Source: an uncultured Clostridia bacterium (GTDB lineage Bacteria; Bacillota; Clostridia; Christensenellales; CAG-138). Taken from it: a stretch of DNA of 64,000 nucleotides. The notes beneath the pieces were generated by a model. The model was given only the letters and a program-made list of their open reading frames with translations. It was not told the DNA's origin and did no database searches. Shown piece by piece: positions 1 through 64,000 of this stretch; the first letter of the stretch is position 1, and the number at the start of each line of letters is the position of its first letter. The position numbers and the translations under genes were made by a program. The stretch lies in assembly GCA_947168855.1 (NCBI GenBank), contig CAMVNO010000006.1, positions 1 to 64,000 on the forward strand, read 5' to 3'.

Positions 1-1470
1 CGATGTCCTCGACGTCCTTGGTCTGCGTCTCGAACGCTTCGTTTTCGAACGTCGCCGTGTAGGTCGTCGTGCCTGCGCCTTCGCAGGTCGCCGGCGTCTT
101 GACTTCGCTCGTCGTGTTGACCGTCTCGGTCTCGACATGGCTTTCGTCGTTCTTGCAGACGCGGGTCGCCGTCACAGTGCTGTTGTCAGCTGCCCACTCG
201 TAGGTCGGTTCGTCCCAATCGTGTCCGAGTGCGGCGATGTCCTCGACGTCCTTGGTCTGCGTCTCGAACGCTTCGTTTTCGAACGTCGCCGTGTAGGTCG
301 TTTCGCCCGATTCTTCGCAGGTCGCAGGCTTCGTTACTTCACCGATGCCCGGAGCCAGTTCGGTCTCCTTATGCGTTGCATCGTTCTTGCAGACGCGCTC
401 TGCGGTGCAGTTGTTGTTCTCGTCCCACGTATAGGTCGGGGTATCCCAGTCGTGTCCGATCGGCTCGACGTCGACCGTCTTGGTCTGGGTCTCGAACGCT
501 TCGTTTTCGAACGTTGCGGTGTAGGTGCCTACGCCCGCGTCTTCGCAGGTCGGATCGGTCGTGACCGCATACGTCGCGGTGACGGTTTCGGTCTCGACGT
601 GAGTTGCATCGTTTGCGCACACACGCGTTGCCGTTACGGTGCTGTTGTCCGCTGCCCACTCGTAGGTCGGTTCGTCCCAATCATGTCCGGTTGCCGGGAT
701 TGTCTCCATCTTCGTCTGTACCTCGAACATGGGGTTCTCGAACGCTGCGCTCGTCCAGGTCTTGGAGCCCGCTTCCGTGCAGGTCGCGTCAACCGTCGTA
801 AGCGTCGTGCTGACCGTTTCGGTCTCAATTTCGTCACATTCGGTGCAGGAACGGGTCGCCGTTACCGTGCTGTTGTCTTCCGCCCATACATAGGTCGGTT
901 CGGACCAGATATGGACGTGCTGTGTCGCAATGTACAGATAGCCGTAATGCCATCCGTCGCCGCCCTGGCCGTCCGGGCGGAAGAAGACCGTTACGTCGCC
1001 CGCCTGGTTCGCGCCGACAACGTAGTTGGTGCCCTGATCCGGATACCAGGTAATGATCGTCGTGCCTTCCGCCTTGACCGCCTTGAACTCGTCGCCTGCC
1101 GCGAGGGTGATCTGCAGCAGGTACTCGGACGCGTTGTCGGAATTCACTTCGAACTTCTTGGTCGTATCGACCGCCCATTCGGTGACGGAACCGACCAGAT
1201 AGTAGCCGAGGTCGACTTCTTTGACCTGTTCTTCGAACGCTTCGTTTTCAAACGTCGCGGTGTAGACTGCCTTATCGGCCGTCTCGGTGCGGACCGCTGT
1301 GACCGTCTCGGTCAAGGTGTGCTCGCTGTTGCGCTCGCAGACCGCCGTCGCGGTGCAGGTCCAGCCGTTTTCATCCTGCGTCCATTCATAGGTCGGCGTG
1401 CCCCAGATGTGGTCAAGCGCCGGGAACGGGATCTCTTCCTGCTCGTCAAGGTCGAGGACTTCGCCGCGTT
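1..1470 (-). repeat. Tandem protein repeats (roughly 70-80 aa units, with a YYLVGSVTEW module inserted) at the protease C-terminus
   Basis: Repeated GHDWDEPTYEWAADNSTVTATRVCxNDxxHVETET...ATCExxGxxTYTATFENEAFETQTKxVExI units. Confidence 0.85.
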
Positions 1471-4400
1471 CGAGCGTGTCGACCTCGATCGTGGATTCGC
1501 CTTCGCCGCAGCTCTGTGCCGTAAAGGTCAGCGTTGCGATCGGCGTGTTTGCCGCAAGCGGCGTCTCGCCCTTCATTGCATACGCAACGGTGACGATGCC
1601 CTTCTCCTCATCGACGTGGATGGCAACGTAGAGGTTATCTGCCGTGCCCTTCTCGTTTGCGGAAAGGGTCAGCGTTTCCGGATCGTACACGACCGCGAAC
1701 AGACCGTTTTCGGAAGCAACGCTCTCGGAGAACGGAATCACGCCTTCGGTTGCAACGCCGATGACCGTGTTCAAGATGTGCATACGGCTTGCGCCAATGA
1801 TCGCTTCTACGCCGTCTTCGGGCTCTTCCGGTTCAACGACCGGCTCTTCCGGCTCTTCAACCGGCTCTTCCGGCTCTTCAACCGGTTCTTCGACCGGCTC
1901 TTCCGGCTCTTCAACCGGTTCTTCAACCGGCTCTTCCGGCTCTTCAACCGGTTCTTCCGGTTCTTCGTTCGGCATCTCGGGCAGCTCGATCGGTTCATTG
2001 ACCGCTTCGACCACACCCTTGCTGCTGCTCTTCGCCGCTTCCGCTGCGAAGCGCGCCATGATGTCGGGCGTCATGAGCTGTTCACGGCTCATCAGGACCC
2101 GGAGCGAAGACGGATCGAAGGTCTCGCCGCCCATGAGCTCGTCGCCGGGTTCAACGGACGCCGGTGCGACAGAGCCGTTCGTGTACAGACCGGCTACCGG
2201 CCAAACCTTCTCGCCGAAGTTGCCTGCACGGTAGAACTTTCTGTTCGAGCTGTCGTTCGCATTCGCGAGGATGTACAGTTCGGCATAATCGCCGTCCTGA
2301 TGCGTCCAGTAGAGATGCGTGCCGTCATAGTAGATGGAGTTGTACTGGAGCCCCGCGGTGATGCCGGTGTCGTACACAAACGTCGGTGCGCTGAAGCTGA
2401 CGCCCGTGCTGTTGCTATACGTCATGTTGGTCTGCCAGATCTTACCGGTCTCATCGAGGAAATAGTATCCTGTTGTGCCGGCTGTCCAAGTCGACGAGGA
2501 ACGGTTTCTGACGCAAACCGCGACCGCATATGCATCGCCGACGTCCGTCTCGGCAAGTTCAAGCAAGCCAAACGGGAGACCGCTATAGGTTCCGCCGGCA
2601 TTTTCATTATATGTAGGTGTTAAGTTGCCGAAAATGAGGTAACCTGCGAAAGCATATACGTAGTAGTCACTGCCGAAATAGGCAGAAACAGGCGCCATAC
2701 CAAATGCCACAACATAGTTATTGCCGAGTTCTTCCATTGCATACGAGGAAGAACGGTCTACCGAATACATCAAAGACGTACTGAGGTCATTCGTAATTGC
2801 ATACAGTGACGATGTGGTCGGCATAAACGCGCTCGTGACGTAGACGCCCGTGCCCGTATTGTGGCGCTTGGTCCACGTCGGCAGGTTGTTCGCATTGAAG
2901 TAGGAGAAGAAGACGTTGCCGTTCTCGTCCCAGACCGCCGCGCTCAGTTCCTTATTGATTGCAACAACAGTGACATGGCACTCGCCGAACTTGGTCGTGT
3001 CTGCATTCGACGTCGCCTTGATCGTCGTGGTACCTGCCGCAACCGCGGTGACCACGCCGACGTCGCTGACCGTCGCGATGCTCGGATTGTCCGAAGACCA
3101 GGTGACCGAGCGATCCGTCGCCGTCAGCGGCGCGACCTTTGCGGTCAGGGAAGCGGTGTCGCCCTTATAGAGTTCGAGCGTCGCCGGGCTGACCGTAACG
3201 GACATGACGCTGTACGGATCGACCTCGTAGCTGATCGTGGTCTTGACGTACATATAGACGCTGTTGGTCGCGGTGTTCAGGCTGAAGTTATTGTTGTAGT
3301 ACCGCAGATAACGGCTGTTGTTGGACAGACGGTTGTTCGTGCCGTTCCACGTCCAGTCTCTGCGGCTGGTTTCCTTGGTGATGGTCAGCGCGTTACTGTT
3401 GCTGCGGCGCAGATACCAACCGTTGTTGTTGAAGGTAAACGTGCCGTTCGTGCTGCCGGTGCCCGCCGTCCAGACGCTGGTCGCTGCAACGTCCGCGCTC
3501 TCCACGTACGGCTGACCGTTCGTATCGGTCGTGCCCGCCTGAACCGCGGTCGCAACTGCGCCGGAGGTCGCAGTCGTCTGCGAGCTGTTCAGCGTGTAGT
3601 ACAGCGCATAGCCCGCGCCCGCCGAATTGCGGTTCATGATCAGGTAGTCATCGCCCGCGGTGACGGTGTTCGTCAGAACGTAGACCGTCTTTTCAACGTG
3701 GGTGTTGTTGTTGACCTTGACTGCATACGCTGCTTCATTGCCCGCATAGTCGGCAATAAACACCGCAACGTAACCCTGTGCGTTCGCGATCGCGTCGGTC
3801 GCGTCAATCGAAACCTCGGCGGTCGGTGTGCCCGGCGCGACCTGCTTATAGATCACGCTGCCGTCCAGAGACAGAATGCCGACGTATGCAAGGTTCTGAT
3901 CGTCGCTCGCATAGACCGTAAGCGTGCTGCCGTTGAGCGTCGGATTGCTGGTGAAGGTCGGCGCGGTGTCGTCGACCGTAAAGTCGAAGCCCACGAACGC
4001 GCCCTTGCCGAGCTTGTTGCTTTCGAGAATCTCATCGAATCTCGCCTTGGTCAGTTCGCCTGCGTCTGCAGCGGTCATGTCGCCGCTGACCTTCATCACA
4101 TTGTACTCGGGGATTGCATAGAAGCCGACGCGCACGCGGTCGCCTTCGCTGATGCCGCTGTACTCGTTCAGCGCCTTGTTGACGTTGTAGGTCTTGGTCA
4201 TGGTGTTCTGCCACGTCCCGCCGTTTACATAGTACCAGAGACCTTCGACGGACTGACCCGTGACAGTCGAGTAAACGATGTTGCTCACGTTGCCGTCTCC
4301 GTCGAGCTTGGTGACTGCATAGCCCGTGCCGCCCGCGTTGCGGATCATGTTATAGGCGATGTCGTTGATCTTCGCATCGCTGCGGATCGCAAGACGCGCT

Positions 4401-7400
4401 TCGGGGAAGCCGTTCTCCTCGACCATGTACGGGTTGCCGGAGAACTTCGCCAGCGTGCCGTTGGTGGTGATGCGCATGTAGTTCGTGCCCGCCGCCGCGT
4501 TGCCGGAGTAGTTCAGCTGGTCGTTGCCGTACAGGTTCTCGGTGTAGGAGTTGGTATCGAACATCGACGGATCCGTGAAGCTGCCGAAGTAGCCGAGGAT
4601 CGGGATCGTGTGTTCGTGTTCATAGCTGACGCCTTCCTGGTCTGCCGTGACGCAATCCACATAGGTGTAGCCTTCGAGCCATGCGCCGCCCTCTTTCTCG
4701 AGCGCAGCCTTCTGCTCTGCGGTCAGATTGATGTGGACCGTGACCTGCGCCTTGTCGTTCGGACCGACAAAGTAGCCTTCCTGCGCTGCGCCGCCTTCCC
4801 AGTCGAGCAGCAGCTTCGCGTCGCGGGAGGTGATCATTCCGTCGCCGTCCATATCCGCAACGGTGAAGTCATAGCTTTCATCGTCCTCTTCGAGGTTGCC
4901 GCTGACGAGCTCGAGGATCGCCTGTGCGTCCTTATCGTCGGTGACGCCGTCCTTATTGACGTCGTGCTCCTCAGCAGGCGCCTGACCGTTCCACTCATAG
5001 CTGTCGCCGCCCAGGGGCAGGATCGCCGTCTTGCGGGACAGGGTGTCGCCGTTGACCGCCTGCGTGAACAGGATGGTGCCGAGCTCATACTCGAGCGTCT
5101 TGTCGGTGAGGTTATAGACGGTGAACTTGTAGGTGTACTCGCCCGCCTTCTCGGGATCGTCGCCCAGCTCGACCTTGACCTTGCCGTCCGCAGCCGCGTT
5201 GGTTTCGGAGGTGAGGTAGGCTTCGTCCATCATGATGACGGACTTCGCTTCGATCGCCTTACTGACCTCAACGAGACCTGCGCCCTGCTGCAGGATCGAC
5301 AGGAACGCGCCCTGATTGATCATCGGCGTTGCCGTCGACATCAGCAAGCTCTGCGCGATTGCGCGGAGGCTGTAGCCGCTCATCAGGTCGGCGTTGTCGG
5401 GTGCATTCTCCCTGAGGTACTGCATCAGCACCGCCGAAAGACCGGTGATGTGCGGCGCCGCCATGGAGGTACCGGACATCAGACCGTACTGGTTGGACGC
5501 GGTCGTGGAGCTGCCGTCGATGCCATATACGGAATAGATGTCGCCGCCCGGCGCGGTGATGTCCGGCTTCATCAGAAGGGAGCCCGGAACGCCCCAGGAG
5601 CTGAAATCGGTGATCTCTGCGTCTTCACGCGGCGTAACCGTACTGACCTCGGTCGTGGTGACCTGCACACTGCCGGTGTAGTAGGTGACGCCGTTTGCCG
5701 TGTTGGCGGTCTTGCCTTCCTTAATTGCATTTGCGTCCTTCAGGGTGATCGTAACATACGGGAACCTACCTGTGAAATCGGTCAGATCCATGTGGATCAC
5801 GCCCTCGGTGTTGTTCGCAACGATCAAGCCCTTCGGATTGTAGCTCTTGACGTTTTCGCCCTTCTCAACGAAGGAGAGCTCGCCGCGGTTCATGATGACG
5901 ATCTTGCCGGAAAGGCCGACCGCGCTGTTGACCGCCGCATAATCCTCTGACGTGCCCTTCGCGTCGATGTAGACGTAGTCCCAGGTGCCTGCAACCGTCG
6001 TCATCGCCGGGTTGGTGTACGCCGTGCCTTCGCTGCTCTCAAGATCTTCGGTGTAGAAGACCTGCTGGCTGCCGTTGAACATCAGCGGCGTGCCGGTGGT
6101 CAGCGTGTTCTGCGCCGCCGCGACGCCCATGCTATGGACGTAGGAGCCCGGAGAACCACCGGTATGGAAGCTCGCGTCCTCCGCATACAGCTTATGAGAC
6201 GTGAACTGATCGGCTGCATACGCATTGCCCGCCGAAATGGACAGGACCATGTGGAGGTTTTCATTATTGACGAGACCGTTCAGGATATCCTGATAGGAAG
6301 AACTATAGGTATAGCCGGGCGCTCCGGAACCGAGCGACAGGTTGCATGCGTCCGCTTCGAGCACGACCGCGTCTTCGATTGCCGCGAAGTAGTCGGAATC
6401 GTATGCGCCGCCGCCTGCGCCGAAGACCTTCATGATAAGGAGCTGCGCGTCAGGCGCCATACCGACCGCACCGACGTAATCCACAGCTTCTTCCCAGTTC
6501 GAACCGTTCTTGATGAAGCGGTTCGCCGCCGCGATACCGGCAACGTGCGAGCCGTGGTTGCTGCCCGCGTCGTTGTGCGTCATCGTGGTATTTCTGTCGA
6601 CATAGTTGTACGCGAACGGGATCTTATCGCCGTTGTTCAGCTTGATCGCGCCGGATGCGTTCAGACCGGAGGACGGAATGCTGCTCATCAGATCGACCGT
6701 CTTGCCCTCCGCACGGACCAATTCGATCGCGTGGTTGAAGCCAGCGTCTGCAAAGGACTGATGCGTCGCATCGATACCGGTATCGATGATCGCGACTCTG
6801 CTGCCTGCGCCGGTGTAGCCGAGCGTGTTCCACGCATACTGCGCGCCGACCATGTTTGCACTGGTGTTCGCAGTGTTCGGCTCTGCGTCGACGGGCTTGG
6901 GCGCTTCATACTGCGTTTCCAGCTCGACGGACTTGACGCCTTCCATGCCGCGGATCAGCGCAACGTCCTTGTACGGGATCTCAACGGAGATCGCGTTTGC
7001 AAGGAGCGTCAGGTTCCATTTGACGGTCAGTTCATGACCGACAACCTGCTCGATCTTCGCCTGCAGGGTATCCTGCTGCTTTCTGAGCTTTTCACGGTAC
7101 GATTTCGCACCGCTGCTCTGGACCTCGTAGCCCTTATCGATCGTGGACTTGCCGTCCAGGAAGATGGAGACGCGGACGATCTTGTTGAGGTCGGTGATCT
7201 CGAGCTCTGCGGGATCGAAACCGTCGCCCTCTTCTTCGTCTTCCTCGCCCAGCTTGTGGACGTGCAGTTTCGCGGGATCCATTTCCTCCACTTCGAGCTC
7301 GATGGGAGTTTCGGGTTCCGCCTGGTCAGTCGTGCCGTCGGCGATTGCCCGCGAAATACCGGTCGTGATCGGCATCGTGAGCAGCATCAAAGCCGCCACC

Positions 7401-7432
7401 AGCACGGAAAGAAGTCTTCTCATTTTAGACAT
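1..7432 (-). CDS. Secreted S8 (subtilisin-like) serine protease, multidomain, 3' end beyond window
   Basis: Hand translation of the minus strand from ATG at 7432 (or 7423): signal peptide MRRLLSVLVAALMLLTMPITTG; catalytic motifs VAIIDTGID, NHGSHVAGI, GLMSGTSMAAPH; PA-like insert; internal dockerin-like segment; BIG2-like segment (VTVSPATLELYKGDTASLTAKV); EPEEPVEEP linker; C-terminal repeats. No stop before position 1, so absent from the ORF track. Confidence 0.93.
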   Translation of the reverse strand, partial: MSKMRRLLSVLVAALMLLTMPITTGISRAIADGTTDQAEPETPIELEVEEMDPAKLHVHKLGEEDEEEGDGFDPAELEITDLNKIVRVSIFLDGKSTIDKGYEVQSSGAKSYREKLRKQQDTLQAKIEQVVGHELTVKWNLTLLANAISVEIPYKDVALIRGMEGVKSVELETQYEAPKPVDAEPNTANTSANMVGAQYAWNTLGYTGAGSRVAIIDTGIDATHQSFADAGFNHAIELVRAEGKTVDLMSSIPSSGLNASGAIKLNNGDKIPFAYNYVDRNTTMTHNDAGSNHGSHVAGIAAANRFIKNGSNWEEAVDYVGAVGMAPDAQLLIMKVFGAGGGAYDSDYFAAIEDAVVLEADACNLSLGSGAPGYTYSSSYQDILNGLVNNENLHMVLSISAGNAYAADQFTSHKLYAEDASFHTGGSPGSYVHSMGVAAAQNTLTTGTPLMFNGSQQVFYTEDLESSEGTAYTNPAMTTVAGTWDYVYIDAKGTSEDYAAVNSAVGLSGKIVIMNRGELSFVEKGENVKSYNPKGLIVANNTEGVIHMDLTDFTGRFPYVTITLKDANAIKEGKTANTANGVTYYTGSVQVTTTEVSTVTPREDAEITDFSSWGVPGSLLMKPDITAPGGDIYSVYGIDGSSTTASNQYGLMSGTSMAAPHITGLSAVLMQYLRENAPDNADLMSGYSLRAIAQSLLMSTATPMINQGAFLSILQQGAGLVEVSKAIEAKSVIMMDEAYLTSETNAAADGKVKVELGDDPEKAGEYTYKFTVYNLTDKTLEYELGTILFTQAVNGDTLSRKTAILPLGGDSYEWNGQAPAEEHDVNKDGVTDDKDAQAILELVSGNLEEDDESYDFTVADMDGDGMITSRDAKLLLDWEGGAAQEGYFVGPNDKAQVTVHINLTAEQKAALEKEGGAWLEGYTYVDCVTADQEGVSYEHEHTIPILGYFGSFTDPSMFDTNSYTENLYGNDQLNYSGNAAAGTNYMRITTNGTLAKFSGNPYMVEENGFPEARLAIRSDAKINDIAYNMIRNAGGTGYAVTKLDGDGNVSNIVYSTVTGQSVEGLWYYVNGGTWQNTMTKTYNVNKALNEYSGISEGDRVRVGFYAIPEYNVMKVSGDMTAADAGELTKARFDEILESNKLGKGAFVGFDFTVDDTAPTFTSNPTLNGSTLTVYASDDQNLAYVGILSLDGSVIYKQVAPGTPTAEVSIDATDAIANAQGYVAVFIADYAGNEAAYAVKVNNNTHVEKTVYVLTNTVTAGDDYLIMNRNSAGAGYALYYTLNSSQTTATSGAVATAVQAGTTDTNGQPYVESADVAATSVWTAGTGSTNGTFTFNNNGWYLRRSNSNALTITKETSRRDWTWNGTNNRLSNNSRYLRYYNNNFSLNTATNSVYMYVKTTISYEVDPYSVMSVTVSPATLELYKGDTASLTAKVAPLTATDRSVTWSSDNPSIATVSDVGVVTAVAAGTTTIKATSNADTTKFGECHVTVVAINKELSAAVWDENGNVFFSYFNANNLPTWTKRHNTGTGVYVTSAFMPTTSSLYAITNDLSTSLMYSVDRSSSYAMEELGNNYVVAFGMAPVSAYFGSDYYVYAFAGYLIFGNLTPTYNENAGGTYSGLPFGLLELAETDVGDAYAVAVCVRNRSSSTWTAGTTGYYFLDETGKIWQTNMTYSNSTGVSFSAPTFVYDTGITAGLQYNSIYYDGTHLYWTHQDGDYAELYILANANDSSNRKFYRAGNFGEKVWPVAGLYTNGSVAPASVEPGDELMGGETFDPSSLRVLMSREQLMTPDIMARFAAEAAKSSSKGVVEAVNEPIELPEMPNEEPEEPVEEPEEPVEEPVEEPEEPVEEPVEEPEEPVEEPEEPVVEPEEPEDGVEAIIGASRMHILNTVIGVATEGVIPFSESVASENGLFAVVYDPETLTLSANEKGTADNLYVAIHVDEEKGIVTVAYAMKGETPLAANTPIATLTFTAQSCGEGESTIEVDTLERGEVLDLDEQEEIPFPALDHIWGTPTYEWTQDENGWTCTATAVCERNSEHTLTETVTAVRTETADKAVYTATFENEAFEEQVKEVDLGYYLVGSVTEWAVDTTKKFEVNSDNASEYLLQITLAAGDEFKAVKAEGTTIITWYPDQGTNYVVGANQAGDVTVFFRPDGQGGDGWHYGYLYIATQHVHIWSEPTYVWAEDNSTVTATRSCTECDEIETETVSTTLTTVDATCTEAGSKTWTSAAFENPMFEVQTKMETIPATGHDWDEPTYEWAADNSTVTATRVCANDATHVETETVTATYAVTTDPTCEDAGVGTYTATFENEAFETQTKTVDVEPIGHDWDTPTYTWDENNNCTAERVCKNDATHKETELAPGIGEVTKPATCEESGETTYTATFENEAFETQTKDVEDIAALGHDWDEPTYEWAADNSTVTATRVCKNDESHVETETVNTTSEVKTPATCEGAGTTTYTATFENEAFETQTKDVEDI
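1812..1975 (-). repeat. Low-complexity tandem repeat encoding a (EPEEPVEEP)n linker
   Basis: Repeated ccggctcttccggctcttcaa units; encodes NEEPEEPVEEPEEPVEEPVEEPEEPVEEP. Confidence 0.9.
4798..4978 (-). other. Dockerin-like EF-hand pair inside the S8 protease
   Basis: HDVNKDGVTDDKDAQAILELVSG...DFTVADMDGDGMITSRDAKLLLDWEGG: two Ca-binding loop/helix repeats. Confidence 0.7.
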
Positions 7433-7663
7433 CCTTCGTTTGCTTCCCCTTTCTTTATTTTGACCTTTTCATGTGCGCACCGACGCGATTGCCGCAGGGG
7501 CTCTCATTCGATTCGCACATTATATATTGCCAACAGTAATTGTAACCTATTGTTGAACATTTTGCAAGAAAAAAATAAAGGAATTATGAATTTTTATCTG
7601 TCGTCTTACGACATTTACGGGCAATATCGTTCATTACATACATTGTGTGCATAATTATGAAAA

Positions 7664-7697
7664 ACCGATGCGGTCCCGTTTGGGACCGCATCGGAGT
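7664..7697 (-). terminator. Intrinsic terminator of the lipase-fold gene
   Basis: Perfect 13-bp stem CCGATGCGGTCCC/GGGACCGCATCGG with a T run on the minus strand. Confidence 0.85.
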
Positions 7698-7722
7698 CGA
7701 TTAGGTGTCGTTTTCCTTCGGA

Positions 7723-10700
7723 TCAGTGGCTGCTGTTGCCGTTGGTCTTGTTGATGTCCGACGAATTACCATTCACGATGTTTGCGAACTTCGAGTAGCG
7801 GTAAATCGCAATCGCCATGTTAACCGCTTTCTCGTTGTTCCCGCTACGCGCCAGCAGGGTCTGCACATAGGACAGACCGGACAGGTTGCTCAGCGTGATC
7901 GTGCCGCTGTCTGTAACGATCGTGAACGTGTGCGGCGTGCTCAGCTTATGCGCCGGAATATTCGCAAGCTCGACCATGCGCTTTATGCTGCCGATCTCTT
8001 TCACTTCGGCAGAATTGTCATCGATCATTGCCGTGTATTCGGCTGTCGCTGCATTTCTCGGCGCAAACGTCACGCGGATCGTCGTATCACTGTCCAAAAG
8101 CAGTGCGTAGCCCAGGCTCTTAAGGTTGGGAGTGGAACCCTCTTCGGCTTGCGCCGTGGCCGCAAAGGCCGCAACCGCAGTCGTCGCATCCGTAAGGTCA
8201 TCGTCGGTGTAGGTCGTGTAGACCTTCTCCATCGCCGCATGATCATCCGGCACATTCCATTCGTCGCCTCTGGCTTCATCCAGATATGCCTGCACATAGT
8301 GACCGAGGTCCGCCGTCGCCTTGATCAGGTTCACGACATCATCGGAGTACAGCTCCGGATGCGCTTCATAATTGGCGTCGAACGCATCGAAGTAGTCCAT
8401 GACGCTGTATTCCTTGACAAGCGTCTGCGCTACGCCGTCCACCGTGTAGTTCAGCGTCGCGGTGATGGTATCCGCCATCTGGATCGTGCCCACATAGTAC
8501 GTGAAGCCGTAGTAGCCGTTGGTGTTCGTCGGCAGATCGGAGGAGAACGCAACCGAGCTGTCCTCGCCGTCCATGCCCTCAATCGTGAAGTCGACGCCTT
8601 CGTACACATAGCCTTCGATCTCAGGCAGACGGACGTAGAACCGTACGCCGATCTTTCCGGACAGCAGCAACGACTGCGTCATGAACGCCGGTCCTTCGCT
8701 GAAATAGACCTTGATCACAATGTCATAGTCGGGCATCGTGAAGGTCTTGTCCGTGTCGTTCCAATTGAGCGCGCCGAGCTCAATCTGCTCGAGATCGTTC
8801 TCGCCTGCGCCAGTGCGCTTGTAGATCTCGGTGTACCGGTACACATACCCCTCGTCCGGCTTCGCCGTGAGCGTGACCATCGCCGTGACGTCGGGTGCGA
8901 TCGGATCGATGCTCGCCGTACCGCCGCCGATCGCAATCACCTCCGCGGTGTGCAGGCGGGAAATATAGAAGTAACCGCCGGTGAAGAAGTCATTCCACCA
9001 GTTGCCCGCCGGACGGAAGTAGACGTTCACGTTGCCGGAATGCGGATAGTCGACGGTGTAGTTTCCGCCGTAGTCCGGATACCAGTTGAGCTTGTTCGTG
9101 CCCTCTGCCCGGACCACCTTGATCTCGGCGCCGACCGCGAGGTCTGCGACGTTCAGCAGGTACTCGCCCTCCGCCGCGGCGTTCGCCGTGAAGCGATAGG
9201 TCTCGTCGACCTCCCAGTCCGTCATGGAGCCGATCAGGTAGTAGCCGATCTCGACCGTCCTGGTGTCGGTATAGGTCTCGCCCTCGAACTCGACCGTCGC
9301 GGTGTAGACCGCCAGATCGCCGTTTTCGGTGCGGACGATGTCCGTCGTACTGCGGGTCTCGACGTGCGTGCCGTCGTTTGCGCAGGTGAAGGTCGCGGTC
9401 GCTTCTGTGAGACCGTCCCACGTCCACGCGGGCGTGCCGTAGTTATGTCCGGTCGCCGGGATCAGCGCGTTCTTGATCTCGTCGTCGTACCACGCGGAGT
9501 TGACCTGGCTGCAGCGGCAGATCACGTGCGCGACGCCCGGCTCGGTGCAGGTCGGCGCCTGCTTGATCTCGACGATCTCATAGCTGTGCGTGTGCTGCGG
9601 ACGGTGGCTCGCGTTCGTGTAAAGCGAATTGTTCGTGTTGAATGTCGTATCCGGTTCGGACAGCAGCGCCGTCTGAATCAGGTAGTAGTTCTCCATGTAG
9701 TGCGGGTCGATGATCTTGGTCGCGTAGCTCGTGATCAAGTTCATCTTGCCGAAGTCGAACCGGTCTGCAAGGTCATAGGACGTCAGGAAGCTCAAACCCG
9801 CGGAAACACCGAGGTTACCCATCGTGATCGCCAGAAGCTGCATTGCGTAGGCGGGCGTCTGGCAGCAGGAATACTTATTGATCCACCCATTGCCGTCCCG
9901 AATGCAGTAACTGTATTTCTTGGTATGCTCGTTATAATCGTTCCAGTTGCTGTCCGTAAAATAAGATTTTCTGGAACCGTCTCTGTATTCGCCGACAGTC
10001 TCGCCATTATGCGTATGATAGCTTCCTACGGTATCGCTGCTCTTGCAGTGGTAGACGTACACGTCCCACCAGCCTTCCACAACGTTGCTGCTGTTCTTTG
10101 TCATGGAGGTAAACTTGCCGACCAGCGTGGCGAGATCGTTGGAATACGAATACGACTTCGTGTTCAGAATGCTGCTGCGCTGCGAGGAAGACGCGTTGTG
10201 CGCGGCAATGGTCGCCGATCTGCCGTAACGGGTGAAGCCCCATTCGGGCATCGGCAGCATCGGAACGAAGTCGTCGCCGTTGACGAGGTTGAAGATGCAG
10301 TCGTACTTCGCCGCCGACGCCTCGGTGTTCGCCGTGGTGTTCGGAGAAGCGTAGGTATATGCGTAAACCTTGTGTCCCTCGTCGATGCAGGACGCGCTGA
10401 CGATGTTTGCGATCGCCGCGCCGCGGGAGTGACCGGAAAGCCAGAAGATCGGCGTCGCTTCGGAATCCACGAACTTGGTCATATACGCCGCAAGCGCGGT
10501 GTAGATGCGCGACGCGCACATGTCGAAGCCGCGGTGATTCGACTTGCGGTTCCAGCTGCCATTCATCTGACGCGGGTTCTTTCCATCGACGCAATCGTAA
10601 TCGTCCAGGAAGCGGTGCAGATCGCCGACGTCGAAGTTAGAGCACCATTCCTTTTCGGTGCTGTTTGTGCCGCGCACGAAGACCGTGATGATCTCATACT

Positions 10701-12282
10701 CCTTGCCGTCGTCGTCCGCCACCTTGTGATGACCGAAGAAGACCTCGGTGATGTTGTCGTCGCTGTACGCGCCGAGGCTGATATCGCTGTCGAAGTAGCC
10801 GTTCTCCAGCTGATAGTCGATGACGTTCTGCATGCCGTGCGCGCGCATGAGCGTGTCGATGCGCCGCGCGTTCGTGATCACGCTGCCGTCGCTGTCATAG
10901 AGCGTCTCGCCCGGCGTGAAGGTGATATCGTTGTCGTACGCAAGCTGCGCCGCCCAGACCGAGAAGCTTGCGATCGCCGCGTTGTAAGCCGTGTTGTCTC
11001 CGAGGAAGTCCCGGTAATCCATGGAATACGTGAGGTTGATCGTGAAGTCGCCGCTCTTGTACGTGGCGGAGAAGTTGTTGCTTCTCGGCAGCGTATCCAG
11101 ATCGTCCCGGATGCCGTCGAAGTCGGAGTCAACAAGCGTCGGGTCGGAAACGTATCCGTAAACCGCCGCGGTATAGCCGTTTCCGAGGTCGATCTCATAG
11201 CGTTCGCCGATCTCCTCGCAGTCCGGAATGCCGTCGCCGTCGGTATCGACGCTGCTTCCGGCGGTCAGCGGCGCGGAAAGCGTCACGGTGCGGAAGTCCT
11301 CAAGGAGATATGAATTCTCCGGAACGCTCTGCATGCCCGCGCCTTCAAAGCCGAGCAGCACGTTGAGCTTATGCAGATCCGCCGCATAATAGACGCCGTT
11401 TTCATCGAGCGCAACGGAGAACGTCTTGCCGTTCTTTGCCGCATCGAGACGGACCGTGCCGTTCTCGTTCATGCGGAAGATCGCGATCTCCTTTGCACCG
11501 CCGTCGACCGTGAGCTTCAGCGTAAGATCGCCGCCCTCGGGCAGACGGATCTCGACCGGCGTACCCGCAAGTGCCGGGTTGTTCAGGAAAGAATCCACGC
11601 CGTAAGGCATCGCGACGCCCTCGCGGAACAGCACGAACGGCGCGTAGCCTTCGATTGCGAAACCGCTGCCGTCAAACGACTGGAACACCGTGGAGATGTC
11701 TTCCGTCTTCAGCGGATCCGTGCCGAGGATCAGCTCGTCGCCGTCAAGGATGCCGTCGCCGTCGGTGTCGGGATTTAAGGGATCTGTGCCGCACACAAGC
11801 TCGTCGCCGTCGGAAAGACCGTCGGCGTCCGTGTCGCCCTTCAGAGGATCGGTGCCGTAAACATGCAGTTCGTCATAGTCGGAAAGCCCGTCGCCGTCGC
11901 TGTCCTTCTCGCCCGCCGCCGTGAAATACACATGCAGCTCGTCATAGTCGGAAAGCCCGTCGCCGTCGGTATCGGCGTTCTCGGGATCGGTGCCGAACGT
12001 GATTTCGTCAACGTCCGGGATGCCGTCGCCGTCGGTGTCGAGATCCGGATCGACCGGCCCGGCTTCTTCTTCCGGTTCGGCTTCTTCCGGCTCGATTTCT
12101 TCCGGTTCGGCTTCCTCTTCCGGTTCGGCTTCGGATTCTGTTTCTTCGACGGTCGCCTGCTCCTCGGGAGCGGCGGTTTCATCGGTCTCATCCGCGAACG
12201 CGGGCGCAAGTCCGGTGAATACGGTCGAAAGCAGCATCAGAGCCGCGACCAGCAGGGACAGCAATCTGTTTCGGTTTGTCAT
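7723..12282 (-). CDS. Secreted class-3 lipase-fold protein with N-terminal thrombospondin type 3 repeats
   Basis: Signal peptide MTNRNRLLSLLVAALMLLSTVFTGLAPAFA; repeated DTDGDGLSDYDELHVYGTDP; lipase nucleophile elbow WLSGHSRGAAIANIV; YYLIGSMTDWEVD module. Confidence 0.88.
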   Translation of the reverse strand: MTNRNRLLSLLVAALMLLSTVFTGLAPAFADETDETAAPEEQATVEETESEAEPEEEAEPEEIEPEEAEPEEEAGPVDPDLDTDGDGIPDVDEITFGTDPENADTDGDGLSDYDELHVYFTAAGEKDSDGDGLSDYDELHVYGTDPLKGDTDADGLSDGDELVCGTDPLNPDTDGDGILDGDELILGTDPLKTEDISTVFQSFDGSGFAIEGYAPFVLFREGVAMPYGVDSFLNNPALAGTPVEIRLPEGGDLTLKLTVDGGAKEIAIFRMNENGTVRLDAAKNGKTFSVALDENGVYYAADLHKLNVLLGFEGAGMQSVPENSYLLEDFRTVTLSAPLTAGSSVDTDGDGIPDCEEIGERYEIDLGNGYTAAVYGYVSDPTLVDSDFDGIRDDLDTLPRSNNFSATYKSGDFTINLTYSMDYRDFLGDNTAYNAAIASFSVWAAQLAYDNDITFTPGETLYDSDGSVITNARRIDTLMRAHGMQNVIDYQLENGYFDSDISLGAYSDDNITEVFFGHHKVADDDGKEYEIITVFVRGTNSTEKEWCSNFDVGDLHRFLDDYDCVDGKNPRQMNGSWNRKSNHRGFDMCASRIYTALAAYMTKFVDSEATPIFWLSGHSRGAAIANIVSASCIDEGHKVYAYTYASPNTTANTEASAAKYDCIFNLVNGDDFVPMLPMPEWGFTRYGRSATIAAHNASSSQRSSILNTKSYSYSNDLATLVGKFTSMTKNSSNVVEGWWDVYVYHCKSSDTVGSYHTHNGETVGEYRDGSRKSYFTDSNWNDYNEHTKKYSYCIRDGNGWINKYSCCQTPAYAMQLLAITMGNLGVSAGLSFLTSYDLADRFDFGKMNLITSYATKIIDPHYMENYYLIQTALLSEPDTTFNTNNSLYTNASHRPQHTHSYEIVEIKQAPTCTEPGVAHVICRCSQVNSAWYDDEIKNALIPATGHNYGTPAWTWDGLTEATATFTCANDGTHVETRSTTDIVRTENGDLAVYTATVEFEGETYTDTRTVEIGYYLIGSMTDWEVDETYRFTANAAAEGEYLLNVADLAVGAEIKVVRAEGTNKLNWYPDYGGNYTVDYPHSGNVNVYFRPAGNWWNDFFTGGYFYISRLHTAEVIAIGGGTASIDPIAPDVTAMVTLTAKPDEGYVYRYTEIYKRTGAGENDLEQIELGALNWNDTDKTFTMPDYDIVIKVYFSEGPAFMTQSLLLSGKIGVRFYVRLPEIEGYVYEGVDFTIEGMDGEDSSVAFSSDLPTNTNGYYGFTYYVGTIQMADTITATLNYTVDGVAQTLVKEYSVMDYFDAFDANYEAHPELYSDDVVNLIKATADLGHYVQAYLDEARGDEWNVPDDHAAMEKVYTTYTDDDLTDATTAVAAFAATAQAEEGSTPNLKSLGYALLLDSDTTIRVTFAPRNAATAEYTAMIDDNSAEVKEIGSIKRMVELANIPAHKLSTPHTFTIVTDSGTITLSNLSGLSYVQTLLARSGNNEKAVNMAIAIYRYSKFANIVNGNSSDINKTNGNSSH
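11690..12050 (-). repeat. TSP3-type Ca-binding repeats (DxDGDGxxDxDE)
   Basis: About five in-frame D-x-D-G-D-G-x-x-D-x-D-E units, mirrored at DNA level by tcgtcatagtcggaaagcccgtcgccgtc repeats. Confidence 0.88.
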
Positions 12283-12584
12283 AAAATACGGGTTCCCCTT
12301 TCCGTTCTTTGCATGCAGCGCATAGGACTTTACATACTTTTTTCATTATATAAAACAGGAAAGGGTTTGGCAATAGAGCTGCGGAAGATTTCTGTGATAT
12401 ATTTTCTCATCGAAAAAACGACGCGGAAATCCGCACCGTCCCGACGGATCTGTTTGTTCCGCCGCAGCATACGGTCGAAGCCCGCAGCGTGCCGAATGCC
12501 CGGCATATTGATAAAACATCTTGCCTTGCGTGGATGCGTTTGCTACAATGAATTCGGATGGATGCATCCGTCCGGAGGTGAACC

Positions 12585-13100
12585 ATGCAATACATTCTGA
12601 TGCTCCCGCTCCTCTGGCTCTTTGCGGGTCTGTCCGTGCTGCTGCACGAGCTCGGGCACGCGCTGGGCTTTCGTCTCGGCGCGGGAAAGAAGCCGTGGCG
12701 GGTCCTCGCGGGCTCCGGGCCCGAGCTCTTTACGGTCGGACGGTTTACGATTTACCTCTTCCCCGTCGGCGGATACTTCCTGCCGGTCGACCGGGACGAG
12801 CCGCAGACGAAACGGGGAAAGATCCTGATGCTTCTCGGCGGACCGCTGACCTCGCTGCTGCTGACCGCGCTGTTTTTCGTGCTGCGGTTTTTCGTTTTCG
12901 TGCCGGACGCCGCAAAAGGCGCGCTGTACGGGATGTTTGCCTACCTCGTTACGTTTCTGCTGATTTTCAACTTTTTTCAGTTTCTGTTCACGGCCCTGCC
13001 GATCCGCTACCGGGTCGTGTGCAGGGGCATGATCAGCGACGGACGGCAGATCGTGCGCGTGCTGCGCAATAAAGACGCTTCGAAGGGAGAACCGCAATGA
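12585..13100 (+). CDS. M50-like membrane zinc metalloprotease family protein
   Basis: HELGHALGFRLGAGKKPWR (HExxH) and several hydrophobic segments. Confidence 0.7.
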   Translation: MQYILMLPLLWLFAGLSVLLHELGHALGFRLGAGKKPWRVLAGSGPELFTVGRFTIYLFPVGGYFLPVDRDEPQTKRGKILMLLGGPLTSLLLTALFFVLRFFVFVPDAAKGALYGMFAYLVTFLLIFNFFQFLFTALPIRYRVVCRGMISDGRQIVRVLRNKDASKGEPQ

Positions 13101-13915
13101 TCCGGGAACTGACTTCATTTGAACCTTATCGGGACTTTATCAGGGATATCAACGCCGATCCCGTGTATCTCGATCCGATGCTTTCCACGGAGGAGGAGAT
13201 CGAAGGCAACCTGCTCTCGGCGCAATCCGATCCCGACAAAACGGCGCTGGGCGTATTCGAAGACGGCGTGATGACAGGGCTGTTCGTGTTCCTGATCATC
13301 AAAGAGGAACGGTATGTCGAAATGCTCGTGGGGCTTTCGCGCAGGACCGCCGCGTACGAGGAGGCCGCCGACTGGCTCCTGAAAAACTGCCCGGGCTATC
13401 ACGTCGATTTCGTGTTCAACCCGAAGAACGCCGCGATCAAGGATATGCTCAAAAACCGCGGCGCGTCCTTCGATCCGGAGCAGTTCAAGATGGTCCTTTC
13501 GGGCGAGGTTCCCGCGGTCGACACGACCGGCGTCGAGCCGCTGTCCGCGCAGTACGAAGCGCAGTATATCGCCATGCACGACACGGACCGCTACTGGACG
13601 GGCGACAAGGTTGTGAACGCGTTGGACACGTTCCGTGTCTTCCTCGCAGTGGACGGCGGGACCGTGATCGGTTATATCGACGTCACGCGGAACAACGAGG
13701 AGAACGAGCCGTTCGATTTTCTGGTCAAGGAGGAATACCGGCGGCGCGGCTGGGGCAGAAAGCTGCTCGCAAAAGCGATCGAGGAGAACCGCCCGAAGCG
13801 CATGATGCTGATCGTCGACATCGACAACGCCCCCGCGATCGCGCTTTACCGCTCGATGGGATTCACGCACGATCCCGAGCCGGTCAACCAGAGCGCAACG
13901 TGGATCGCCGAATAA
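13097..13915 (+). CDS. GNAT family N-acetyltransferase
   Basis: C-terminal FLVKEEYRRRGWGRKLLAKAIEEN...IVDIDNAPAIALYRSMGFTHD. Confidence 0.8.
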   Translation: MIRELTSFEPYRDFIRDINADPVYLDPMLSTEEEIEGNLLSAQSDPDKTALGVFEDGVMTGLFVFLIIKEERYVEMLVGLSRRTAAYEEAADWLLKNCPGYHVDFVFNPKNAAIKDMLKNRGASFDPEQFKMVLSGEVPAVDTTGVEPLSAQYEAQYIAMHDTDRYWTGDKVVNALDTFRVFLAVDGGTVIGYIDVTRNNEENEPFDFLVKEEYRRRGWGRKLLAKAIEENRPKRMMLIVDIDNAPAIALYRSMGFTHDPEPVNQSATWIAE

Positions 13916-13918
13916 CAA

Positions 13919-14194
13919 AGAGAGGGTGTTAAAAAACAGCTATTTGTTTCTCAACACCCTCTTTATGAATTCTCGCTTCGCTCCGTGAATTGTCCTTTGG
14001 ACATGAATTGCGCCTGACGGCGCATGAATTGACGGCAAAGCCGTTATGAAGATCGGTTTTCCGAACGGAAAACCATCCTGAACGGCAATGAAATTGCCGA
14101 TTCATGCCGAAGGCAATTCATGGCGCAGCCGATTCATGCAGCCGTGCTGCAATTCATAGGGGATGTTAAGAACCATTCTTAACATCCCCTTTTT
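13919..14194. repeat. Multi-hairpin intergenic element with ATGAATT/AATTCAT spacers
   Basis: Outer hairpins AGAGGGTGTT..AACACCCTCT and GGGGATGTTAAGAA..TTCTTAACATCCCC enclose several short stem-loops separated by ATGAATT (left half) and AATTCAT (right half). Confidence 0.85.
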
Positions 14195-14203
14195 CATATT
14201 CTT

Positions 14204-14659
14204 TTACTGGAAAACGTACATCAGGTTCAGGCAGTCCGGCGCGTCCGGATCGACATAGCCGGTGTCGGTGAAGCCGACCTTTTCATAGACGCGCAGCGCC
14301 GCGGCGTCGGTCCGCTTCACGCAGACCTCGACGCAGCCGTATTTCCGTTCCGTTTCAAGACCGGCAAGGATCAGCCGCAGCGCCTCCGTGCCGTATCCTC
14401 TGCCCTGAAAGCGGCGGTCGATCAGGAACTGCTGCAGATCGTAGCAGGCGGGCTCCTCGTCGAGATCCTTCACAAGCGCGACGCCGACCGTCGTTTCGTC
14501 GTCCGCGATCCCGATCACCCGCGCGCGGTTTGCGCGGTAAACGTAGCCGCGCGCCAGGATCCCGACGGCGCTGTCCAGAAATCCCTCCTGGTCCTCGCCG
14601 ACGGACAGCCTGCGGATCTCCGTCCAGTTGGTTTCGTCCACGTCAAACAGCCGGAGCAT
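14204..14659 (-). CDS. GNAT family N-acetyltransferase
   Basis: QFLIDRRFQGRGYGTEALRLILAGLE...DAAALRVYEKVGFTDTGY. Confidence 0.8.
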   Translation of the reverse strand: MLRLFDVDETNWTEIRRLSVGEDQEGFLDSAVGILARGYVYRANRARVIGIADDETTVGVALVKDLDEEPACYDLQQFLIDRRFQGRGYGTEALRLILAGLETERKYGCVEVCVKRTDAAALRVYEKVGFTDTGYVDPDAPDCLNLMYVFQ

Positions 14660-14662
14660 GCG

Positions 14663-16192
14663 TTACTCCCACTCGATCGTTGCCGGGGGCTTCGACGTGA
14701 TATCGTAAACGATGCGGTTGACGCCCTTGACCTCGTTGACGATGCGCGAGGAGACGCGGTCGAGCACATCGTACGGGATGCGCGCCCAGTCCGCCGTCAT
14801 GAAATCGTCGGTCTTGACCGCGCGCAGCGCGAGCGTGTAGTCGTAGGTGCGTCCGTCGCCCATGACGCCGACGGAGCGCATCGAGGTCAGTACCGCAAAG
14901 TACTGCGAAAGCTCCTTCGAGACGCCGGAAAGCGCGAGCTCCTCACGGAAGATCGCGTCCGCTTCGCGCAGGGTGTCGAGCTTTTCGCGCGTGATCTCGC
15001 CGATGACGCGGATCGCCAGTCCCGGACCCGGGAACGGCTGCCGCTCGACGAACGCGTCGGGCAGTCCGAGGTCTCTGCCGAGCGCGCGGACCTCGTCCTT
15101 GAACAGCATGCGCAGCGGTTCCACGATGCCCTTGAAGCCGATGTCGTCCGGAAGCCCGCCGACGTTGTGGTGGCTCTTGATGACCGCGGAGCTGCCGAGC
15201 CCCGATTCGATGACGTCCGGGTAGATCGTGCCCTGCACCAGATAGTCCGCGCCGCCGATCCGTCTTGCTTCCTCCTCAAACGCGCGAATGAATTCCGCGC
15301 CGATGATCTTGCGCTTCTGCTCCGGTTCGGTCACGCCGGCAAGGCGCGAGAGGAACCGCTGTTCGGCGTCGACGCGCACGAAGCGGATCGGCCACGGCTT
15401 GAATGCCTGCTCAACCTCGTCGCCTTCGTTTTTGCGCATCAGACCGTGATCGATGAACACGCAGGTCAGCCGGTCGCCGATCGCTTCCGCCATCAGCGCC
15501 GCCGCAACGGACGAATCCACGCCGCCGGACAGCGCCAGAAGCGCCGTGCCGTCGCCCACCTGTTCGCGGATCTTCCTGATCGCCTCGGTGCGGATGTCGC
15601 CGACCGTCCAGTCGCCCTTTGCGCCGCAGATGTCGAACAGGAACGCGCGAATGAGCTCGCGTCCGTACTGCGTATGGCGTACCTCCGGATGGAACTGCAC
15701 GCCGTAAAACCGTTTTTCCTCGCAGGCGATCGCCGCCGTGGGACACACCGCGGTCGTCGCGGCGGGCTTGAAGCCCTCCGGCAGTTTGCTGATATAATCG
15801 CCGTGGCTCATCCACGTGATCGAGGTCTCTGGAAGCTTTGAAAACAGCCTGTCCGCTCGGTCGAAGGTCGTTTCCGCCTTGCCGTATTCGCGCGCGCCGC
15901 CGTCCGGCTCGACCTTGCCGCCGAGCGTATGCGCAATGAGCTGACAGCCGTAGCAGATGCCGAGCACGGGAATGCCGAGCGTGAACAGCGCGGGATCGAC
16001 CAAGGGCGCGCCCTCGGCATAAACGCTGTTCGGACCGCCACTGAGAATCACGCCGATCGGCGCTTTTTTACGGATCGTCTCGGCGCTTGCCGAATGCGGC
16101 AGGACCTCGCAGTAAACATTCTGTTCACGTACGCGCCGCGCGATGAGGCGGCTGTACTGCGCGCCGAAATCGAGGATCAGAACGCTATCCAT
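14663..16192 (-). CDS. guaA: GMP synthase (glutamine-hydrolysing)
   Basis: [47 protein letters not shown], ending [18 protein letters not shown]. Confidence 0.97.
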
Positions 16193-16770
16193 CAGTCGTC
16201 CTCCCGGAACACGATATTGCCGGGCTCCGCCTTTTCAATGATCGCCAGCGAATGCAGATTCACGCCGCGCTCGCGCAGGCGGTCGCCGCCGCCCTGGAAG
16301 CCCTTTTCGATCGCGCAGCCGATGCCGACAAGCTCCGCGCCCGCCTGCTCCACGATCTCGCAGAGACCTCTGAGCGCTTCGCCGCGGGCAAGGAAGTCGT
16401 CGATGACGAGCACGCGCGAGCCGGGCTTGATCCAGTCCTTCGCAACAAGCAGCGTGACCTTCTTTTTATAGGTGTAGGAGAAAATCTCGCTCTTGAAAAG
16501 CCCGCCCTCGATGTTGTCGCTCTTCGCCTTCTTGGCATAGACCATGGGCTTTCCGTAACGCAGCGCGCACACCGCCGTCAGCGCAATGCCGCTCGCCTCT
16601 GCGGTCAGCAGCAGGTCCACGTTGTCGATGTCGAAAAACTTTGCGAACTCATCCGCGATGTGGCTCATCAGCTCGCAGTCCACGCGGTGGTTCAGGAATC
16701 CGTCGACCTTAATGATGTCGCCCGGAAGCACTTTGCCCTCTTTGAGGATCCGTTCTTTGAGTTCCTGCAT
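16192..16770 (-). CDS. xpt: Xanthine phosphoribosyltransferase
   Basis: [31 protein letters not shown]...[33 protein letters not shown] overlap with guaA. Confidence 0.93.
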
Positions 16771-16789
16771 AGTCCCCTCCCTGTAGATA

Positions 16790-16818
16790 AATAAAATCGC
16801 AGCAGATTTCCTGCTGCC
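16790..16818 (-). terminator. Riboswitch-linked intrinsic terminator upstream of xpt
   Basis: Minus strand GCAGCAG-GAAAT-CTGCTGC followed by GATTTTATTT. Confidence 0.75.
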
Positions 16819-16856
16819 GATATCGCAAGAAACCGCGAAAGCTTCGCGTTTCCCGA

Positions 16857-16928
16857 TCTCCCAATAGTCGCGGCTGCGGCGCCGCGGTAGAAACGTCCGG
16901 GCCATCCATCCGGACCTATATCGGCAGA
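16857..16928 (-). promoter_or_regulatory. Guanine-type purine riboswitch aptamer controlling xpt-guaA
   Basis: Minus strand TCTGCCGATATAGGTCCGGATGGATGGCCCGGACGTTTCTACCGCGGCGCCGCAGCCGCGACTATTGGGAGA: GTTTCTACC core, three stems, GG/CC loop complementarity, and GACTAT at the J3/1 specificity site (guanine rather than adenine). Confidence 0.9.
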
Positions 16929-17013
16929 CAATATGTAGATTGATAGTTTATTATATCCCTTTCCCTCCCGGATTGCAAGACGCAATCTGCAGTTCATGCA
17001 ATTTTGAACACCC

Positions 17014-17105
17014 CAGTCCACAGGGAACCGGACCCCCAGTCCACAGGGAACCGGACCCCCGGTCCACAGGGAACCGGACCCCCGGTTCACAAAGAACCGG
17101 GAAAT
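17014..17105. repeat. Four tandem copies of a 23-bp hairpin-forming repeat
   Basis: cagtccacagggaaccggacccc x2, cggtccacagggaaccggacccc, cggttcacaaagaaccgggaaa. Confidence 0.95.
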
Positions 17106-17375
17106 AAATCATAATAGTAAAGAAACAATGGGCGACGTCCCGTCAGTCGGTCATCATGCGCACGGGGACATGACGGGACCTGACGCGATTCTAAGACCCT
17201 GTATTTTGATTCCTTCTTTGGATCAGGTCTTTACGCAGAGCATCAGGCAGGCGATCAAAGCGCGGAGAAACCGCTCTGCGGCGGGAACGGATCCGATCTG
17301 CGTCCGCTTGACTGATCGCGCGGGAAAATGATATAATCAAAATATAATCTCGGAGAAGAAAGGAAGCGGACCTTT

Positions 17376-19337
17376 GTGAGCAGAGCGGAAGCGGTGGAAG
17401 CCTATCGCGCGGCACATAAGAAAGCGCAGAAAGCATACCGGGAGGACGTCGACCGCGGGCGCTGGCCGTACCCGCAGGTGCTGGACGATCTTCTGGAAGG
17501 CAAAAGCATTGCCGGGCGCATTGAGCTCGGCGTGATGCAGATCCCCACGGATCGCGTCGTCGGCACGGTCAGCGCGGGGCGGCGCGCCGTCTTTTCGCGC
17601 GATTTCATGCCGCTGCCCGAGATGAACACCGAGTTCGGCGCCAAGTGGACCGCGCTGTGCGAAGCGCATCTCGATGACGAGGGCATCCGCGATCCGATCC
17701 GCTGCTACGAGTATTTCGGCGATTTTTACGTGCAGGAGGGCAACAAGCGGCTGTCCGTGATGCGGTATTTCGACGCGCCTTCGGTGCCCGCCTCCGTCAT
17801 GCGGATCGTTCCGGCGTATGCGGACGATCCCGATACAAAGCTCTATTATGAATTTCTGGAGTTCTACCATCTCTCCCGCACCTATGCGTTCCGCTTTACC
17901 AAACCCGGAAGCTATCGGAAGCTCGTCGCCGCGCTCGGCTTTGAGCCGGACGAGGTCTGGACCGAGGAGCGGCGCCGGCGCGTCGTTTCGGCGTTCACGC
18001 GGTTTTCGGAAGCCGCCGCGCATGTGAAGTTCCCCGAGGGCGTCGGGCATTCCGACGCGTTCCTTGCGTGGATCTCCGTCTACTCGATCGACGATCTTTC
18101 CGCGCTCTCGCCCGAAACGCTGCTTGCCTCGCTCAACGCGAGCGTGACCGACGCGGAAGCGGATGTGACCGTATCGACCGAAGCGGATGCGCCCGCTTCG
18201 GACGCGGAGCCCGCCGGCAAAACGCTGCTTGCCCGCCTCTATAACGCGATGTTCCTGCCGACGCAGCTGCAGGCGGCGTTCATCCATGAGTTCCCGCCCG
18301 AAACGTCGGGCTGGATCCGCGGACACGAGCAGGGGCGGCTGTCTGCGGAACAGGCGCTTTCCGGAAAGGTCACGACGCGGGCATACATCGTCGACGAACA
18401 GCACAACGCCGATTCGCTCTTCCGGGAAGCGGTTACGGACGGCGCGCAGGTGATCTTTGCAACGACACCGTCCCTCATCGACGCGTGCCGCCGCGCTGCC
18501 GCCGCGTATCCGAACGTCAAGATCCTGAACTGCTCGGTGGCGATGCCCTATCCCGGCGTACGCACCTATTACAGCCGCATCTATGAGACCAAGTTCCTCG
18601 CGGGCGTGATCGCGGGCGCCTGCTCGCACAGCGACCTATTAGGCTACGTCGCCTCGGCGCCGATCTTCGGCGTGCCCGCCGGCATCAACGCGTTTGCGCT
18701 CGGCGCGCGGCTCGTCAATCCCCGCGCCGTCGTCAAGCTCCGCTGGTCCTGCGTGGAGGCCGATCCGCTCGCTTCGCTTTTGAAGGACGGCGTGGACGTC
18801 GTTTCGAACCATGAATGGTTTGCGCCGGAAGCGCCGCAGCCGCCCTTTGGGCTCATCCGGATCCCGGGCGACGGCTCGCAGGAATCGCTTGCCGCGACCT
18901 TCTGGAACTGGGGCGCGTTCTATGAAAAGCTGCTTGCCGATCTGCTGCTCGGGCACTGGGAGGACGAAAGCGCGAACAGCAGCGCCGCCGCCATCAATTA
19001 CTGGTGGGGCATGCAGAGCGGCGTGATCGGCGTCACGCCGTCCGAAAAGCTGCCGGAGGGGATCAGGGCGCTGGTCGAAGCGCTGAAGGGCTCGATCGTC
19101 GAAGGGCGGCTCGACCCGTTCCGCCGTGTGATGAGCGATCAGGAGGGCATCGTCCGAAACGACGGCAGCCGCTGGCTTTCCCCCGCTGAGATCCTGCACA
19201 TGGACTGGCTTTCCGACACGATCGAGGGCAGGATCCCCACGTTCGATGAACTGCTGCCGGTCGCGCAGAGCATCGTGCGATTACTCGGCGTGTACCGCGA
19301 AGCCATCCCTCCCGTGAAGGACGGTCCGATCCTATGA
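17376..19337 (+). CDS. Cytosolic protein with N-terminal ParB-like domain and C-terminal BMP/PnrA-like substrate-binding domain
   Basis: N-terminal GIRDPIRCYEYFGDFYVQEGNKRLSVMRYF; C-terminal DGAQVIFATTPSLIDAC...RTYYSRIYETKFLAGVIAGACS...VGYVA-type BMP signatures; no signal peptide. Confidence 0.7.
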   Translation: MSRAEAVEAYRAAHKKAQKAYREDVDRGRWPYPQVLDDLLEGKSIAGRIELGVMQIPTDRVVGTVSAGRRAVFSRDFMPLPEMNTEFGAKWTALCEAHLDDEGIRDPIRCYEYFGDFYVQEGNKRLSVMRYFDAPSVPASVMRIVPAYADDPDTKLYYEFLEFYHLSRTYAFRFTKPGSYRKLVAALGFEPDEVWTEERRRRVVSAFTRFSEAAAHVKFPEGVGHSDAFLAWISVYSIDDLSALSPETLLASLNASVTDAEADVTVSTEADAPASDAEPAGKTLLARLYNAMFLPTQLQAAFIHEFPPETSGWIRGHEQGRLSAEQALSGKVTTRAYIVDEQHNADSLFREAVTDGAQVIFATTPSLIDACRRAAAAYPNVKILNCSVAMPYPGVRTYYSRIYETKFLAGVIAGACSHSDLLGYVASAPIFGVPAGINAFALGARLVNPRAVVKLRWSCVEADPLASLLKDGVDVVSNHEWFAPEAPQPPFGLIRIPGDGSQESLAATFWNWGAFYEKLLADLLLGHWEDESANSSAAAINYWWGMQSGVIGVTPSEKLPEGIRALVEALKGSIVEGRLDPFRRVMSDQEGIVRNDGSRWLSPAEILHMDWLSDTIEGRIPTFDELLPVAQSIVRLLGVYREAIPPVKDGPIL

Positions 19338-19936
19338 AGATCCTTCTGATTTCCGACGTGGAGGAGCCCGCGCTCTGGGACTATTATCGACCGGGTCGGC
19401 TTGCGGAGTATGATATGATCCTGTCCGCGGGGGATCTCAAAGCGGAATACCTCTCCTTTCTCGTCACTATGGCAAACGTCCCGGTGCTGTACGTGCACGG
19501 CAACCACAACACAAGCTACGGCCGCTTCCCGCCGGAAGGCTGCGACTGCGTCGAGGACAAGCTCGTCACATGCAAGGGCTTGCGCATTCTCGGGCTCGGC
19601 GGCAGCGCGGTTTACAGCGGCGGAAATCATCAGTACACCGAACGGCAGATGGCGCGCCGCATCCGGCGGCTGAACCGTGCAGTCAGAAAGGCAGGCGGCG
19701 TGGATATTGTGCTGACGCACTGCCCGCCGAAGGGACTCGGCGACGCGGAGGATTACGCGCACCGCGGATTCGAGGCTTTTTTACCGATGCTGGACAAATG
19801 GAAGCCGAAAGCGCTCGTGCACGGTCACGTGCATATTGCTTACGGCATTCCTCGTGAACTCTCGTACAACGGCACCCGCATCATCAACGCCTCCGGGCGC
19901 TATGTACTGGAGATGGAACCGGAAAGCGCCGAATAA
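19334..19936 (+). CDS. Metallophosphoesterase
   Basis: MKILLISDVEEP...ILSAGDLKAEYL...YVHGNHN...VLTHCPPKG...LVHGHVH. Confidence 0.88.
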   Translation: MKILLISDVEEPALWDYYRPGRLAEYDMILSAGDLKAEYLSFLVTMANVPVLYVHGNHNTSYGRFPPEGCDCVEDKLVTCKGLRILGLGGSAVYSGGNHQYTERQMARRIRRLNRAVRKAGGVDIVLTHCPPKGLGDAEDYAHRGFEAFLPMLDKWKPKALVHGHVHIAYGIPRELSYNGTRIINASGRYVLEMEPESAE

Positions 19937-20079
19937 AAAGCCCCTCCGCGGCATTTTGTCAAGGAGAATCTTCAAAGGCGCAGCCTGTTTTCAATCGACT
20001 GTGCCTTTTGTTGCGCTCCGACAAAATCCGTGATAAGATGAATCCAAACAAACAGGAGCTTTGTCTCGAAAGGAAGCAT

Positions 20080-20682
20080 ATGTCCAAGTTGATTTGGGAG
20101 GGCAATCAAGCAGAATGGGGCTTACCGCACCCAGAAAGACCTCTGCCTGAAAACGCGGTTAAGATTCAGACATCAGATCATGTGTTCCGGGACAGCCTGC
20201 CTTACGGAATACCGCCCATGCTGATCTGTTTTTCGGCATTATTCCTGAAAGCTTCTCTCAATCACGAATCGCCGGTTGCGCCGCTCTTCCTCCTGCCGGC
20301 ACTTATAGTCGGAATGATCGTTGCTTTGCCGCTGCATGAATGGATGCACGCAATCTGCTATCCGAAACAGGCCGAAGTATGGATCGGTTTTTGTCTGAAA
20401 AAGGTTGCAGCATATGCCATATCGTTTGATCCGATCACGCGAAAAAGATATGTCATCATGTCGCTTTCCCCTGCGCTTCTCGGCATCATCCCGCTGATTG
20501 CATTCGCGGTTATTCCGATCACCTTGAAGCCGCTTCTGACCGTGTGTATCGTATCGGCATTTATGGGACTGATCTCGCCCTGCCCGGACTATATGGACGT
20601 CATCGCCGTGATGCGGCAGACCGAAAAGGGCGACATGATACAGGCGTCAAACGACGGACTGTACAAATTCCGATGCCGTTAG
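20080..20682 (+). CDS. DUF3267-like membrane protein
   Basis: Motif LHEWMHAICYPKQAEVWIGF, four hydrophobic segments, RBS aaaggaag. Confidence 0.65.
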   Translation: MSKLIWEGNQAEWGLPHPERPLPENAVKIQTSDHVFRDSLPYGIPPMLICFSALFLKASLNHESPVAPLFLLPALIVGMIVALPLHEWMHAICYPKQAEVWIGFCLKKVAAYAISFDPITRKRYVIMSLSPALLGIIPLIAFAVIPITLKPLLTVCIVSAFMGLISPCPDYMDVIAVMRQTEKGDMIQASNDGLYKFRCR

Positions 20683-20784
20683 GGCGTGAACGGCACCGTC
20701 AACCATTTCACTTTGTCCCGATTTCTTGACACGCCGCCCGTGTGCGGCGTATAATTATATATATTCTTTTGTGTGAGTATGCGT

Positions 20785-21504
20785 ATGACGGATCAATTCA
20801 CCAGAACAAGATTGCTCATCGGCGACGCGGGGATCGAACGGCTGAAAAACGCGCGCGTTGCCGTATTCGGGCTCGGCGGCGTGGGAAGCTACGCGGTCGA
20901 AGCGCTTGCGCGAAGCGGCGTCGGCACGCTTGACATCATCGACGACGACGTAATTGCGCTCAGTAACCTCAACCGGCTTTTATACGCGACGCGGGACAAC
21001 GTCGGACAGCCGAAGACCGAGGTCGTAAAGGCGCGGATCGCCGCGATCTGCCCGGAAACGGTCGTGCATGCGTACCGCTGCTTCTACCTGCCGGAGACCG
21101 CGGACCGGTTCGATTTTACGCAATACGATTATGTCGCTGACGCGATCGACACGGTGTCCGGAAAGCTGCAGCTCGTCATGCAGGCGCACGAGGCAAACGT
21201 TCCGGTCATCAGCTCGATGGGCGCGGGCAACAAGCTGGACCCGACGGCGTTCGAGGTTGCGGACATCGCAAAGACGAGCGTGTGTCCCCTGGCACGGGTC
21301 ATGCGGCGCGAGCTCAGAAAGCGCGGGATCGAGCATCTGAAAGTCGTGTACTCAAAGGAACCGCCGATCACACCGGAGGAAGCGGAGCCGGACGGCGCGC
21401 ACCAGAAGCGGCAGACTCCCGGAAGCTGCGCCTTCGTGCCGTCGGTTGCGGGGCTTATCATGGCGGGCGAAATCATCCGCGATCTCTGCGGGATCAAACG
21501 ATAA
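20785..21504 (+). CDS. tcdA: tRNA threonylcarbamoyladenosine dehydratase / ThiF-HesA family
   Basis: ARVAVFGLGGVGSYAVEALARSGVGTLDIIDDDVIALSNLNR...SSMGAGNKLDPTAFEVADIAKTSVCPLARVMR. Confidence 0.9.
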   Translation: MTDQFTRTRLLIGDAGIERLKNARVAVFGLGGVGSYAVEALARSGVGTLDIIDDDVIALSNLNRLLYATRDNVGQPKTEVVKARIAAICPETVVHAYRCFYLPETADRFDFTQYDYVADAIDTVSGKLQLVMQAHEANVPVISSMGAGNKLDPTAFEVADIAKTSVCPLARVMRRELRKRGIEHLKVVYSKEPPITPEEAEPDGAHQKRQTPGSCAFVPSVAGLIMAGEIIRDLCGIKR

Positions 21505-21525
21505 AGAACCAAAGGAGAAAACCAT

Positions 21526-21984
21526 ATGAAACTGGCTGAAGCATTGCAGGAGCGCGCGGATCTGAACCGCCGTATCGAACAGCTTCGCGCGCGCATCACG
21601 GCAAACGCGCTGGTACAGGAGGGTGAAAGGACCGCCGAGGATCCGCAGGCGCTGCTTGACGAGCTTCAAGCGTGCACCGAGCGCTTATGCGCGCTGATGC
21701 GCGCGATCAACCGCACGAACTGCGAAACAGTCGTCAACAGCGCAACCCTTACCGATCTGATCGCCGAACGGGACAGCAAGCGCGTTCTCCTTTCGGTATA
21801 CCACGACGCAGTGGACGCCGCAAGCTGCGTCGTCAGCCGTGCGACCCGCAGCGAGATCCGGATCCTGCCCGCGCTCGACGTAAAAGCGCTGCAGGACAAT
21901 GCGGATCTGCTTTCAAAGGAGCTTCGTCTGCTCGACAATACCCTGCAGGAACAGAACTGGAAGACCGAACTGATCGGATTGTAA
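21526..21984 (+). CDS. DIP1984 family protein
   Basis: MKLAEALQERADLNRRIEQLRARITANALVQEGE...TLQEQNWKTEL. Confidence 0.75.
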   Translation: MKLAEALQERADLNRRIEQLRARITANALVQEGERTAEDPQALLDELQACTERLCALMRAINRTNCETVVNSATLTDLIAERDSKRVLLSVYHDAVDAASCVVSRATRSEIRILPALDVKALQDNADLLSKELRLLDNTLQEQNWKTELIGL

Positions 21985-22224
21985 GCGCAAAGTCGGTATC
22001 CGTGCGGGGCGAATGCATCTCGGCGGCGGAGAATGCAGCCGCGCTTGGGTGCGCCGAAGGGCAGGCGCGGGGGATGATGATCCCGCCTTATCGTTTTGCC
22101 CCGATCGCGTACACGTGCATCGTAAACCTGCATCGTAACTACCGCGCATTGACCGCACGGAGAGGGCGGGAACGGGGAACCTTTGCGCATTCAACGGGAA
22201 CGCGGCTTTCGCCGCAGAAAGGAA

Positions 22225-24081
22225 ATGCCTATGCCGGGTCCGATGGGCGGTCCGATGGGACCTCGCGGTTTTTTGACCGATGAAGAGAAACAGAACGTGC
22301 CGAAGGTCAGCTGGAAACTGATCAGACGCATCCTCAGCTATCTGAAGCCGTACTGGCTGCAGTTTTTGCTGGTATTCCTGACGATCCTCGTCTCCGCGGG
22401 CGTGGGACTGCTGCCGAGCATCATCACCGGGCGGATCGTGAACGAAGCGCTGGTCGGCAAGAATATGAAGCTGCTCATTCAGCTTCTGATCGCCGCGTTT
22501 ATCACGCTGACCGCGTCGCAGGTGATCGGCGTCCTCGAAAGCTACATCAACGCGTGGATCTCGAACAAGATCATCTACGATATGAAGAACCAGATGTACG
22601 GGCACCTTCTGTCGATGCCGCACGCGTTCTTCACCACAGAGAAGCAGGGCGACATCATCACGCGCATGAACAGCGACATCGGCGGCGTGTCGAGCGTGAT
22701 CTCGGGCACGCTGACGAACATCGTCCGCAACATCGTGGTCGTCGTGACCACGCTCGTCGCGCTGTTTACCATGAGCTGGCAGCTCGCGCTGGTCGGGATC
22801 GTGGTGATCCCGCTGCTGATCCTGCCGACGCGCTCCGCCGGCAAAACGCGCTGGAAGCTCGCCTCCGAGAGCCAGGCGAAGCACGACGAGATGAATCAGC
22901 TCGTCAACGAAACGCTGTCGGTCTCCGGCTCGCTGCTGGTCAAGCTGTTTGCGCGGGAAAAGCGCGAACAGGCGCGCTTCGAAGCAGTCAACGACGAGGT
23001 CACGAAGCTCTCGATGAAGGAACAGCGCAGCGGCAAGTGGTTCATGGTGCTGATGGGCATGTTCACGGAGATCGGTCCGCTGCTGATCTATTTTGCCGGC
23101 GGCTGGTTCATCATTCAAAAGACCGATCCGACGCTGAACGTCGGCATCATCACCTCGACCGTCATGCTGATCAACCGGCTCTACCGCCCGGTGCAGTCGC
23201 TGCTCAACATCCATGTGGATTTCACACGGTCGCTTGCGCTGTTTACGCGCATCTTCGACTACTTCGACATGGTCCCGGCGATCCGCGAGCCGAAGCATCC
23301 GCGCCGTCCGAACGTCGGCGGCGAGGACATCCGCTACCAGCACGTCGCCTTCTCCTATTCCGCGGATAAGCCGCTTCTTTCGGACATCGACTTTACCGTG
23401 CCTGCCGGAAAGATGTACGCCATCGTCGGACCGTCCGGCTCCGGCAAGAGCACGATCGTGAACCTGCTCCCCCGTCTCTACGACGTCAACCGCGGCGCCG
23501 TTCTGATCGGGCGCAACGACGTGCGCTCCTTCGACCTTGCTTATCTGCGCGGCAGCATCGGCGTGGTCACGCAGGATTCGTACCTCTTCAACGGCACGAT
23601 CCGCGAAAACCTGCTCTACGCAAAGGAGGACGCGACCGAAGCCGAGCTGATGGCGGCGCTCGAAACCGCAAGCCTCACCGAGTTCATCAAGAACCAGCCG
23701 GACGGGCTCGACACGGTCGTGGGCAACCGGGGGCTCAAGCTGTCCGGCGGCGAAAAGCAGCGGCTGTCGATCGCGCGGATCATCTTGAAGGACCCGGCGA
23801 TCCTGATCCTCGACGAGGCGACAAGCGCGCTCGACTCCATTTCGGAGAACGCGATCCAGGACGCGCTCGAAACGCTGATGCGCGGGCGCACGTCCATCGT
23901 CATTGCGCACCGGCTTTCGACGATCCTGAAGGCGGACCGCATTCTGGTCGTGGCAAACGGCACGATCACCGAACAGGGCACGCACGACGAGCTGCTCAAG
24001 AGAAACGGCGTCTACCGCGAGCTGTACGAAACGCAGTTCCGCAGGGTCATCGAGATGGAAGCGGAAAAAGCCGGAGCGTGA
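22225..24081 (+). CDS. ABC exporter, fused permease/ATPase
   Basis: TM domain plus VGPSGSGKSTIVNLLPRL (Walker A), LSGGEKQRLSIARI, ILILDEATSALD. Confidence 0.95.
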   Translation: MPMPGPMGGPMGPRGFLTDEEKQNVPKVSWKLIRRILSYLKPYWLQFLLVFLTILVSAGVGLLPSIITGRIVNEALVGKNMKLLIQLLIAAFITLTASQVIGVLESYINAWISNKIIYDMKNQMYGHLLSMPHAFFTTEKQGDIITRMNSDIGGVSSVISGTLTNIVRNIVVVVTTLVALFTMSWQLALVGIVVIPLLILPTRSAGKTRWKLASESQAKHDEMNQLVNETLSVSGSLLVKLFAREKREQARFEAVNDEVTKLSMKEQRSGKWFMVLMGMFTEIGPLLIYFAGGWFIIQKTDPTLNVGIITSTVMLINRLYRPVQSLLNIHVDFTRSLALFTRIFDYFDMVPAIREPKHPRRPNVGGEDIRYQHVAFSYSADKPLLSDIDFTVPAGKMYAIVGPSGSGKSTIVNLLPRLYDVNRGAVLIGRNDVRSFDLAYLRGSIGVVTQDSYLFNGTIRENLLYAKEDATEAELMAALETASLTEFIKNQPDGLDTVVGNRGLKLSGGEKQRLSIARIILKDPAILILDEATSALDSISENAIQDALETLMRGRTSIVIAHRLSTILKADRILVVANGTITEQGTHDELLKRNGVYRELYETQFRRVIEMEAEKAGA

Positions 24082-24084
24082 TCG

Positions 24085-24116
24085 CACCGAACGGACCTGC
24101 GGGTCCGTTTTTTTAC
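24085..24116 (+). terminator. Terminator after the ABC exporter gene
   Basis: AACGGACCTGCGGGTCCGTTTTTTTA. Confidence 0.85.
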
Positions 24117-24212
24117 GCGTATTTTACGCAAATAGTTTGCGTTCTCCGGTTGAAAACGGACAGCGTTTCTGTTACGATAGTATCAGGATTCTATGTGGGA
24201 GGAAATGGTATC

Positions 24213-25859
24213 ATGCTTTTGGAGAATGCGCCGCTTCAGCATATCCCGGTTGCAAACCTGCTCGGGATCATCGGCGGTATCGCGATCTTCTTGTTCGGCA
24301 TCAAGATCATGGGCAACGGCATCGAGCGGCTCGCGGGCGCAAAGCTCAAGTCGATCCTCGAAAAGCTGACGAAAAACCGGTTTCTGGGGCTTCTGGTCGG
24401 CACCATGATCACCGGCATCATCCAAAGCTCGAACGCGGTCTCGGTCATGACGGTCGGCTTCGTCAACGCGGGGCTGATGCCGCTTGACAACGCGGTCGGC
24501 GTCATCATGGGCGCGAACATCGGTACGACCATCACCGGTCAGCTCATCGCATTCAACGTCGATATGTACGCGCCGATCATCGCGTTCGTCGGCGTCATGG
24601 CAATGACGTTTTTGAAGAAGCGGCCGTGGAACGACATCCTGTACGCGCTGACCGGTCTCGGTCTTTTGTTCATGGGCATGACGCTCATGAAGGATCATAT
24701 GAAGGTGCTGGCGGACGTGGTCTGGTTCAAGAACCTGATCGCGAACCTCCATAACCCGATCCTTGCGGTGCTTGTCGGCACGGCGATGACGATGATCCTG
24801 CAAAGCGTTTCCGCTTCGGTCGGCGTGCTGCAGGCAATGGCGGTCGCCATGGCGGGCGCGCTGCCGCTTTCGACCGCGGTATTTTTGATCTGCGGTCAGA
24901 ACATCGGCTGCACCACGGTTTCCGTGCTCGCTTCGATCGGCGGCACCAAGGACGCGAAGCGCACCGCCTGCATCCATGTGCTGTTCAACGTGTTTGCGTG
25001 CGTCATCTGCGTGCTGCTTGTGGTGCTCTTCCCCGGCGTTCTGACGCTGATCGAGAACATCTCCGGCAAGGAGAACTACGCGCAGCAGCTTGCAAACGCG
25101 AATACGTTTCTGAAGATCGGCGCAACGCTCATCATGTTCCCGTTCTCCGGACTGCTCATCAAGCTGTCGCGGCTCATCATCCGCGGAGAAGACAAGCTCG
25201 AGGGACGGCGGCTTCTGCACATCGTCGGCGGCAAGGATTTCGGTTCCTCCGTGACGGCGGTCGCTTCGGTCGAAAAGGAGACCGAGCGTATGTATGAGAT
25301 CGCGCATGAGAATCTCAAAAAGACGTATGCCGCAATGACCGCGCCGCGTAAGGGCGATCTTGACGGCATCAATGAGAACGAAGAAACGCTCGACTGGCTG
25401 AACTCCGAGATTTCGAAATACCTCGTCGAGATCAACCGCAACGGTCTCGGCGAAGCCGACGCGCGCTCCGTTGACCGTATGCACCACGTCATCGTGGACT
25501 ATGAGCGCATCGGCGACCATGCGGACAACATCGCGGGCTACATCAAGCACATGCGCGACCGCAAGCTGAGCTTCTCCGAAGCCGCCATGGACGAGATCGC
25601 GCCGCTGTTCCTGAAGGTGCTGAACATCGTCGAGGACGCGCACACCTGCATGCTGGATCCGAAGGCGGTGCCGCTTTCGAACATTGCGGAGCGTGAGCAG
25701 GAGGTCGACGACCTCGTCGATCTCTTTGAGAACAACCACATCAAGCGCCTTTCCGAGGGCAAGTGCTCCGCGGAGATCGGCATGCTCTATGTCGAGGCGC
25801 TGACCGACCTCGAGCGTATCTCCGACCATGCGCTGAACATCGCGGAAGCAGGACAATAA
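24213..25859 (+). CDS. Na/Pi cotransporter family protein with C-terminal PhoU-like domain
   Basis: GIKIMGNGIERLAGAKLKSILEKLTKNRFLGLLVGTMITGIIQSSNAVSVMTVGFVNAG; C-terminal helical repeats with DYERIGDHADNIA and DLERISDHALNIAE; RBS gggaggaa. Confidence 0.93.
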   Translation: MLLENAPLQHIPVANLLGIIGGIAIFLFGIKIMGNGIERLAGAKLKSILEKLTKNRFLGLLVGTMITGIIQSSNAVSVMTVGFVNAGLMPLDNAVGVIMGANIGTTITGQLIAFNVDMYAPIIAFVGVMAMTFLKKRPWNDILYALTGLGLLFMGMTLMKDHMKVLADVVWFKNLIANLHNPILAVLVGTAMTMILQSVSASVGVLQAMAVAMAGALPLSTAVFLICGQNIGCTTVSVLASIGGTKDAKRTACIHVLFNVFACVICVLLVVLFPGVLTLIENISGKENYAQQLANANTFLKIGATLIMFPFSGLLIKLSRLIIRGEDKLEGRRLLHIVGGKDFGSSVTAVASVEKETERMYEIAHENLKKTYAAMTAPRKGDLDGINENEETLDWLNSEISKYLVEINRNGLGEADARSVDRMHHVIVDYERIGDHADNIAGYIKHMRDRKLSFSEAAMDEIAPLFLKVLNIVEDAHTCMLDPKAVPLSNIAEREQEVDDLVDLFENNHIKRLSEGKCSAEIGMLYVEALTDLERISDHALNIAEAGQ

Positions 25860-25861
25860 TG

Positions 25862-25935
25862 GTGAGGGCGTCCGATCGGACGCCCTCGTGATATGTCCAT
25901 GAAAAAGGACTCCCGAAGGAGTCCTTTTTGATTGG
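25862..25935. terminator. Two adjacent terminator hairpins between convergent genes
   Basis: GGGCGTCCGATCGGACGCCC and AAAAAGGACTCCCGAAGGAGTCCTTTTT. Confidence 0.85.
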
Positions 25936-25955
25936 GAGATTATCGGATTTCGGGA

Positions 25956-27305
25956 TCAGACGATGCCCTGCGCCAGCATGGCGTCCGCAACCTTCTTGAA
26001 GCCCGCGATGTTTGCGCCCGCAACCAGGTTGTAGCCGAGGCCGCACTCTTCCGCCGCTTCCATGGAAGCCTTGTGGATGTTGACCATGATGCTGTGGAGC
26101 TTCGCATCGACTTCCTCTGCGCTCCATGCGAGACGCTCGGAGTTCTGGCTCATTTCGAGACCGGAGACCGCAACGCCGCCCGCGTTGACCGCCTTGGACG
26201 GAGCAACGACCATGCCCTTCTGCTCCATGAGGAAGAAGAGCGCATCGTTCGTCGTCGGCATGTTCGCGACTTCGATGTAGTACTTGACGCCGTTTGCCGC
26301 GATCTTTTCCGCGGAATCCATGTGCACGTCGTTCTGCATTGCGCACGGCATGACGATGTCAACCTTGCGGCCGAAGGGCTTCTCGCCCGGGAAGAACTCG
26401 ACGCCGAACTTGTCCGCATAGTCCTGCACGCGGTTGCGGCGGGATGCGTTCATCTCGAGCATGTAGTTGATCTTCTCCTCGGTGACGACGCCGTCCGGAT
26501 CGTAGATGTAGCCGTCCGGGCCGGAGAGCGTGACGACCTTTGCGCCGAGCTGAGCCGCCTTCTTGGTGACGCCCCATGCAACATTGCCGAAGCCGGAGAC
26601 CGCGATGGTCTTGCCTTCGATCGTGTCATTCTGATGCTTCAGAACTTCGCAGAGGTAGTAAACCGCGCCGTAACCGGTCGCTTCCGGACGAATGAGGGAA
26701 CCGCCGAAGCTGAGGCCCTTGCCGGTGAGAACGCCGTTCTCGTACGCATTGCGGATGCGCTTGTACTGACCGAACATGTAGCCGATCTCACGACCGCCGA
26801 CGCCCATGTCGCCTGCCGGAACGTCCACGTTCGGACCGATGTGACGATAGAGCTCAGTCATGAAGCTCTGGCAGAAACGCATGATCTCGCGATCGCTCTT
26901 GCCGGTCGGATCAAAGTCCGCGCCGCCCTTGCCGCCGCCCATCGGGAGCGAGGTCAGGCTGTTCTTGAAGGTCTGCTCGAAGCCGAGGAACTTCATGACG
27001 GACAGGTTGACGTTCTTGTTGAAACGGATGCCGCCCTTGTACGGTCCGATCGCGCTGTTGAACTGCACGCGGAAGCCGCGGTTGATGCGGACAACGCCCT
27101 GATCGTCGATCCACGGTACGCGGAACTCGATGACGCGCTCCGGCTCCACCATGCGCTCAAGAAGACCGTTCGCTTCATATTCGGGATGACGGGAAACGAT
27201 GACTTCGAGGGATTTCAGAACTTCTTCAACGGTCTGAAGGAATTCCGGCTCGTTCTTGTCGCGGCGTTCGACGTCCGCGAGGACACGTTCGATATAGCTG
27301 TTCAT
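25956..27305 (-). CDS. gdhA: NADP-specific glutamate dehydrogenase
   Basis: MNSYIERVLADVERRDKNEPEFLQTVEEVLKSL...GPYKGGIRFNKNVNLSVMKFLGFEQ...PMGGGKGGADFDP. Confidence 0.97.
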   Translation of the reverse strand: MNSYIERVLADVERRDKNEPEFLQTVEEVLKSLEVIVSRHPEYEANGLLERMVEPERVIEFRVPWIDDQGVVRINRGFRVQFNSAIGPYKGGIRFNKNVNLSVMKFLGFEQTFKNSLTSLPMGGGKGGADFDPTGKSDREIMRFCQSFMTELYRHIGPNVDVPAGDMGVGGREIGYMFGQYKRIRNAYENGVLTGKGLSFGGSLIRPEATGYGAVYYLCEVLKHQNDTIEGKTIAVSGFGNVAWGVTKKAAQLGAKVVTLSGPDGYIYDPDGVVTEEKINYMLEMNASRRNRVQDYADKFGVEFFPGEKPFGRKVDIVMPCAMQNDVHMDSAEKIAANGVKYYIEVANMPTTNDALFFLMEQKGMVVAPSKAVNAGGVAVSGLEMSQNSERLAWSAEEVDAKLHSIMVNIHKASMEAAEECGLGYNLVAGANIAGFKKVADAMLAQGIV

Positions 27306-27513
27306 AGCTCCTCCGATAATAGTTATTTTTGGGAAATTCCCAACAGATTTATGATACCACAATGCGCCTAAAAGTCAACCGACGGACCCGCCGTTTTCCC
27401 CGCAAAAGCAGAATATATTTTTCCGCGCAACCGCATGCGCCGCAGCCGCAATGCGTGCGGCTGCGGCGCGGTGAAATCTGCCTGCAAAGCGGATATCACC
27501 CGATCGGCGGAAT

Positions 27514-28986
27514 TCATTCCGCCGAGCGGATCAAAAGCACCGGCGTGCCCTCGCGGATCGGTTCCGAAAGCGTCGGATTGCAGGCACGAACGCGCGCGGT
27601 CGGTACGCCGAAGCGCTTGCCGATCGAAAACAGCGTTTCGTCGGGATCGGCAAACCACACGAGCATTCCGCAGTCCGTTTCGCACGGAACGCCCGGCTGA
27701 AGCTCCGGCACATGATCGAACGCGATCTCGCGGTACCACTCCGTTTCGACCGAGACCGAAACGGAAAGCGCCACGGTGCGTCCGCCGCCGGACAGCGCCG
27801 CGTCAAACGCGCGCACACGCACGATCGGCAGCGTTCCTTTCGCCTCCGTATCGAACGACAGCGGCAGCTCGTGGGTGAAGCTCTGCTTCATGCCGTCGTC
27901 GTCGCGGTAAACGACCGTGACCGCCAGCACGCCCTCAATCAGTCCCCTGCCTTCCTCGGTCGCAACGCGCGTGACCGCCGGGCGCAGCGCCGCGTACAGC
28001 GGCAGATACGCATCCTTCATGTGCGACGGCACCGGGACGGTCTCGTTGAGCTGCACGGTCTGGCTCCACGCGCCCTCGTAATTTTCCGCCCGTGCATGGC
28101 GGATCTCGCAGGAAAAATCGTTTGCCGCGTCGTATGCGTCGGTCAGGATCCGCTGCGTTTCCGAGGTGCAGCCGTACACGCCGATCGACAGCGCCGCGTC
28201 AACCGTCGCCGCGCCTTCCTCCTCGACCGTGACCGACAGCGCGGTCAGCGTTGCCGAGCTGAATGCGTTCTCGCCCGGTTCACAGGCGATCACGTCGGAA
28301 AACGGAACCGAATACTGCTCCTTTTTGATCCCGCCGTCCGCCGCACCGTACAGCACGCACAGCCGCAGCTCGCCCTGCGGCAGCATGCCTTCGGTGCTCT
28401 TCACAAGCCCGTTTATAAGCGGCGTCGCGCTTGCCTTGATCACCGTCATGCCGCGCGGCGCGTCGATCGGCTCGCTGATCCGGAGACTGTGCGCGCCCAG
28501 AAGCGTGCGTTTCCTGAGCGTCACCGACGCGGTCCTCAGTTCCGCGTCGCGTGCGTCGTCCAGTCCCGTGATGCAGGGGATCTGCGCGGGTGCAAAGACC
28601 GCCGCGCGAAGCTGCACCGTCGCCTGCATTCTGAGTCCTCCGTCCTCGCGCTTGACGCTGCACGCCGGGATCTCTGCGGAAACGCGCGCCGTCATATCGG
28701 GCGTGACGCCCTCCATGCGGATCGTGTGCGAGAACTCCGCCGCCGCCTCGAACGCGTACGGCAGCCGGTCCGCGCTCTCCACCGTGGGTTTTAGGGTCAT
28801 CGTGCCGGTCACGACGATCGCGCCGTCACGGCAGCTGATCTCGTCGACCGTCGCTTCGCTCTCCGCGGAGAGCACGCGTTCCAGCGTCTTTCCCTGCGGC
28901 AGCGGGATCGCGCTCTCCATCTGTGCCTGCGCCGTCGCCTCCCCGAACAGCGTTTCGGTCAAAAGCGTCGTTTTTCGTATCTCCAT
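27514..28986 (-). CDS. DUF3794 (SPOCS)-LysM spore-envelope protein, SipL-like
   Basis: Start MEIRKTTLLTETLF; repeated DUF3794-like beta domains; C-terminal LysM FADPDETLFSIGKRFGVPTARVRACNPTLSEPIREGTPVLLI. Confidence 0.75.
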   Translation of the reverse strand: MEIRKTTLLTETLFGEATAQAQMESAIPLPQGKTLERVLSAESEATVDEISCRDGAIVVTGTMTLKPTVESADRLPYAFEAAAEFSHTIRMEGVTPDMTARVSAEIPACSVKREDGGLRMQATVQLRAAVFAPAQIPCITGLDDARDAELRTASVTLRKRTLLGAHSLRISEPIDAPRGMTVIKASATPLINGLVKSTEGMLPQGELRLCVLYGAADGGIKKEQYSVPFSDVIACEPGENAFSSATLTALSVTVEEEGAATVDAALSIGVYGCTSETQRILTDAYDAANDFSCEIRHARAENYEGAWSQTVQLNETVPVPSHMKDAYLPLYAALRPAVTRVATEEGRGLIEGVLAVTVVYRDDDGMKQSFTHELPLSFDTEAKGTLPIVRVRAFDAALSGGGRTVALSVSVSVETEWYREIAFDHVPELQPGVPCETDCGMLVWFADPDETLFSIGKRFGVPTARVRACNPTLSEPIREGTPVLLIRSAE

Positions 28987-29104
28987 GTCGAACACTCCTT
29001 TTTGATCTTCTCTGCAAAAGATATGCGGACCGAAGCCGAAACTTGCGTTTTTCATGCATTCGGGATATAATGATATACGAAATAGTCTGCGAAGGAGGCA
29101 ATCC

Positions 29105-29455
29105 ATGACGAACAAACTGCGCTATACGCTGATGCTGCGCGTATACGGCGAGGAAAAGATCTTCGGTCCCGGCATTGCGGAGCTCCTTGAGCGCGTGGAC
29201 GAGACGCACTCGCTCCGGAAGGCGACGATGGACATGGGCATGGCGTACTCGAAGGCGTGGCGCATCGTCAAGACCGCCGAGAACGCGCTTGGCTTTGCGC
29301 TGCTCGATTCCTCCGTCGGCGGCAAGGGCGGCGGCAGCGCGCATCTCACCGAACGCGGACGGCGGTTTTTAACCGCGTACCGCCGGTTTGAATCGACGGT
29401 CCACGCTTACGCGGACGAGATTTTCGAAGAGATGTTCGGGGAGGATTCCGAATGA
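29105..29455 (+). CDS. ModE/LysR-type winged-helix protein
   Basis: FGPGIAELLERVDETHSLRKATMDMGMAYSKAWRIVKTAENALGFALLDSSVGGKGGGSAHLTERG. Confidence 0.82.
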   Translation: MTNKLRYTLMLRVYGEEKIFGPGIAELLERVDETHSLRKATMDMGMAYSKAWRIVKTAENALGFALLDSSVGGKGGGSAHLTERGRRFLTAYRRFESTVHAYADEIFEEMFGEDSE

Positions 29456-30282
29456 AGTTTTTCAAGATGCACGAGCTCGGAAGCGATTTCGTGCTGTTCG
29501 ACGGCAGGGACGCCGAAGCGGTCGACTGGTCCGCGCTCGCCGGGAAGGTCTGCGACCGGCATACCGGCGTCGGGGCGGACGGCATGCTCGTTCTGCTGCG
29601 CTCCGCGATCGCGGACGTGCGCATGCGCTGCATCCGCCCGGACGGCTCGGAGACCGATCTGCGCGGCGACGGCATTCGCGCGTTCTCCCGCTACTGTTTT
29701 GAAAACGGCGTCGTGCGCGGAACGGCGTTTACCGTCGAGACCGGCGTAGGCGTGATGGAATCGCGCATCCTTCTGAAGGACGGCCGCACGGACGGCGTGC
29801 GCGTCGATATGGGCGAACCGATCCTCGACGCAAAGGACGTTCCCGTCCTTGTCGACGACCGCGCGATCGGCATGCTGCTGACCGTGCAGAACCGGTCGTT
29901 CTCCTTCTCCTCCGTCCGCTTCTGCGCGCCGCATACGATCGTGTTTGTCGACCGGATCAGTGAAGCCGATCTTCCAAAATACGGTCCGCTGATCGAATGC
30001 GACCCGCTGTTTCCCGAGCGCACGAACGTCGATTTTGTCGAGGTGCTCTCAAACGGACGGATCAAAATGCGCACCTGGAAACGCGGCGAGGGAGCTGTTC
30101 TCGCCTGCGGCACCGGCGCATGCGCCGCTGCGGTCGCCTGCGCGCTTTCCGGCAAGACCGACCGGACCGTTGCGGTCGAGATCGCGCTCGGCACGCTGCT
30201 TGTCGAATGGTCGGAAGCCGACGGGCACGTGTATCTGACCGGTCCGGCGGAAACGGTATTCTCCGGCGTGTGGAACAAGTAA
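29452..30282 (+). CDS. Diaminopimelate epimerase-like protein, first catalytic Cys replaced
   Basis: DapF fold signatures KFFKMHELGSDFV, RHTGVGADGMLVL, RPDGSETDLRGDGIRAFSRY, ACGTGACAAA; ATGA overlap with upstream gene. Confidence 0.85.
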   Translation: MKFFKMHELGSDFVLFDGRDAEAVDWSALAGKVCDRHTGVGADGMLVLLRSAIADVRMRCIRPDGSETDLRGDGIRAFSRYCFENGVVRGTAFTVETGVGVMESRILLKDGRTDGVRVDMGEPILDAKDVPVLVDDRAIGMLLTVQNRSFSFSSVRFCAPHTIVFVDRISEADLPKYGPLIECDPLFPERTNVDFVEVLSNGRIKMRTWKRGEGAVLACGTGACAAAVACALSGKTDRTVAVEIALGTLLVEWSEADGHVYLTGPAETVFSGVWNK

Positions 30283-30376
30283 GCCGATGGTTTGCGCAAA
30301 TGCGCGGACTTTTCTGCAACCGAACCCGGATATGACCGGTATTCTATATGAAATGACAAACAAAGGAGAACCCACC

Positions 30377-31345
30377 ATGAAACGGATCATCCCGATCGCA
30401 CTTGCTCTGCTGCTTCTCTGCGCCGTTTTCGGCTGCTCGGGCAAAGCCGCCGCGCGCGAAGACGCCTATTATTCTAACAGCGCCGGTCAGTACTATGCTG
30501 ACGCGGCGTACGAGCCGGAATATGAACCCGAGCCCGCACCTATGGAAGCGGCATACGGCTTTGGCGAAGAATCCAAGACAAGCGCAAGCCAGTCCCCCGC
30601 GCTTTCGAACCGCAAGATCATCCGCAACGCGGATCTGACCGTGGAAACGCTGCAATTCGACGCTTTCCTCAATCAGCTTGCCGCATTCGTCGGCTCGTTC
30701 GGCGGCTATGTGGAATCCAGCAGCATCGGCGAGCGCGGATACCGCAACGGGCAGCAGCTCCATTACGCGTACTATACGATCCGTGTTCCGGCGGAACAGC
30801 TCGACGCGTTCCTGAACACGGTCTCCGATCTCGGCAACGTGATCTCTCTGAACACGGGACTGCGCGATGTTACGACGAACTATGTGGATTCCGAAAAGCA
30901 CCTCGAATCCCTGCGCATCGAGCAGCAGGCACTTTTGGATATCCTCGCCAAGGCGGAAACCGTCGAGGACATCATCACCGTGCAGGACCGTCTGACCTAT
31001 GTGCGCTACGAGATCGAGTCGTATGAAGCGATCCTGCGCACCTACGACGACCAGATCGCGCTGTCCTCCGTTTCGATCACCGTCAACGAAGTCGAGCGCG
31101 AAACGCCGGTCGAAAAGGAAACCTTCGGGCAGGAAGTCTCCCGCCGGTTCAACGAGAGCCTTTCGGACATCGGCGACAGCTGCAAGAACTTTGCCGCGGG
31201 ATTTTTGGGCAACTCACCGATCATTTTTGTGACGATCCTGATCCTCGGCGCGATCGTGCTGGTTGTCGTGCTCATCATCAGGGGCGTGAAGAAGCGTTAC
31301 GCAAAGAAGCAGGCAAAGGCGCAGAACAACGTCCCGAAAGAATAA
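30377..31345 (+). CDS. DUF4349 domain lipoprotein
   Basis: Lipobox LLLLCAVFGC; RKIIRNADLTVETLQFDAFLNQL...GGYVESSSIG...VTTNYVDSEKHLESLRIEQQALLDIL; C-terminal TM. Confidence 0.82.
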   Translation: MKRIIPIALALLLLCAVFGCSGKAAAREDAYYSNSAGQYYADAAYEPEYEPEPAPMEAAYGFGEESKTSASQSPALSNRKIIRNADLTVETLQFDAFLNQLAAFVGSFGGYVESSSIGERGYRNGQQLHYAYYTIRVPAEQLDAFLNTVSDLGNVISLNTGLRDVTTNYVDSEKHLESLRIEQQALLDILAKAETVEDIITVQDRLTYVRYEIESYEAILRTYDDQIALSSVSITVNEVERETPVEKETFGQEVSRRFNESLSDIGDSCKNFAAGFLGNSPIIFVTILILGAIVLVVVLIIRGVKKRYAKKQAKAQNNVPKE

Positions 31346-31376
31346 CCTCCATCCTCTGTCCTCCCCTACATGCCAA

Positions 31377-31652
31377 GAAGCGACCCGGTTTCCGGGTCGC
31401 TTCGGACTGTCGTAAAAGGGGGCTGATCGTTTGCGGCGAGGAAATATAAAGGAATACTTGTCGGAAGAAAAGGCGTTATTTGCGCCTTTTCTTTTTATTG
31501 GTTCGCCGCAAACTATCCGCGTTTTCGCTCGTCGCATACCTAAGTATAGCTCCTCGCAAAGAACGCGAATTCTGTCCACCTTCCCGACAGCCTGATTCAG
31601 CGTGTCAAAAAGCTTTTGACACGCTGAAGCGACCCGGTTTCCGGGTCGCTTC
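31377..31652. repeat. Composite inverted-repeat element bounded by two identical 27-bp hairpins
   Basis: GAAGCGACCCGGTTTCCGGGTCGCTTC at 31377-31403 and 31626-31652; CAGCGTGTCAAAA/TTTTGACACGCTG at 31598-31626; 11-bp IR gtttgcggcga (31429) / tcgccgcaaac (31503); AAAAGGCG..CGCCTTTT terminator. Confidence 0.9.
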
Positions 31653-31665
31653 GCTGTATTTTAGG

Positions 31666-32082
31666 TTACGCGCGGAAGACGCGCAAAAAGAGGCAGTAGG
31701 CGGCAAGCAGTCCGAAGGCAAGCCCGAGGAGCAGCCCGGCAGCCGCCGAGGGCAGACCGCGCTTTTCGGGGCTCTGGATGCGGGCAAGGATGCCCAGAAA
31801 GCCGAAGCAGCAGGCAAGCGGCGCGCAGAAGAACGTCGCCGCCGCGGTGCCGTACAGGATGCGAAGATCGAAGCCTATGAGCTTTCCCAAAAGCGTCAGC
31901 ATGCCGAATACGAACGTCGCAGCGCCGAACAGAAGCGCCGCCGCGCTGCGCCGGCAGGTTTTGCGCTCCGCCTCGGGCAGAGTCGGCTCCGGCTGTTCGG
32001 GGATCTCGAAGGTCGTGCCGCAGAAGGGACACGTCCGGATCTCCGCGTTTTCAAGCGGTTTTCCGCATTCAGGACAGAACAT
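31666..32082 (-). CDS. Zinc-ribbon membrane protein
   Basis: MFCPECGKPLENAEIRTCPFCGTTFE plus TM segments. Confidence 0.75.
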   Translation of the reverse strand: MFCPECGKPLENAEIRTCPFCGTTFEIPEQPEPTLPEAERKTCRRSAAALLFGAATFVFGMLTLLGKLIGFDLRILYGTAAATFFCAPLACCFGFLGILARIQSPEKRGLPSAAAGLLLGLAFGLLAAYCLFLRVFRA

Positions 32083-32698
32083 GGTCGGCTTCCTTTCGCG
32101 CCTTGTTGCGCTTTCTCACAAGCATCAGCACATACCACAGGATGACGAGCACCTGGAACACAGCGGCGACCATGAAGAGCATGGCGACCTTTTGGATGCC
32201 GCCGATCACGACGAACGAGATGTAGATCGCGCCGCACAGGGTCCAGACGAGCCCGGACACCGAAAGCGCCTGCCAAAGGAGATTGCTCCACTTGTGGCTG
32301 AACACAACGAGCAGGATCATGCTGACCGGGATCGCGTAAATGAACGCAAGCCAGCCCACCCGGACCTTTGCAAGATAGCAGATGAAGAAGCCGATCGCGG
32401 CGATAAAGAACACGAGCCCGATCGAGATCAGCGTGATGATGATATGGCGGCTTTTCTGCTCCGCCTGCGAGCGGACCAGCGGTCCCTCGCGCAGGAACGA
32501 ATCGAGCGGCACGTCATAGAGATCGGCAAGCTTGCACAGCACCAGAAGGTCCGGCATGCCGTCTCCCCGCTCCCATTTCGAGATGGATTTATCCGAGTAA
32601 TTCAGCTTCTCGGCAAGCTCCGCCTGCGTAAGCCCCGCGCGTTTGCGGTATGCCGTCAGCTTTTCCGCAAGCACGGTGCGGATTCTGTTTTCTTCCAT
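32069..32698 (-). CDS. XRE family HTH regulator with C-terminal membrane domain
   Basis: LTAYRKRAGLTQAELAEKLNYSDKSISKWERGDGMPDLLVLCKLADLYDVPLDSFL followed by several TM helices. Confidence 0.88.
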   Translation of the reverse strand: MEENRIRTVLAEKLTAYRKRAGLTQAELAEKLNYSDKSISKWERGDGMPDLLVLCKLADLYDVPLDSFLREGPLVRSQAEQKSRHIIITLISIGLVFFIAAIGFFICYLAKVRVGWLAFIYAIPVSMILLVVFSHKWSNLLWQALSVSGLVWTLCGAIYISFVVIGGIQKVAMLFMVAAVFQVLVILWYVLMLVRKRNKARKEADHVLS

Positions 32699-33200
32699 AT
32701 TGAACCTCAAAACGCCCTGTCCGTCTGGATTCTACCCACAGTAGAGCCGTCATTCTCCATCTCTACCCAAGCGTTTTCGGGCGGCAGCCGCCTGCTCCTT
32801 CGGAATAGGGTGTATCATTTTCACGGTGTGTCTATTATAATGGCAGATCGGATCGATTGCAAGAGCGAATTGCGTCAAACGAAGGTCGCAAATGCAAAAA
32901 AACCGTGTCTTTTCCCGTTTCGACGATTCGATTCCGCCGGGAAGCTGTCGTTCCGCATCGGACTGATCCCGCCTTGCCTGAAAACCGGCGCGAAAACGCG
33001 CCGTGCCGCTATTTTGTGCCGGAATATGCAGCAATCCGCTTATTCTATACATTTTCTGTATAAAAATTCCGTTTTTTCTTGCTTTTTTCGTATGTTTATG
33101 AGATAATATATTCGGCAGGTTGCTCCGATCCGAGGGACAGCATCACGCTTTGGGGGAAGCGCGGACCGATCCGCCGCAAACTGATAACGGAGGAAATCAT

Positions 33201-34493
33201 ATGGAAACAACCCAACCGAAAAAGAAACGTTCCCTGCTGCCGCTGTGGATTCTGATCGGCATGTTCGCAGGCATCCTGGTAGGACTTTTGTGCCTGTGGC
33301 TCCCGAACTGGTTCAACCATCCGGAATGGAAAGAGCCGATGGTCAATTTCACGACGAACTGGCTGAAGCCGATCGGCGACATCTACATCAACCTGCTGAA
33401 GTTTTTGATCGTCCCTGTCGTTCTGATCTCGATCACCGCGGGCGTCATCTCGCTGGGCGACCTCAAGAAGGTCGGCAGCATCGGCATCAAGACCTTCCTC
33501 TACTACCTCTGCACGACCGCGATCGCCGTCGTCGTCGGTCTTGTGATCGTCAATTTCTTCAAGGGATCGTTCCCCGCGCTGCCGGGCGCAAACCTCACCG
33601 AGCTTGAATATCAGGCAAAGGAAGCGCCGAAGGTAATGGACGTCATCAAGGGCATCTTCCCCGATAACGCCCTGAAGCCGCTCGTCAACGCAGACATGCT
33701 GCCGGTCATCTGCATCGCGATCTTCCTCGGCGCGGGCATCCTTGCCGTCGGCAAGAAGGCCGATCCGATCACGAACCTGGTCAACGCCGCGAACGAAGTC
33801 GTCATCAAGATCCTCATGATGATCATCAAGATCACGCCGATCGGCGTCTTCTGCCTGATGGCGAATGTCGTTGCGGTCAACGGTCCGATGATCATCGGCT
33901 CGCTTGCGCTGGTCATCGGCGTCGCGTATCTCGCCTATCTCGTACACATCATCGTCGTGTACGGTCTCAGCATGCAGTTTCTGAGCCGCATGAACCCGTT
34001 CAAGTTCTTCCGCGGCATGATGCCCGCGATGATCACGGCGTTCACCACCACGTCCTCGAACGCCACGCTGCCGGTCAACCTCGAATGCTGCACGGAGCTC
34101 GGCGCGGATAAGGGCGTCACGTCCTTCGTTCTGCCGCTCGGCGCAACGATCAACATGGACGGCACCGCGATCTATCAAGCGGTCGCCGCGGTCTTCATCG
34201 CAAGCTGCTACGGCATGAACCTGACGTTCGGACAAATGGCGCAGATCGTTCTGACCGCCGTGCTCGCCTCCATCGGCACCGCGGGCGTTTCCGGCGCGGG
34301 TCCGATCATGCTTGCCATGGTCCTTGCGCAGATCGGCGTTCCGGTCGAGGGCATCGCGCTGATCATCGGCGTCGACAAGATCTTCGACATGGGCCGCACC
34401 ACGCTGAACATCACGGGCGACGCGACCTGCGCGATCTGGATCTCACGTCTCGAACAGCGCAAAGCCGCAAAGAAAGCCGTAAAGCAGTTGTAA
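33201..34493 (+). CDS. Dicarboxylate/amino acid:cation symporter (DAACS family)
   Basis: TTSSNATLPVNLECC...FVLPLGATINMDGTAIYQAVAAVFIA...DMGRTTLNITGDATCAI. Confidence 0.95.
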   Translation: METTQPKKKRSLLPLWILIGMFAGILVGLLCLWLPNWFNHPEWKEPMVNFTTNWLKPIGDIYINLLKFLIVPVVLISITAGVISLGDLKKVGSIGIKTFLYYLCTTAIAVVVGLVIVNFFKGSFPALPGANLTELEYQAKEAPKVMDVIKGIFPDNALKPLVNADMLPVICIAIFLGAGILAVGKKADPITNLVNAANEVVIKILMMIIKITPIGVFCLMANVVAVNGPMIIGSLALVIGVAYLAYLVHIIVVYGLSMQFLSRMNPFKFFRGMMPAMITAFTTTSSNATLPVNLECCTELGADKGVTSFVLPLGATINMDGTAIYQAVAAVFIASCYGMNLTFGQMAQIVLTAVLASIGTAGVSGAGPIMLAMVLAQIGVPVEGIALIIGVDKIFDMGRTTLNITGDATCAIWISRLEQRKAAKKAVKQL

Positions 34494-34549
34494 TTTCCCA
34501 AACGACGAACGGCACGGAAGCGCTTCCGTGCCGTTTTTGTATGCGGAGC

Positions 34550-35728
34550 TCAGTCCGCGTAGTTGTTGAAATAGTTCTGCACGAGCACGATCGGCGTGCC
34601 CTTGTCGCCGCTGCCGCTCGTGAGGTCGCACAGCGAGCCGATGAGGTCGGTCAGCCGTCTCGGCGTGGTGCCCTGCGAATCCATCCGTCCCTTGAGGTCC
34701 TTTTCCTTCTCACGGATGCGGGCGCGGATCGCCGCGGTCAGCTCCTCGCCGGACAGCGCCTTGAACTCATTGTCCGCAAGGTACTTGAGCTTCAGCTCGT
34801 TCGGAAGACCGATCAGCCCGTCGGTAAAGCCCGGGGAAACGACCGGGTCCGCAAGCTCCCAGATCTTGCCGACCGGATCCTTGAACGCACCGTCGCCGTA
34901 AACCATCGCCTCGACGCGCACGCCCGTGCGGACAAGCATCTCGCGCTGGATCGCAAACGCAACCTCCTGCGCGTTTTTCGGGAAGAGCTTCACGACGTTC
35001 TCCGTCGCCTTGTTTGAACCCAGAAGACCGTAATCCGGCTGATAGCCGCTGCCGTTTCTCGACGCGTTCATGATGCCGCACAGCGTCAGCACGCGCTTTG
35101 CGCCGGCCTTCTGCAGTCTGCGCGCCGTCCGCTCACGCTCGTGGATGTTGCTGACGAGCACGCTGTCGGTATACCGGAGGATCGCGGTCGGATCGTTCGC
35201 CAGAAGGATCTCCGCCTCTGCGCCCTCCTCCTCGATCAGCGAGCGATAGTAGGCAAGGTAGTTCACGCCCGTGAACGGGTGGCACGGATCGCCGAACTTT
35301 TCGACAAACTCCGCTTCCGTGAACACGTCGGCGTACGGATTGACGCCCGCGTCGAAGAGCGCGTCCTCGTCGATCAGATGGTTGCCTTCCTCATCCGCCG
35401 GGTACGAAAGCTGTACAACGACCTTCTTCGCCCCGCGCGCAATGCCTCTGAGGCAGATCGCAAACCGGTTGCGGCTCATGATCGGGAATACCACGCCGAT
35501 CGTGTCGCCGAGCTTCTCATTGACGTCTGCGGAGATGTCGTCCACCGTGCAGTAGTTGCCGTCCGCGCGCGCCACGACCGCCTCCGTCACCGCGATCACG
35601 TCGCGCTCATGCAGCGTAAAGCCGTCCTTGCGCATTGCCTCGCAAACCGAATCCGCAACGATCTTCACGATGTCGTCGCCCTCGCGGATGATCGGCGCCT
35701 TCACGCCTCTTGAAATCGTTCCTGCCAT
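34550..35728 (-). CDS. CofE-like (coenzyme F420-0:L-glutamate ligase family) protein
   Basis: IIREGDDIVKIVADSV...ERDVIAVTEAVVARADGNY...GVVFPIMSRNRFAICLRGIARGAKKVVVQLSYPADEEGN. Confidence 0.6.
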   Translation of the reverse strand: MAGTISRGVKAPIIREGDDIVKIVADSVCEAMRKDGFTLHERDVIAVTEAVVARADGNYCTVDDISADVNEKLGDTIGVVFPIMSRNRFAICLRGIARGAKKVVVQLSYPADEEGNHLIDEDALFDAGVNPYADVFTEAEFVEKFGDPCHPFTGVNYLAYYRSLIEEEGAEAEILLANDPTAILRYTDSVLVSNIHERERTARRLQKAGAKRVLTLCGIMNASRNGSGYQPDYGLLGSNKATENVVKLFPKNAQEVAFAIQREMLVRTGVRVEAMVYGDGAFKDPVGKIWELADPVVSPGFTDGLIGLPNELKLKYLADNEFKALSGEELTAAIRARIREKEKDLKGRMDSQGTTPRRLTDLIGSLCDLTSGSGDKGTPIVLVQNYFNNYAD

Positions 35729-35850
35729 AAAAAGTCCTCCCTTCAGAGATGCAAAAAACAAAATATACAGTACAAAAAAACGGCGTATTTGTCAAGAATA
35801 ATCTGCGCTCGGCGCAAAGAAAAAGAGCGCTGCCGCGCTCGGAACGGTTC

Positions 35851-36345
35851 TCAGTTCGCGCCGACCAGCGGAAGGAAATTCGACTCGTCCGTGTCCGTCG
35901 CCGCCGCCAGTTCTGCAACCAGCACCTGCCGTGCGGTGAGGTACATCTTTCGCTCGCCCGCAGAAAGCCCGCGTTCGCGGTCTCTGCGCATCAGGCACTT
36001 GACCACGTCCGCAACCACCATGATGTCGCCGCCGCGCAGCTTGTCGAGATTGTCGCGATAGCGCTGATTCCAGTTGTCGCTTTCCTCGGAGCAGTCGCCG
36101 TTCTGCAGAAAGCCGACGACCTTTTCACAGGTCTTTTCGTCCGCCAGCGCGCGAAGACCCACCTCCGCCGCCCGCTTCACGGGAACCATCGCCGTCATGC
36201 GGCCGATGGTGAACCGCAGGCGATAGTACTGCGCCGTTTCATCCAGAATGGTTTGTTCTTCGATCGCTTCCACCACGCCGACGCCGTGCATCGGATAGCA
36301 GACGAGATCCCCGATACTGAACACCGGATTTCCCTCCTTGAACAT
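35851..36345 (-). CDS. CarD family transcriptional regulator
   Basis: MFKEGNPVFSIGDLVCYPMHGVGVVEAIEEQTI...MTAMVPVKRAAEVGLR. Confidence 0.9.
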   Translation of the reverse strand: MFKEGNPVFSIGDLVCYPMHGVGVVEAIEEQTILDETAQYYRLRFTIGRMTAMVPVKRAAEVGLRALADEKTCEKVVGFLQNGDCSEESDNWNQRYRDNLDKLRGGDIMVVADVVKCLMRRDRERGLSAGERKMYLTARQVLVAELAAATDTDESNFLPLVGAN

Positions 36346-36439
36346 TTTCTCAAATATATTATAACGGACAAAAAGGGCTCCTGTCAAATAAAAAATACAC
36401 AATACCATAAGAAAGTTTCTCTGTCAAGCACTTTTTCGG

Positions 36440-36466
36440 CATTAAAAAAGCGCCGGAAAGCCGGCG
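36440..36466 (-). terminator. Terminator of the radical SAM operon
   Basis: Minus strand TTGCGCCGGCTTTCCGGCGCTTTTTT. Confidence 0.85.
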
Positions 36467-36484
36467 CAATGGTCGATCGGCGGG

Positions 36485-37564
36485 TCAATCCAGCGGATCG
36501 TCCCGGTAATTCTTGAGAAACCGCTCGCTTCCCCGCGCATAAAGCCGCGCGGCAAGCCCGTCCGCAATCGGGATCAGAATGCGCTCGTGCTCGCACTGCA
36601 CCGGCGCGACCTCGTGCATGCTGCCGGTCAGCGAGAAGTTCAGGCAGGCGCAATGGTGTCGGCAGCGATCCGCGATCGCGCAGCCCTCGCAGTCCGGCTC
36701 CGGATCGAGCGACATGCGATAGATCGCGCGCTGCTTCTCCCGGTCGATCCCGGTTTCGACGTCGCCCATCCGGTAATCCGGATTGTCCAGAAACTGATTG
36801 CACGGATAGATCGCTCCGTCCGGCGCGATCGACGGCTGCCGCATGCCGAGCTTGCACTCGAGGCACGGACGATCGTTCAGATACGCCGCGATCTTGGACA
36901 GGAAATTCAGATACCGAAGCGGACGCGCGTCGTCAAAATGTGCCTCCATGATCTCCGCGATCCGCGCGTACTGCCGTTTGAGCTCGGCCATCGAATCGTC
37001 GTCCCATCCGGCGTCCGGGCGATAATCGATCGCCGTATTGATCCGCGAAAAACCGCGTGCATAGAGCCACTCAACCGACTCCGCCATTCTCCCGACGGTC
37101 GACGGCATGACCGTCTGCATCGCGACCGCGTTCGGCTGATATTTGAGCAGCAGGTCGACGATCGGCTCAAGCCGCGCCATCGTGGGCTTTCCGTCGCGTG
37201 TGACGCGCTGAGCGTCCTGCAGAAGCCCGTCGTGCGAGAGGGCGATCTCCAGCGCATGCTCGTTTGCAAAGCGCAGAAACGCCTCGTCAAGAAGCGTGCC
37301 GTTGGTCGTCATCTTGAACCGGATCTCCGCGCCGGCCGCCCTCGCCCTTTCAACGGCATACCGACAGACGGCTTCGACCGTGGCGCGCTCCAGCATCGGC
37401 TCGCCGCCGAACAGCGAAAAGCCGTTCTTCTCATGCCCGAACGAGAACGCCAGATCGACGGCTTTTTTTGCCGTCTGCTCCGTCATGCGGCGCTTCGCGT
37501 GCGTTTCGTAACAATAACGGCAGGCCAAATTACAGTCTGCCGTCAAATGCAAGGTGAAATTCAT
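36485..37564 (-). CDS. Radical SAM/SPASM peptide-maturase-like enzyme
   Basis: CNLACRYC (CxxxCxxC), SLFGGEPML, SPASM cysteines CLECKLGMRQPSIAPDGAIYPCNQF...CEGCAIADRCRHHCACLNFS...CEHER; 9 bp after the peptide A stop. Confidence 0.9.
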   Translation of the reverse strand: MNFTLHLTADCNLACRYCYETHAKRRMTEQTAKKAVDLAFSFGHEKNGFSLFGGEPMLERATVEAVCRYAVERARAAGAEIRFKMTTNGTLLDEAFLRFANEHALEIALSHDGLLQDAQRVTRDGKPTMARLEPIVDLLLKYQPNAVAMQTVMPSTVGRMAESVEWLYARGFSRINTAIDYRPDAGWDDDSMAELKRQYARIAEIMEAHFDDARPLRYLNFLSKIAAYLNDRPCLECKLGMRQPSIAPDGAIYPCNQFLDNPDYRMGDVETGIDREKQRAIYRMSLDPEPDCEGCAIADRCRHHCACLNFSLTGSMHEVAPVQCEHERILIPIADGLAARLYARGSERFLKNYRDDPLD

Positions 37565-37573
37565 AGTCGCTCC

Positions 37574-37915
37574 TCACGGTTCCGGCGTGTCTTCCGGCAC
37601 GGCGATTTTGCCCTGCAGCGCGGGCTCCTCGCGGCCGTCCGAATCGTCCGATCCGTCCATGATGATGTCGCCGTTCTCGTCGACGGCAGGCTCGCCCTCG
37701 AGACGCGGTTCCGGCGTCGGCTCGTCGATCATAGTCTCGCCGTCAAGCACGAGCTCGTCGGTCGGCGTCGGTTCCGCCATGATCCCGCCCATGATCTTCA
37801 GATCGCACCCGGTCGTGCCGGCAATCGCAACGGCAGCCGCAGTCGTGAGGATCGCGCCCTTCAGGATCTTTTTCGGGTAATTCGGCTTGTATGCGCCGAC
37901 TTTGCTTTGTTTCAT
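37574..37915 (-). CDS. Small putative RiPP precursor A (113 aa)
   Basis: MKQSKVGAYKPNYPKKILKGAILTTAAAVAIAGTTGCDLKIMGG...ELVLDGETMIDEPTPEPRLEGEPAVDENGD...PALQGKIAVPEDTPEP; RBS GGGAGGAG. Confidence 0.7.
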   Translation of the reverse strand: MKQSKVGAYKPNYPKKILKGAILTTAAAVAIAGTTGCDLKIMGGIMAEPTPTDELVLDGETMIDEPTPEPRLEGEPAVDENGDIIMDGSDDSDGREEPALQGKIAVPEDTPEP

Positions 37916-37916
37916 G

Positions 37917-38207
37917 TTATTCTCCTCCCGGCGGTTCAAGGATCGCCACGTCGCCCGAAAGCATCAGTTCCTCCGGCTCCGGCGTCGGTTCGTACGCAAC
38001 ATAGCCTTCTGTCTGCAGCTCCTCCGGCGGAACGGTCTCCTCAACGCCGGGCTCCTCCATCGGCACGATCCCGCTGGTCTGGACCTCAACGAAGCGGCAG
38101 CCCGCGGCGGTACCCATCGCAATCAGCGCGGCAGCCGCAAGCGTGACGCCCTTAAGCGCCTTTTTCGGGTATTTCGGCTGATAATCGGTAAGCTTTTGCT
38201 GTTTCAC
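37917..38207 (-). CDS. Small putative RiPP precursor B (96 aa, GTG start)
   Basis: (V)KQQKLTDYQPKYPKKALKGVTLAAAALIAMGTAAGCRFVEV...ELQTEGYVAYEPTPEPEELMLSGDVAILEPPGGE; RBS AAAGGAG; leader paralogous to peptide A. Confidence 0.68.
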   Translation of the reverse strand: MKQQKLTDYQPKYPKKALKGVTLAAAALIAMGTAAGCRFVEVQTSGIVPMEEPGVEETVPPEELQTEGYVAYEPTPEPEELMLSGDVAILEPPGGE

Positions 38208-38264
38208 GGTATGATCTCCTTTGTTTTCTTCAACTGTAATACCGCGCAAATCGAAAAAAGGTTG

Positions 38265-38300
38265 CAAAAAGGGGGAACGATCGGATCGTCCCCCCCGGTT
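38265..38300 (-). terminator. Terminator of prs
   Basis: Minus strand GGGGGACGATCCGATCGTTCCCCCTTTTT. Confidence 0.8.
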
Positions 38301-38302
38301 GC

Positions 38303-39310
38303 TCAGTCTTCGTCTTTTTCGATGCTCATGTCCATCAGGCGCTTCAAGACGCGGTGATCAAACATCGAGCTCATCGGCGCGCGGTCGTGGATCGTCTTGA
38401 CCGCCTGCGCAAACATCGGCGCAGCCGAGATCGTGCGAAGCTTGGTGCTTTCGTTCATAAACGGGCACTCGAGCGTGTCGGTCGATACGAGCCACTCATA
38501 GTCGCTGTCCTCGATGCGGCGGACCGCCTTCTGCGTCATGACGTTGTGGGAAAGCGCGCCGTAAACGTGCAATGCACCGTTCTCCTTGAGCGCTCTTGCG
38601 ACGTCCACAAGCGTACCGCCCGTGATGGAGAAGTCGTCGACGACGAGGCAGTTCTTGTCCTTGACGTTGCCGATGATGTTCAGCACCTTCGCGTCGCTCT
38701 TGTGATCGTAACGCGTCTTGTCGCCGATCGCAACACTGGTACCGAGCGCCGTCGCAAATCCGTGCGCGCGCTTTGCGCTGCCCGCGTCGGGCGAAACGAC
38801 GACCAGATCGTCGTTCACGATGCCCTGCCGCTTGACGTATTCGATCAGCAGCGGACGCGCAGAAAGGTGGTCGACCGGCTTCTTGAAGAAGCCCACGACC
38901 TGGTCCGCGTGCAGGTCCATGAACAGCACGCGGTCAACGCCGATCGCCTCGATACAGTCGGCGCACACACGGGCGCGGATCGAAACGCGGGGCTCGTCCT
39001 TTTTATCGCCTTTTGCATAGGAGAAGTACGGAATGATCGCGGTGACCGAGTTTGCGCTGGAGCGTTTGAACGCGTCGATCCAGAAGAGCAGCTCGGTAAA
39101 TTCATCGTTCGGCTCTCTGCCGATCGGCTGAACGATATAGACGTCCTTGTCGCGAATGGATTCGTTGATGCGGACGAAGATGTTGCCCTCGTCAAACATG
39201 ATCGTGGTCGCGTCGCCCATCTGCGCGCCGAGATAATCGCACATACGCTGTGCAAACGGCCTGCCCGTTCTGCCTGCAAAGATCTTGATGATTCCGGATC
39301 CCGTATACAT
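38303..39310 (-). CDS. prs: Ribose-phosphate pyrophosphokinase
   Basis: FVRINESIRDKDVYIVQPIG...IIPYFSYAKGDKKDEPR...VLFMDLHADQVVGFF...CLVVDDFSITGGTLVDVA. Confidence 0.93.
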   Translation of the reverse strand: MYTGSGIIKIFAGRTGRPFAQRMCDYLGAQMGDATTIMFDEGNIFVRINESIRDKDVYIVQPIGREPNDEFTELLFWIDAFKRSSANSVTAIIPYFSYAKGDKKDEPRVSIRARVCADCIEAIGVDRVLFMDLHADQVVGFFKKPVDHLSARPLLIEYVKRQGIVNDDLVVVSPDAGSAKRAHGFATALGTSVAIGDKTRYDHKSDAKVLNIIGNVKDKNCLVVDDFSITGGTLVDVARALKENGALHVYGALSHNVMTQKAVRRIEDSDYEWLVSTDTLECPFMNESTKLRTISAAPMFAQAVKTIHDRAPMSSMFDHRVLKRLMDMSIEKDED

Positions 39311-39434
39311 TTTGTTCCCCTTGCCCCTTTTCGATAGTATTTGCTAATAGCAAATTCAGTATATCACAGTCGTTCAAAAAGGGCAACCGTTTCGCAACAT
39401 TTTCCGACAATTTCCGCGCAGCCGGACGGACGGC

Positions 39435-40133
39435 TCACGATTGCGGTCCGGTTTCTGCGGTCAATGCCGCCCGCATCTTCTCCACCGCTTTTTTCTCGAT
39501 GCGGGAGACGTAGCTGCGGGAAATATCGAGCACGTTGGCTACCTCGCGCTGCGGCATCGGCGCGTCGCCCGTGAGACCGAAACGCAGCGACAGCACGACC
39601 TGCTCGCGCTTTGAAAGGACCCTTCGCATCGTTTCCGTGACGATTGCTGCGTCGAGGCGGCTCTGCACCTGCTCAAAGATCGTATCCTCCTCGGTGCAGA
39701 CGAGATCCGAAAGCCGGAGCTCGTTCCCCTCCTTATCCGCGCCGACCGGCTCCTCGATCGAGACGGTCTCCACGAGCTTTCGTTCGCGGCGCAGGCTCAT
39801 CAGGATCTCATTTTCAATGCAGCGCGCGGCGTACGCCGACAGCGTCCCCTTGGATTCCGAAAACGTCGACACCGCCTTGATGAGACCGATCGTGCCGATC
39901 GAGATCAGATCCTCGCGGTCGCGCTCCGCCTTCTGATACTTCTTTGCGATGTGCGCGCAGAGCCGCAGGTTGTGCACGATCAGCTTCTCCCGCGCCTCCT
40001 CGTCCCCCGCGATCAGCCGCGCGACCCAGCGTTTTTCCTCCTCCGGGCTCAAGGGCTTCGGAAACGAACCGTTCGATCCGATCGCGCCGATAAACGCGAT
40101 CGACTGCAAAAGCAGCCATAAAAAAGAAAACAT
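39435..40133 (-). CDS. sigK: Sporulation sigma factor SigK
   Basis: Hydrophobic pro-region MFSFLWLLLQSIAFIGAIGSNGSFPKPLSPEEEKRW; REKLIVHNLRLCAHIAKKYQ...DLISIGTIGLIKAVSTF; VANVLDISRSYVSRIEKKA. Confidence 0.9.
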   Translation of the reverse strand: MFSFLWLLLQSIAFIGAIGSNGSFPKPLSPEEEKRWVARLIAGDEEAREKLIVHNLRLCAHIAKKYQKAERDREDLISIGTIGLIKAVSTFSESKGTLSAYAARCIENEILMSLRRERKLVETVSIEEPVGADKEGNELRLSDLVCTEEDTIFEQVQSRLDAAIVTETMRRVLSKREQVVLSLRFGLTGDAPMPQREVANVLDISRSYVSRIEKKAVEKMRAALTAETGPQS

Positions 40134-40211
40134 ACCCCATCCTCCCACGGATAGGGTATGTCGGAATGTGACGAATCAGAACAGGCGCCGCGGATCTTTG
40201 AAACAGACCGT

Positions 40212-41363
40212 TTAGTTCCAGTACTCGCGGTACTTTTCGACGTTCGCCTGATGCTCTTCGTACGTTTTCGCAAACACCAGCGCGCGCGTTTCCTTCGGAT
40301 TAGCGTTGCAGAAATAGAGGTAGCCCTCCTCCAGGAACGTCTCGTCCGGATACAGCGCCGCACGGATCGCCGCGGCGCCGGGGTTTGAGATCGGTCCCAC
40401 CGGAAGCCCTTCATAGCGGTAGGTATTGTATGGCGAATCGATCGCCATCTCATCCTTGGTGAACACGTAGCGGTCCTGTCCGGTGATGTAGTTCAGCGTT
40501 GCGCAGGATTCGAGCTTCATGCCCTCTTTCAGCCGGTTATGGAACACCGCCGAGACCTTCGGAAGATCGTCCGGCACGCTCGCCTCGCGCTCCACGATCG
40601 ACGCCAGCGTCATAACCTCGTCGCGCGTCATGCCGAGCTCCTCGGCGCGGCTCACCCACTCGCCCGTGTACACCTCGTAATAGTGCGTCAGCAGCTTGTT
40701 CAGGATCTCCTCCGGCGCGGAATCGGCATAGATCTCATAGGTGTCCGGGAACAGATAGCCTTCGAGCACATAACGGCGTTCGCCGGTGTTGTCCAGTTCC
40801 GCAATGAACGGATATTTCGAGAACGCGGAGACGTCCCGGCACAGCGCAAGGAAGGCTTCGGCGTCGGTCGTGATCACATCGCTTTCGCGGATGGACTTTG
40901 CGATGTCCTCGATCGTTCTGCCCTCGATCACGACGAGGCGCGTTGTGCGCCTTGCCGGATTGCCCTGCGCAAGGATGTCGACGATCTCCGGGATCGTCAT
41001 GTTTTTCGAAAGCCGGTATGTGCCCGCCTTCAGGCTGTTTGCCTTTCCGACGAAATCGACGTAGATCTTGAACGAGGCGCTCGAAACGATCAGCCCCTTT
41101 TCGCCCTCGCCGCACGCATGGTACAGAAGATCCGCGATCCTGCCCGCAGACGCGCTCTGCGGGATCACGATCTCGTACGGCGTTGCGTCGTCCGGATCGA
41201 CGGCGGAGATATAATGCGACAGCACGAACCGAACGGTCACGATCGCGATCACGGCGACCAGACCGATGCTCAAAAGCCATGTGGCGATCGGTCTCGTGTA
41301 ATGCCAGAAGCGCTGCCACCGCAGGCGCACGGCGCTCATTTCGGTTTTGTCGTTCCGTTTCAT
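40212..41363 (-). CDS. mltG: Endolytic transglycosylase MltG (YceG-like)
   Basis: EGYLFPDTYEIYADSAPEEIL...LASIVEREASVPDDLPKVSAVFHNRLKEGMKLES...LPVGPISNPGAAAIRAAL. Confidence 0.93.
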   Translation of the reverse strand: MKRNDKTEMSAVRLRWQRFWHYTRPIATWLLSIGLVAVIAIVTVRFVLSHYISAVDPDDATPYEIVIPQSASAGRIADLLYHACGEGEKGLIVSSASFKIYVDFVGKANSLKAGTYRLSKNMTIPEIVDILAQGNPARRTTRLVVIEGRTIEDIAKSIRESDVITTDAEAFLALCRDVSAFSKYPFIAELDNTGERRYVLEGYLFPDTYEIYADSAPEEILNKLLTHYYEVYTGEWVSRAEELGMTRDEVMTLASIVEREASVPDDLPKVSAVFHNRLKEGMKLESCATLNYITGQDRYVFTKDEMAIDSPYNTYRYEGLPVGPISNPGAAAIRAALYPDETFLEEGYLYFCNANPKETRALVFAKTYEEHQANVEKYREYWN

Positions 41364-41402
41364 ACCGTCAGTATACCATGTCCCGGCCCGGATTTCAAGC
41401 GC

Positions 41403-41744
41403 TCAGCCTTCGAGCGCGCCGAGGTCCAGTTCCACCGCTTCCGCGAGGATCTTATAGATCTCGCCCAAAAGTCCGTTCAGCCGGTATTCCGCCAAAAGAT
41501 ACGCCGCTGCCGCCGCGTCGAACTGCAGCAGCTCGCCGAGCTTCTGCAGCTTTTCATTCGCCTCCGCGTCCGGCGTGCCGGCGACCGACGCCGCCTGCGT
41601 CTTCATGCGAAGCGTGTAAAACTCGTCCAAAAGCGCGGCGGTCGAAGACTGCGCATACGCGCGCGCCTTCGCCTCGCGATAGGTCTGATATTCCTCAGAC
41701 GAGCGGAGCTTGTCCGCCAGCGTCCTTGCATCGTCTAAAATCAT
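41403..41744 (-). CDS. YlbF family regulator
   Basis: ARTLADKLRSSEEYQTYREAKARAYAQSSTAALLDEF. Confidence 0.75.
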   Translation of the reverse strand: MILDDARTLADKLRSSEEYQTYREAKARAYAQSSTAALLDEFYTLRMKTQAASVAGTPDAEANEKLQKLGELLQFDAAAAAYLLAEYRLNGLLGEIYKILAEAVELDLGALEG

Positions 41745-42734
41745 TTATTCCTCCATCGGTCCCAGAACGATCCCGTTTTCGATGCACCACGCGTCGTTGT
41801 CCGCCGACCATTCGAAGAACAGCGTTTCAAAATCCTTGCCGAAGACCTCCTTAAAGCCTTCCTGCCCGATCGTCATGTGAGCAAACACGAGATCCTTGCC
41901 GTAATGCTCCAGGAGCCAGTTAAAGAAGCTGCCCGCCTCGTAATAGCTGATCGTCGTCAACTGCGGATGCTCGATCAGTCGCTCCGACAGCGTGATCGGG
42001 GTCTCGCTGACTGCGCTGTACTTCTCGCCGATTGCCGCGCCGGAACGCATATAGGCAGCCAGATAGCAGTAATACTTCTTCGCGTTCAGCGATCCGTCCG
42101 CGTCCGTGATCCCGCGCTTCTGCGCGGTTTTCAGGTCCTTCTCGCTGAGGCTTGACTCGAGACCGCGCCACATCCGGTTCGTACAGACGAACATCGAAAT
42201 ATACTCGGCGATCGCTTCCGCCCAGAACCCGCCGTCCTTGGACAGATCGAACGTGCAGCATTCCATCGTCAGATAATGCGTATACTCATGCAGCAGCGCA
42301 TTGCACGCCATATCCCAGCCTTTATACAGATAGATGCCCGTTTCCGGTCCGAGATACCACGCGCCCGCCTTGTTCCATTTCGCGCGTTCCGTTTGCGCGG
42401 CGAAGTCCGTGTGGACGTCGATCACCGGGATCTCATCTTTCGTGTAACCCGAAAGCGCGGCGATCGCGTCGGAAAAATCCGCTTCCTGATTCGTCAGGAT
42501 CTTTTCCAGCCCCGCAAAAAACGCGTCCTCGCCCAAAAGCTCGATGTCCGCCGCGGCAAGATACCACGTCGCGTGCGGCGTACGCACGATATACGGATAG
42601 GTCGCGGCGTTTTTGCCCTCGTTCTGTTCGACCGCGTAGCCCGCAACCGTTTTTCCCTGCGGTTTGCAGCCGAAAACGCCGATGCAGAGCAGCAGCGCAA
42701 GACAAAGTGTAATGAAACGAATGCCGGTTTTCAT
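41745..42734 (-). CDS. Putative zinc-metallopeptidase lipoprotein (HExxH)
   Basis: Lipobox LLLCIGVFGC; NALLHEYTHYLTMECC...GGFWAEAIAEYISMFV. Confidence 0.65.
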   Translation of the reverse strand: MKTGIRFITLCLALLLCIGVFGCKPQGKTVAGYAVEQNEGKNAATYPYIVRTPHATWYLAAADIELLGEDAFFAGLEKILTNQEADFSDAIAALSGYTKDEIPVIDVHTDFAAQTERAKWNKAGAWYLGPETGIYLYKGWDMACNALLHEYTHYLTMECCTFDLSKDGGFWAEAIAEYISMFVCTNRMWRGLESSLSEKDLKTAQKRGITDADGSLNAKKYYCYLAAYMRSGAAIGEKYSAVSETPITLSERLIEHPQLTTISYYEAGSFFNWLLEHYGKDLVFAHMTIGQEGFKEVFGKDFETLFFEWSADNDAWCIENGIVLGPMEE

Positions 42735-42853
42735 AAGTTTTCCCCCTTTGACCTTGTTGACACCTGTATTGTACCGCAGGTTTGCACGCTGTTTCAACCG
42801 CATGCGCAGCGGGATTTCATCGGTTATTTCCGCAGAATCGGGAGAATAAACGC

Positions 42854-44500
42854 TTATATCTCGATCACGATCGGCAGGATCATCGGCGTTCTGCCGATCT
42901 TGTCGTACAGGAACGATTTAAGCCTGCTCTTCACCGCGTTCTTCACGGTTGGATACTCGTCCCTGCCGACCTCTTCAAAGCGTTTCGCGGTCTCGTATAC
43001 GAGCGCGCTCGCCTCGCTGATCAGCGGCTCGTTCTCGCGCATGTAGATGAATCCGCGCGAATAAAGCTCGACCGGGCTGAGAAGCCTTCCGGTCTCGGCG
43101 TCGATCACGATCACCGCCGCCACAAGCCCGTCCACGGACAGAAGCTTGCGGTCGTGCAGCACGATGTCCTCGATGTTCCTGAGCCCGTCCACCATCAGGC
43201 TTCCCGCCTGCACGGTGCTGTTCATAACGCCCTTCCTTGCGGTCAGCTCGATCACGGCGCCGTTGTGCGCGATGAACGTGCGTTCCGGCGCGATGCCCAT
43301 CTCCTTCGCAAGGTCCGCGTGCATCTTGAGATGCCGCGCTTCGCCGTGCACCGGAACGAAATACTTCGGCTTCACGATGCCGAGCATGAGCCGGAGCTCG
43401 CCCGCGCAGGCATGTCCGCTTACATGCACGTCCGCCATGCGGTCGTAGACCACGTCCGCGCCCTTTTCATACAGCGCGTTGATCACGCGCGCGACGCCGC
43501 GTTCGTTGCCGGGGATCGCGCTTGCCGAAATGATGACGGTATCGCCCGCGCCGACGTTCAGCTTGTGCGTGGCGTTCGCCATACGGAACAGTCCGCTCAT
43601 CGGCTCGCCCTGACTGCCGGTGGTCATGACGCAGACCATATTGTCCGGCAGATTTTTGAGGTGCTCCACGGTGACGATTTTGTCGTTCGGGATGTGCAGA
43701 TAGCCGAGCGCCTGTGCGTACCGCACGATCTGCTCCATGCTCCGCCCCTGGAAGCATACGACGCGCCCGTGTTCGATCGCCACGTCGGCGACCTGCTGGA
43801 TGCGGTACACGTTCGACGCGAACGTCGCCACGATCACGCGTCCCTGCGCCTTGGTAAAGACGCGCTCGAAGGTCTTGCCGATCTCCTTTTCGCTCTGCGT
43901 GAATCCCGCGTGCTCGACGTTTGTAGAATCAGACAGCAGCGCCAGCACGCCCTTGGAGCCGTAATAGGCGAAGCGGTTGATGTCGATGGGCTCGCCGTCG
44001 ATCGGCGTCATGTCGATCTTGAAGTCGCCCGTGTGGATCAGCGTGCCGATCGGCGTGCGCACCGCAAGCGCCACGGCGCCGGCGATCGAATGTCCCGTTT
44101 TGATGAACTCGATCTTAAAGCATCCGAGCGAAACGGTCTCGCCCGGATCGACGTCGATCACTTCGACGTCCGTAAGCTTATGCTCGTCCAGCTTGTGCCG
44201 GATGAGCGCGTTGGTAAACCGCGTGCCGTAGATCGGGCAGCGGAAACGTTCCATTGCATAGGGGATCGCGCCGATATGGTCCTCGTGACCGTGCGTGACG
44301 CACATGCCGCGCACGTGATCCCTGTTTTGTTCGACGTAGGTCATGTCTGGAATGACCACGTCGATTCCCGGCATCTCCTCGTCCGGAAAGATCAGTCCGC
44401 AGTCGATGATGAGGATGTCGTTCTCATACTCGATCACGGTCATGTTTTTGCCGATCTCTCCCACCCCGCCCAGCGGGATGATCTTCAGTTTATGCTGCAT
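42854..44500 (-). CDS. rnj: Ribonuclease J
   Basis: KLKIIPLGGVGEIGKNMTVIEYENDILIIDCGLIFPDEEMPGIDVVIPD...VTHGHEDHIGAIPY...ASAIPGNERGVARVIN. Confidence 0.95.
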   Translation of the reverse strand: MQHKLKIIPLGGVGEIGKNMTVIEYENDILIIDCGLIFPDEEMPGIDVVIPDMTYVEQNRDHVRGMCVTHGHEDHIGAIPYAMERFRCPIYGTRFTNALIRHKLDEHKLTDVEVIDVDPGETVSLGCFKIEFIKTGHSIAGAVALAVRTPIGTLIHTGDFKIDMTPIDGEPIDINRFAYYGSKGVLALLSDSTNVEHAGFTQSEKEIGKTFERVFTKAQGRVIVATFASNVYRIQQVADVAIEHGRVVCFQGRSMEQIVRYAQALGYLHIPNDKIVTVEHLKNLPDNMVCVMTTGSQGEPMSGLFRMANATHKLNVGAGDTVIISASAIPGNERGVARVINALYEKGADVVYDRMADVHVSGHACAGELRLMLGIVKPKYFVPVHGEARHLKMHADLAKEMGIAPERTFIAHNGAVIELTARKGVMNSTVQAGSLMVDGLRNIEDIVLHDRKLLSVDGLVAAVIVIDAETGRLLSPVELYSRGFIYMRENEPLISEASALVYETAKRFEEVGRDEYPTVKNAVKSRLKSFLYDKIGRTPMILPIVIEI

Positions 44501-44526
44501 ATTCTGTAATTCAATAATTCCTTTCT

Positions 44527-45132
44527 TTAATCGGCGCTCCCGTAAAAGAACAGGTTGCCGCCGATGTCCTGATAAAACCTGCGTCCGCCCCAGCCCTTGC
44601 CGAGCTTGCGGGCACAGAAAAAGAGGATGTTTTCCGGAAGATCGAGGTTGCCGTACACGAAGATGTCGCGCGCGGCGTCGACGATTGCCTCCGGCGGTTC
44701 CAGTTTTTTGAACCCTTTGTGATGAATGACCGAAAACTGTCCCTTGCGGTATGCCTCGGTGGGGATATCGGTCACCTCCCCGCCGAACCGCTTTGCCACG
44801 CACCGGTTATAGAGCACGCACAGCACCGCGCGGTACGCGCGTTCATTTCTCCCGCCCGCCTCCAAAAACGCGACGCGCGCGGCAAGCACAAGGTCCTCGT
44901 CCGTCACGGTATGCACCTGCGCATAGCGCGAAAGCGGACGCATGCCGTAAAACGCGGGCTTTGACGCGCCGGCTGCGGCAAACGCTTCGGCCGTGTCCTC
45001 CGGTTCCTCCCAAAGGACCCAGCTCGGATCGGGCGATGCGGGATCGGGCGCTGCGGGCTGTTCGGTTTCCGCCTGCGCAATCGACAGCGGAAGCAAAAGG
45101 AGACAGAGCCAAACGGCAAGGATACGCTTCAT
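44527..45132 (-). CDS. Cell wall hydrolase (SleB-like) with signal peptide
   Basis: MKRILAVWLCLLLLPLSIAQAE; LAARVAFLEAGGRNERAYRAVLCVLYNR...RKGQFSVI. Confidence 0.8.
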   Translation of the reverse strand: MKRILAVWLCLLLLPLSIAQAETEQPAAPDPASPDPSWVLWEEPEDTAEAFAAAGASKPAFYGMRPLSRYAQVHTVTDEDLVLAARVAFLEAGGRNERAYRAVLCVLYNRCVAKRFGGEVTDIPTEAYRKGQFSVIHHKGFKKLEPPEAIVDAARDIFVYGNLDLPENILFFCARKLGKGWGGRRFYQDIGGNLFFYGSAD

Positions 45133-45166
45133 TGTCCGTCCTTTCCCGGGCGGACCGTGCCGCCCG

Positions 45167-46543
45167 TTACAGAATGTACTTCGAAATGTTGTCCTCACCC
45201 CACTCGGCGGACAGATGCGCATCGACATAGGCGCCGTCCACGACGACGTCGATCATCGGATGCTGACCGTTCGCGTTGAAGGAGATGTCGTTCAACAGAT
45301 TCTCCATTACCGTATGCAGGCGGCGTGCGCCGATATTCTCATTTTGCTCGTTCGCGCGGAACGCGAATTTTGCGATCTCGCGTAAAGCGTCCTCGGTGAA
45401 GCTCAGATTCACGTTGTCGGGCTTCAGAAGCGCCGCGTACTGCTTGGTGATCGCGTTGTCCGGCTGCGTGAGGATCGCGTAGAAATCGTCCTCCGTGAGG
45501 TCCTTCAGCGTCACGCGGATCGGGAAGCGTCCCTGCAGCTCCGGAATGAGGTCGGTCACCTTCGCCACGTGGAATGCGCCCGCGCCGATGAACAGGATGA
45601 AATCCGTCTTGACCGGACCGTATTTCGTGGCGACCGTGGTGCCTTCGACGATCGGCAGGATGTCGCGCTGAACGCCTTCTCTGGACACGTCCGCGCCCAT
45701 ATGGTTCGCGTTTCCCGCGATCTTGTCGATCTCGTCAAGGAAGATGATGCCGTTCTGTTCGGCGTTCTGAAGCGCTTCGCGGTTCACGTCGTCCGGATCG
45801 ATGCGCTTTTCGGATTCCTGCTGCATGAGGATCGAGCGCGCATGCTCCACCGGCATCCGCTTATGCTTTTTCTTTTTCGGAAGCAGATCGCCGAGCATGC
45901 CGCCCATATCGACCTCCATGCCGCTGGCGCCGAACATCATGGCGTTGACGCTCTCCTCGACCTCAAGCTCCACGATCTCCTTTTCGAGCAGTCCCGCGCG
46001 CAGGCGGTCCAGCGTCTGTTCGCGCAGCGTCCTCCGTGCCTGCTGCTCCTCCTCGGAGGGCTTGGGCTCTTCCGGCTCCGGTTGTCCGCTGCCCAGAAGG
46101 AACTGGAGCGGGTTGACCGGACGCTGCTGTTTTTTCTGCTGCGGGAGCAGAAGCTCCACGAGCCGCTGTTCGGTCGCCGCAGCCGCCGCGTCCTTCACGA
46201 GCTCCATGCGCTTCTGTTTGGTGAGCCGGATCGACTCCTCCACAAGGTCGCGCACCATGCTCTCGACGTCTCTGCCGACGTAGCCGACCTCGGTGTATTT
46301 CGACGCCTCGACCTTCACAAACGGCGCGTCGACGAGTTTCGCAAGCCGCCGCGCGATCTCGGTCTTGCCGACGCCCGTCGGCCCGAGCATGATGATGTTC
46401 TTCGGGGTGATCTCCTCGCGCAATTCCTGTGGGAGGCAGCTCCTTCTGTAACGGTTCCGAAGCGCGATCGCCACCGCGCGCTTTGCCTCGTCCTGACCGA
46501 TGATATAGCGGTCCAATGCGTTTACGATCTCTCTCGGAGTCAC
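45167..46543 (-). CDS. hslU: ATP-dependent protease ATPase subunit HslU
   Basis: [60 protein letters not shown]. Confidence 0.96.
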
Positions 46544-47082
46544 GGACGGATCACCTCCACGCTGATATTGCCGTTGGTAAAGATGCAGATGGATTCGGCG
46601 ATCGCCATCGCTTCGCAGACGATCTCCTCCGCAGTCATGTCGGTGTGCAGTTTCAATGCCTTCGCTGCCGCCAGCGCATACAGCCCGCCGGAACCGATCG
46701 CCGCAATATCGTCGTCCGGTTCGATGACGTCGCCGGTGCCGGACAGCACAAGCAGATCGTCCTTGTCCGCCACGATCATCATTGCCTCCAGCTGCCGCAT
46801 CATTTTATCGCCGCGCCAGTCCTGCGCAAGCGCAATCGCCGCGCGCTTCAGCGCGCCGCCGTGCATTTCGAGCTTTGCCTCGAACCGATCGCAGAGCGTG
46901 AACGCATCCGCGGTCGAACCGGCGAACCCGACGACCACGCGGTCGTGGTAGAGCCTTCTCACCTTCCTGGCGTGCGCCTTCATGACCGCCTGCTGTCCCA
47001 TCGTGACCTGTCCGTCGCCCGCGATCGCGGTCACGCCGTTGCGCTTCACCGCAACGATGGTGGTGCCCTTTAACTGTTCCAT
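46540..47082 (-). CDS. hslV: ATP-dependent protease subunit HslV
   Basis: [25 protein letters not shown]. Confidence 0.96.
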
Positions 47083-47095
47083 CGGATATACCTCC

Positions 47096-48397
47096 TCATA
47101 AAGCATAGGTTTCTTTCAGCGCGCGGAGCTTGTCCAGCGCGCGGCTTGCGATCCGCTCGCCGCGTTCCTGCTTCCCGCGGACGCGTTCTTTGAGCGGATC
47201 CATAATGCCGAACGTCACGTTCATCGGCTGAAAATCGCCGCCGTTGTATTCGGCAACGTAGTGTCCGAGCGCGCCGATCGCGGTCTCGGACGTGAAATCG
47301 ATCGGCGCCCTGCCTTCGAGCTTTTCGATCAGTTCGATCGCGGCAAGAAGCCCGCTTGCCGCGGATTCCACATAGCCCTCCACGCCGGTCATCTGCCCAG
47401 CGAAGAACAGCAGCGGATCGCTTCGCAGCGAATAATCAAAGTTCAGAAGCTTCGGCGATTCCAGAAACGTGTTGCGGTGCATTACGCCGTATCGCGCAAA
47501 CTCCGCGCGCTCAAGTCCCGGGATCATGCCGAATACGCGCTTCTGCTCGGGAAATTTCAGGTTTGTCTGGAAGCCGACGATGTTAAAAAGCGTGCCGTCG
47601 CTGTTGTCGCGCCGGAGCTGTACCACCGCGAACGGGCGCTTGCCGTTGACCTCGAGCCCGACCGGCTTCAAAGGACCGTACGCCAGCGTCAGCTCGCCGC
47701 GCTTTGCCATGACCTCGACGGGCATGCATCCCTCGAACACGCGCGGCGTTTCAAAGCTGTGCAGCTCCGCCGTCTCCGCGTTCACGAGCGCGTGATAAAA
47801 CGCAAAGTACTCCTCGCGCGTCATCGGACAGTTCAGATAGTCCGCGCCGCGATCGTAGCGGGACGCCTGAAAGACCTTATTGTGATCGAGCGAATCATAG
47901 GTCACGATCGGCGCCGCCGCGTCGTAGAAATGCAGGCTTTTGCCGAAGCGTTCCTCGATCGCCGCGCTCAGCGCGTCGCTTGTCAGCGGACCCGTCGCCA
48001 CGATCGCGGGCGACGCGGGAAGCGCCGTCTGCTCGCCGGTTACGATCGTCAGGTTCGGAAAGGATCTGAGCTTGTCCGTCACATACGCGGAAAAGCCCTC
48101 GCGATCGACCGCCAGCGCACCGCCTGCGGGTACGCGCGTCGCGTCTGCCGCCTCCATGACGAGCGAGCCCAAAGCGCGCATCTCCTCTTTCAAAAGCCCG
48201 ACGGCGTTTACAATGCGGTCGGAACGCAGCGAGTTCGAGCAGACAAGCTCCGCAAAGCCGTTGCCCTTATGCGCCGGCGTGCGTTTTTCCGGCTTCATTT
48301 CATACAGCGTGACCGGGTACCCGCGCGAAAGGAGCCGGTAAGCCGCCTCCGCGCCGGCAAGCCCCGCGCCGACGACCGTGACATTCGGTTCAGTCAT
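47096..48397 (-). CDS. trmFO: Folate/FAD-dependent tRNA (uracil-54-C5)-methyltransferase
   Basis: [55 protein letters not shown]. Confidence 0.95.
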
Positions 48398-50489
48398 CGT
48401 TTTTCTTGTTTCTTCTGAGGATCTCTCTGCAGTTCGGGTCCGCGCACTGCACGAACGTGCCGTTCTGCCCGTGCTTCTGCACCATCAGACCGCCGCACTT
48501 CGGGCACTTGGTTTTCACCGGCAGATCCCAGCTTGTGAAATCGCAGTCCGGATAGCGTTCGCAGCCGTAGAAGACCTTCTTCTTGCCATGTTTTTTGATG
48601 ATCGCGGCGCCGCACTTCGGGCACGGAACGTCCTCGACCTTCTCAATGATCGACTTCGTATTGCGGCAGGTCGGGAAGTTCGGACAGGCAAGGAACCTGC
48701 CGAAGCGGCCGACCTTGTAAACCATCATTGCGCCGCACTTGTCGCACGGGATATCGGAAACCTCGTCGGGGATCTTGATCTTTTCCGCGCTCTTTTCGGC
48801 AGTCTCGACCGTGTGCATGAACGGACCGTAAAACTCGCCGACGACGCCCTGCCACTTTTCGGAGCCGTCCTCGACGGAGTCGAGCTCCTCCTCCATATTC
48901 GCGGTGAACGCGATGTCCACGATGTCCGGGAAGCTGGATTTCATCAGCCCCGTCACGGCAAAGCCGAGCTCGGTCGGCACCAGCGATTTCTTTTCGCGCA
49001 TGATGTAGCCGCGGTCGATGATCGTGGAGATCGTCGGCGAATAGGTGGACGGGCGTCCGATGCCCTTTTCTTCGAGCGTTTTGACGAGCGTCGCCTCGGT
49101 GTAGCGGGACGGCGGCTGCGTAAATCTCTGCTGCGGATCGAGTTTTTCCTTCCTGAACCGGTCGCCCTCCTTGATCGGCGGGAGTTGCACGGTGTCCTCG
49201 TCGTCCAGTCCCTTGCCCTCGGTGTAGACCGCGGAGAAGCCCGCAAAGCGCACGCGCGCGCCGGTCGCCTTGAACTGCACGCCGTTCGCGTCGAACGTGA
49301 CGGCGGTCTGATCGAGGACCGCATCGCTCATCTGGCTTGCCAGGAAACGCTCGTAGACAAGCTTATAAAGCTTGTACTGATCGCTTGAAAGGAAGGGCTT
49401 CAGGGTCTTCGGGTCGTTCTTCACGTCGGTCGGACGAATCGCCTCGTGCGCGTCCTGCGCGTTGCGGCGTCCGCGGTACACGTTCGGGATCTTGGGCATG
49501 TACGCCTCGCCGAAGGTCTCCAGAATGCAGCTTCTTGCCGCCTTCTGCGCCTCGTCCGCAACGCGGACCGAGTCGGTACGGATATAGGTGATGAGACCCG
49601 TCGCGCCCTTCTTGCCGATCTCAACGCCCTCATAGAGCTGCTGAGCGACCATCATGGTGCGCTTGGTCGTGAAGCCGAGCTTTCGGGACGCGTCCTGCTG
49701 CATGCTGGACGTTGTGAACGGCGGCGCGGCATGCTTGTGCTTTTCGCCGACCTTGACCTCGGTCGCCGTGAATTCGGAATCGCCGACGCGCGCGATGATC
49801 TCGTTCGTCTGCGCTTCGGTTTTGAGATCCACCTTGCTGCCGTCCGTGCCGTAAAAGCGCACGTCGAAGGTCTTTTTCGCGCCCGCCTTGAGCTTTGCGA
49901 CGAGCGTCCAGTATTCTTCCGGAACGAACGCGTTGATCTCGTCCTCGCGATCGCACACGATGCGCGTCGCCACGGACTGCACGCGCCCCGCGGAAAGTCC
50001 CTTGCGGATTTTGACCCACAGGATCGGGCTGATCTTGTAGCCCACGATGCGGTCCAGAACGCGCCGCGCCTGCTGCGCGTCGACGAGGTCCATGTTGATC
50101 GTGCGCGGCTTTTTGATCGCGTTCTTCACCGCGTTCGCCGTGATCTCGTGGAACTCGATGCGGCACTTCGAAGCTGTGTCGAGCTTCAGGATCTGCGCCA
50201 GATGCCAGGAGATCGCTTCGCCCTCGCGGTCAGGGTCCGTTGCGAGAAGGATGCGATCGGCTTCTTTCGCTTCCTTCTTAATGCGTTCCAACACGTCTCC
50301 GCGTCCGCGGAGCGTGATATACTTCGGCGCAAAGTCATGCTCGGTATCGACGCCGAGCTGCGATTTCGGCAGATCGCGGACGTGACCGTTGCTCGCCACG
50401 ACCTTATACTTGCTGCCTAAAAACCTTCCGATCGTCTTTGCCTTTGCCGGCGACTCCACGATCACCAGCGTGTTCTTCGTTTCTGCCAT
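48390..50489 (-). CDS. topA: DNA topoisomerase I
   Basis: LVIVESPAKAKTIGRFLGSKYKVVASNGHVRDLPKS...GYIMREKKSLVPTELG; C-terminal zinc fingers CDKCGAMMVYK, CPKCGAAIIKK. Confidence 0.96.
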   Translation of the reverse strand: MAETKNTLVIVESPAKAKTIGRFLGSKYKVVASNGHVRDLPKSQLGVDTEHDFAPKYITLRGRGDVLERIKKEAKEADRILLATDPDREGEAISWHLAQILKLDTASKCRIEFHEITANAVKNAIKKPRTINMDLVDAQQARRVLDRIVGYKISPILWVKIRKGLSAGRVQSVATRIVCDREDEINAFVPEEYWTLVAKLKAGAKKTFDVRFYGTDGSKVDLKTEAQTNEIIARVGDSEFTATEVKVGEKHKHAAPPFTTSSMQQDASRKLGFTTKRTMMVAQQLYEGVEIGKKGATGLITYIRTDSVRVADEAQKAARSCILETFGEAYMPKIPNVYRGRRNAQDAHEAIRPTDVKNDPKTLKPFLSSDQYKLYKLVYERFLASQMSDAVLDQTAVTFDANGVQFKATGARVRFAGFSAVYTEGKGLDDEDTVQLPPIKEGDRFRKEKLDPQQRFTQPPSRYTEATLVKTLEEKGIGRPSTYSPTISTIIDRGYIMREKKSLVPTELGFAVTGLMKSSFPDIVDIAFTANMEEELDSVEDGSEKWQGVVGEFYGPFMHTVETAEKSAEKIKIPDEVSDIPCDKCGAMMVYKVGRFGRFLACPNFPTCRNTKSIIEKVEDVPCPKCGAAIIKKHGKKKVFYGCERYPDCDFTSWDLPVKTKCPKCGGLMVQKHGQNGTFVQCADPNCREILRRNKKNDD

Positions 50490-50506
50490 GTTTGACTCCT
50501 CTTTGA

Positions 50507-51654
50507 TTATTGGTCGAATGTCACGACCGTATGGATGGTATCGAGCGCGTATATACGCCCGGGAAGCTGCTTGATCACCTCGGAAAACAACAGCCTTGTC
50601 AGCGCTGCGTTCAGGTCCTGCGCGGAGCAGTCGATCCACTCCAGAAGCTCATCTGCGTCCTTTTCGCCCTGCAAAAGCGCCATGTAGATCTCCTGCCCGA
50701 CCTCGCCGAGCGAGGTGAACGTCACCTTCTTTGCCGCGCCGTTCAGGACGTCGTCGCCTGCGTCGTCACAAAACTCCGAAAGGATGTCCGCCGCGCACGT
50801 GACCGGCTTTGCCTCGCCGCGCGCGATCATGCGGTTTGTGCCGACGCTCATCGGATCGGTGATGCGTCCCGGCACCGCAAAGACCTCCCTGCCCTGCTCG
50901 CGTGCGCAGTCCGCCGTGATCGACGTGCCGCTGCGCTCACCCGCTTCGATCACCGCGACCCCGCGGGAAATACCCGACAGGATCCGGTTGCGGATCGGAA
51001 AATTCTGCTGCATCGGCGGCGTTTTCGGCAGGAACTCGGTGACGAGCGCGCCGCCGTGTTCCAGCACCGCCTGATAGAGCGTTCCGTTGTCCTGCGGATA
51101 CGTGACGTCGATCCCGCAGCCTAAGACCCCGATCACCGGACAGCTCGACGAGCCCGCCGAAAGCGCGCCCCTTGCCGCGGCGGAGTCGATCCCCGCCGCA
51201 AGCCCGGTCACGACCGTCGCCCCGCGCTCCGCAAGCTGTTCGCCCAGAAGCTTTGCAACCTCTTTGCCGTAATCGGTGCAGTTCCGCGCGCCGACCAGAG
51301 CGATCGGAAGCGGCAGCTCCTTCGGGAGATTGCCCTTACAGAACAGGACCGAAGGCGGATCGTAGATCTCGGCAAGCAGCGACGGGTATTCGTCGTCCTC
51401 GGGCGTGACGACCTTCACGTCGTTCCGGTCGAGCCACGCGCAGTAGCGATCCAGAAACCGGTCGTCCGCCGCGGCAACGAGCCGGTCGCAAACCGTTTCG
51501 GACACGTCCGAAAAAGCCTCGAAGTCCTTTTTGAGGATCGCCTCGCGCGCTTCCGAAAGATCGTCGAAGCGATTCAGCAGCTCCATGAACAGCTTCGGAT
51601 TCATGCTCGTCGCGTAATTCAGCCAAAGCCAGAGCCGCTTCGTTTCGTCCATCG
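50507..51654 (-). CDS. dprA: DNA-processing protein DprA
   Basis: PIALVGARNCTDYGKEVAKLLGEQLAERGATVVTGLAAGIDSAAARGAL...GISRGVAVIEAGERSGTSITADCAREQGREVFAVPG. Confidence 0.94.
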
Positions 51655-51756
51655 GACCGCTCCCTCCCCTTATGAATACTTCGGAACATATCATAGCATG
51701 AACGTTTCCGGATTTCAATCCTATTTATATATGCAAATGTGACAAAATCGCAACAA

Positions 51757-51782
51757 AAACCGCACGGAACCCCCGTGCGGCG
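51757..51782 (-). terminator. Intrinsic terminator downstream of a small ORF
   Basis: Minus strand CCGCACGGGGGTTCCGTGCGGTTTTTGTTG. Confidence 0.85.
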
Positions 51783-51806
51783 TCGGATTTCGGTTGAAAT
51801 CGTCCC

Positions 51807-51911
51807 TTAATATCCGAATGTACGGTCGATAACGCTGCCGTCGATCGCGTTGATCATCAGCAGCTCGCAAACTATGGTTTTCTTTAATTGATCCATCAAA
51901 TGCAGCGACAT
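51807..51911 (-). CDS. Possible small protein (34 aa)
   Basis: MSLHLMDQLKKTIVCELLMINAIDGSVIDRTFGY*, directly followed by a strong terminator; no strong RBS. Confidence 0.35.
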   Translation of the reverse strand: MSLHLMDQLKKTIVCELLMINAIDGSVIDRTFGY

Positions 51912-52023
51912 GCGCGGTGCTTTTGATTCCTTGCAGCTCGCGCCGCCCGGTGAACCGAAGGTTCATAGGCGCGGGGTGAGAGCCCGCGTGCGCGACCCGG
52001 CGAAAAACCTGTTTTTCGCCGAA

Positions 52024-53547
52024 TTACAAGTCGGAGAGCATCGACATGCTCCGGTACTGGATCGCCTCGGCGTAGTGCTCGGGGCGGATCTCGGGGCTGT
52101 TCTCAAGGTCCGCGATCGTGCGGGCAACCTTCAGAACGCGCTGATACGCGCGCGCCGAAAGCTGCAGACGCCGGAACGCGTCGCGAAGGAGCTTTTCGGA
52201 TTCGCCGGTCGGATTGCAATAGCGGCGGATCAGCGGTCCGTTCATTTCGGCGTTGGTACGGATGCCGTCATTTTTGAACCGCTCGCGCTGAATCGCCCGC
52301 GCCGCGGTCACGCGTTCGCGCACGGTCGCCGAGCTTTCGGCAGGCTTGCGTTCGCTGATCTCGCGATAGCCCACCTCGGTCATCTCGATGTGCAGGTCGA
52401 TGCGGTCCAAAAGCGGTCCGCTGATGCGTCCGGCATAGCGCTTGATCTGCGCGGGCGTGCAGGTGCACGGCTTTGTGCGCGAGCCGCGGTTGCCGCACGG
52501 ACACGGGTTCATCGCCGCAACCAGCAGGAATCTGGCGGGATACGTCGCCGTCGCCGCCGCGCGGCTGACGGTCACGAATCCGTCCTCCAGGGGTTGCCGC
52601 AGCGCTTCAAGCACGTCGCGGTGAAACTCCGGCAGCTCGTCTAAGAAGAGCACACCGTTATGCGCAAGGCTGATCTCGCCGGGCATGGCGCGGCTTCCGC
52701 CGCCGACGAGCGCCGCGATGCTTGCGCCGTGGTGCGGGGCGCGGAACGGGCGCTCGCCAACGAGCCCCTCCGTCCCCTTCATGGCGCCGGTGATCGAATG
52801 GATCTTGGTGGTTTCCAGCGCTTCCTCGAACGTCATATCCGGCAAAACCGACGGGATGGCGCGGGCGAGCATCGTCTTGCCGCTGCCCGGCGTGCCGCAC
52901 AGCAGGATGTTGTGGTTGCCGGCGACCGCGACTTCGGCGGCGCGCTTTGCCGCCTCCTGTCCCTTGATCTCGGAAAAATCGACGGCGTAGTTGTGCGTGC
53001 CGCCCGTAAACGGCTTTGCCTCCGCCGGCGTGATCGCCGTTTCGTTTCGAAGATGCGCCGTGAGCGCGGCAAGGCTCTCCACCGGGAAAACCCTTGCGCC
53101 GCGGATGTACGCCGCCTCCGCCGCGTTGTCCTTCGGCACGAAAAAGACGGAATAGCCCTTATGATACGCGTCGATCAGCATCGGCAGAATACCGGAGATC
53201 GGGCGAACCGCGCCGTCCAGCGCGAGCTCGCCGAGCACGATCGCGCCTTTCGGGACCGGCTTAATGCACCCGCTTGCGACGAGGATCGACAGCGCGATCG
53301 GCAGATCGTAGACCGAGCCTTCTTTTTTGAGGTCGGCAGGCGCAAGATTGACCGTGATGCGCGCTGTCGGAAACGCAAAGCCGGAATGCCGGATCGCCGC
53401 ATGCACACGCTCGCGCGATTCCTTGACCGCTGCGTCGGGCAGTCCGACCGTTTCATAGTTCGGAAGCCCTGAAGCGATATCCGTTTCCACCGTGACGGGA
53501 TAGCCGTTCAGCGCGATGAGCCCGTAGCTTTCCACCTTTGCCAGCAT
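52024..53547 (-). CDS. YifB/ComM family Mg chelatase-like AAA ATPase
   Basis: TDIASGLPNYETVGLPDAAVKESRERVHAAIRHSGF; LLCGTPGSGKTMLARAIPSVLP; AMNPCPCGNRG. Confidence 0.95.
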   Translation of the reverse strand: MLAKVESYGLIALNGYPVTVETDIASGLPNYETVGLPDAAVKESRERVHAAIRHSGFAFPTARITVNLAPADLKKEGSVYDLPIALSILVASGCIKPVPKGAIVLGELALDGAVRPISGILPMLIDAYHKGYSVFFVPKDNAAEAAYIRGARVFPVESLAALTAHLRNETAITPAEAKPFTGGTHNYAVDFSEIKGQEAAKRAAEVAVAGNHNILLCGTPGSGKTMLARAIPSVLPDMTFEEALETTKIHSITGAMKGTEGLVGERPFRAPHHGASIAALVGGGSRAMPGEISLAHNGVLFLDELPEFHRDVLEALRQPLEDGFVTVSRAAATATYPARFLLVAAMNPCPCGNRGSRTKPCTCTPAQIKRYAGRISGPLLDRIDLHIEMTEVGYREISERKPAESSATVRERVTAARAIQRERFKNDGIRTNAEMNGPLIRRYCNPTGESEKLLRDAFRRLQLSARAYQRVLKVARTIADLENSPEIRPEHYAEAIQYRSMSMLSDL

Positions 53548-53550
53548 CTT

Positions 53551-54045
53551 TTATTCCTCCGCGTTTTCGGTCGGTTCCTCGATTTGTTCCGTCTTGCGCC
53601 GGTTGAATACCAGAAGCTTGTTGCCCGCGAAATTGACGAGCAGCGCAATGCCGGACGCAAGGAGCAGGCAGAAACGCTCGCCGTTTATGATCTTTGTGAA
53701 GAAATTCTCCCCCGCAAAGCCCGTCCACCACGCGTCGAGATGCAGCCGATCGCGGAAGACCCACTGCAGAAGCAGCGACAGCCCGAGCGTGATGAGATTG
53801 ACCGCCAGAAATGTGACGATCTCGCGCGCGTCGCGGCGGCGTTCCTCACGGAACGTCCAGCGCGAATTCCAGATGTAGCTGTTTACGATGCCGCAGGCGT
53901 AGCCGATGATCTTGGCGAGGTAATAGATCCCGAAGATCGCGTTCAGCGCAAACGTGACGACCAGATCGAGCAGCGTGTTCGACGCGCCGATCAGAACGAA
54001 TTTCAAAAGCTGTACAAAGCTCTTCTTGCCTTCAGACGCCGACAT
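53551..54045 (-). CDS. GtrA family membrane protein
   Basis: LLKFVLIGASNTLLDLVVTFALNAIFG...YACGIVNSYIWNSRWTFRE. Confidence 0.9.
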   Translation of the reverse strand: MSASEGKKSFVQLLKFVLIGASNTLLDLVVTFALNAIFGIYYLAKIIGYACGIVNSYIWNSRWTFREERRRDAREIVTFLAVNLITLGLSLLLQWVFRDRLHLDAWWTGFAGENFFTKIINGERFCLLLASGIALLVNFAGNKLLVFNRRKTEQIEEPTENAEE

Positions 54046-56185
54046 AATAGACCTTTCCGAACGGCGCAAGCACGTTCTCGATAAATCTGGCGTAGCCGTA
54101 CGGCACGGGAATGCCCGAAACCGCAGGCAGCATCAACAGGAATACGATCGCCGCCGCGATAAGCCACGCCCACTTGAACCACGCCGTGCGCGGATATTTC
54201 TTTTCGACATAGCTGAGAAGCAGCAGCGTCAAAAGGATCATGAACGGGATCGTGGAGAAATAATGATACAGGAACACGCACCGCGTGACAAGCGCCCACG
54301 GCAAAAGCCCCGAAAGAATGCCGACGATCACGACGAAGAACGCGCGATCCTTCCGGCAGGCGGGATTCTTGAACCACTCGACTACGGCGAACACCGCGCC
54401 GAACGCAGACACATACCACACCGCCGAATTGCCCGTGCTCGAAATGTTGGACAGCAGCTGTACGTCGCCGAGCATCGGATAGCCCGAATAGAACCAGACC
54501 GATTTCTGCGCGAGCGGCCATTGATACCACATCGACTGGCACATGTGCGTTGCGTCGAGATCCGCGTGGTAGCGGTACATGCTGACCTGCTTGCGCCACA
54601 ATGTTTCGAGCATGGCGGAAAGCGTGCGGTTGTCGTCCGCGATGTAATAGCAATAGTTCGTCACGGCATACAGCGCGATCGGGATCACGATGAAGAACAG
54701 GCAGCACCACACCGGCGTCATCAGCAGGTTGTTGAGCGAAAGGTCAACATCCTCCCGCTTGCGGAAAGCGCGGCGGAATATGACCGCCGATGCGATTGCA
54801 ACGCCCGTGAGGATCAGCAGCGTGCCGCAGAACCACGGCTGCAGCAGGACCTTGTTGATCGTGTCCACACCGAAGGACGGATCGGTTCGCGTCACATACT
54901 GCCCGTTTACGAACGTGCGGTGGCGATACGCTGCGATATTGAGCCACAGCCCCGAAAGATGCAGCGCGAGCACGCCGAGCACAAACAGCACCGGCGCGTA
55001 CGCGATCACGTTGACCGGCAGCTTTTTGCGCGACTCCTTCGCGGTGCACGTGCGGTCCCGGATGATGCGGACAAGATTATAGGCAAGATCCGCAAAATAC
55101 AGCACGGCAAGCCCCGCGCCGGAATACAGGCAGGTCCATTTTGATGAAACGCCGAGCCCGAACATGAGCCCCGAAAGACCGAGCAGCGCAAGCTTTTTCC
55201 AATACGGGCGCTTCTCGAAATCCTCGGCGATATAATCGCCCATGAACAGTATCATGAGCAGCGTAAAGAACAGCGCGTAGGTGTCGATCGTCGCAATGCG
55301 CGTCTGCGCAAAGTGCATGCAGTCCGCGGCGAACAGCCCCGCCGTCACGAACGCGTAATCCGTGCGTTTGAAGATGCGCTTTGCAAACACGTACAGCACG
55401 GCAAGGATCAGCACGCCGAAGAACGTGCCGGAAAACCGCCAGCCGAACGGCGTCATGCCGAAGATGCGGATGCCGACGGCGATCAGGAGCTTGCCCAGAG
55501 ACGGATGCGTCCATTCATAGATGGTATACCCGTCCCGCGCGGCGGCTTCGCGCCCCTCGGAAAGACAGAGATTGTCGTTCTGTACGATCTCGTATGCGGT
55601 GCGCGCGTGATAGATCTCGTCGAAATACATATCGTCGAGATACGAATGGTTCAGCGCGACCTTTTTCTGCTCGTCCAGAAGCTTTTCCGCGCCGCCGGTC
55701 GGTTCGTAGACTGTCGCGGGAAGCAGTTCATCGCCGCCGAGCACCGCGATCTCGTTCATCGAGATCGTGCCGCTTGCAACGTACAGGATCAGATACCGTG
55801 TTTCGGTTTCCAGCGAAAGCGTCTTCCACTTGTACATGTCGCCGTCGTCCTGCGTAAACGTCGCGAGCGGATCGGTCTCGCCCGGCGTGAAAAAGCCGTT
55901 GATGAACGCGCTCTCGTCATAGATCTCCAAATCACCCACGGCGATGCTGCCGTAAAAGCGCAGCTCCGAAACGTCGCGCGTGTCGCCGAGATCGACGATC
56001 ACGGTCGTGCCCGGCTCCGCCGTCCATACGGTCTCGGGCGAGGAGACCGAACCGAGGTTCACAAATGCGACGACGGAATAAACCGCAAGCAGGATCAGCA
56101 GCACGATATAATCACGCTTCGTCATGCGGCGTCCGTCTTCGACGCCGAGCTCTTTGCGAAACTGTCTGAAATCCATGCCGCTCAC
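54032..56185 (-). CDS. PMT/GT39-like phospholipid carrier-dependent glycosyltransferase
   Basis: DEIYHARTAYEIV...EWTHPSLGKLLIAVGIRIFGMTPFGWRFSGTFFG, multiple TM helices. Confidence 0.87.
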   Translation of the reverse strand: MSGMDFRQFRKELGVEDGRRMTKRDYIVLLILLAVYSVVAFVNLGSVSSPETVWTAEPGTTVIVDLGDTRDVSELRFYGSIAVGDLEIYDESAFINGFFTPGETDPLATFTQDDGDMYKWKTLSLETETRYLILYVASGTISMNEIAVLGGDELLPATVYEPTGGAEKLLDEQKKVALNHSYLDDMYFDEIYHARTAYEIVQNDNLCLSEGREAAARDGYTIYEWTHPSLGKLLIAVGIRIFGMTPFGWRFSGTFFGVLILAVLYVFAKRIFKRTDYAFVTAGLFAADCMHFAQTRIATIDTYALFFTLLMILFMGDYIAEDFEKRPYWKKLALLGLSGLMFGLGVSSKWTCLYSGAGLAVLYFADLAYNLVRIIRDRTCTAKESRKKLPVNVIAYAPVLFVLGVLALHLSGLWLNIAAYRHRTFVNGQYVTRTDPSFGVDTINKVLLQPWFCGTLLILTGVAIASAVIFRRAFRKREDVDLSLNNLLMTPVWCCLFFIVIPIALYAVTNYCYYIADDNRTLSAMLETLWRKQVSMYRYHADLDATHMCQSMWYQWPLAQKSVWFYSGYPMLGDVQLLSNISSTGNSAVWYVSAFGAVFAVVEWFKNPACRKDRAFFVVIVGILSGLLPWALVTRCVFLYHYFSTIPFMILLTLLLLSYVEKKYPRTAWFKWAWLIAAAIVFLLMLPAVSGIPVPYGYARFIENVLAPFGKVYYVGV

Positions 56186-58716
56186 CTCCGTCCTCTGCGG
56201 TCTTTGCCCTGCTTTTGCTCTGCCGCCGGCTTTTCCCCGGTCGGATCGGACGGATCGAACGCCAGCGCCTTTCTGAAGCAGATCGCCGTCAGATACAGCG
56301 CCGCGCCAACCTCCAGAAGCGAGATCATCGCAATGAGCTGATTGTGGATCGCGCCGCCGCGGATGAGGTCCTTTGCGCCGTCGGAAACCACGAACATCGC
56401 CGTCATTTCGTTCATAAACGTCGTGACGGTCAGCATAAGAAACGCCGCAAGCTTATGGGGATCGCGGTCGTACGCGTACGCGAACAGGAGCAGGAACAGC
56501 GCCGGGAAAATGTAGCGCTCGTGCATATAATGCCCGAACGTGAACACCCAGACGCAGAAGCACGCGGCAAGCAGGAAGATGAGCCCGCGGTTTGTGTAAA
56601 GCGAATAGCCCGCCCTTTGATGCCGGACCCAGTACAGAAGGAACAGCGCCGCGGTCAGCACGCCCGCAAGCACAATGCCGATGACGCCGAACATATGCCA
56701 GCTCAGCGCGCCGCCGAACAGCTTCATCGCCGCGCCGAGCAGAACCGTCGGCAGGAACGCGCACAGCGCCGCAAACATCGTCAGAACGCCCGTCACGGTC
56801 GTGCCGCCCGCCCGGATCCAGTCAGCCAGCGGCTGCCCCGCGCGCTCGCGGTGCGCGATGTACAGGAACATGCCGATCATGACGATCCCGCTGAGCGGGA
56901 ATGCGGCGATCGCGTTCAGAAACGCATTCAAACCGCCGTTCTCGGATCCGAAGCTCCTGGCGACAAAGCGCAGAAGATACAGCAATCCGACGATGATCGC
57001 CGTCGAAAGAAGCTCATAAAACGCGTCATTCCGCCGATCGGCTTTGCGCGAACGCATCTCGTTCCACGCGCGCAGAACGAGCGTCGGGAATCCGATCAGA
57101 AGCGCGACCTTGGAGAACAGCTCATTGACCTTCAGCAGCATCTCGCCGACGTTCGCGCTGCCGAACAGCGCATTGCCCGCCTTGGTCCAGTTTCCGCCGA
57201 ACAGTGTGAAGTAATTGTACGCCTCGACCGAAGCGTAGTCATATCCGCCGGACGCGCTTTGGAAGCGTTCAACCATCCACAGAAGGTCCATGCCCTCGCC
57301 GCGGAACAGCACGGAGAACAGCAGCAGCACGCCGACCGCACCGAAGACCGCCGCGATCGACCAGAGCACATGCGCAAGGAACCGTTTCGTTTTCCATTGA
57401 TCGACGCCGAGCATGACATACAGGAACGCGAACACCGGTCCGAAGATCAGCGCCTGCCATTTCATCACGATCGCGACGCCGTACAGAAGCCCTGCGAACA
57501 GCCGGTAATGCGGCTTTTCACGGCTCATGTTCAGAAGCAGGAAGGCGCCGATCAGCAGCACGGTGAGGATCGAATCAATCTGCCCCCACGCGCCGGACAG
57601 AAACACCGCAGCCGGGTTCAGCACGATCAGCCCGGCAAGCAGCAGCGCAGGCCGGTCGCCGAGCGAGAAACGCTTTGCGCGGTTCAGGATCAGGAATCCG
57701 GAAAGTGCGTCGCACAAAAATGCCGGAAGCATGTACACGAACAGGTTGAGCGGTCCCTCCGGGAAAATCGACGCGATGCGATACAGAAGCCCGCACACAA
57801 GCATGTATCCCGGCGGATAATCGCACCAGTTGTCGACGTAAAACCTGCCCGGTCCCTGCGTTGCGATGCGATAGCCCCAGCCCTTCCAGCAAAGCATATC
57901 GGTCGCGTGTCCCTTGAGGACCGCGCAGAGCATAAACCGCACGACAAACCCGATCATAACGAGAACCGCAAAGATCAGGTATTTGCGCTCCTCCGCGTCC
58001 TTCAGCGGCGCAAGCCGTTTTCCCCATCCGTAAATGCCGAACAGCAGTACGATCGCCGCAATCGCGCCCGCCCAGAAGATGACGGTAAAGACGGCTTCAT
58101 AGTCCTCTGCGGTGCGGTCGTCCGTTTCGTCGGATGAATCGTTGGGGATCAGGTTCTGGAACGCAACGGACGCGTTTTCTGTCTGTTCAAGCTGTACGTT
58201 CCGAAACCACACGCTGCCGCCGGATTCCGCGGAATACCCGCCGAGCCGCAGCGCCAGCGTGACCGACCCCTGTTCCTTTGCGGTGCGGAACGCCAGCACG
58301 ACCGGCGTCCAGTCGTTTGTACCGTGCAGCGCTTCGGAATAAAGATAGCTTCCGTCGATCGCGAAATTGTCGATCGACAGCGTTGCGCCCTGCCCGTCAT
58401 AAACGTCCTCGGTGCGGATCTCCGCGCGCAGCACATACCGCGTTTCCGGCTCAACGTCGACCATGCGCGACAGGCGGCAGTCGTCGACGCCCTGCGCCGC
58501 AAAGCCGAACACCCCGCCTTCCGACAGAATGCGGTATCCGCCCTCATAGGAGTTCATGTACCAGCCGTTCGGAACGCCGTCCGCCGCGTCCGAAAAGTCA
58601 TAATCGATCGCGGACGCGCCGGCGTCGGAAGCGGATTCGGACCGACCGCACGCAAACAGACCGGCGAGCAGTACGACCGTCAGTATGATAGCCCAGATCC
58701 GGGTTGGTTTTCGCAA
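56182..58716 (-). CDS. Polytopic membrane glycosyltransferase (GT87-like) with N-terminal extracytoplasmic beta domain
   Basis: Lipobox-like AGLFACG; carbohydrate-binding-like segment; DYPPGYMLVCGLLYR...GAWGQIDSILTVLLIGAFLLL. Confidence 0.75.
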   Translation of the reverse strand: MRKPTRIWAIILTVVLLAGLFACGRSESASDAGASAIDYDFSDAADGVPNGWYMNSYEGGYRILSEGGVFGFAAQGVDDCRLSRMVDVEPETRYVLRAEIRTEDVYDGQGATLSIDNFAIDGSYLYSEALHGTNDWTPVVLAFRTAKEQGSVTLALRLGGYSAESGGSVWFRNVQLEQTENASVAFQNLIPNDSSDETDDRTAEDYEAVFTVIFWAGAIAAIVLLFGIYGWGKRLAPLKDAEERKYLIFAVLVMIGFVVRFMLCAVLKGHATDMLCWKGWGYRIATQGPGRFYVDNWCDYPPGYMLVCGLLYRIASIFPEGPLNLFVYMLPAFLCDALSGFLILNRAKRFSLGDRPALLLAGLIVLNPAAVFLSGAWGQIDSILTVLLIGAFLLLNMSREKPHYRLFAGLLYGVAIVMKWQALIFGPVFAFLYVMLGVDQWKTKRFLAHVLWSIAAVFGAVGVLLLFSVLFRGEGMDLLWMVERFQSASGGYDYASVEAYNYFTLFGGNWTKAGNALFGSANVGEMLLKVNELFSKVALLIGFPTLVLRAWNEMRSRKADRRNDAFYELLSTAIIVGLLYLLRFVARSFGSENGGLNAFLNAIAAFPLSGIVMIGMFLYIAHRERAGQPLADWIRAGGTTVTGVLTMFAALCAFLPTVLLGAAMKLFGGALSWHMFGVIGIVLAGVLTAALFLLYWVRHQRAGYSLYTNRGLIFLLAACFCVWVFTFGHYMHERYIFPALFLLLFAYAYDRDPHKLAAFLMLTVTTFMNEMTAMFVVSDGAKDLIRGGAIHNQLIAMISLLEVGAALYLTAICFRKALAFDPSDPTGEKPAAEQKQGKDRRGRR

Positions 58717-58778
58717 AATTCGATCCTCCGATCTCTGTGTTTCTGATTAGTATACCACACGCGTGTGCGCCCGGCAAG

Positions 58779-59129
58779 TCAGAAGGCGTTGACGATGTGG
58801 TTGATGCGCTGTTCGGGCATCAGCACCTCGATGACATCGAAGCGCGCGGGCTGTCCGATTCCGCCGTTCTGCAAAAGCCAGCTTTCGGCGGCAAGCCGTA
58901 AAAACCGCTGCTTGTTTGCGTCCACCGCGTCAGCAGGGCGTCCGTAGCTTCCCGCCGTACGCGTTTTGACCTCGACAAAAACGACCGTACCGGTGCTTCT
59001 TTCCCGCGCGATCACGTCGATCTCATGGCGGTAGGAGCGCCAGTTCTTCGCCAGAATGCGATAGCCGCTGCGCTTCAGATGCCGCACGGCAAGCTCCTCG
59101 CCGAGCCTGCCCGTTTCCGCCGTATTCAT
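58779..59129 (-). CDS. YraN family protein (UPF0102)
   Basis: MNTAETGRLGEELAVRHLKRSGYRILAKNWRSYRHEIDVIARERSTGTVVFVEVKTR. Confidence 0.93.
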   Translation of the reverse strand: MNTAETGRLGEELAVRHLKRSGYRILAKNWRSYRHEIDVIARERSTGTVVFVEVKTRTAGSYGRPADAVDANKQRFLRLAAESWLLQNGGIGQPARFDVIEVLMPEQRINHIVNAF

Positions 59130-59752
59130 AGCAGGTTCCGGATAAACGAGCGCCGGTGCAGTGGACACGGTCCGTATTCTTTGATCGCGTCCATGTGGCT
59201 TTTCGTGCCGTAGCCCTTGTTCTGCGCAAAGCCGTACATTGGATAGATCGCGTCCTGCTCGCGCATGTAGCGGTCACGCTCGACCTTGGCGACGATCGAC
59301 GCCGCCGCGATCGAATAGCTCAGCGCGTCGCCGTGGATCAGCGCGTGCTGCCGCGCCGGGATCTTCAGCCCCGTCAGCGCGTCTATGAGAACGTCGGTGA
59401 TCGGCGTTTTCATCTTCGCGAACGCTTCGCAAAACGCCCGCTTCGTTGCTTCCAGGATGTTGATCTCGTCGATCACGGTCTGATCCATCCACGCCGTCTG
59501 CGCCTCGATGCAGGTGCTTAAAATCCGGTCATAGAGCGCTTCGCGGCGCTTTTCGCTGACCTTTTTCGAGTCGTTGACGTATTCCAAAAGCGGTTCCGGC
59601 GGCATCACCACGCAGGCGACCACCACGGGACCCGCAAGCGGTCCTCTTCCGACCTCATCCATGCCGGCAAGGATCACGCCGTCCTGCGTCCAGAACGCGC
59701 GATCGCGCTCGGAGAGCGTCCAAAGCCGCTCCGTTTCATTCCGCTTCGCCAT
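59126..59752 (-). CDS. rnhB: Ribonuclease HII
   Basis: LAGMDEVGRGPLAGPVVVACVVM...DALSYSIAAASIVAKVERDRYM. Confidence 0.94.
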   Translation of the reverse strand: MAKRNETERLWTLSERDRAFWTQDGVILAGMDEVGRGPLAGPVVVACVVMPPEPLLEYVNDSKKVSEKRREALYDRILSTCIEAQTAWMDQTVIDEINILEATKRAFCEAFAKMKTPITDVLIDALTGLKIPARQHALIHGDALSYSIAAASIVAKVERDRYMREQDAIYPMYGFAQNKGYGTKSHMDAIKEYGPCPLHRRSFIRNLL

Positions 59753-60614
59753 CGGCTTCCTCCTTCGGCGGCTGTTCCAGAGAGACCCGCGCGATCTTGC
59801 CCGCGCGGTATTCATCCAGAACGATCCGCGCCGCGCGCTCGGTGTCATAAATCCCGCCCTTCTGAATAAACCCGCGGCTCTTTGCGACGCCCTCCAGGAG
59901 CGCGCCCTCGGGCGTATCCGCGGAAAGCTTTTTATACCGCTCAAAGAGCGCGTCCGGCGCAAGCGTCCGGAGCGTCGACAAAAGATGCTCCGCAAGCTCT
60001 TCGAGGTTCAGGATCTCGTCGTTGATCGAGCCCAAAAAGGCGAGATGCCGCGCAAGCGTATCGTCGCCGAGCTTCGGCCAGAGAAGCCCCGGCGAATCCA
60101 GAAGCTCCAGATGCGGCGTGATTTTGACCCATTGCTTGCCCTTGGTGACGCCGGGTCTGTCGCCGGTCTGCGCGCGTTTTTCGCCCGCGATGCGGTTGAT
60201 CAGCGTGGACTTGCCGACGTTCGGAATGCCCGCGATCAGCGCGCGGATCGTCTTTTTCGCGCCCTTCTCCTCGAACCGCCTGACGCGATCCGCCGTCGCC
60301 TTTTCGATCAGCCGGATCGTCTGCGCCTTTGCGTTCTGCGCGCTTGCGGTCACCTCCGCCGCCTCAATGCCCTGCCGCTTATAATACCCGATCCAGCGCT
60401 TGTTGGTTGCGGGATCACTCAGGTCGCTCTTATTCAGCAAAAGAACGCGCGATTTTCCCTGAAACAGCGTGTCGAAATCCGGATTTCTCGAAGCGAAAGG
60501 CGCGCGCGCGTCGACCAGCTCGATCACGACGTCGATGAGCCTGAGATTCTCTTCGAGCATGCGCTTCGCCTTCGCCATATGCCCGGGATACCAGTTGATC
60601 GGATTGCCTTCCAT
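59736..60614 (-). CDS. ylqF: Ribosome biogenesis GTPase YlqF (RbgA)
   Basis: NWYPGHMAKAKRMLEENLRLIDVVIELVDARAPFASRNPDFD; GIPNVGKSTLINRIAG; DSPGLLWPK. Confidence 0.95.
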   Translation of the reverse strand: MEGNPINWYPGHMAKAKRMLEENLRLIDVVIELVDARAPFASRNPDFDTLFQGKSRVLLLNKSDLSDPATNKRWIGYYKRQGIEAAEVTASAQNAKAQTIRLIEKATADRVRRFEEKGAKKTIRALIAGIPNVGKSTLINRIAGEKRAQTGDRPGVTKGKQWVKITPHLELLDSPGLLWPKLGDDTLARHLAFLGSINDEILNLEELAEHLLSTLRTLAPDALFERYKKLSADTPEGALLEGVAKSRGFIQKGGIYDTERAARIVLDEYRAGKIARVSLEQPPKEEADGEAE

Positions 60615-60664
60615 ATGTTCTCCCACTTCCTATACGGAAAAAGCCCCGAAGCCGGGGCGTTGGT

Positions 60665-61075
60665 TCAAAGCCGGATGATCGGCAGCTTCTTCGGCTTGAC
60701 CGGCGTTTCGTCCGTTTTTTTCGCCGGCGTCTCCTCCTGCTCGTCTCCGAGCATCTGCCGTTCACTGCGGATCTCAAAATGGATGATCACCGCCATGACC
60801 ACACGCAGTAGGACGACCGCGCCGAGGATCAAAAGCTCCTGCCAATCTCGTACGATAACCGTGCGCAAAACCTCGCCGCCCATCTTGAACGTCAGCGCGA
60901 TCGCGATACCCTCCGCGGCGATCAGCCGTGCGTGCGGGTTCTTGCGGATCCATGCGATCACGCCGCGGATCGCTGTCAGCACAATCATGATGACGCCGAT
61001 GAGCTCACACAGCAGGACCGCCCATTCGATGACAAGTTCAAAATACTTCTGGACAAGTTGCAGAATGTCCTCCAT
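60665..61075 (-). CDS. DUF1622-like membrane protein
   Basis: ELIGVIMIVLTAIRGVIAWI...AEGIAIALTFKMGGEVLRTVIVRDWQELLILGAVVLLRVVMAVIIHFEI. Confidence 0.7.
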   Translation of the reverse strand: MEDILQLVQKYFELVIEWAVLLCELIGVIMIVLTAIRGVIAWIRKNPHARLIAAEGIAIALTFKMGGEVLRTVIVRDWQELLILGAVVLLRVVMAVIIHFEIRSERQMLGDEQEETPAKKTDETPVKPKKLPIIRL

Positions 61076-61093
61076 TTCCGTGCCTCCTGATCG

Positions 61094-61684
61094 TTATTCG
61101 GGCTTGTCCGGCGTCCGAAGCTCCGGACCCGGATCGCCGAGGTTGAAATGCTTGCGGCAAAGCCCGATGTATTTGTCGTTGGCGCCCAGAACCACCTGTT
61201 CGCCGACCTTGGTGATGCCGCCTTTTCCGTCGAGACGCGCGTTGTTCGTCGCCTTTCTGCCGCACCAGCAGATCGTTTTGACCTCCTCGATCGCGTCGGC
61301 GCGGGCTAAGAGCCAATGGCTGCCCTCAAAGAAATTCCCCTGAAAATCGGTGCGCAGACCGTAGCAGATGACAGGAACGTTGTAATCGTCGACGATCCTG
61401 ACCAGAAGCTCCACCTGATCCTTGGTCAAAAACTGCGCTTCGTCGATGATCAGGCAGTCGTATTCGCCTGCCTTGACCTTGTTCATGTCGAGCTCTTCCA
61501 TCGAGATGCAGGTATCCTCGAGCCCGCAGCGGGACCAGATCCTTCTCGATCCGTTGCGCGTGTCGATCGACGGCTTGATGAGGATCGCGTTTTTGCCGCG
61601 CTCCCAGTAATTGTACTTGACCATGATCGCATTCGCGGTTTTACTTGAGCCCATCGCCCCGTAACGAAAATACAGCTTTGCCAT
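61094..61684 (-). CDS. tdk: Thymidine kinase
   Basis: LYFRYGAMGSSKTANAIMVKYNYWERG...CLIIDEAQFLTKDQVELL...CYGLRTDFQGNFFEGS. Confidence 0.95.
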   Translation of the reverse strand: MAKLYFRYGAMGSSKTANAIMVKYNYWERGKNAILIKPSIDTRNGSRRIWSRCGLEDTCISMEELDMNKVKAGEYDCLIIDEAQFLTKDQVELLVRIVDDYNVPVICYGLRTDFQGNFFEGSHWLLARADAIEEVKTICWCGRKATNNARLDGKGGITKVGEQVVLGANDKYIGLCRKHFNLGDPGPELRTPDKPE

Positions 61685-61855
61685 GCCAATTCTCCCTGCT
61701 GCGCTTCTTCGTTACTCATTATAGCCGAATGCGCCGCGCTTGTCAAAAAAATCCGTAAAATTTACATTTCGGGATTGACGAAACAACCATTCGCGAGTAT
61801 AATAGCAAAAGCGTCGTAGATTACGACATTGTTGCTCAAGAGGGGAGGGAAAAAA

Positions 61856-62026
61856 ATGGAAATCAGAGTCGGTGAAAACGAATCCCTGGAAAGCGCTCTC
61901 AAGAGATGGAAAAGAAAGTGCGCTCGCAGCGGCGTCCTCGCAGAGGTCCGCAGACGTGAGCATTACGAAAAGCCCAGCGTAAAGCGCAAGAAGAAGGCAG
62001 AAGCCGCCAGAAAGCGCAAGTATTGA
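61856..62026 (+). CDS. rpsU: 30S ribosomal protein S21
   Basis: [59 protein letters not shown] gaggggaggg. Confidence 0.95.
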
Positions 62027-62044
62027 TTTTGTGCAACAAGCAAG

Positions 62045-62116
62045 AGAACCGGTCATCGGTTCTCTTTTTTGTACCAAAACAGGGCGGGGTCCCTGCCCCG
62101 CCCTGCTGCTGTTTTT
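62045..62116. terminator. Convergent terminators between rpsU and the dockerin gene
   Basis: AGAGAACCGGTCATCGGTTCTCTTTTTT (plus) and CAGGGCGGGG/CCCCGCCCTGTTTT (minus). Confidence 0.85.
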
Positions 62117-62117
62117 G

Positions 62118-64000
62118 TCAGTGTACCTGCTCCGCCTCGAACGTTTCGATCAGCTTGACCACATAGCGCAGGATTGCCACCGCGTCCGTTGCGTTCGGCA
62201 TGGAGTCGAAATCAGCGGCAACATCCGCGTTCATGCAGCCTGTGAAGCTCATCGCAGACAGTCCGACCAGCGCACGCAGCACGAGCGCCGCGTCCGCAGC
62301 AGTGACCTTGCCGTCGCAGTTGGCGTCGCCGTAAACCGGGACTGGCTTTACGATGTCCGCACGGCTGCGCGTACGAATGCGCGGACCGATCTGGTCGGAG
62401 TTCTCATAGCTGTTCTGACCGATGGACGCAATGCCGCAGGCGGTGATATAGGCGCCTTCTTTGACCCAGGAAAGATCATGGTATCCCTGTTCGTCCGGCT
62501 CACAGCCGTCGTTGCAGTTGATGTAGCCGTCAAGGAAGACCAGAACCTCTCCGCTGCCGTCGTCCACATGGATCGCGCCGAGTACGCCGTTCGCGTCATA
62601 CTCGACCTTGGTGACCTTGCCGATGAATGAGACGAGGTTTCCGACCTTGTCGGGCAATGCAGCCTGCGCCGTCGTCAGCCGTTCGGGAACGACATATTGC
62701 GTAGCGTTCTCCGCGCAGATCCCGTCGATCACCCGATTCAGATTTCCGTCATCGATCACATACGTTTCAATCGTCTGCTTATTCGCCATCGTGATCGCGA
62801 CCTCGAGGAGTCTCGCGCGCGTTGCGTAGCCCGTCGTGGTCACGCCGTCCGCGGTGTATTCCACGTCGCGCAGCGTGACATCCTGAATGTCTCCGCCGTA
62901 GTCGTTGCCGCAGTTCAGCTCGATCTCACCCATGTACTCGCTCGTCATACCGGTGATGCGAAGCTTCTGACCGACTTCATAACGGCCTGCAACCGGGAAC
63001 ACGTTGATGCCGCGGCCGCTTGCATCCTGGATATAGATGCAGTCGAAGAACGCGGTGTCCTTATCATAGCCGGACGCGTTGGAAGTGACATAGCCCTCGA
63101 TCGTATAGGAGGTGTTCAGTTTGCCTGCCTCATGGATCTCGGCGATCGGCGTGACCTCGGAGGGATGGAGCTTTTTGAAGAGGTTCACAACGATCTGGTA
63201 GTTCGTGTTCTGCAGCGTTGCAGCGCTCTCCATCTCGACCTTGACCTCGAACGTGGAGAAGAAGGTAACGCCGGAGGTGATGCAGAAGCCGCCCGTGGGC
63301 AGTTCTTCATACGCGAGCACGCTGATCGTGCTCTGATCGCCGCAGGCATCGTAATACGGCTGATAGGTCTTGTCCGCCGTGACATTCTTGCCGCCGTTGT
63401 AATACAGCGGATACGAGCTGACGAACGAGGTATCAAACGCGTTGACGACGCTGGTTGCGCCGTTCAGAATGATCGGCGCCGCGTTGTAGCAGGAGAACAT
63501 CAGGTTCGTGTTCTCGATGAGGTACTCGGTCAGCGGGTTGTCCCAGTTGTAGAATTCCTTGCCGGTGAAGTGCAGACGGTAGGACTCGTTGGTCATGTTG
63601 ACCGCGTCGGAAACGATGCCCTTGCCCACGCGCGCCTTTGCGCCGATGGTTTCGAGGATCCCGTTCGAAATGACGCTCGCCCATTCTGCCTCATTATTCG
63701 GCTCGAGACGGTCGGACTTGGAGCAGACGATGAAATTGCCGCCGCGTTCCGCGTATCTGCCGATCGCCGCGATCTCGTCCTCGGTGTAGAGCGAATCCGC
63801 AACGGAGATGCTGTCACCCTTGAACGGAACGGTCAGAACGAGCAGATCGCAGCCTTCGAGCACCTCGTCGGTGATCGTCTCGGTAATATGCTGCGACTTG
63901 ACGCCGTACTGCGCTGCAAGCTCGATAAACGCAGTATCGGAATCCGCATATTTGCCGGAGACGTAGAAGTTGCTGTGTCTTGCGTCGATCAGCATCAGCG
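62118..64000 (-). CDS. Secreted dockerin-containing protein, 5' end beyond window
   Basis: OB-like segments EIHEAGKLNTSYTIEGYVTSNASGYDKDTAFFDCIYIQDASGRGINVFP; C-terminal GDANCDGKVTAADAALVLRALVGLSAM...NADVAADFDSMPNATDAVAILRYVVKLI. Confidence 0.8.
   Translation of the reverse strand, partial: LMLIDARHSNFYVSGKYADSDTAFIELAAQYGVKSQHITETITDEVLEGCDLLVLTVPFKGDSISVADSLYTEDEIAAIGRYAERGGNFIVCSKSDRLEPNNEAEWASVISNGILETIGAKARVGKGIVSDAVNMTNESYRLHFTGKEFYNWDNPLTEYLIENTNLMFSCYNAAPIILNGATSVVNAFDTSFVSSYPLYYNGGKNVTADKTYQPYYDACGDQSTISVLAYEELPTGGFCITSGVTFFSTFEVKVEMESAATLQNTNYQIVVNLFKKLHPSEVTPIAEIHEAGKLNTSYTIEGYVTSNASGYDKDTAFFDCIYIQDASGRGINVFPVAGRYEVGQKLRITGMTSEYMGEIELNCGNDYGGDIQDVTLRDVEYTADGVTTTGYATRARLLEVAITMANKQTIETYVIDDGNLNRVIDGICAENATQYVVPERLTTAQAALPDKVGNLVSFIGKVTKVEYDANGVLGAIHVDDGSGEVLVFLDGYINCNDGCEPDEQGYHDLSWVKEGAYITACGIASIGQNSYENSDQIGPRIRTRSRADIVKPVPVYGDANCDGKVTAADAALVLRALVGLSAMSFTGCMNADVAADFDSMPNATDAVAILRYVVKLIETFEAEQVH

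Follow-up and report, generated by a model that had tools for sequence, protein, structure and literature searches.

Does a minus-strand operon in an uncultured Clostridia bacterium, in which two short lipoprotein-like peptides precede a radical SAM/SPASM enzyme, produce a peptide that is enzymatically modified and then anchored in the membrane? We addressed this question in a window of 64,000 nucleotides (the whole stretch of DNA analyzed, to which all positions refer). The original prediction had described a radical-SAM RiPP-like pair with a leader resembling a lipoprotein signal and a membrane-anchored product; comparison with relatives supports this description strongly, although overall it stands only in part. 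We favor, with a probability of roughly 0.7, a radical-SAM RiPP-lipoprotein system of two components, whose enzyme would modify leader-bearing repeat peptides that Sec, Lgt, and signal peptidase II would then complete.

The operon, its leaders, and its cores

The three genes follow one another on the minus strand as peptide B, peptide A, and enzyme (Table 1), in agreement with the order, start codon, and lengths first reported. A single base separates the stop of B from the start of A, and nine bases separate the stop of A from the start of the enzyme gene. A purine-rich ribosome-binding site lies close 5′ of each gene (AAAGGAG, GGAGGAG, and GAGGAG). The claim that the operon is insulated by the prs terminator upstream and its own terminator downstream held, since both hairpins fold well. 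The prs hairpin also carries a T run. A simple terminator scan caught the downstream hairpin and missed the prs one. No sigma-70-like promoter was found before the operon by promoter scan, and an Rfam search returned no match near it. The operon is present in one copy in its own genome. Relative to homologs, dN/dS was 0.14 to 0.21 for the enzyme, 0.14 to 0.35 for the leaders, and 0.21 to 0.76 for the cores (ranges omit L032, a mis-parsed coding sequence in the wrong reading frame). Purifying selection acts on each of the three genes in these comparisons, and because the values are low, B, A, and the enzyme gene are not chance open reading frames.

Table 1. Features of the operon and its flanks, with positions in the window
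Feature	Position	Strand	Description
Intrinsic terminator of prs, upstream of operon	38265-38296	minus	Fold -21.1 kcal/mol, z -3.4
Peptide B (P0003)	37917-38207	minus	GTG start, 96 aa; precursor of lipoprotein type; E 6.5e-18 against leader HMM
Leader / lipoprotein signal peptide of B	38097-38207	minus	VKQQKLTDYQPKYPKKALKGVTLAAAALIAMGTAAGC; lipobox Cys37 by inspection
Core of B	37920-38096	minus	Repeat-like motifs VQTSGIVPM, LQTEGYVAY, LMLSGDVAI
Peptide A (P0002)	37574-37915	minus	113 aa; paralogous to B, also a precursor of lipoprotein type; E 1.6e-17 against leader HMM
Leader / lipoprotein signal peptide of A	37805-37915	minus	MKQSKVGAYKPNYPKKILKGAILTTAAAVAIAGTTGC
Core of A	37577-37804	minus	Repeat-like motifs LKIMGGIMA, LVLDGETMI, RLEGEPAV, ALQGKIAV
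Radical SAM/SPASM enzyme (P0001)	36485-37564	minus	359 aa; no N-terminal extension ahead of radical SAM core
CX3CX2C radical SAM cluster motif (C11, C15, C18)	37511-37534	minus	Invariant
SPASM region	36593-36856	minus	8 cysteines: C237, C255, C292, C295, C301, C305, C307, C324; Arg300 invariant
Intrinsic terminator 3′ of enzyme gene	36443-36467	minus	Fold -14.3 kcal/mol, z -3.1

Both peptides begin with a common leader (YQPKYPKKALKG and YKPNYPKKILKG), which consists of a positively charged n-region with Y-x-P-x-Y-P-K-K-x-L-K-G, a hydrophobic stretch, and then TGC or AGC. The shared motif (with Ala or Ile before L-K-G) and the hydrophobic stretch ending in GC had been read correctly from the start. 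The lipobox cysteine is the sole cysteine in each peptide, and with lipid attachment judged by eye from the lipobox, A and B are predicted lipoprotein precursors. Across 17 diverse leaders, Y9, P11, Y13, P14, and C37 are invariant, and a leader profile search of the whole genome, a check suggested at the outset, matched peptides A and B only. In the sister clade described below, the n-region reads Y-K-K-P-x-Y-A, compared with Y-x-P-x-Y-P in the window's clade. Lipoprotein n-regions need positive charge only; that the motif is fixed even so suggests that a second reader recognizes this signal.

Past the lipobox, the peptides are acidic, proline rich, cysteine free, and nearly free of aromatic residues: core B contains two tyrosines and lacks Cys, Trp, Phe, and His, and core A lacks Cys, Trp, Tyr, Phe, and His. 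Neither peptide matched a Pfam or NCBIfam family. The cores carry imperfect repeats with the consensus [VLI]-x-[LVI]-x-G-[DE]-[VIA]-x-[VI], most commonly E-L-x-L-D-G-E/D-V-A-V/I-D-E-P in the window's clade. In 101 nonredundant cores, a set that takes in the larger cores of the far clade, the pattern [LVI]x[LVI]xG[EDAGK][VIALT]x[VILMP] occurred 94 times, against 1.4 expected from composition-preserving shuffles. No single repeat residue is invariant, and part of the far-clade peptides lack the repeat. The initial reading had recognized the pairing of small peptides with a SPASM enzyme but overlooked both the repeats and the absence of Cys, Trp, and Phe from the cores.

This composition constrains the chemistry that could take place. 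Because the window's cores contain no cysteine, core-internal thioethers of the sactipeptide or ranthipeptide kind are excluded. Because core aromatics are nearly absent, streptide-type links are unlikely and cyclophane chemistry, for which aromatic residues would be expected in a crosslinking motif of the core, is disfavored. With Cys and Trp missing and other aromatics scarce, the likeliest sites of modification are aliphatic or acidic residues, which could form a cyclopropane, be epimerized or desaturated, or be joined by an aliphatic C-C or C-O link.

Linkage of leader and enzyme across the Clostridia

When one genome per species was scanned, 80 loci emerged from Clostridia of the rumen and gut, where relatives are widespread; at least one record looks like an isolate (Lachnospiraceae AC2028). 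The enzymes fall into a near clade comprising the window's relatives (58 to 89% identity) and a far, sister clade (37 to 42% identity) in Oscillospiraceae, Lachnospiraceae, Ruminococcus, and Saccharofermentans; metagenome-assembled genomes (MAGs) of the first three keep the same lipoprotein-then-enzyme arrangement. In practically every locus with sufficient upstream sequence, one to three leader-bearing genes lie directly 5′ of the enzyme; where a leader match is missing, the sequence ends upstream, L103 excepted. The original prediction had seen the pair, but its wide spread, its diversity, and a group with larger, folded-looking lipoproteins were overlooked.

Among 103 genomes from the family to which the window belongs, leader matches numbered 58; 55 of these were located 240 to 902 bases upstream of an enzyme gene on the same strand, and the remaining three were at contig ends. 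Enzyme and leader occurred together in 39 of these genomes, the enzyme alone in 4, the leader alone in 1, and neither in 59 (Fisher p = 1e-22, for genomes that are not phylogenetically independent). The four enzyme-only genomes comprise one contig edge, one diverged leader (G011), and two with larger lipoproteins bearing a PxYP-like n-region (G015 and G101); contig edges account for the odd genomes G059 and G076. Homologous peptides found broadly without the enzyme, an outcome named in advance as refuting the proposal, were not seen: peptides with this leader practically never occurred without it. In a class-wide sample, a strong far-type leader turned up in four genomes, each with the enzyme adjoining it.

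Could vertical inheritance by itself hold the two together, with the enzyme acting elsewhere and the peptides being ordinary lipoproteins? Synteny with prs and carD is indeed kept within the genus. However, the neighbors shift from prs and carD to recA and then to others, and the pair stays intact in genera and families where every other neighbor differs. The n-region motif is also conserved beyond positive charge and finds nothing else in the genome. We therefore regard simple co-inheritance as improbable. What the comparison does establish is that a precursor gene bearing a lipobox (by inspection) adjoins a gene for a RiPP-type modifying enzyme, an arrangement shared with RiPP-lipoprotein hybrids. 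Comparison of the neighborhoods of relatives revealed no third gene family recurring at a fixed place near the pair, confirming the initial remark that no dedicated exporter or peptidase is adjacent.

The radical SAM/SPASM enzyme

P0001 has the hallmarks of a radical SAM/SPASM maturase, namely, CX3CX2C at residues 11 to 18 and a full set of SPASM cysteines, as had been read from the sequence; Pfam detected the radical SAM domain (E 1e-16), and the SPASM match was under its cutoff. The eight SPASM cysteines are kept in both the near and the far clade and would match two fully ligated auxiliary clusters. The signature CX2CX4RCX3CXC is found in nearly all lipoprotein-linked enzymes; L189, a third-group enzyme, deviates from it and is also missing cysteines of the first auxiliary cluster, and its partner lipoproteins have LDLFD in place of LxLDGY. 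An in-frame TGA at the conserved Cys305 codon in L083 was considered as a sign of a selenoprotein and set aside: it occurs in one MAG only and a TGA in L004 hits Gly250, so sequencing error is likelier than selenocysteine. Phage copies were likewise discarded as not specific, the best being 27% identical.

Just 10 residues precede the first radical SAM cysteine of P0001, compared with 103 to 137 in ScfB-type proteins; an N-terminal RRE domain is therefore absent, in line with the first impression that there is no obvious one. An AlphaFold2 model of P0001 (pLDDT 89.3) was closest among solved folds in Foldseek to CteB (TM 0.82), anSME (0.79), and ChlB (0.79); TigE, which we take to be a cyclopropane-forming relative, gave a TM of 0.66. 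In a phylogenetic tree with ScfB as the sole outgroup, all lipoprotein-linked enzymes split from ScfB with support of 100/100. The near and far clades were each supported at 100/99, and a third group was weakly held (56/81). The lipoprotein-linked enzymes thus appear to form a clade of their own beside ScfB, the ScfB label having been assigned from family models, size, and SPASM pattern. ScfB/CteB (TIGR03974; PDB 5wgg) is accordingly both the closest solved fold to P0001 and the nearest outgroup in this tree, but ScfB proteins differ from it in their long N-terminal extension, mostly CxGGC-type SPASM cysteines, and Cys-rich SCIFF precursors.

P0001 passes no cutoff of any NCBIfam maturase model shown. 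The SCIFF model TIGR03974 gave 137.6 bits (cutoff, 425), and the N-terminal extension and Cys-rich precursor are also missing. The CXXX-repeat maturase model TIGR04115 gave 115 bits (cutoff, 350), and Cys repeats are absent here. The anSME model TIGR03942 gave 78 bits (cutoff, 349), so that the clustering with sulfatase maturases that would have spoken against the proposal was not seen. The remaining models shown left P0001 far under cutoff. Two families whose NCBIfam names liken them to this locus, TIGR04133 and TIGR04134 (a radical SAM protein with a putative lipoprotein), were tried and dropped: P0001 gives no match to TIGR04133, and the genome gives none to TIGR04134, a model that was equally silent in its controls.

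The best NCBIfam match is PapB (NF047865, 194.3 bits), and the enzyme might on this ground be taken for a PapB-type ranthipeptide maturase that makes Cys-Asp/Glu thioethers. Like P0001, PapB is a SPASM enzyme with acidic residues in its substrate; the cores here are rich in Asp and Glu, and the enzyme has an invariant Arg300, a possible counterpart of the Arg that PapB needs (PMC9413430). The match nevertheless lies far under the 340-bit cutoff, and that model gives higher scores to the ScfB-type proteins found in most Clostridia (270 to 316 bits), for which reason assignment by best match was rejected. PapB also requires a Cys-Xn-Asp/Glu motif and is considered to recognize its leader by way of an RRE domain (PMC9413430); the window's cores hold no cysteine beyond the lipobox, and P0001 has no counterpart of that domain before its core. 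We consider PapB-type chemistry very improbable here.

Proposed maturation and the larger partner lipoproteins

We propose instead that the radical-SAM RiPP-lipoprotein system works as follows. Without the aid of an RRE domain, the enzyme would bind the n-region that is conserved among these lipoprotein signal peptides, and it would modify the repeats several times in the cytoplasm. Sec export, lipidation of the lipobox cysteine by Lgt, and removal of the leader by signal peptidase II would come next. The signal peptide would in this way also serve as the leader, and signal peptidase II would act as the leader peptidase. A dedicated exporter or peptidase would not be needed because these three general components supply export and leader removal. 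The outcome would be a peptide with modified repeats, anchored by its lipid on the outer side of the membrane. Action of the enzyme on the peptides, the n-region as recognition site, the repeats as target, and this order of events are what we infer from the arrangement and conservation of the locus.

Parts of this scheme are known separately, in RiPP-lipoprotein hybrids made by MNIO enzymes and in radical-SAM RiPPs with repeated cores. In the MNIO hybrids DybA/DybH and NedA, as proposed here, the lipoprotein signal is the leader and cytoplasmic modification precedes Lgt and signal peptidase II; the signal-peptide-leader route of DybA and NedA works in E. coli, and NedA has repeated core motifs like those of the window's cores (PMC12636315). 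That study mined MNIO clusters only, in which the MNIO acts on cysteine-containing motifs, whereas the present locus pairs a radical SAM/SPASM enzyme with cysteine-free cores. The poly-cyclopropylglycine RiPP of TvgA/TvgB offers the other parallel, a radical SAM/SPASM enzyme whose precursor repeats a motif containing Gly, and a repeated motif is present in the precursors here; TvgB modifies its repeat repeatedly, on an aliphatic residue (PMC9062424). That system has TVGG repeats, a partner oxygenase, and exporters, and a lipoprotein signal was not among the features described (PMC9062424). A search of open-license papers found no described radical SAM RiPP-lipoprotein. The combination of a lipoprotein-type leader with a radical SAM enzyme that has no RRE extension at its N terminus, and with cores of such composition, was not found in the libraries and open papers searched. 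If the scheme is correct, the RiPP-lipoprotein idea would extend from MNIO to radical SAM enzymes, and a Sec signal peptide could serve as the leader for a maturase that lacks an RRE. The locus further suggests chemistry on cores that have neither cysteine nor tryptophan and hence cannot form the usual radical-SAM crosslinks. The chances seem evenly balanced that we are dealing with a whole radical SAM/SPASM family devoted to lipoproteins, with RRE-free reading of the signal n-region, an undescribed modification on aliphatic or acidic repeat residues, and modified lipopeptides displayed on the surface of Clostridia of the rumen and gut.

Larger partners raise the question of whether the enzyme is instead a general maturase of envelope lipoproteins, installing a structural modification as anSME does in sulfatases and QhpD in quinohemoprotein amine dehydrogenase, with the short repeat peptides as stripped-down members. 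In the class-wide sample, the third group pairs with lipoproteins of 210 to 270 aa that have a Y-x-x-P-x-Y-P-like n-region and a conserved C-terminal region. These hold only one motif similar to the repeats, LxLDGY, and the true target might for that reason lie elsewhere. Several far-clade partners have a well-predicted C-terminal domain, and in one far-clade genome a lipoprotein bearing the same leader is encoded apart from the enzyme. In the window's clade, by contrast, the partners are short and of low complexity, their repeat number varies, and their paralogues multiply, as in RiPP cores; moreover, the larger partners match no known domain or fold. On this evidence a general maturase is possible but doubtful, and the RiPP-lipoprotein reading is retained.

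Partner lipoproteins of the Ruminococcus type (L072, L068, L070, L093, L096, L100, L090, and L075) have a C-terminal domain (model residues 105 to 238) that AlphaFold2 folds confidently; an attempt to derive its function was abandoned, as Foldseek gave nothing with E below 0.001 and no PDB match. Four further lipoproteins (L140, L141, L186, and L187), which matched no Pfam or NCBIfam family, share a conserved HG-x-GRGxxGCxSVAxPVFLSEEEA segment and a LREQVRDFLxWLAxEGII-like tail. L192 (G160:C13:50500-52500, minus strand) is a 241-aa lipoprotein that has a YAGE motif and whose leader is of the far type (KKPLYALGAS...MSGC); it is unlinked to the enzyme locus and may be a substrate in trans. At L142, a lipoprotein-like protein with KPVIYLYPEKP lies 3′, not 5′, of a gene for a 38%-identical enzyme.

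Follow-up and report, generated by a model that had tools for sequence, protein, structure and literature searches.

The tails of two small precursors, A and B, carry repeats which look like genuine targets of a peptide-modification system that has not been described before. We read them in this way because the repeated motif is conserved across distant relatives, all of which have the same radical-SAM enzyme adjoining. Both precursors and the enzyme (P0003) are encoded in the window, the whole stretch of 64,000 nucleotides that was analysed. Our model is that a leader guides repeated modification at the tail motif, with Sec export and lipidation of the precursor coming afterwards; we incline to this model, though only slightly. 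If it is true, a conserved enzyme would have targets free of Cys and aromatic residues, and it would modify aliphatic residues or Gly on surface peptides of Clostridia from rumen and gut. Most radical-SAM peptide topologies known so far are based on Cys or aromatic bonds (PMC9062424), and Sec-type signals have been called rare among bacterial RiPP precursors (PMC12452194). Our search of papers with an open licence found nothing on a radical-SAM or RiPP system with a lipobox or with Hungatella.

The locus and its enzyme

The genes and their parts are collected in Table 1. The region on which the original prediction was based, 37574–38120, comprises the tail and the leader of A, together with the tail of B. 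Both precursors lie directly upstream of the enzyme gene, with a gap of 9 nt between the stop codon of A and the start of the enzyme; B, A and the radical-SAM gene would form one small unit. The hairpin which follows them is a weak candidate for the end of this unit: three terminator-like sites were found, 2.1 are expected, and the hairpin is weak when taken alone. The neighbours are of housekeeping type, as judged by inspection of their translations: a ribose-phosphate pyrophosphokinase upstream, a CarD-like regulator and a MetK-like gene downstream. The same inspection found neither a transporter or peptidase nor a further tailoring enzyme adjoining the three genes. Just past the enzyme gene, before the CarD-like gene, there is a perfect 12/12 match to a promoter of the sigma-70 type (36358–36387, minus strand; TTGACA, 18 nt, TATAAT).

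Table 1. Position of genes, leaders and tail motifs of the B-A-radical-SAM locus in the window
Feature	Coordinates	Strand	Observations
Terminator-like hairpin and T run directly 3' of the radical-SAM gene	36450..36467	-	7/7 GC pairs, TTTTTT
Radical-SAM/SPASM enzyme P0003, 359 aa	36485..37564	-	PF04055, 1e-16
Precursor A (P0001), 113 aa, ATG start	37574..37915	-	Orthologs at most loci of the same genus
A motif PALQGKIAV (Gly102)	37598..37624	-	
A motif PRLEGEPAV (Gly74)	37682..37708	-	
A motif LVLDGETMI (Gly59)	37727..37753	-	
A weak motif, KIMGGIMA region (Gly43)	37775..37801	-	Missed in the original prediction
Leader of A: Y-x-P-x-YP, Lys/Arg, hydrophobic stretch, GC lipobox	37805..37915	-	Leader profile E=7.7e-17
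Precursor B (P0002), 96 aa, GTG start	37917..38207	-	ORF and orthologous loci
B motif LMLSGDVAI (Gly85)	37941..37967	-	
B motif LQTEGYVAY (Gly68)	37992..38018	-	
B motif VQTSGIVPM (Gly46)	38058..38084	-	Missed in the original prediction
Leader of B, anatomy as in A	38097..38207	-	Leader profile E=1.6e-17

The enzyme stays under the cut-off of every curated family. Its best NCBIfam match is NF047865 (PapB), with 194.3 bits for a cut-off of 340; TIGR03942 (anSME) gives 78.2 bits for a cut-off of 349.45. By its Cys pattern and predicted fold it is of the SPASM radical-SAM type: the CxxxCxxC Cys are found in 78 of 79 distinct homologs, and each of the seven SPASM Cys in 77–79 of them. The AF2 model (pLDDT 90.5) has CteB (TM 0.83), anSME (TM 0.80) and ChlB as its closest solved folds, and the structurally solved TigE (PDB 8vpo) is among its structural and sequence matches. 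An eighth Cys of the SPASM region, C234, is present in 46/79 homologs and is missing in g87, a genus of another bacterial family (f48); an extra Cys, C307, is found in 75/79 and could stand in for it. With C234 missing in g87, we dropped the argument that thioether chemistry is excluded by full ligation of an auxiliary cluster. In the enzyme tree the short clade of the window's own family (support 100/99) and the g87 clade (100/100) are separate groups; the tree gives no firm order of branching among own-family short, g87 and large groups, so that the motif may have been inherited or may have arisen in parallel.

Leaders, relatives and large precursors

The precursors show the features of RiPP precursors: a small ORF beside a maturase, a conserved leader and a variable core which bears the motif. 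In Pfam, NCBIfam and PHROG no family reaches its cut-off with A, B or the large precursors described below. In the own family the order is K-x-x-x-L-x-x-Y-x-P-x-YP-K-K, a hydrophobic stretch, GC and an acidic tail which is nearly free of Cys; 24/24 aligned leaders keep both YP and the lipobox Cys unchanged. All parts of a lipoprotein signal are present in the short precursors: an n-region with Lys/Arg, a hydrophobic stretch and the lipobox Cys. A lipobox of the PS51257 type is found in 50/53 of them in the own family and in 46/46 in g87. The Cys lies at position 33–43, which in the own family is later than usual. The genome of the window (G000; contigs C2, C4 and C12) has three copies of Lgt and one of LspA. 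Judging from these signals, the short precursors are likely lipidated; we do not go beyond likely because only 9/53 of the own family (37/46 in g87) have L/V/I at −3, as a strict lipobox requires.

Orthologs of the enzyme are found in the genus of the window and in related genera of its own family; those in named MAGs come from the foregut of sheep, goat, cattle, reindeer and water buffalo. Farther relatives occur in two Hungatella species, H. hathewayi and H. effluvii, and in uncultured Lachnospiraceae. Among 392 genomes sampled from the class, 16, of nine genera, have the enzyme and eight have a large precursor, all eight being enzyme carriers. In g87 the enzyme is present in 45/78 genomes; its precursors have Y-x-x-P-x-Y leaders and tails rich in Thr, Glu and Asp. 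One or two short precursors are found at nearly every locus of the own family with enough upstream sequence.

Leader and enzyme go together. The leader profile was run against 103 genomes of the own family (match threshold E < 1e-9) and matches 41, with the enzyme in 40 of these. Both are absent from 59 genomes, and four are discordant (Fisher p ~8e-24). Three discordant genomes have only the enzyme: in G059 the contig ends 281 nt upstream, while G015 and G101 have a precursor of the large type. The single genome with only the leader, G076, is 62% complete. The pair is patchy even inside a genus, and is therefore gained and lost as a unit.

The distant enzymes, including those of Hungatella, pair with proteins of 220–320 aa. 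Their leader contains P-x-YP...P-x-RW and is followed by a hydrophobic stretch and Cys, an anatomy common to short and large precursors. After the leader the large ones commonly have HGxGxGxxGC[VMD]SVxxPxFLSEEEA and then a C-terminal L[RK]xQVRDFxxWL...QG[VI][IL]; Gly-Cys-x-[SA]-[VI] is conserved among them. The AF2 model of a large Hungatella precursor, made from 6 sequences, has pLDDT 36. Locus L085 has a hybrid precursor, in which the leader is followed by a repeat-like tail (PPLDGDMLPPETTRGMQTEEPLPLLGRYAPPEAVIGMQTEEP) and the tail by the large domain. MAFFT brings LAGDAYV (L093) close to the HGxG segment, in an uncertain register. The idea that the Gly motifs of large and short precursors are homologous is suggestive only.

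Some of these loci have peculiarities of their own. At L085 (G101, contig C18) the enzyme is a second copy, beside a copy of the large type (L083), and an unrelated lipoprotein gene lies between enzyme and hybrid precursor. In L091, L092, L093, L094 and L095 the large-type precursors occur as tandem pairs for each enzyme gene (in three places in G277), which parallels A and B. In the enzyme relative of L095 (G278) the SPASM Cys are degenerate (237 S, 255 A, 305 Y), and the two precursors beside it have HHGG instead of the Gly-Cys motif.

The Gly-centred tail motif

The tail units quoted in the original prediction are all present, and the motif is real. The pattern given for it, L-x(1-2)-G-x-x-[AMV]-[IVY], had to be modified: there is exactly one residue between Gly and the L/T/I/Y at −2 (LQTEG is read as T-E-G), V/I dominate at +2 and +4, a second hydrophobic residue or Pro stands at −4, and two sites had been missed. 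The refined pattern is [LVP]-x-[LTIY]-x-G-x-[VI]-x-[VI], followed by Asp, Glu or Pro, with aliphatic positions which alternate around Gly.

We counted all other residues relative to Gly, which is invariant in the position table by construction because it is the anchor; a de novo motif search without anchor also puts Gly at the centre. Position −2 is L/T/I/Y, position −4 is L/V/P, and D/E/P occur at +5 to +7. V/I at +2 or +4 is found in 80–85% of the sites, V alone in 52–77%; the Gly59 site of A has Thr and Ile in these positions. Besides the anchor Gly, no residue is strictly kept in the motif sites.

The pattern is maintained over large distances. A Gly-centred profile trained on tails from two genera, that of the window and a sister genus, finds 31 sites in two further genera (1.7 in shuffled tails, 0/2000 shuffles) and 13 sites in g87 (0.89 in shuffled tails, 0/2000 shuffles). 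Training and test genera are homologous in the first comparison; the g87 test and the de novo search in each clade are more independent. Profile and regex counts are well over composition-preserving shuffles in three separate clades. The de novo search recovers one alternating pattern in all four clades, each taken alone, with log-likelihoods of 759 in g1 (~100 when shuffled) and 773 in g87 (~114 when shuffled). Agreement between clades, column by column, is clearly higher than in column-permuted controls for 4/6 pairs and marginally higher for 2/6.

Around the motif the tails vary. There are 0–5 copies per tail, and the distance from Gly to Gly is mostly 14–17 in the own family, with a wide range; a distance of 6 is common in g87. 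This is the behaviour for which the original prediction proposed to search among homologs: a conserved motif, with varying spacer length and copy number. The composition of the spacers varies as well. A conservation no greater than that of an acidic, Pro-rich composition, which had been named as the adverse result, is not what profile, shuffles and de novo search gave. The suggestion that Pro/Glu spacers act as rigid linkers does not hold in general: Pro amounts to 14–17% of the spacers in the own family and to 5.7% in g87, where they are rich in Thr, Glu and Asp. Pro-rich spacers are thus lineage-specific.

The tails evolve rapidly under weak selection, and they keep the pattern rather than fixed residues. 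In orthologous tails the dN/dS of motif columns is 0.42 in A and 0.56 in B, only slightly less than the 0.50 and 0.59 of the other tail columns. Indels avoid the motif: the gap fraction is 0.05 in the motif columns of A and 0.12 in those of B, 0.33 and 0.59 in the rest of each tail.

Possible chemistry and alternatives

Given this sequence conservation, it is plausible that the motifs are modification sites. The original prediction named C-C or C-O crosslinks, epimerisation and a backbone modification as candidate chemistries, and our observations favour none of these over the others. The N-terminal region would have a double role: the enzyme would recognise it as a leader, and it would also be the Sec/lipoprotein signal. 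The enzyme would bind the leader in the cytoplasm and act repeatedly on the alternating motif centred on Gly; the precursor would then be exported by Sec, lipidated at Cys and cleaved, so that a modified tail is tethered at the surface. Export along the Sec and lipoprotein route would explain the lack of an adjacent transporter or peptidase.

The composition of the tails restricts the chemistry. The tail of A has no Cys, F, W, Y or H; the tail of B has no Cys, and its few aromatic residues are out of register with the motif. Because neither type of residue is present, Cys-thioethers and aromatic cyclophanes are impossible on the tail of A; for B we consider a cyclophane unlikely. As a best guess only, we favour a modification of aliphatic residues near Gly over a crosslink based on Cys or aromatic residues. 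It might be a small change repeated on the aliphatic residues around Gly: epimerisation, or a loss of 2 Da by desaturation or cyclopropanation. More broadly, there may exist a class of radical-SAM-modified lipoproteins, with the lipoprotein signal as leader, a repeated Cys-independent change on Gly-centred motifs resembling beta-strands, surface-anchored tails and, in other lineages, larger lipoproteins with the same leader as substrates; this wider proposal is a tentative one, somewhat less likely than not.

Weak selection on the tail and the lack of any strictly kept residue besides Gly count against modification at the motif. So does the conservation of Tyr and Pro in the leader, which exceeds that of the tail; the enzyme could therefore have its target elsewhere. 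In the main rival the motifs would be unmodified binding or folding elements of a surface lipoprotein, amphipathic beta-strand units, while the enzyme modifies the leader Tyr/Pro or the juxtamembrane segment. Hydrophobic and polar residues do alternate in the motif as in a beta-strand, conservation among the short precursors is highest at the leader Tyr/Pro and Cys, and the LxLDG segment of the large precursors lies inside an apparently folded domain. On the other hand, the short precursors have little besides leader and motif tail, with repeats only in the tail, and the leader of a lipoprotein is expected to be lost by cleavage at Cys. We regard this structural reading as rather unlikely, although it deserves some weight.

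A crosslink inside the motif is less probable still. By analogy with PapB, a C-C or C-O bond would join Asp/Glu near Gly to an aliphatic residue. PapB is the nearest curated family and attacks the carbon beside the carboxylate, the beta-carbon of Asp or the gamma-carbon of Glu (PMC9413430). Here Asp/Glu stands at +1 in 45–54% of the sites and is frequent at +5, but without a strictly fixed position: anywhere from −1 to +3 it is found in 61–67% of the sites in three of four clades and in 87% in g87. Furthermore, PapB requires a Cys partner, and there is none here.

Could A and B be ordinary lipoproteins with low-complexity repeat tails, beside a radical-SAM gene by chance? Tails rich in Pro, Glu and Thr are common among surface proteins and purifying selection on these ones is weak, but the unit co-occurs in four genera and again in a different bacterial family, gained and lost together in a patchy way, and the motif is far over composition shuffles; chance is a very improbable explanation. 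Cys-dependent thioethers of the ranthipeptide or sactipeptide type are the least probable of all, and for the tails of A and B the sequence already refutes them: in spite of PapB being the nearest family and of the Gly-Cys-x-[SA]-[VI] of the large relatives, tail Cys amounts to 0–1% in every short-type clade, and only large-type precursors could undergo such chemistry. The original prediction, which noted that no Cys follows GC in A and B, had called thioethers unlikely; this is right for A, B and the short clades, and it does not extend to the whole enzyme family because the distant large relatives keep Gly-Cys.

Leader-guided modification at the tail motif remains our preferred model, and we have compared it with known systems. 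We place the system outside the PapB, Tvg and anSME families because their defining features, as far as tested, are not found in it. The anSME enzymes have a comparable fold and length, and their substrates are proteins with export signals; they carry out a Cys/Ser oxidation at a single site of an enzyme, not on repeats. PapB (NF047865, freyrasin/ranthipeptide) is also a SPASM enzyme which acts many times on a repeat-bearing precursor with frequent acidic residues. However, PapA has CX3D motifs, whereas the precursors studied here have tails without Cys and a lipoprotein-type signal; a CX3D or thioether reading by analogy with PapB was rejected for A and B.

For a repeated motif free of Cys, TvgB, of the poly-cyclopropylglycine system with which we group the solved TigE, is the closest characterised parallel, the comparison being made by description. 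It is a peptide-modifying radical-SAM enzyme with several sites in each precursor TvgA, and it converts Val to cyclopropylglycine in repeated TVGG, a Gly/Val motif without Cys (PMC9062424). Val is fixed in those repeats and it is not fixed here, which argues against an identical reaction and weakens a strict conversion of Val as in TvgB. The tvg clusters also contain oxidase and transporter/peptidase genes, absent at this locus.

CteB, the SCIFF maturase (PDB 5wgg/5why), is the best PDB match of P0003 by sequence as well as by fold. It differs by an N-terminal RRE and a Cys-rich substrate, and the open site of its auxiliary cluster takes a substrate Cys (PMC8172795). Residue 3–4 of P0003 aligns to residue 99–100 of CteB, so that P0003 is without the N-terminal part of CteB. 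A Sec signal in the place of an ordinary leader is found in the precursors of bufferins and in other MNIO-modified precursors, and some Buf2 bufferins have lipoprotein signals (PMC12452194); they belong with a different enzyme superfamily, MNIO, and a chemistry based on Cys.

The window also contains other repeats. In the intergenic region 17011–17100 there is a 23-bp unit, CCCCAGTCCACAGGGAACCGGAC, in four direct copies with a 94% match; by eye, each copy has inverted arms of the GGTTCCC type. A secreted protein of 1519 aa (7723–12282, minus strand) has DxDGDGLxD repeats of the calcium-binding type and a lipase-like GHSRG motif, both recognised by eye. The tandem repeats at 7–689 and 1821–1966, with units of 234 bp and 33/54 bp, are probably pieces of repeat-rich surface proteins.
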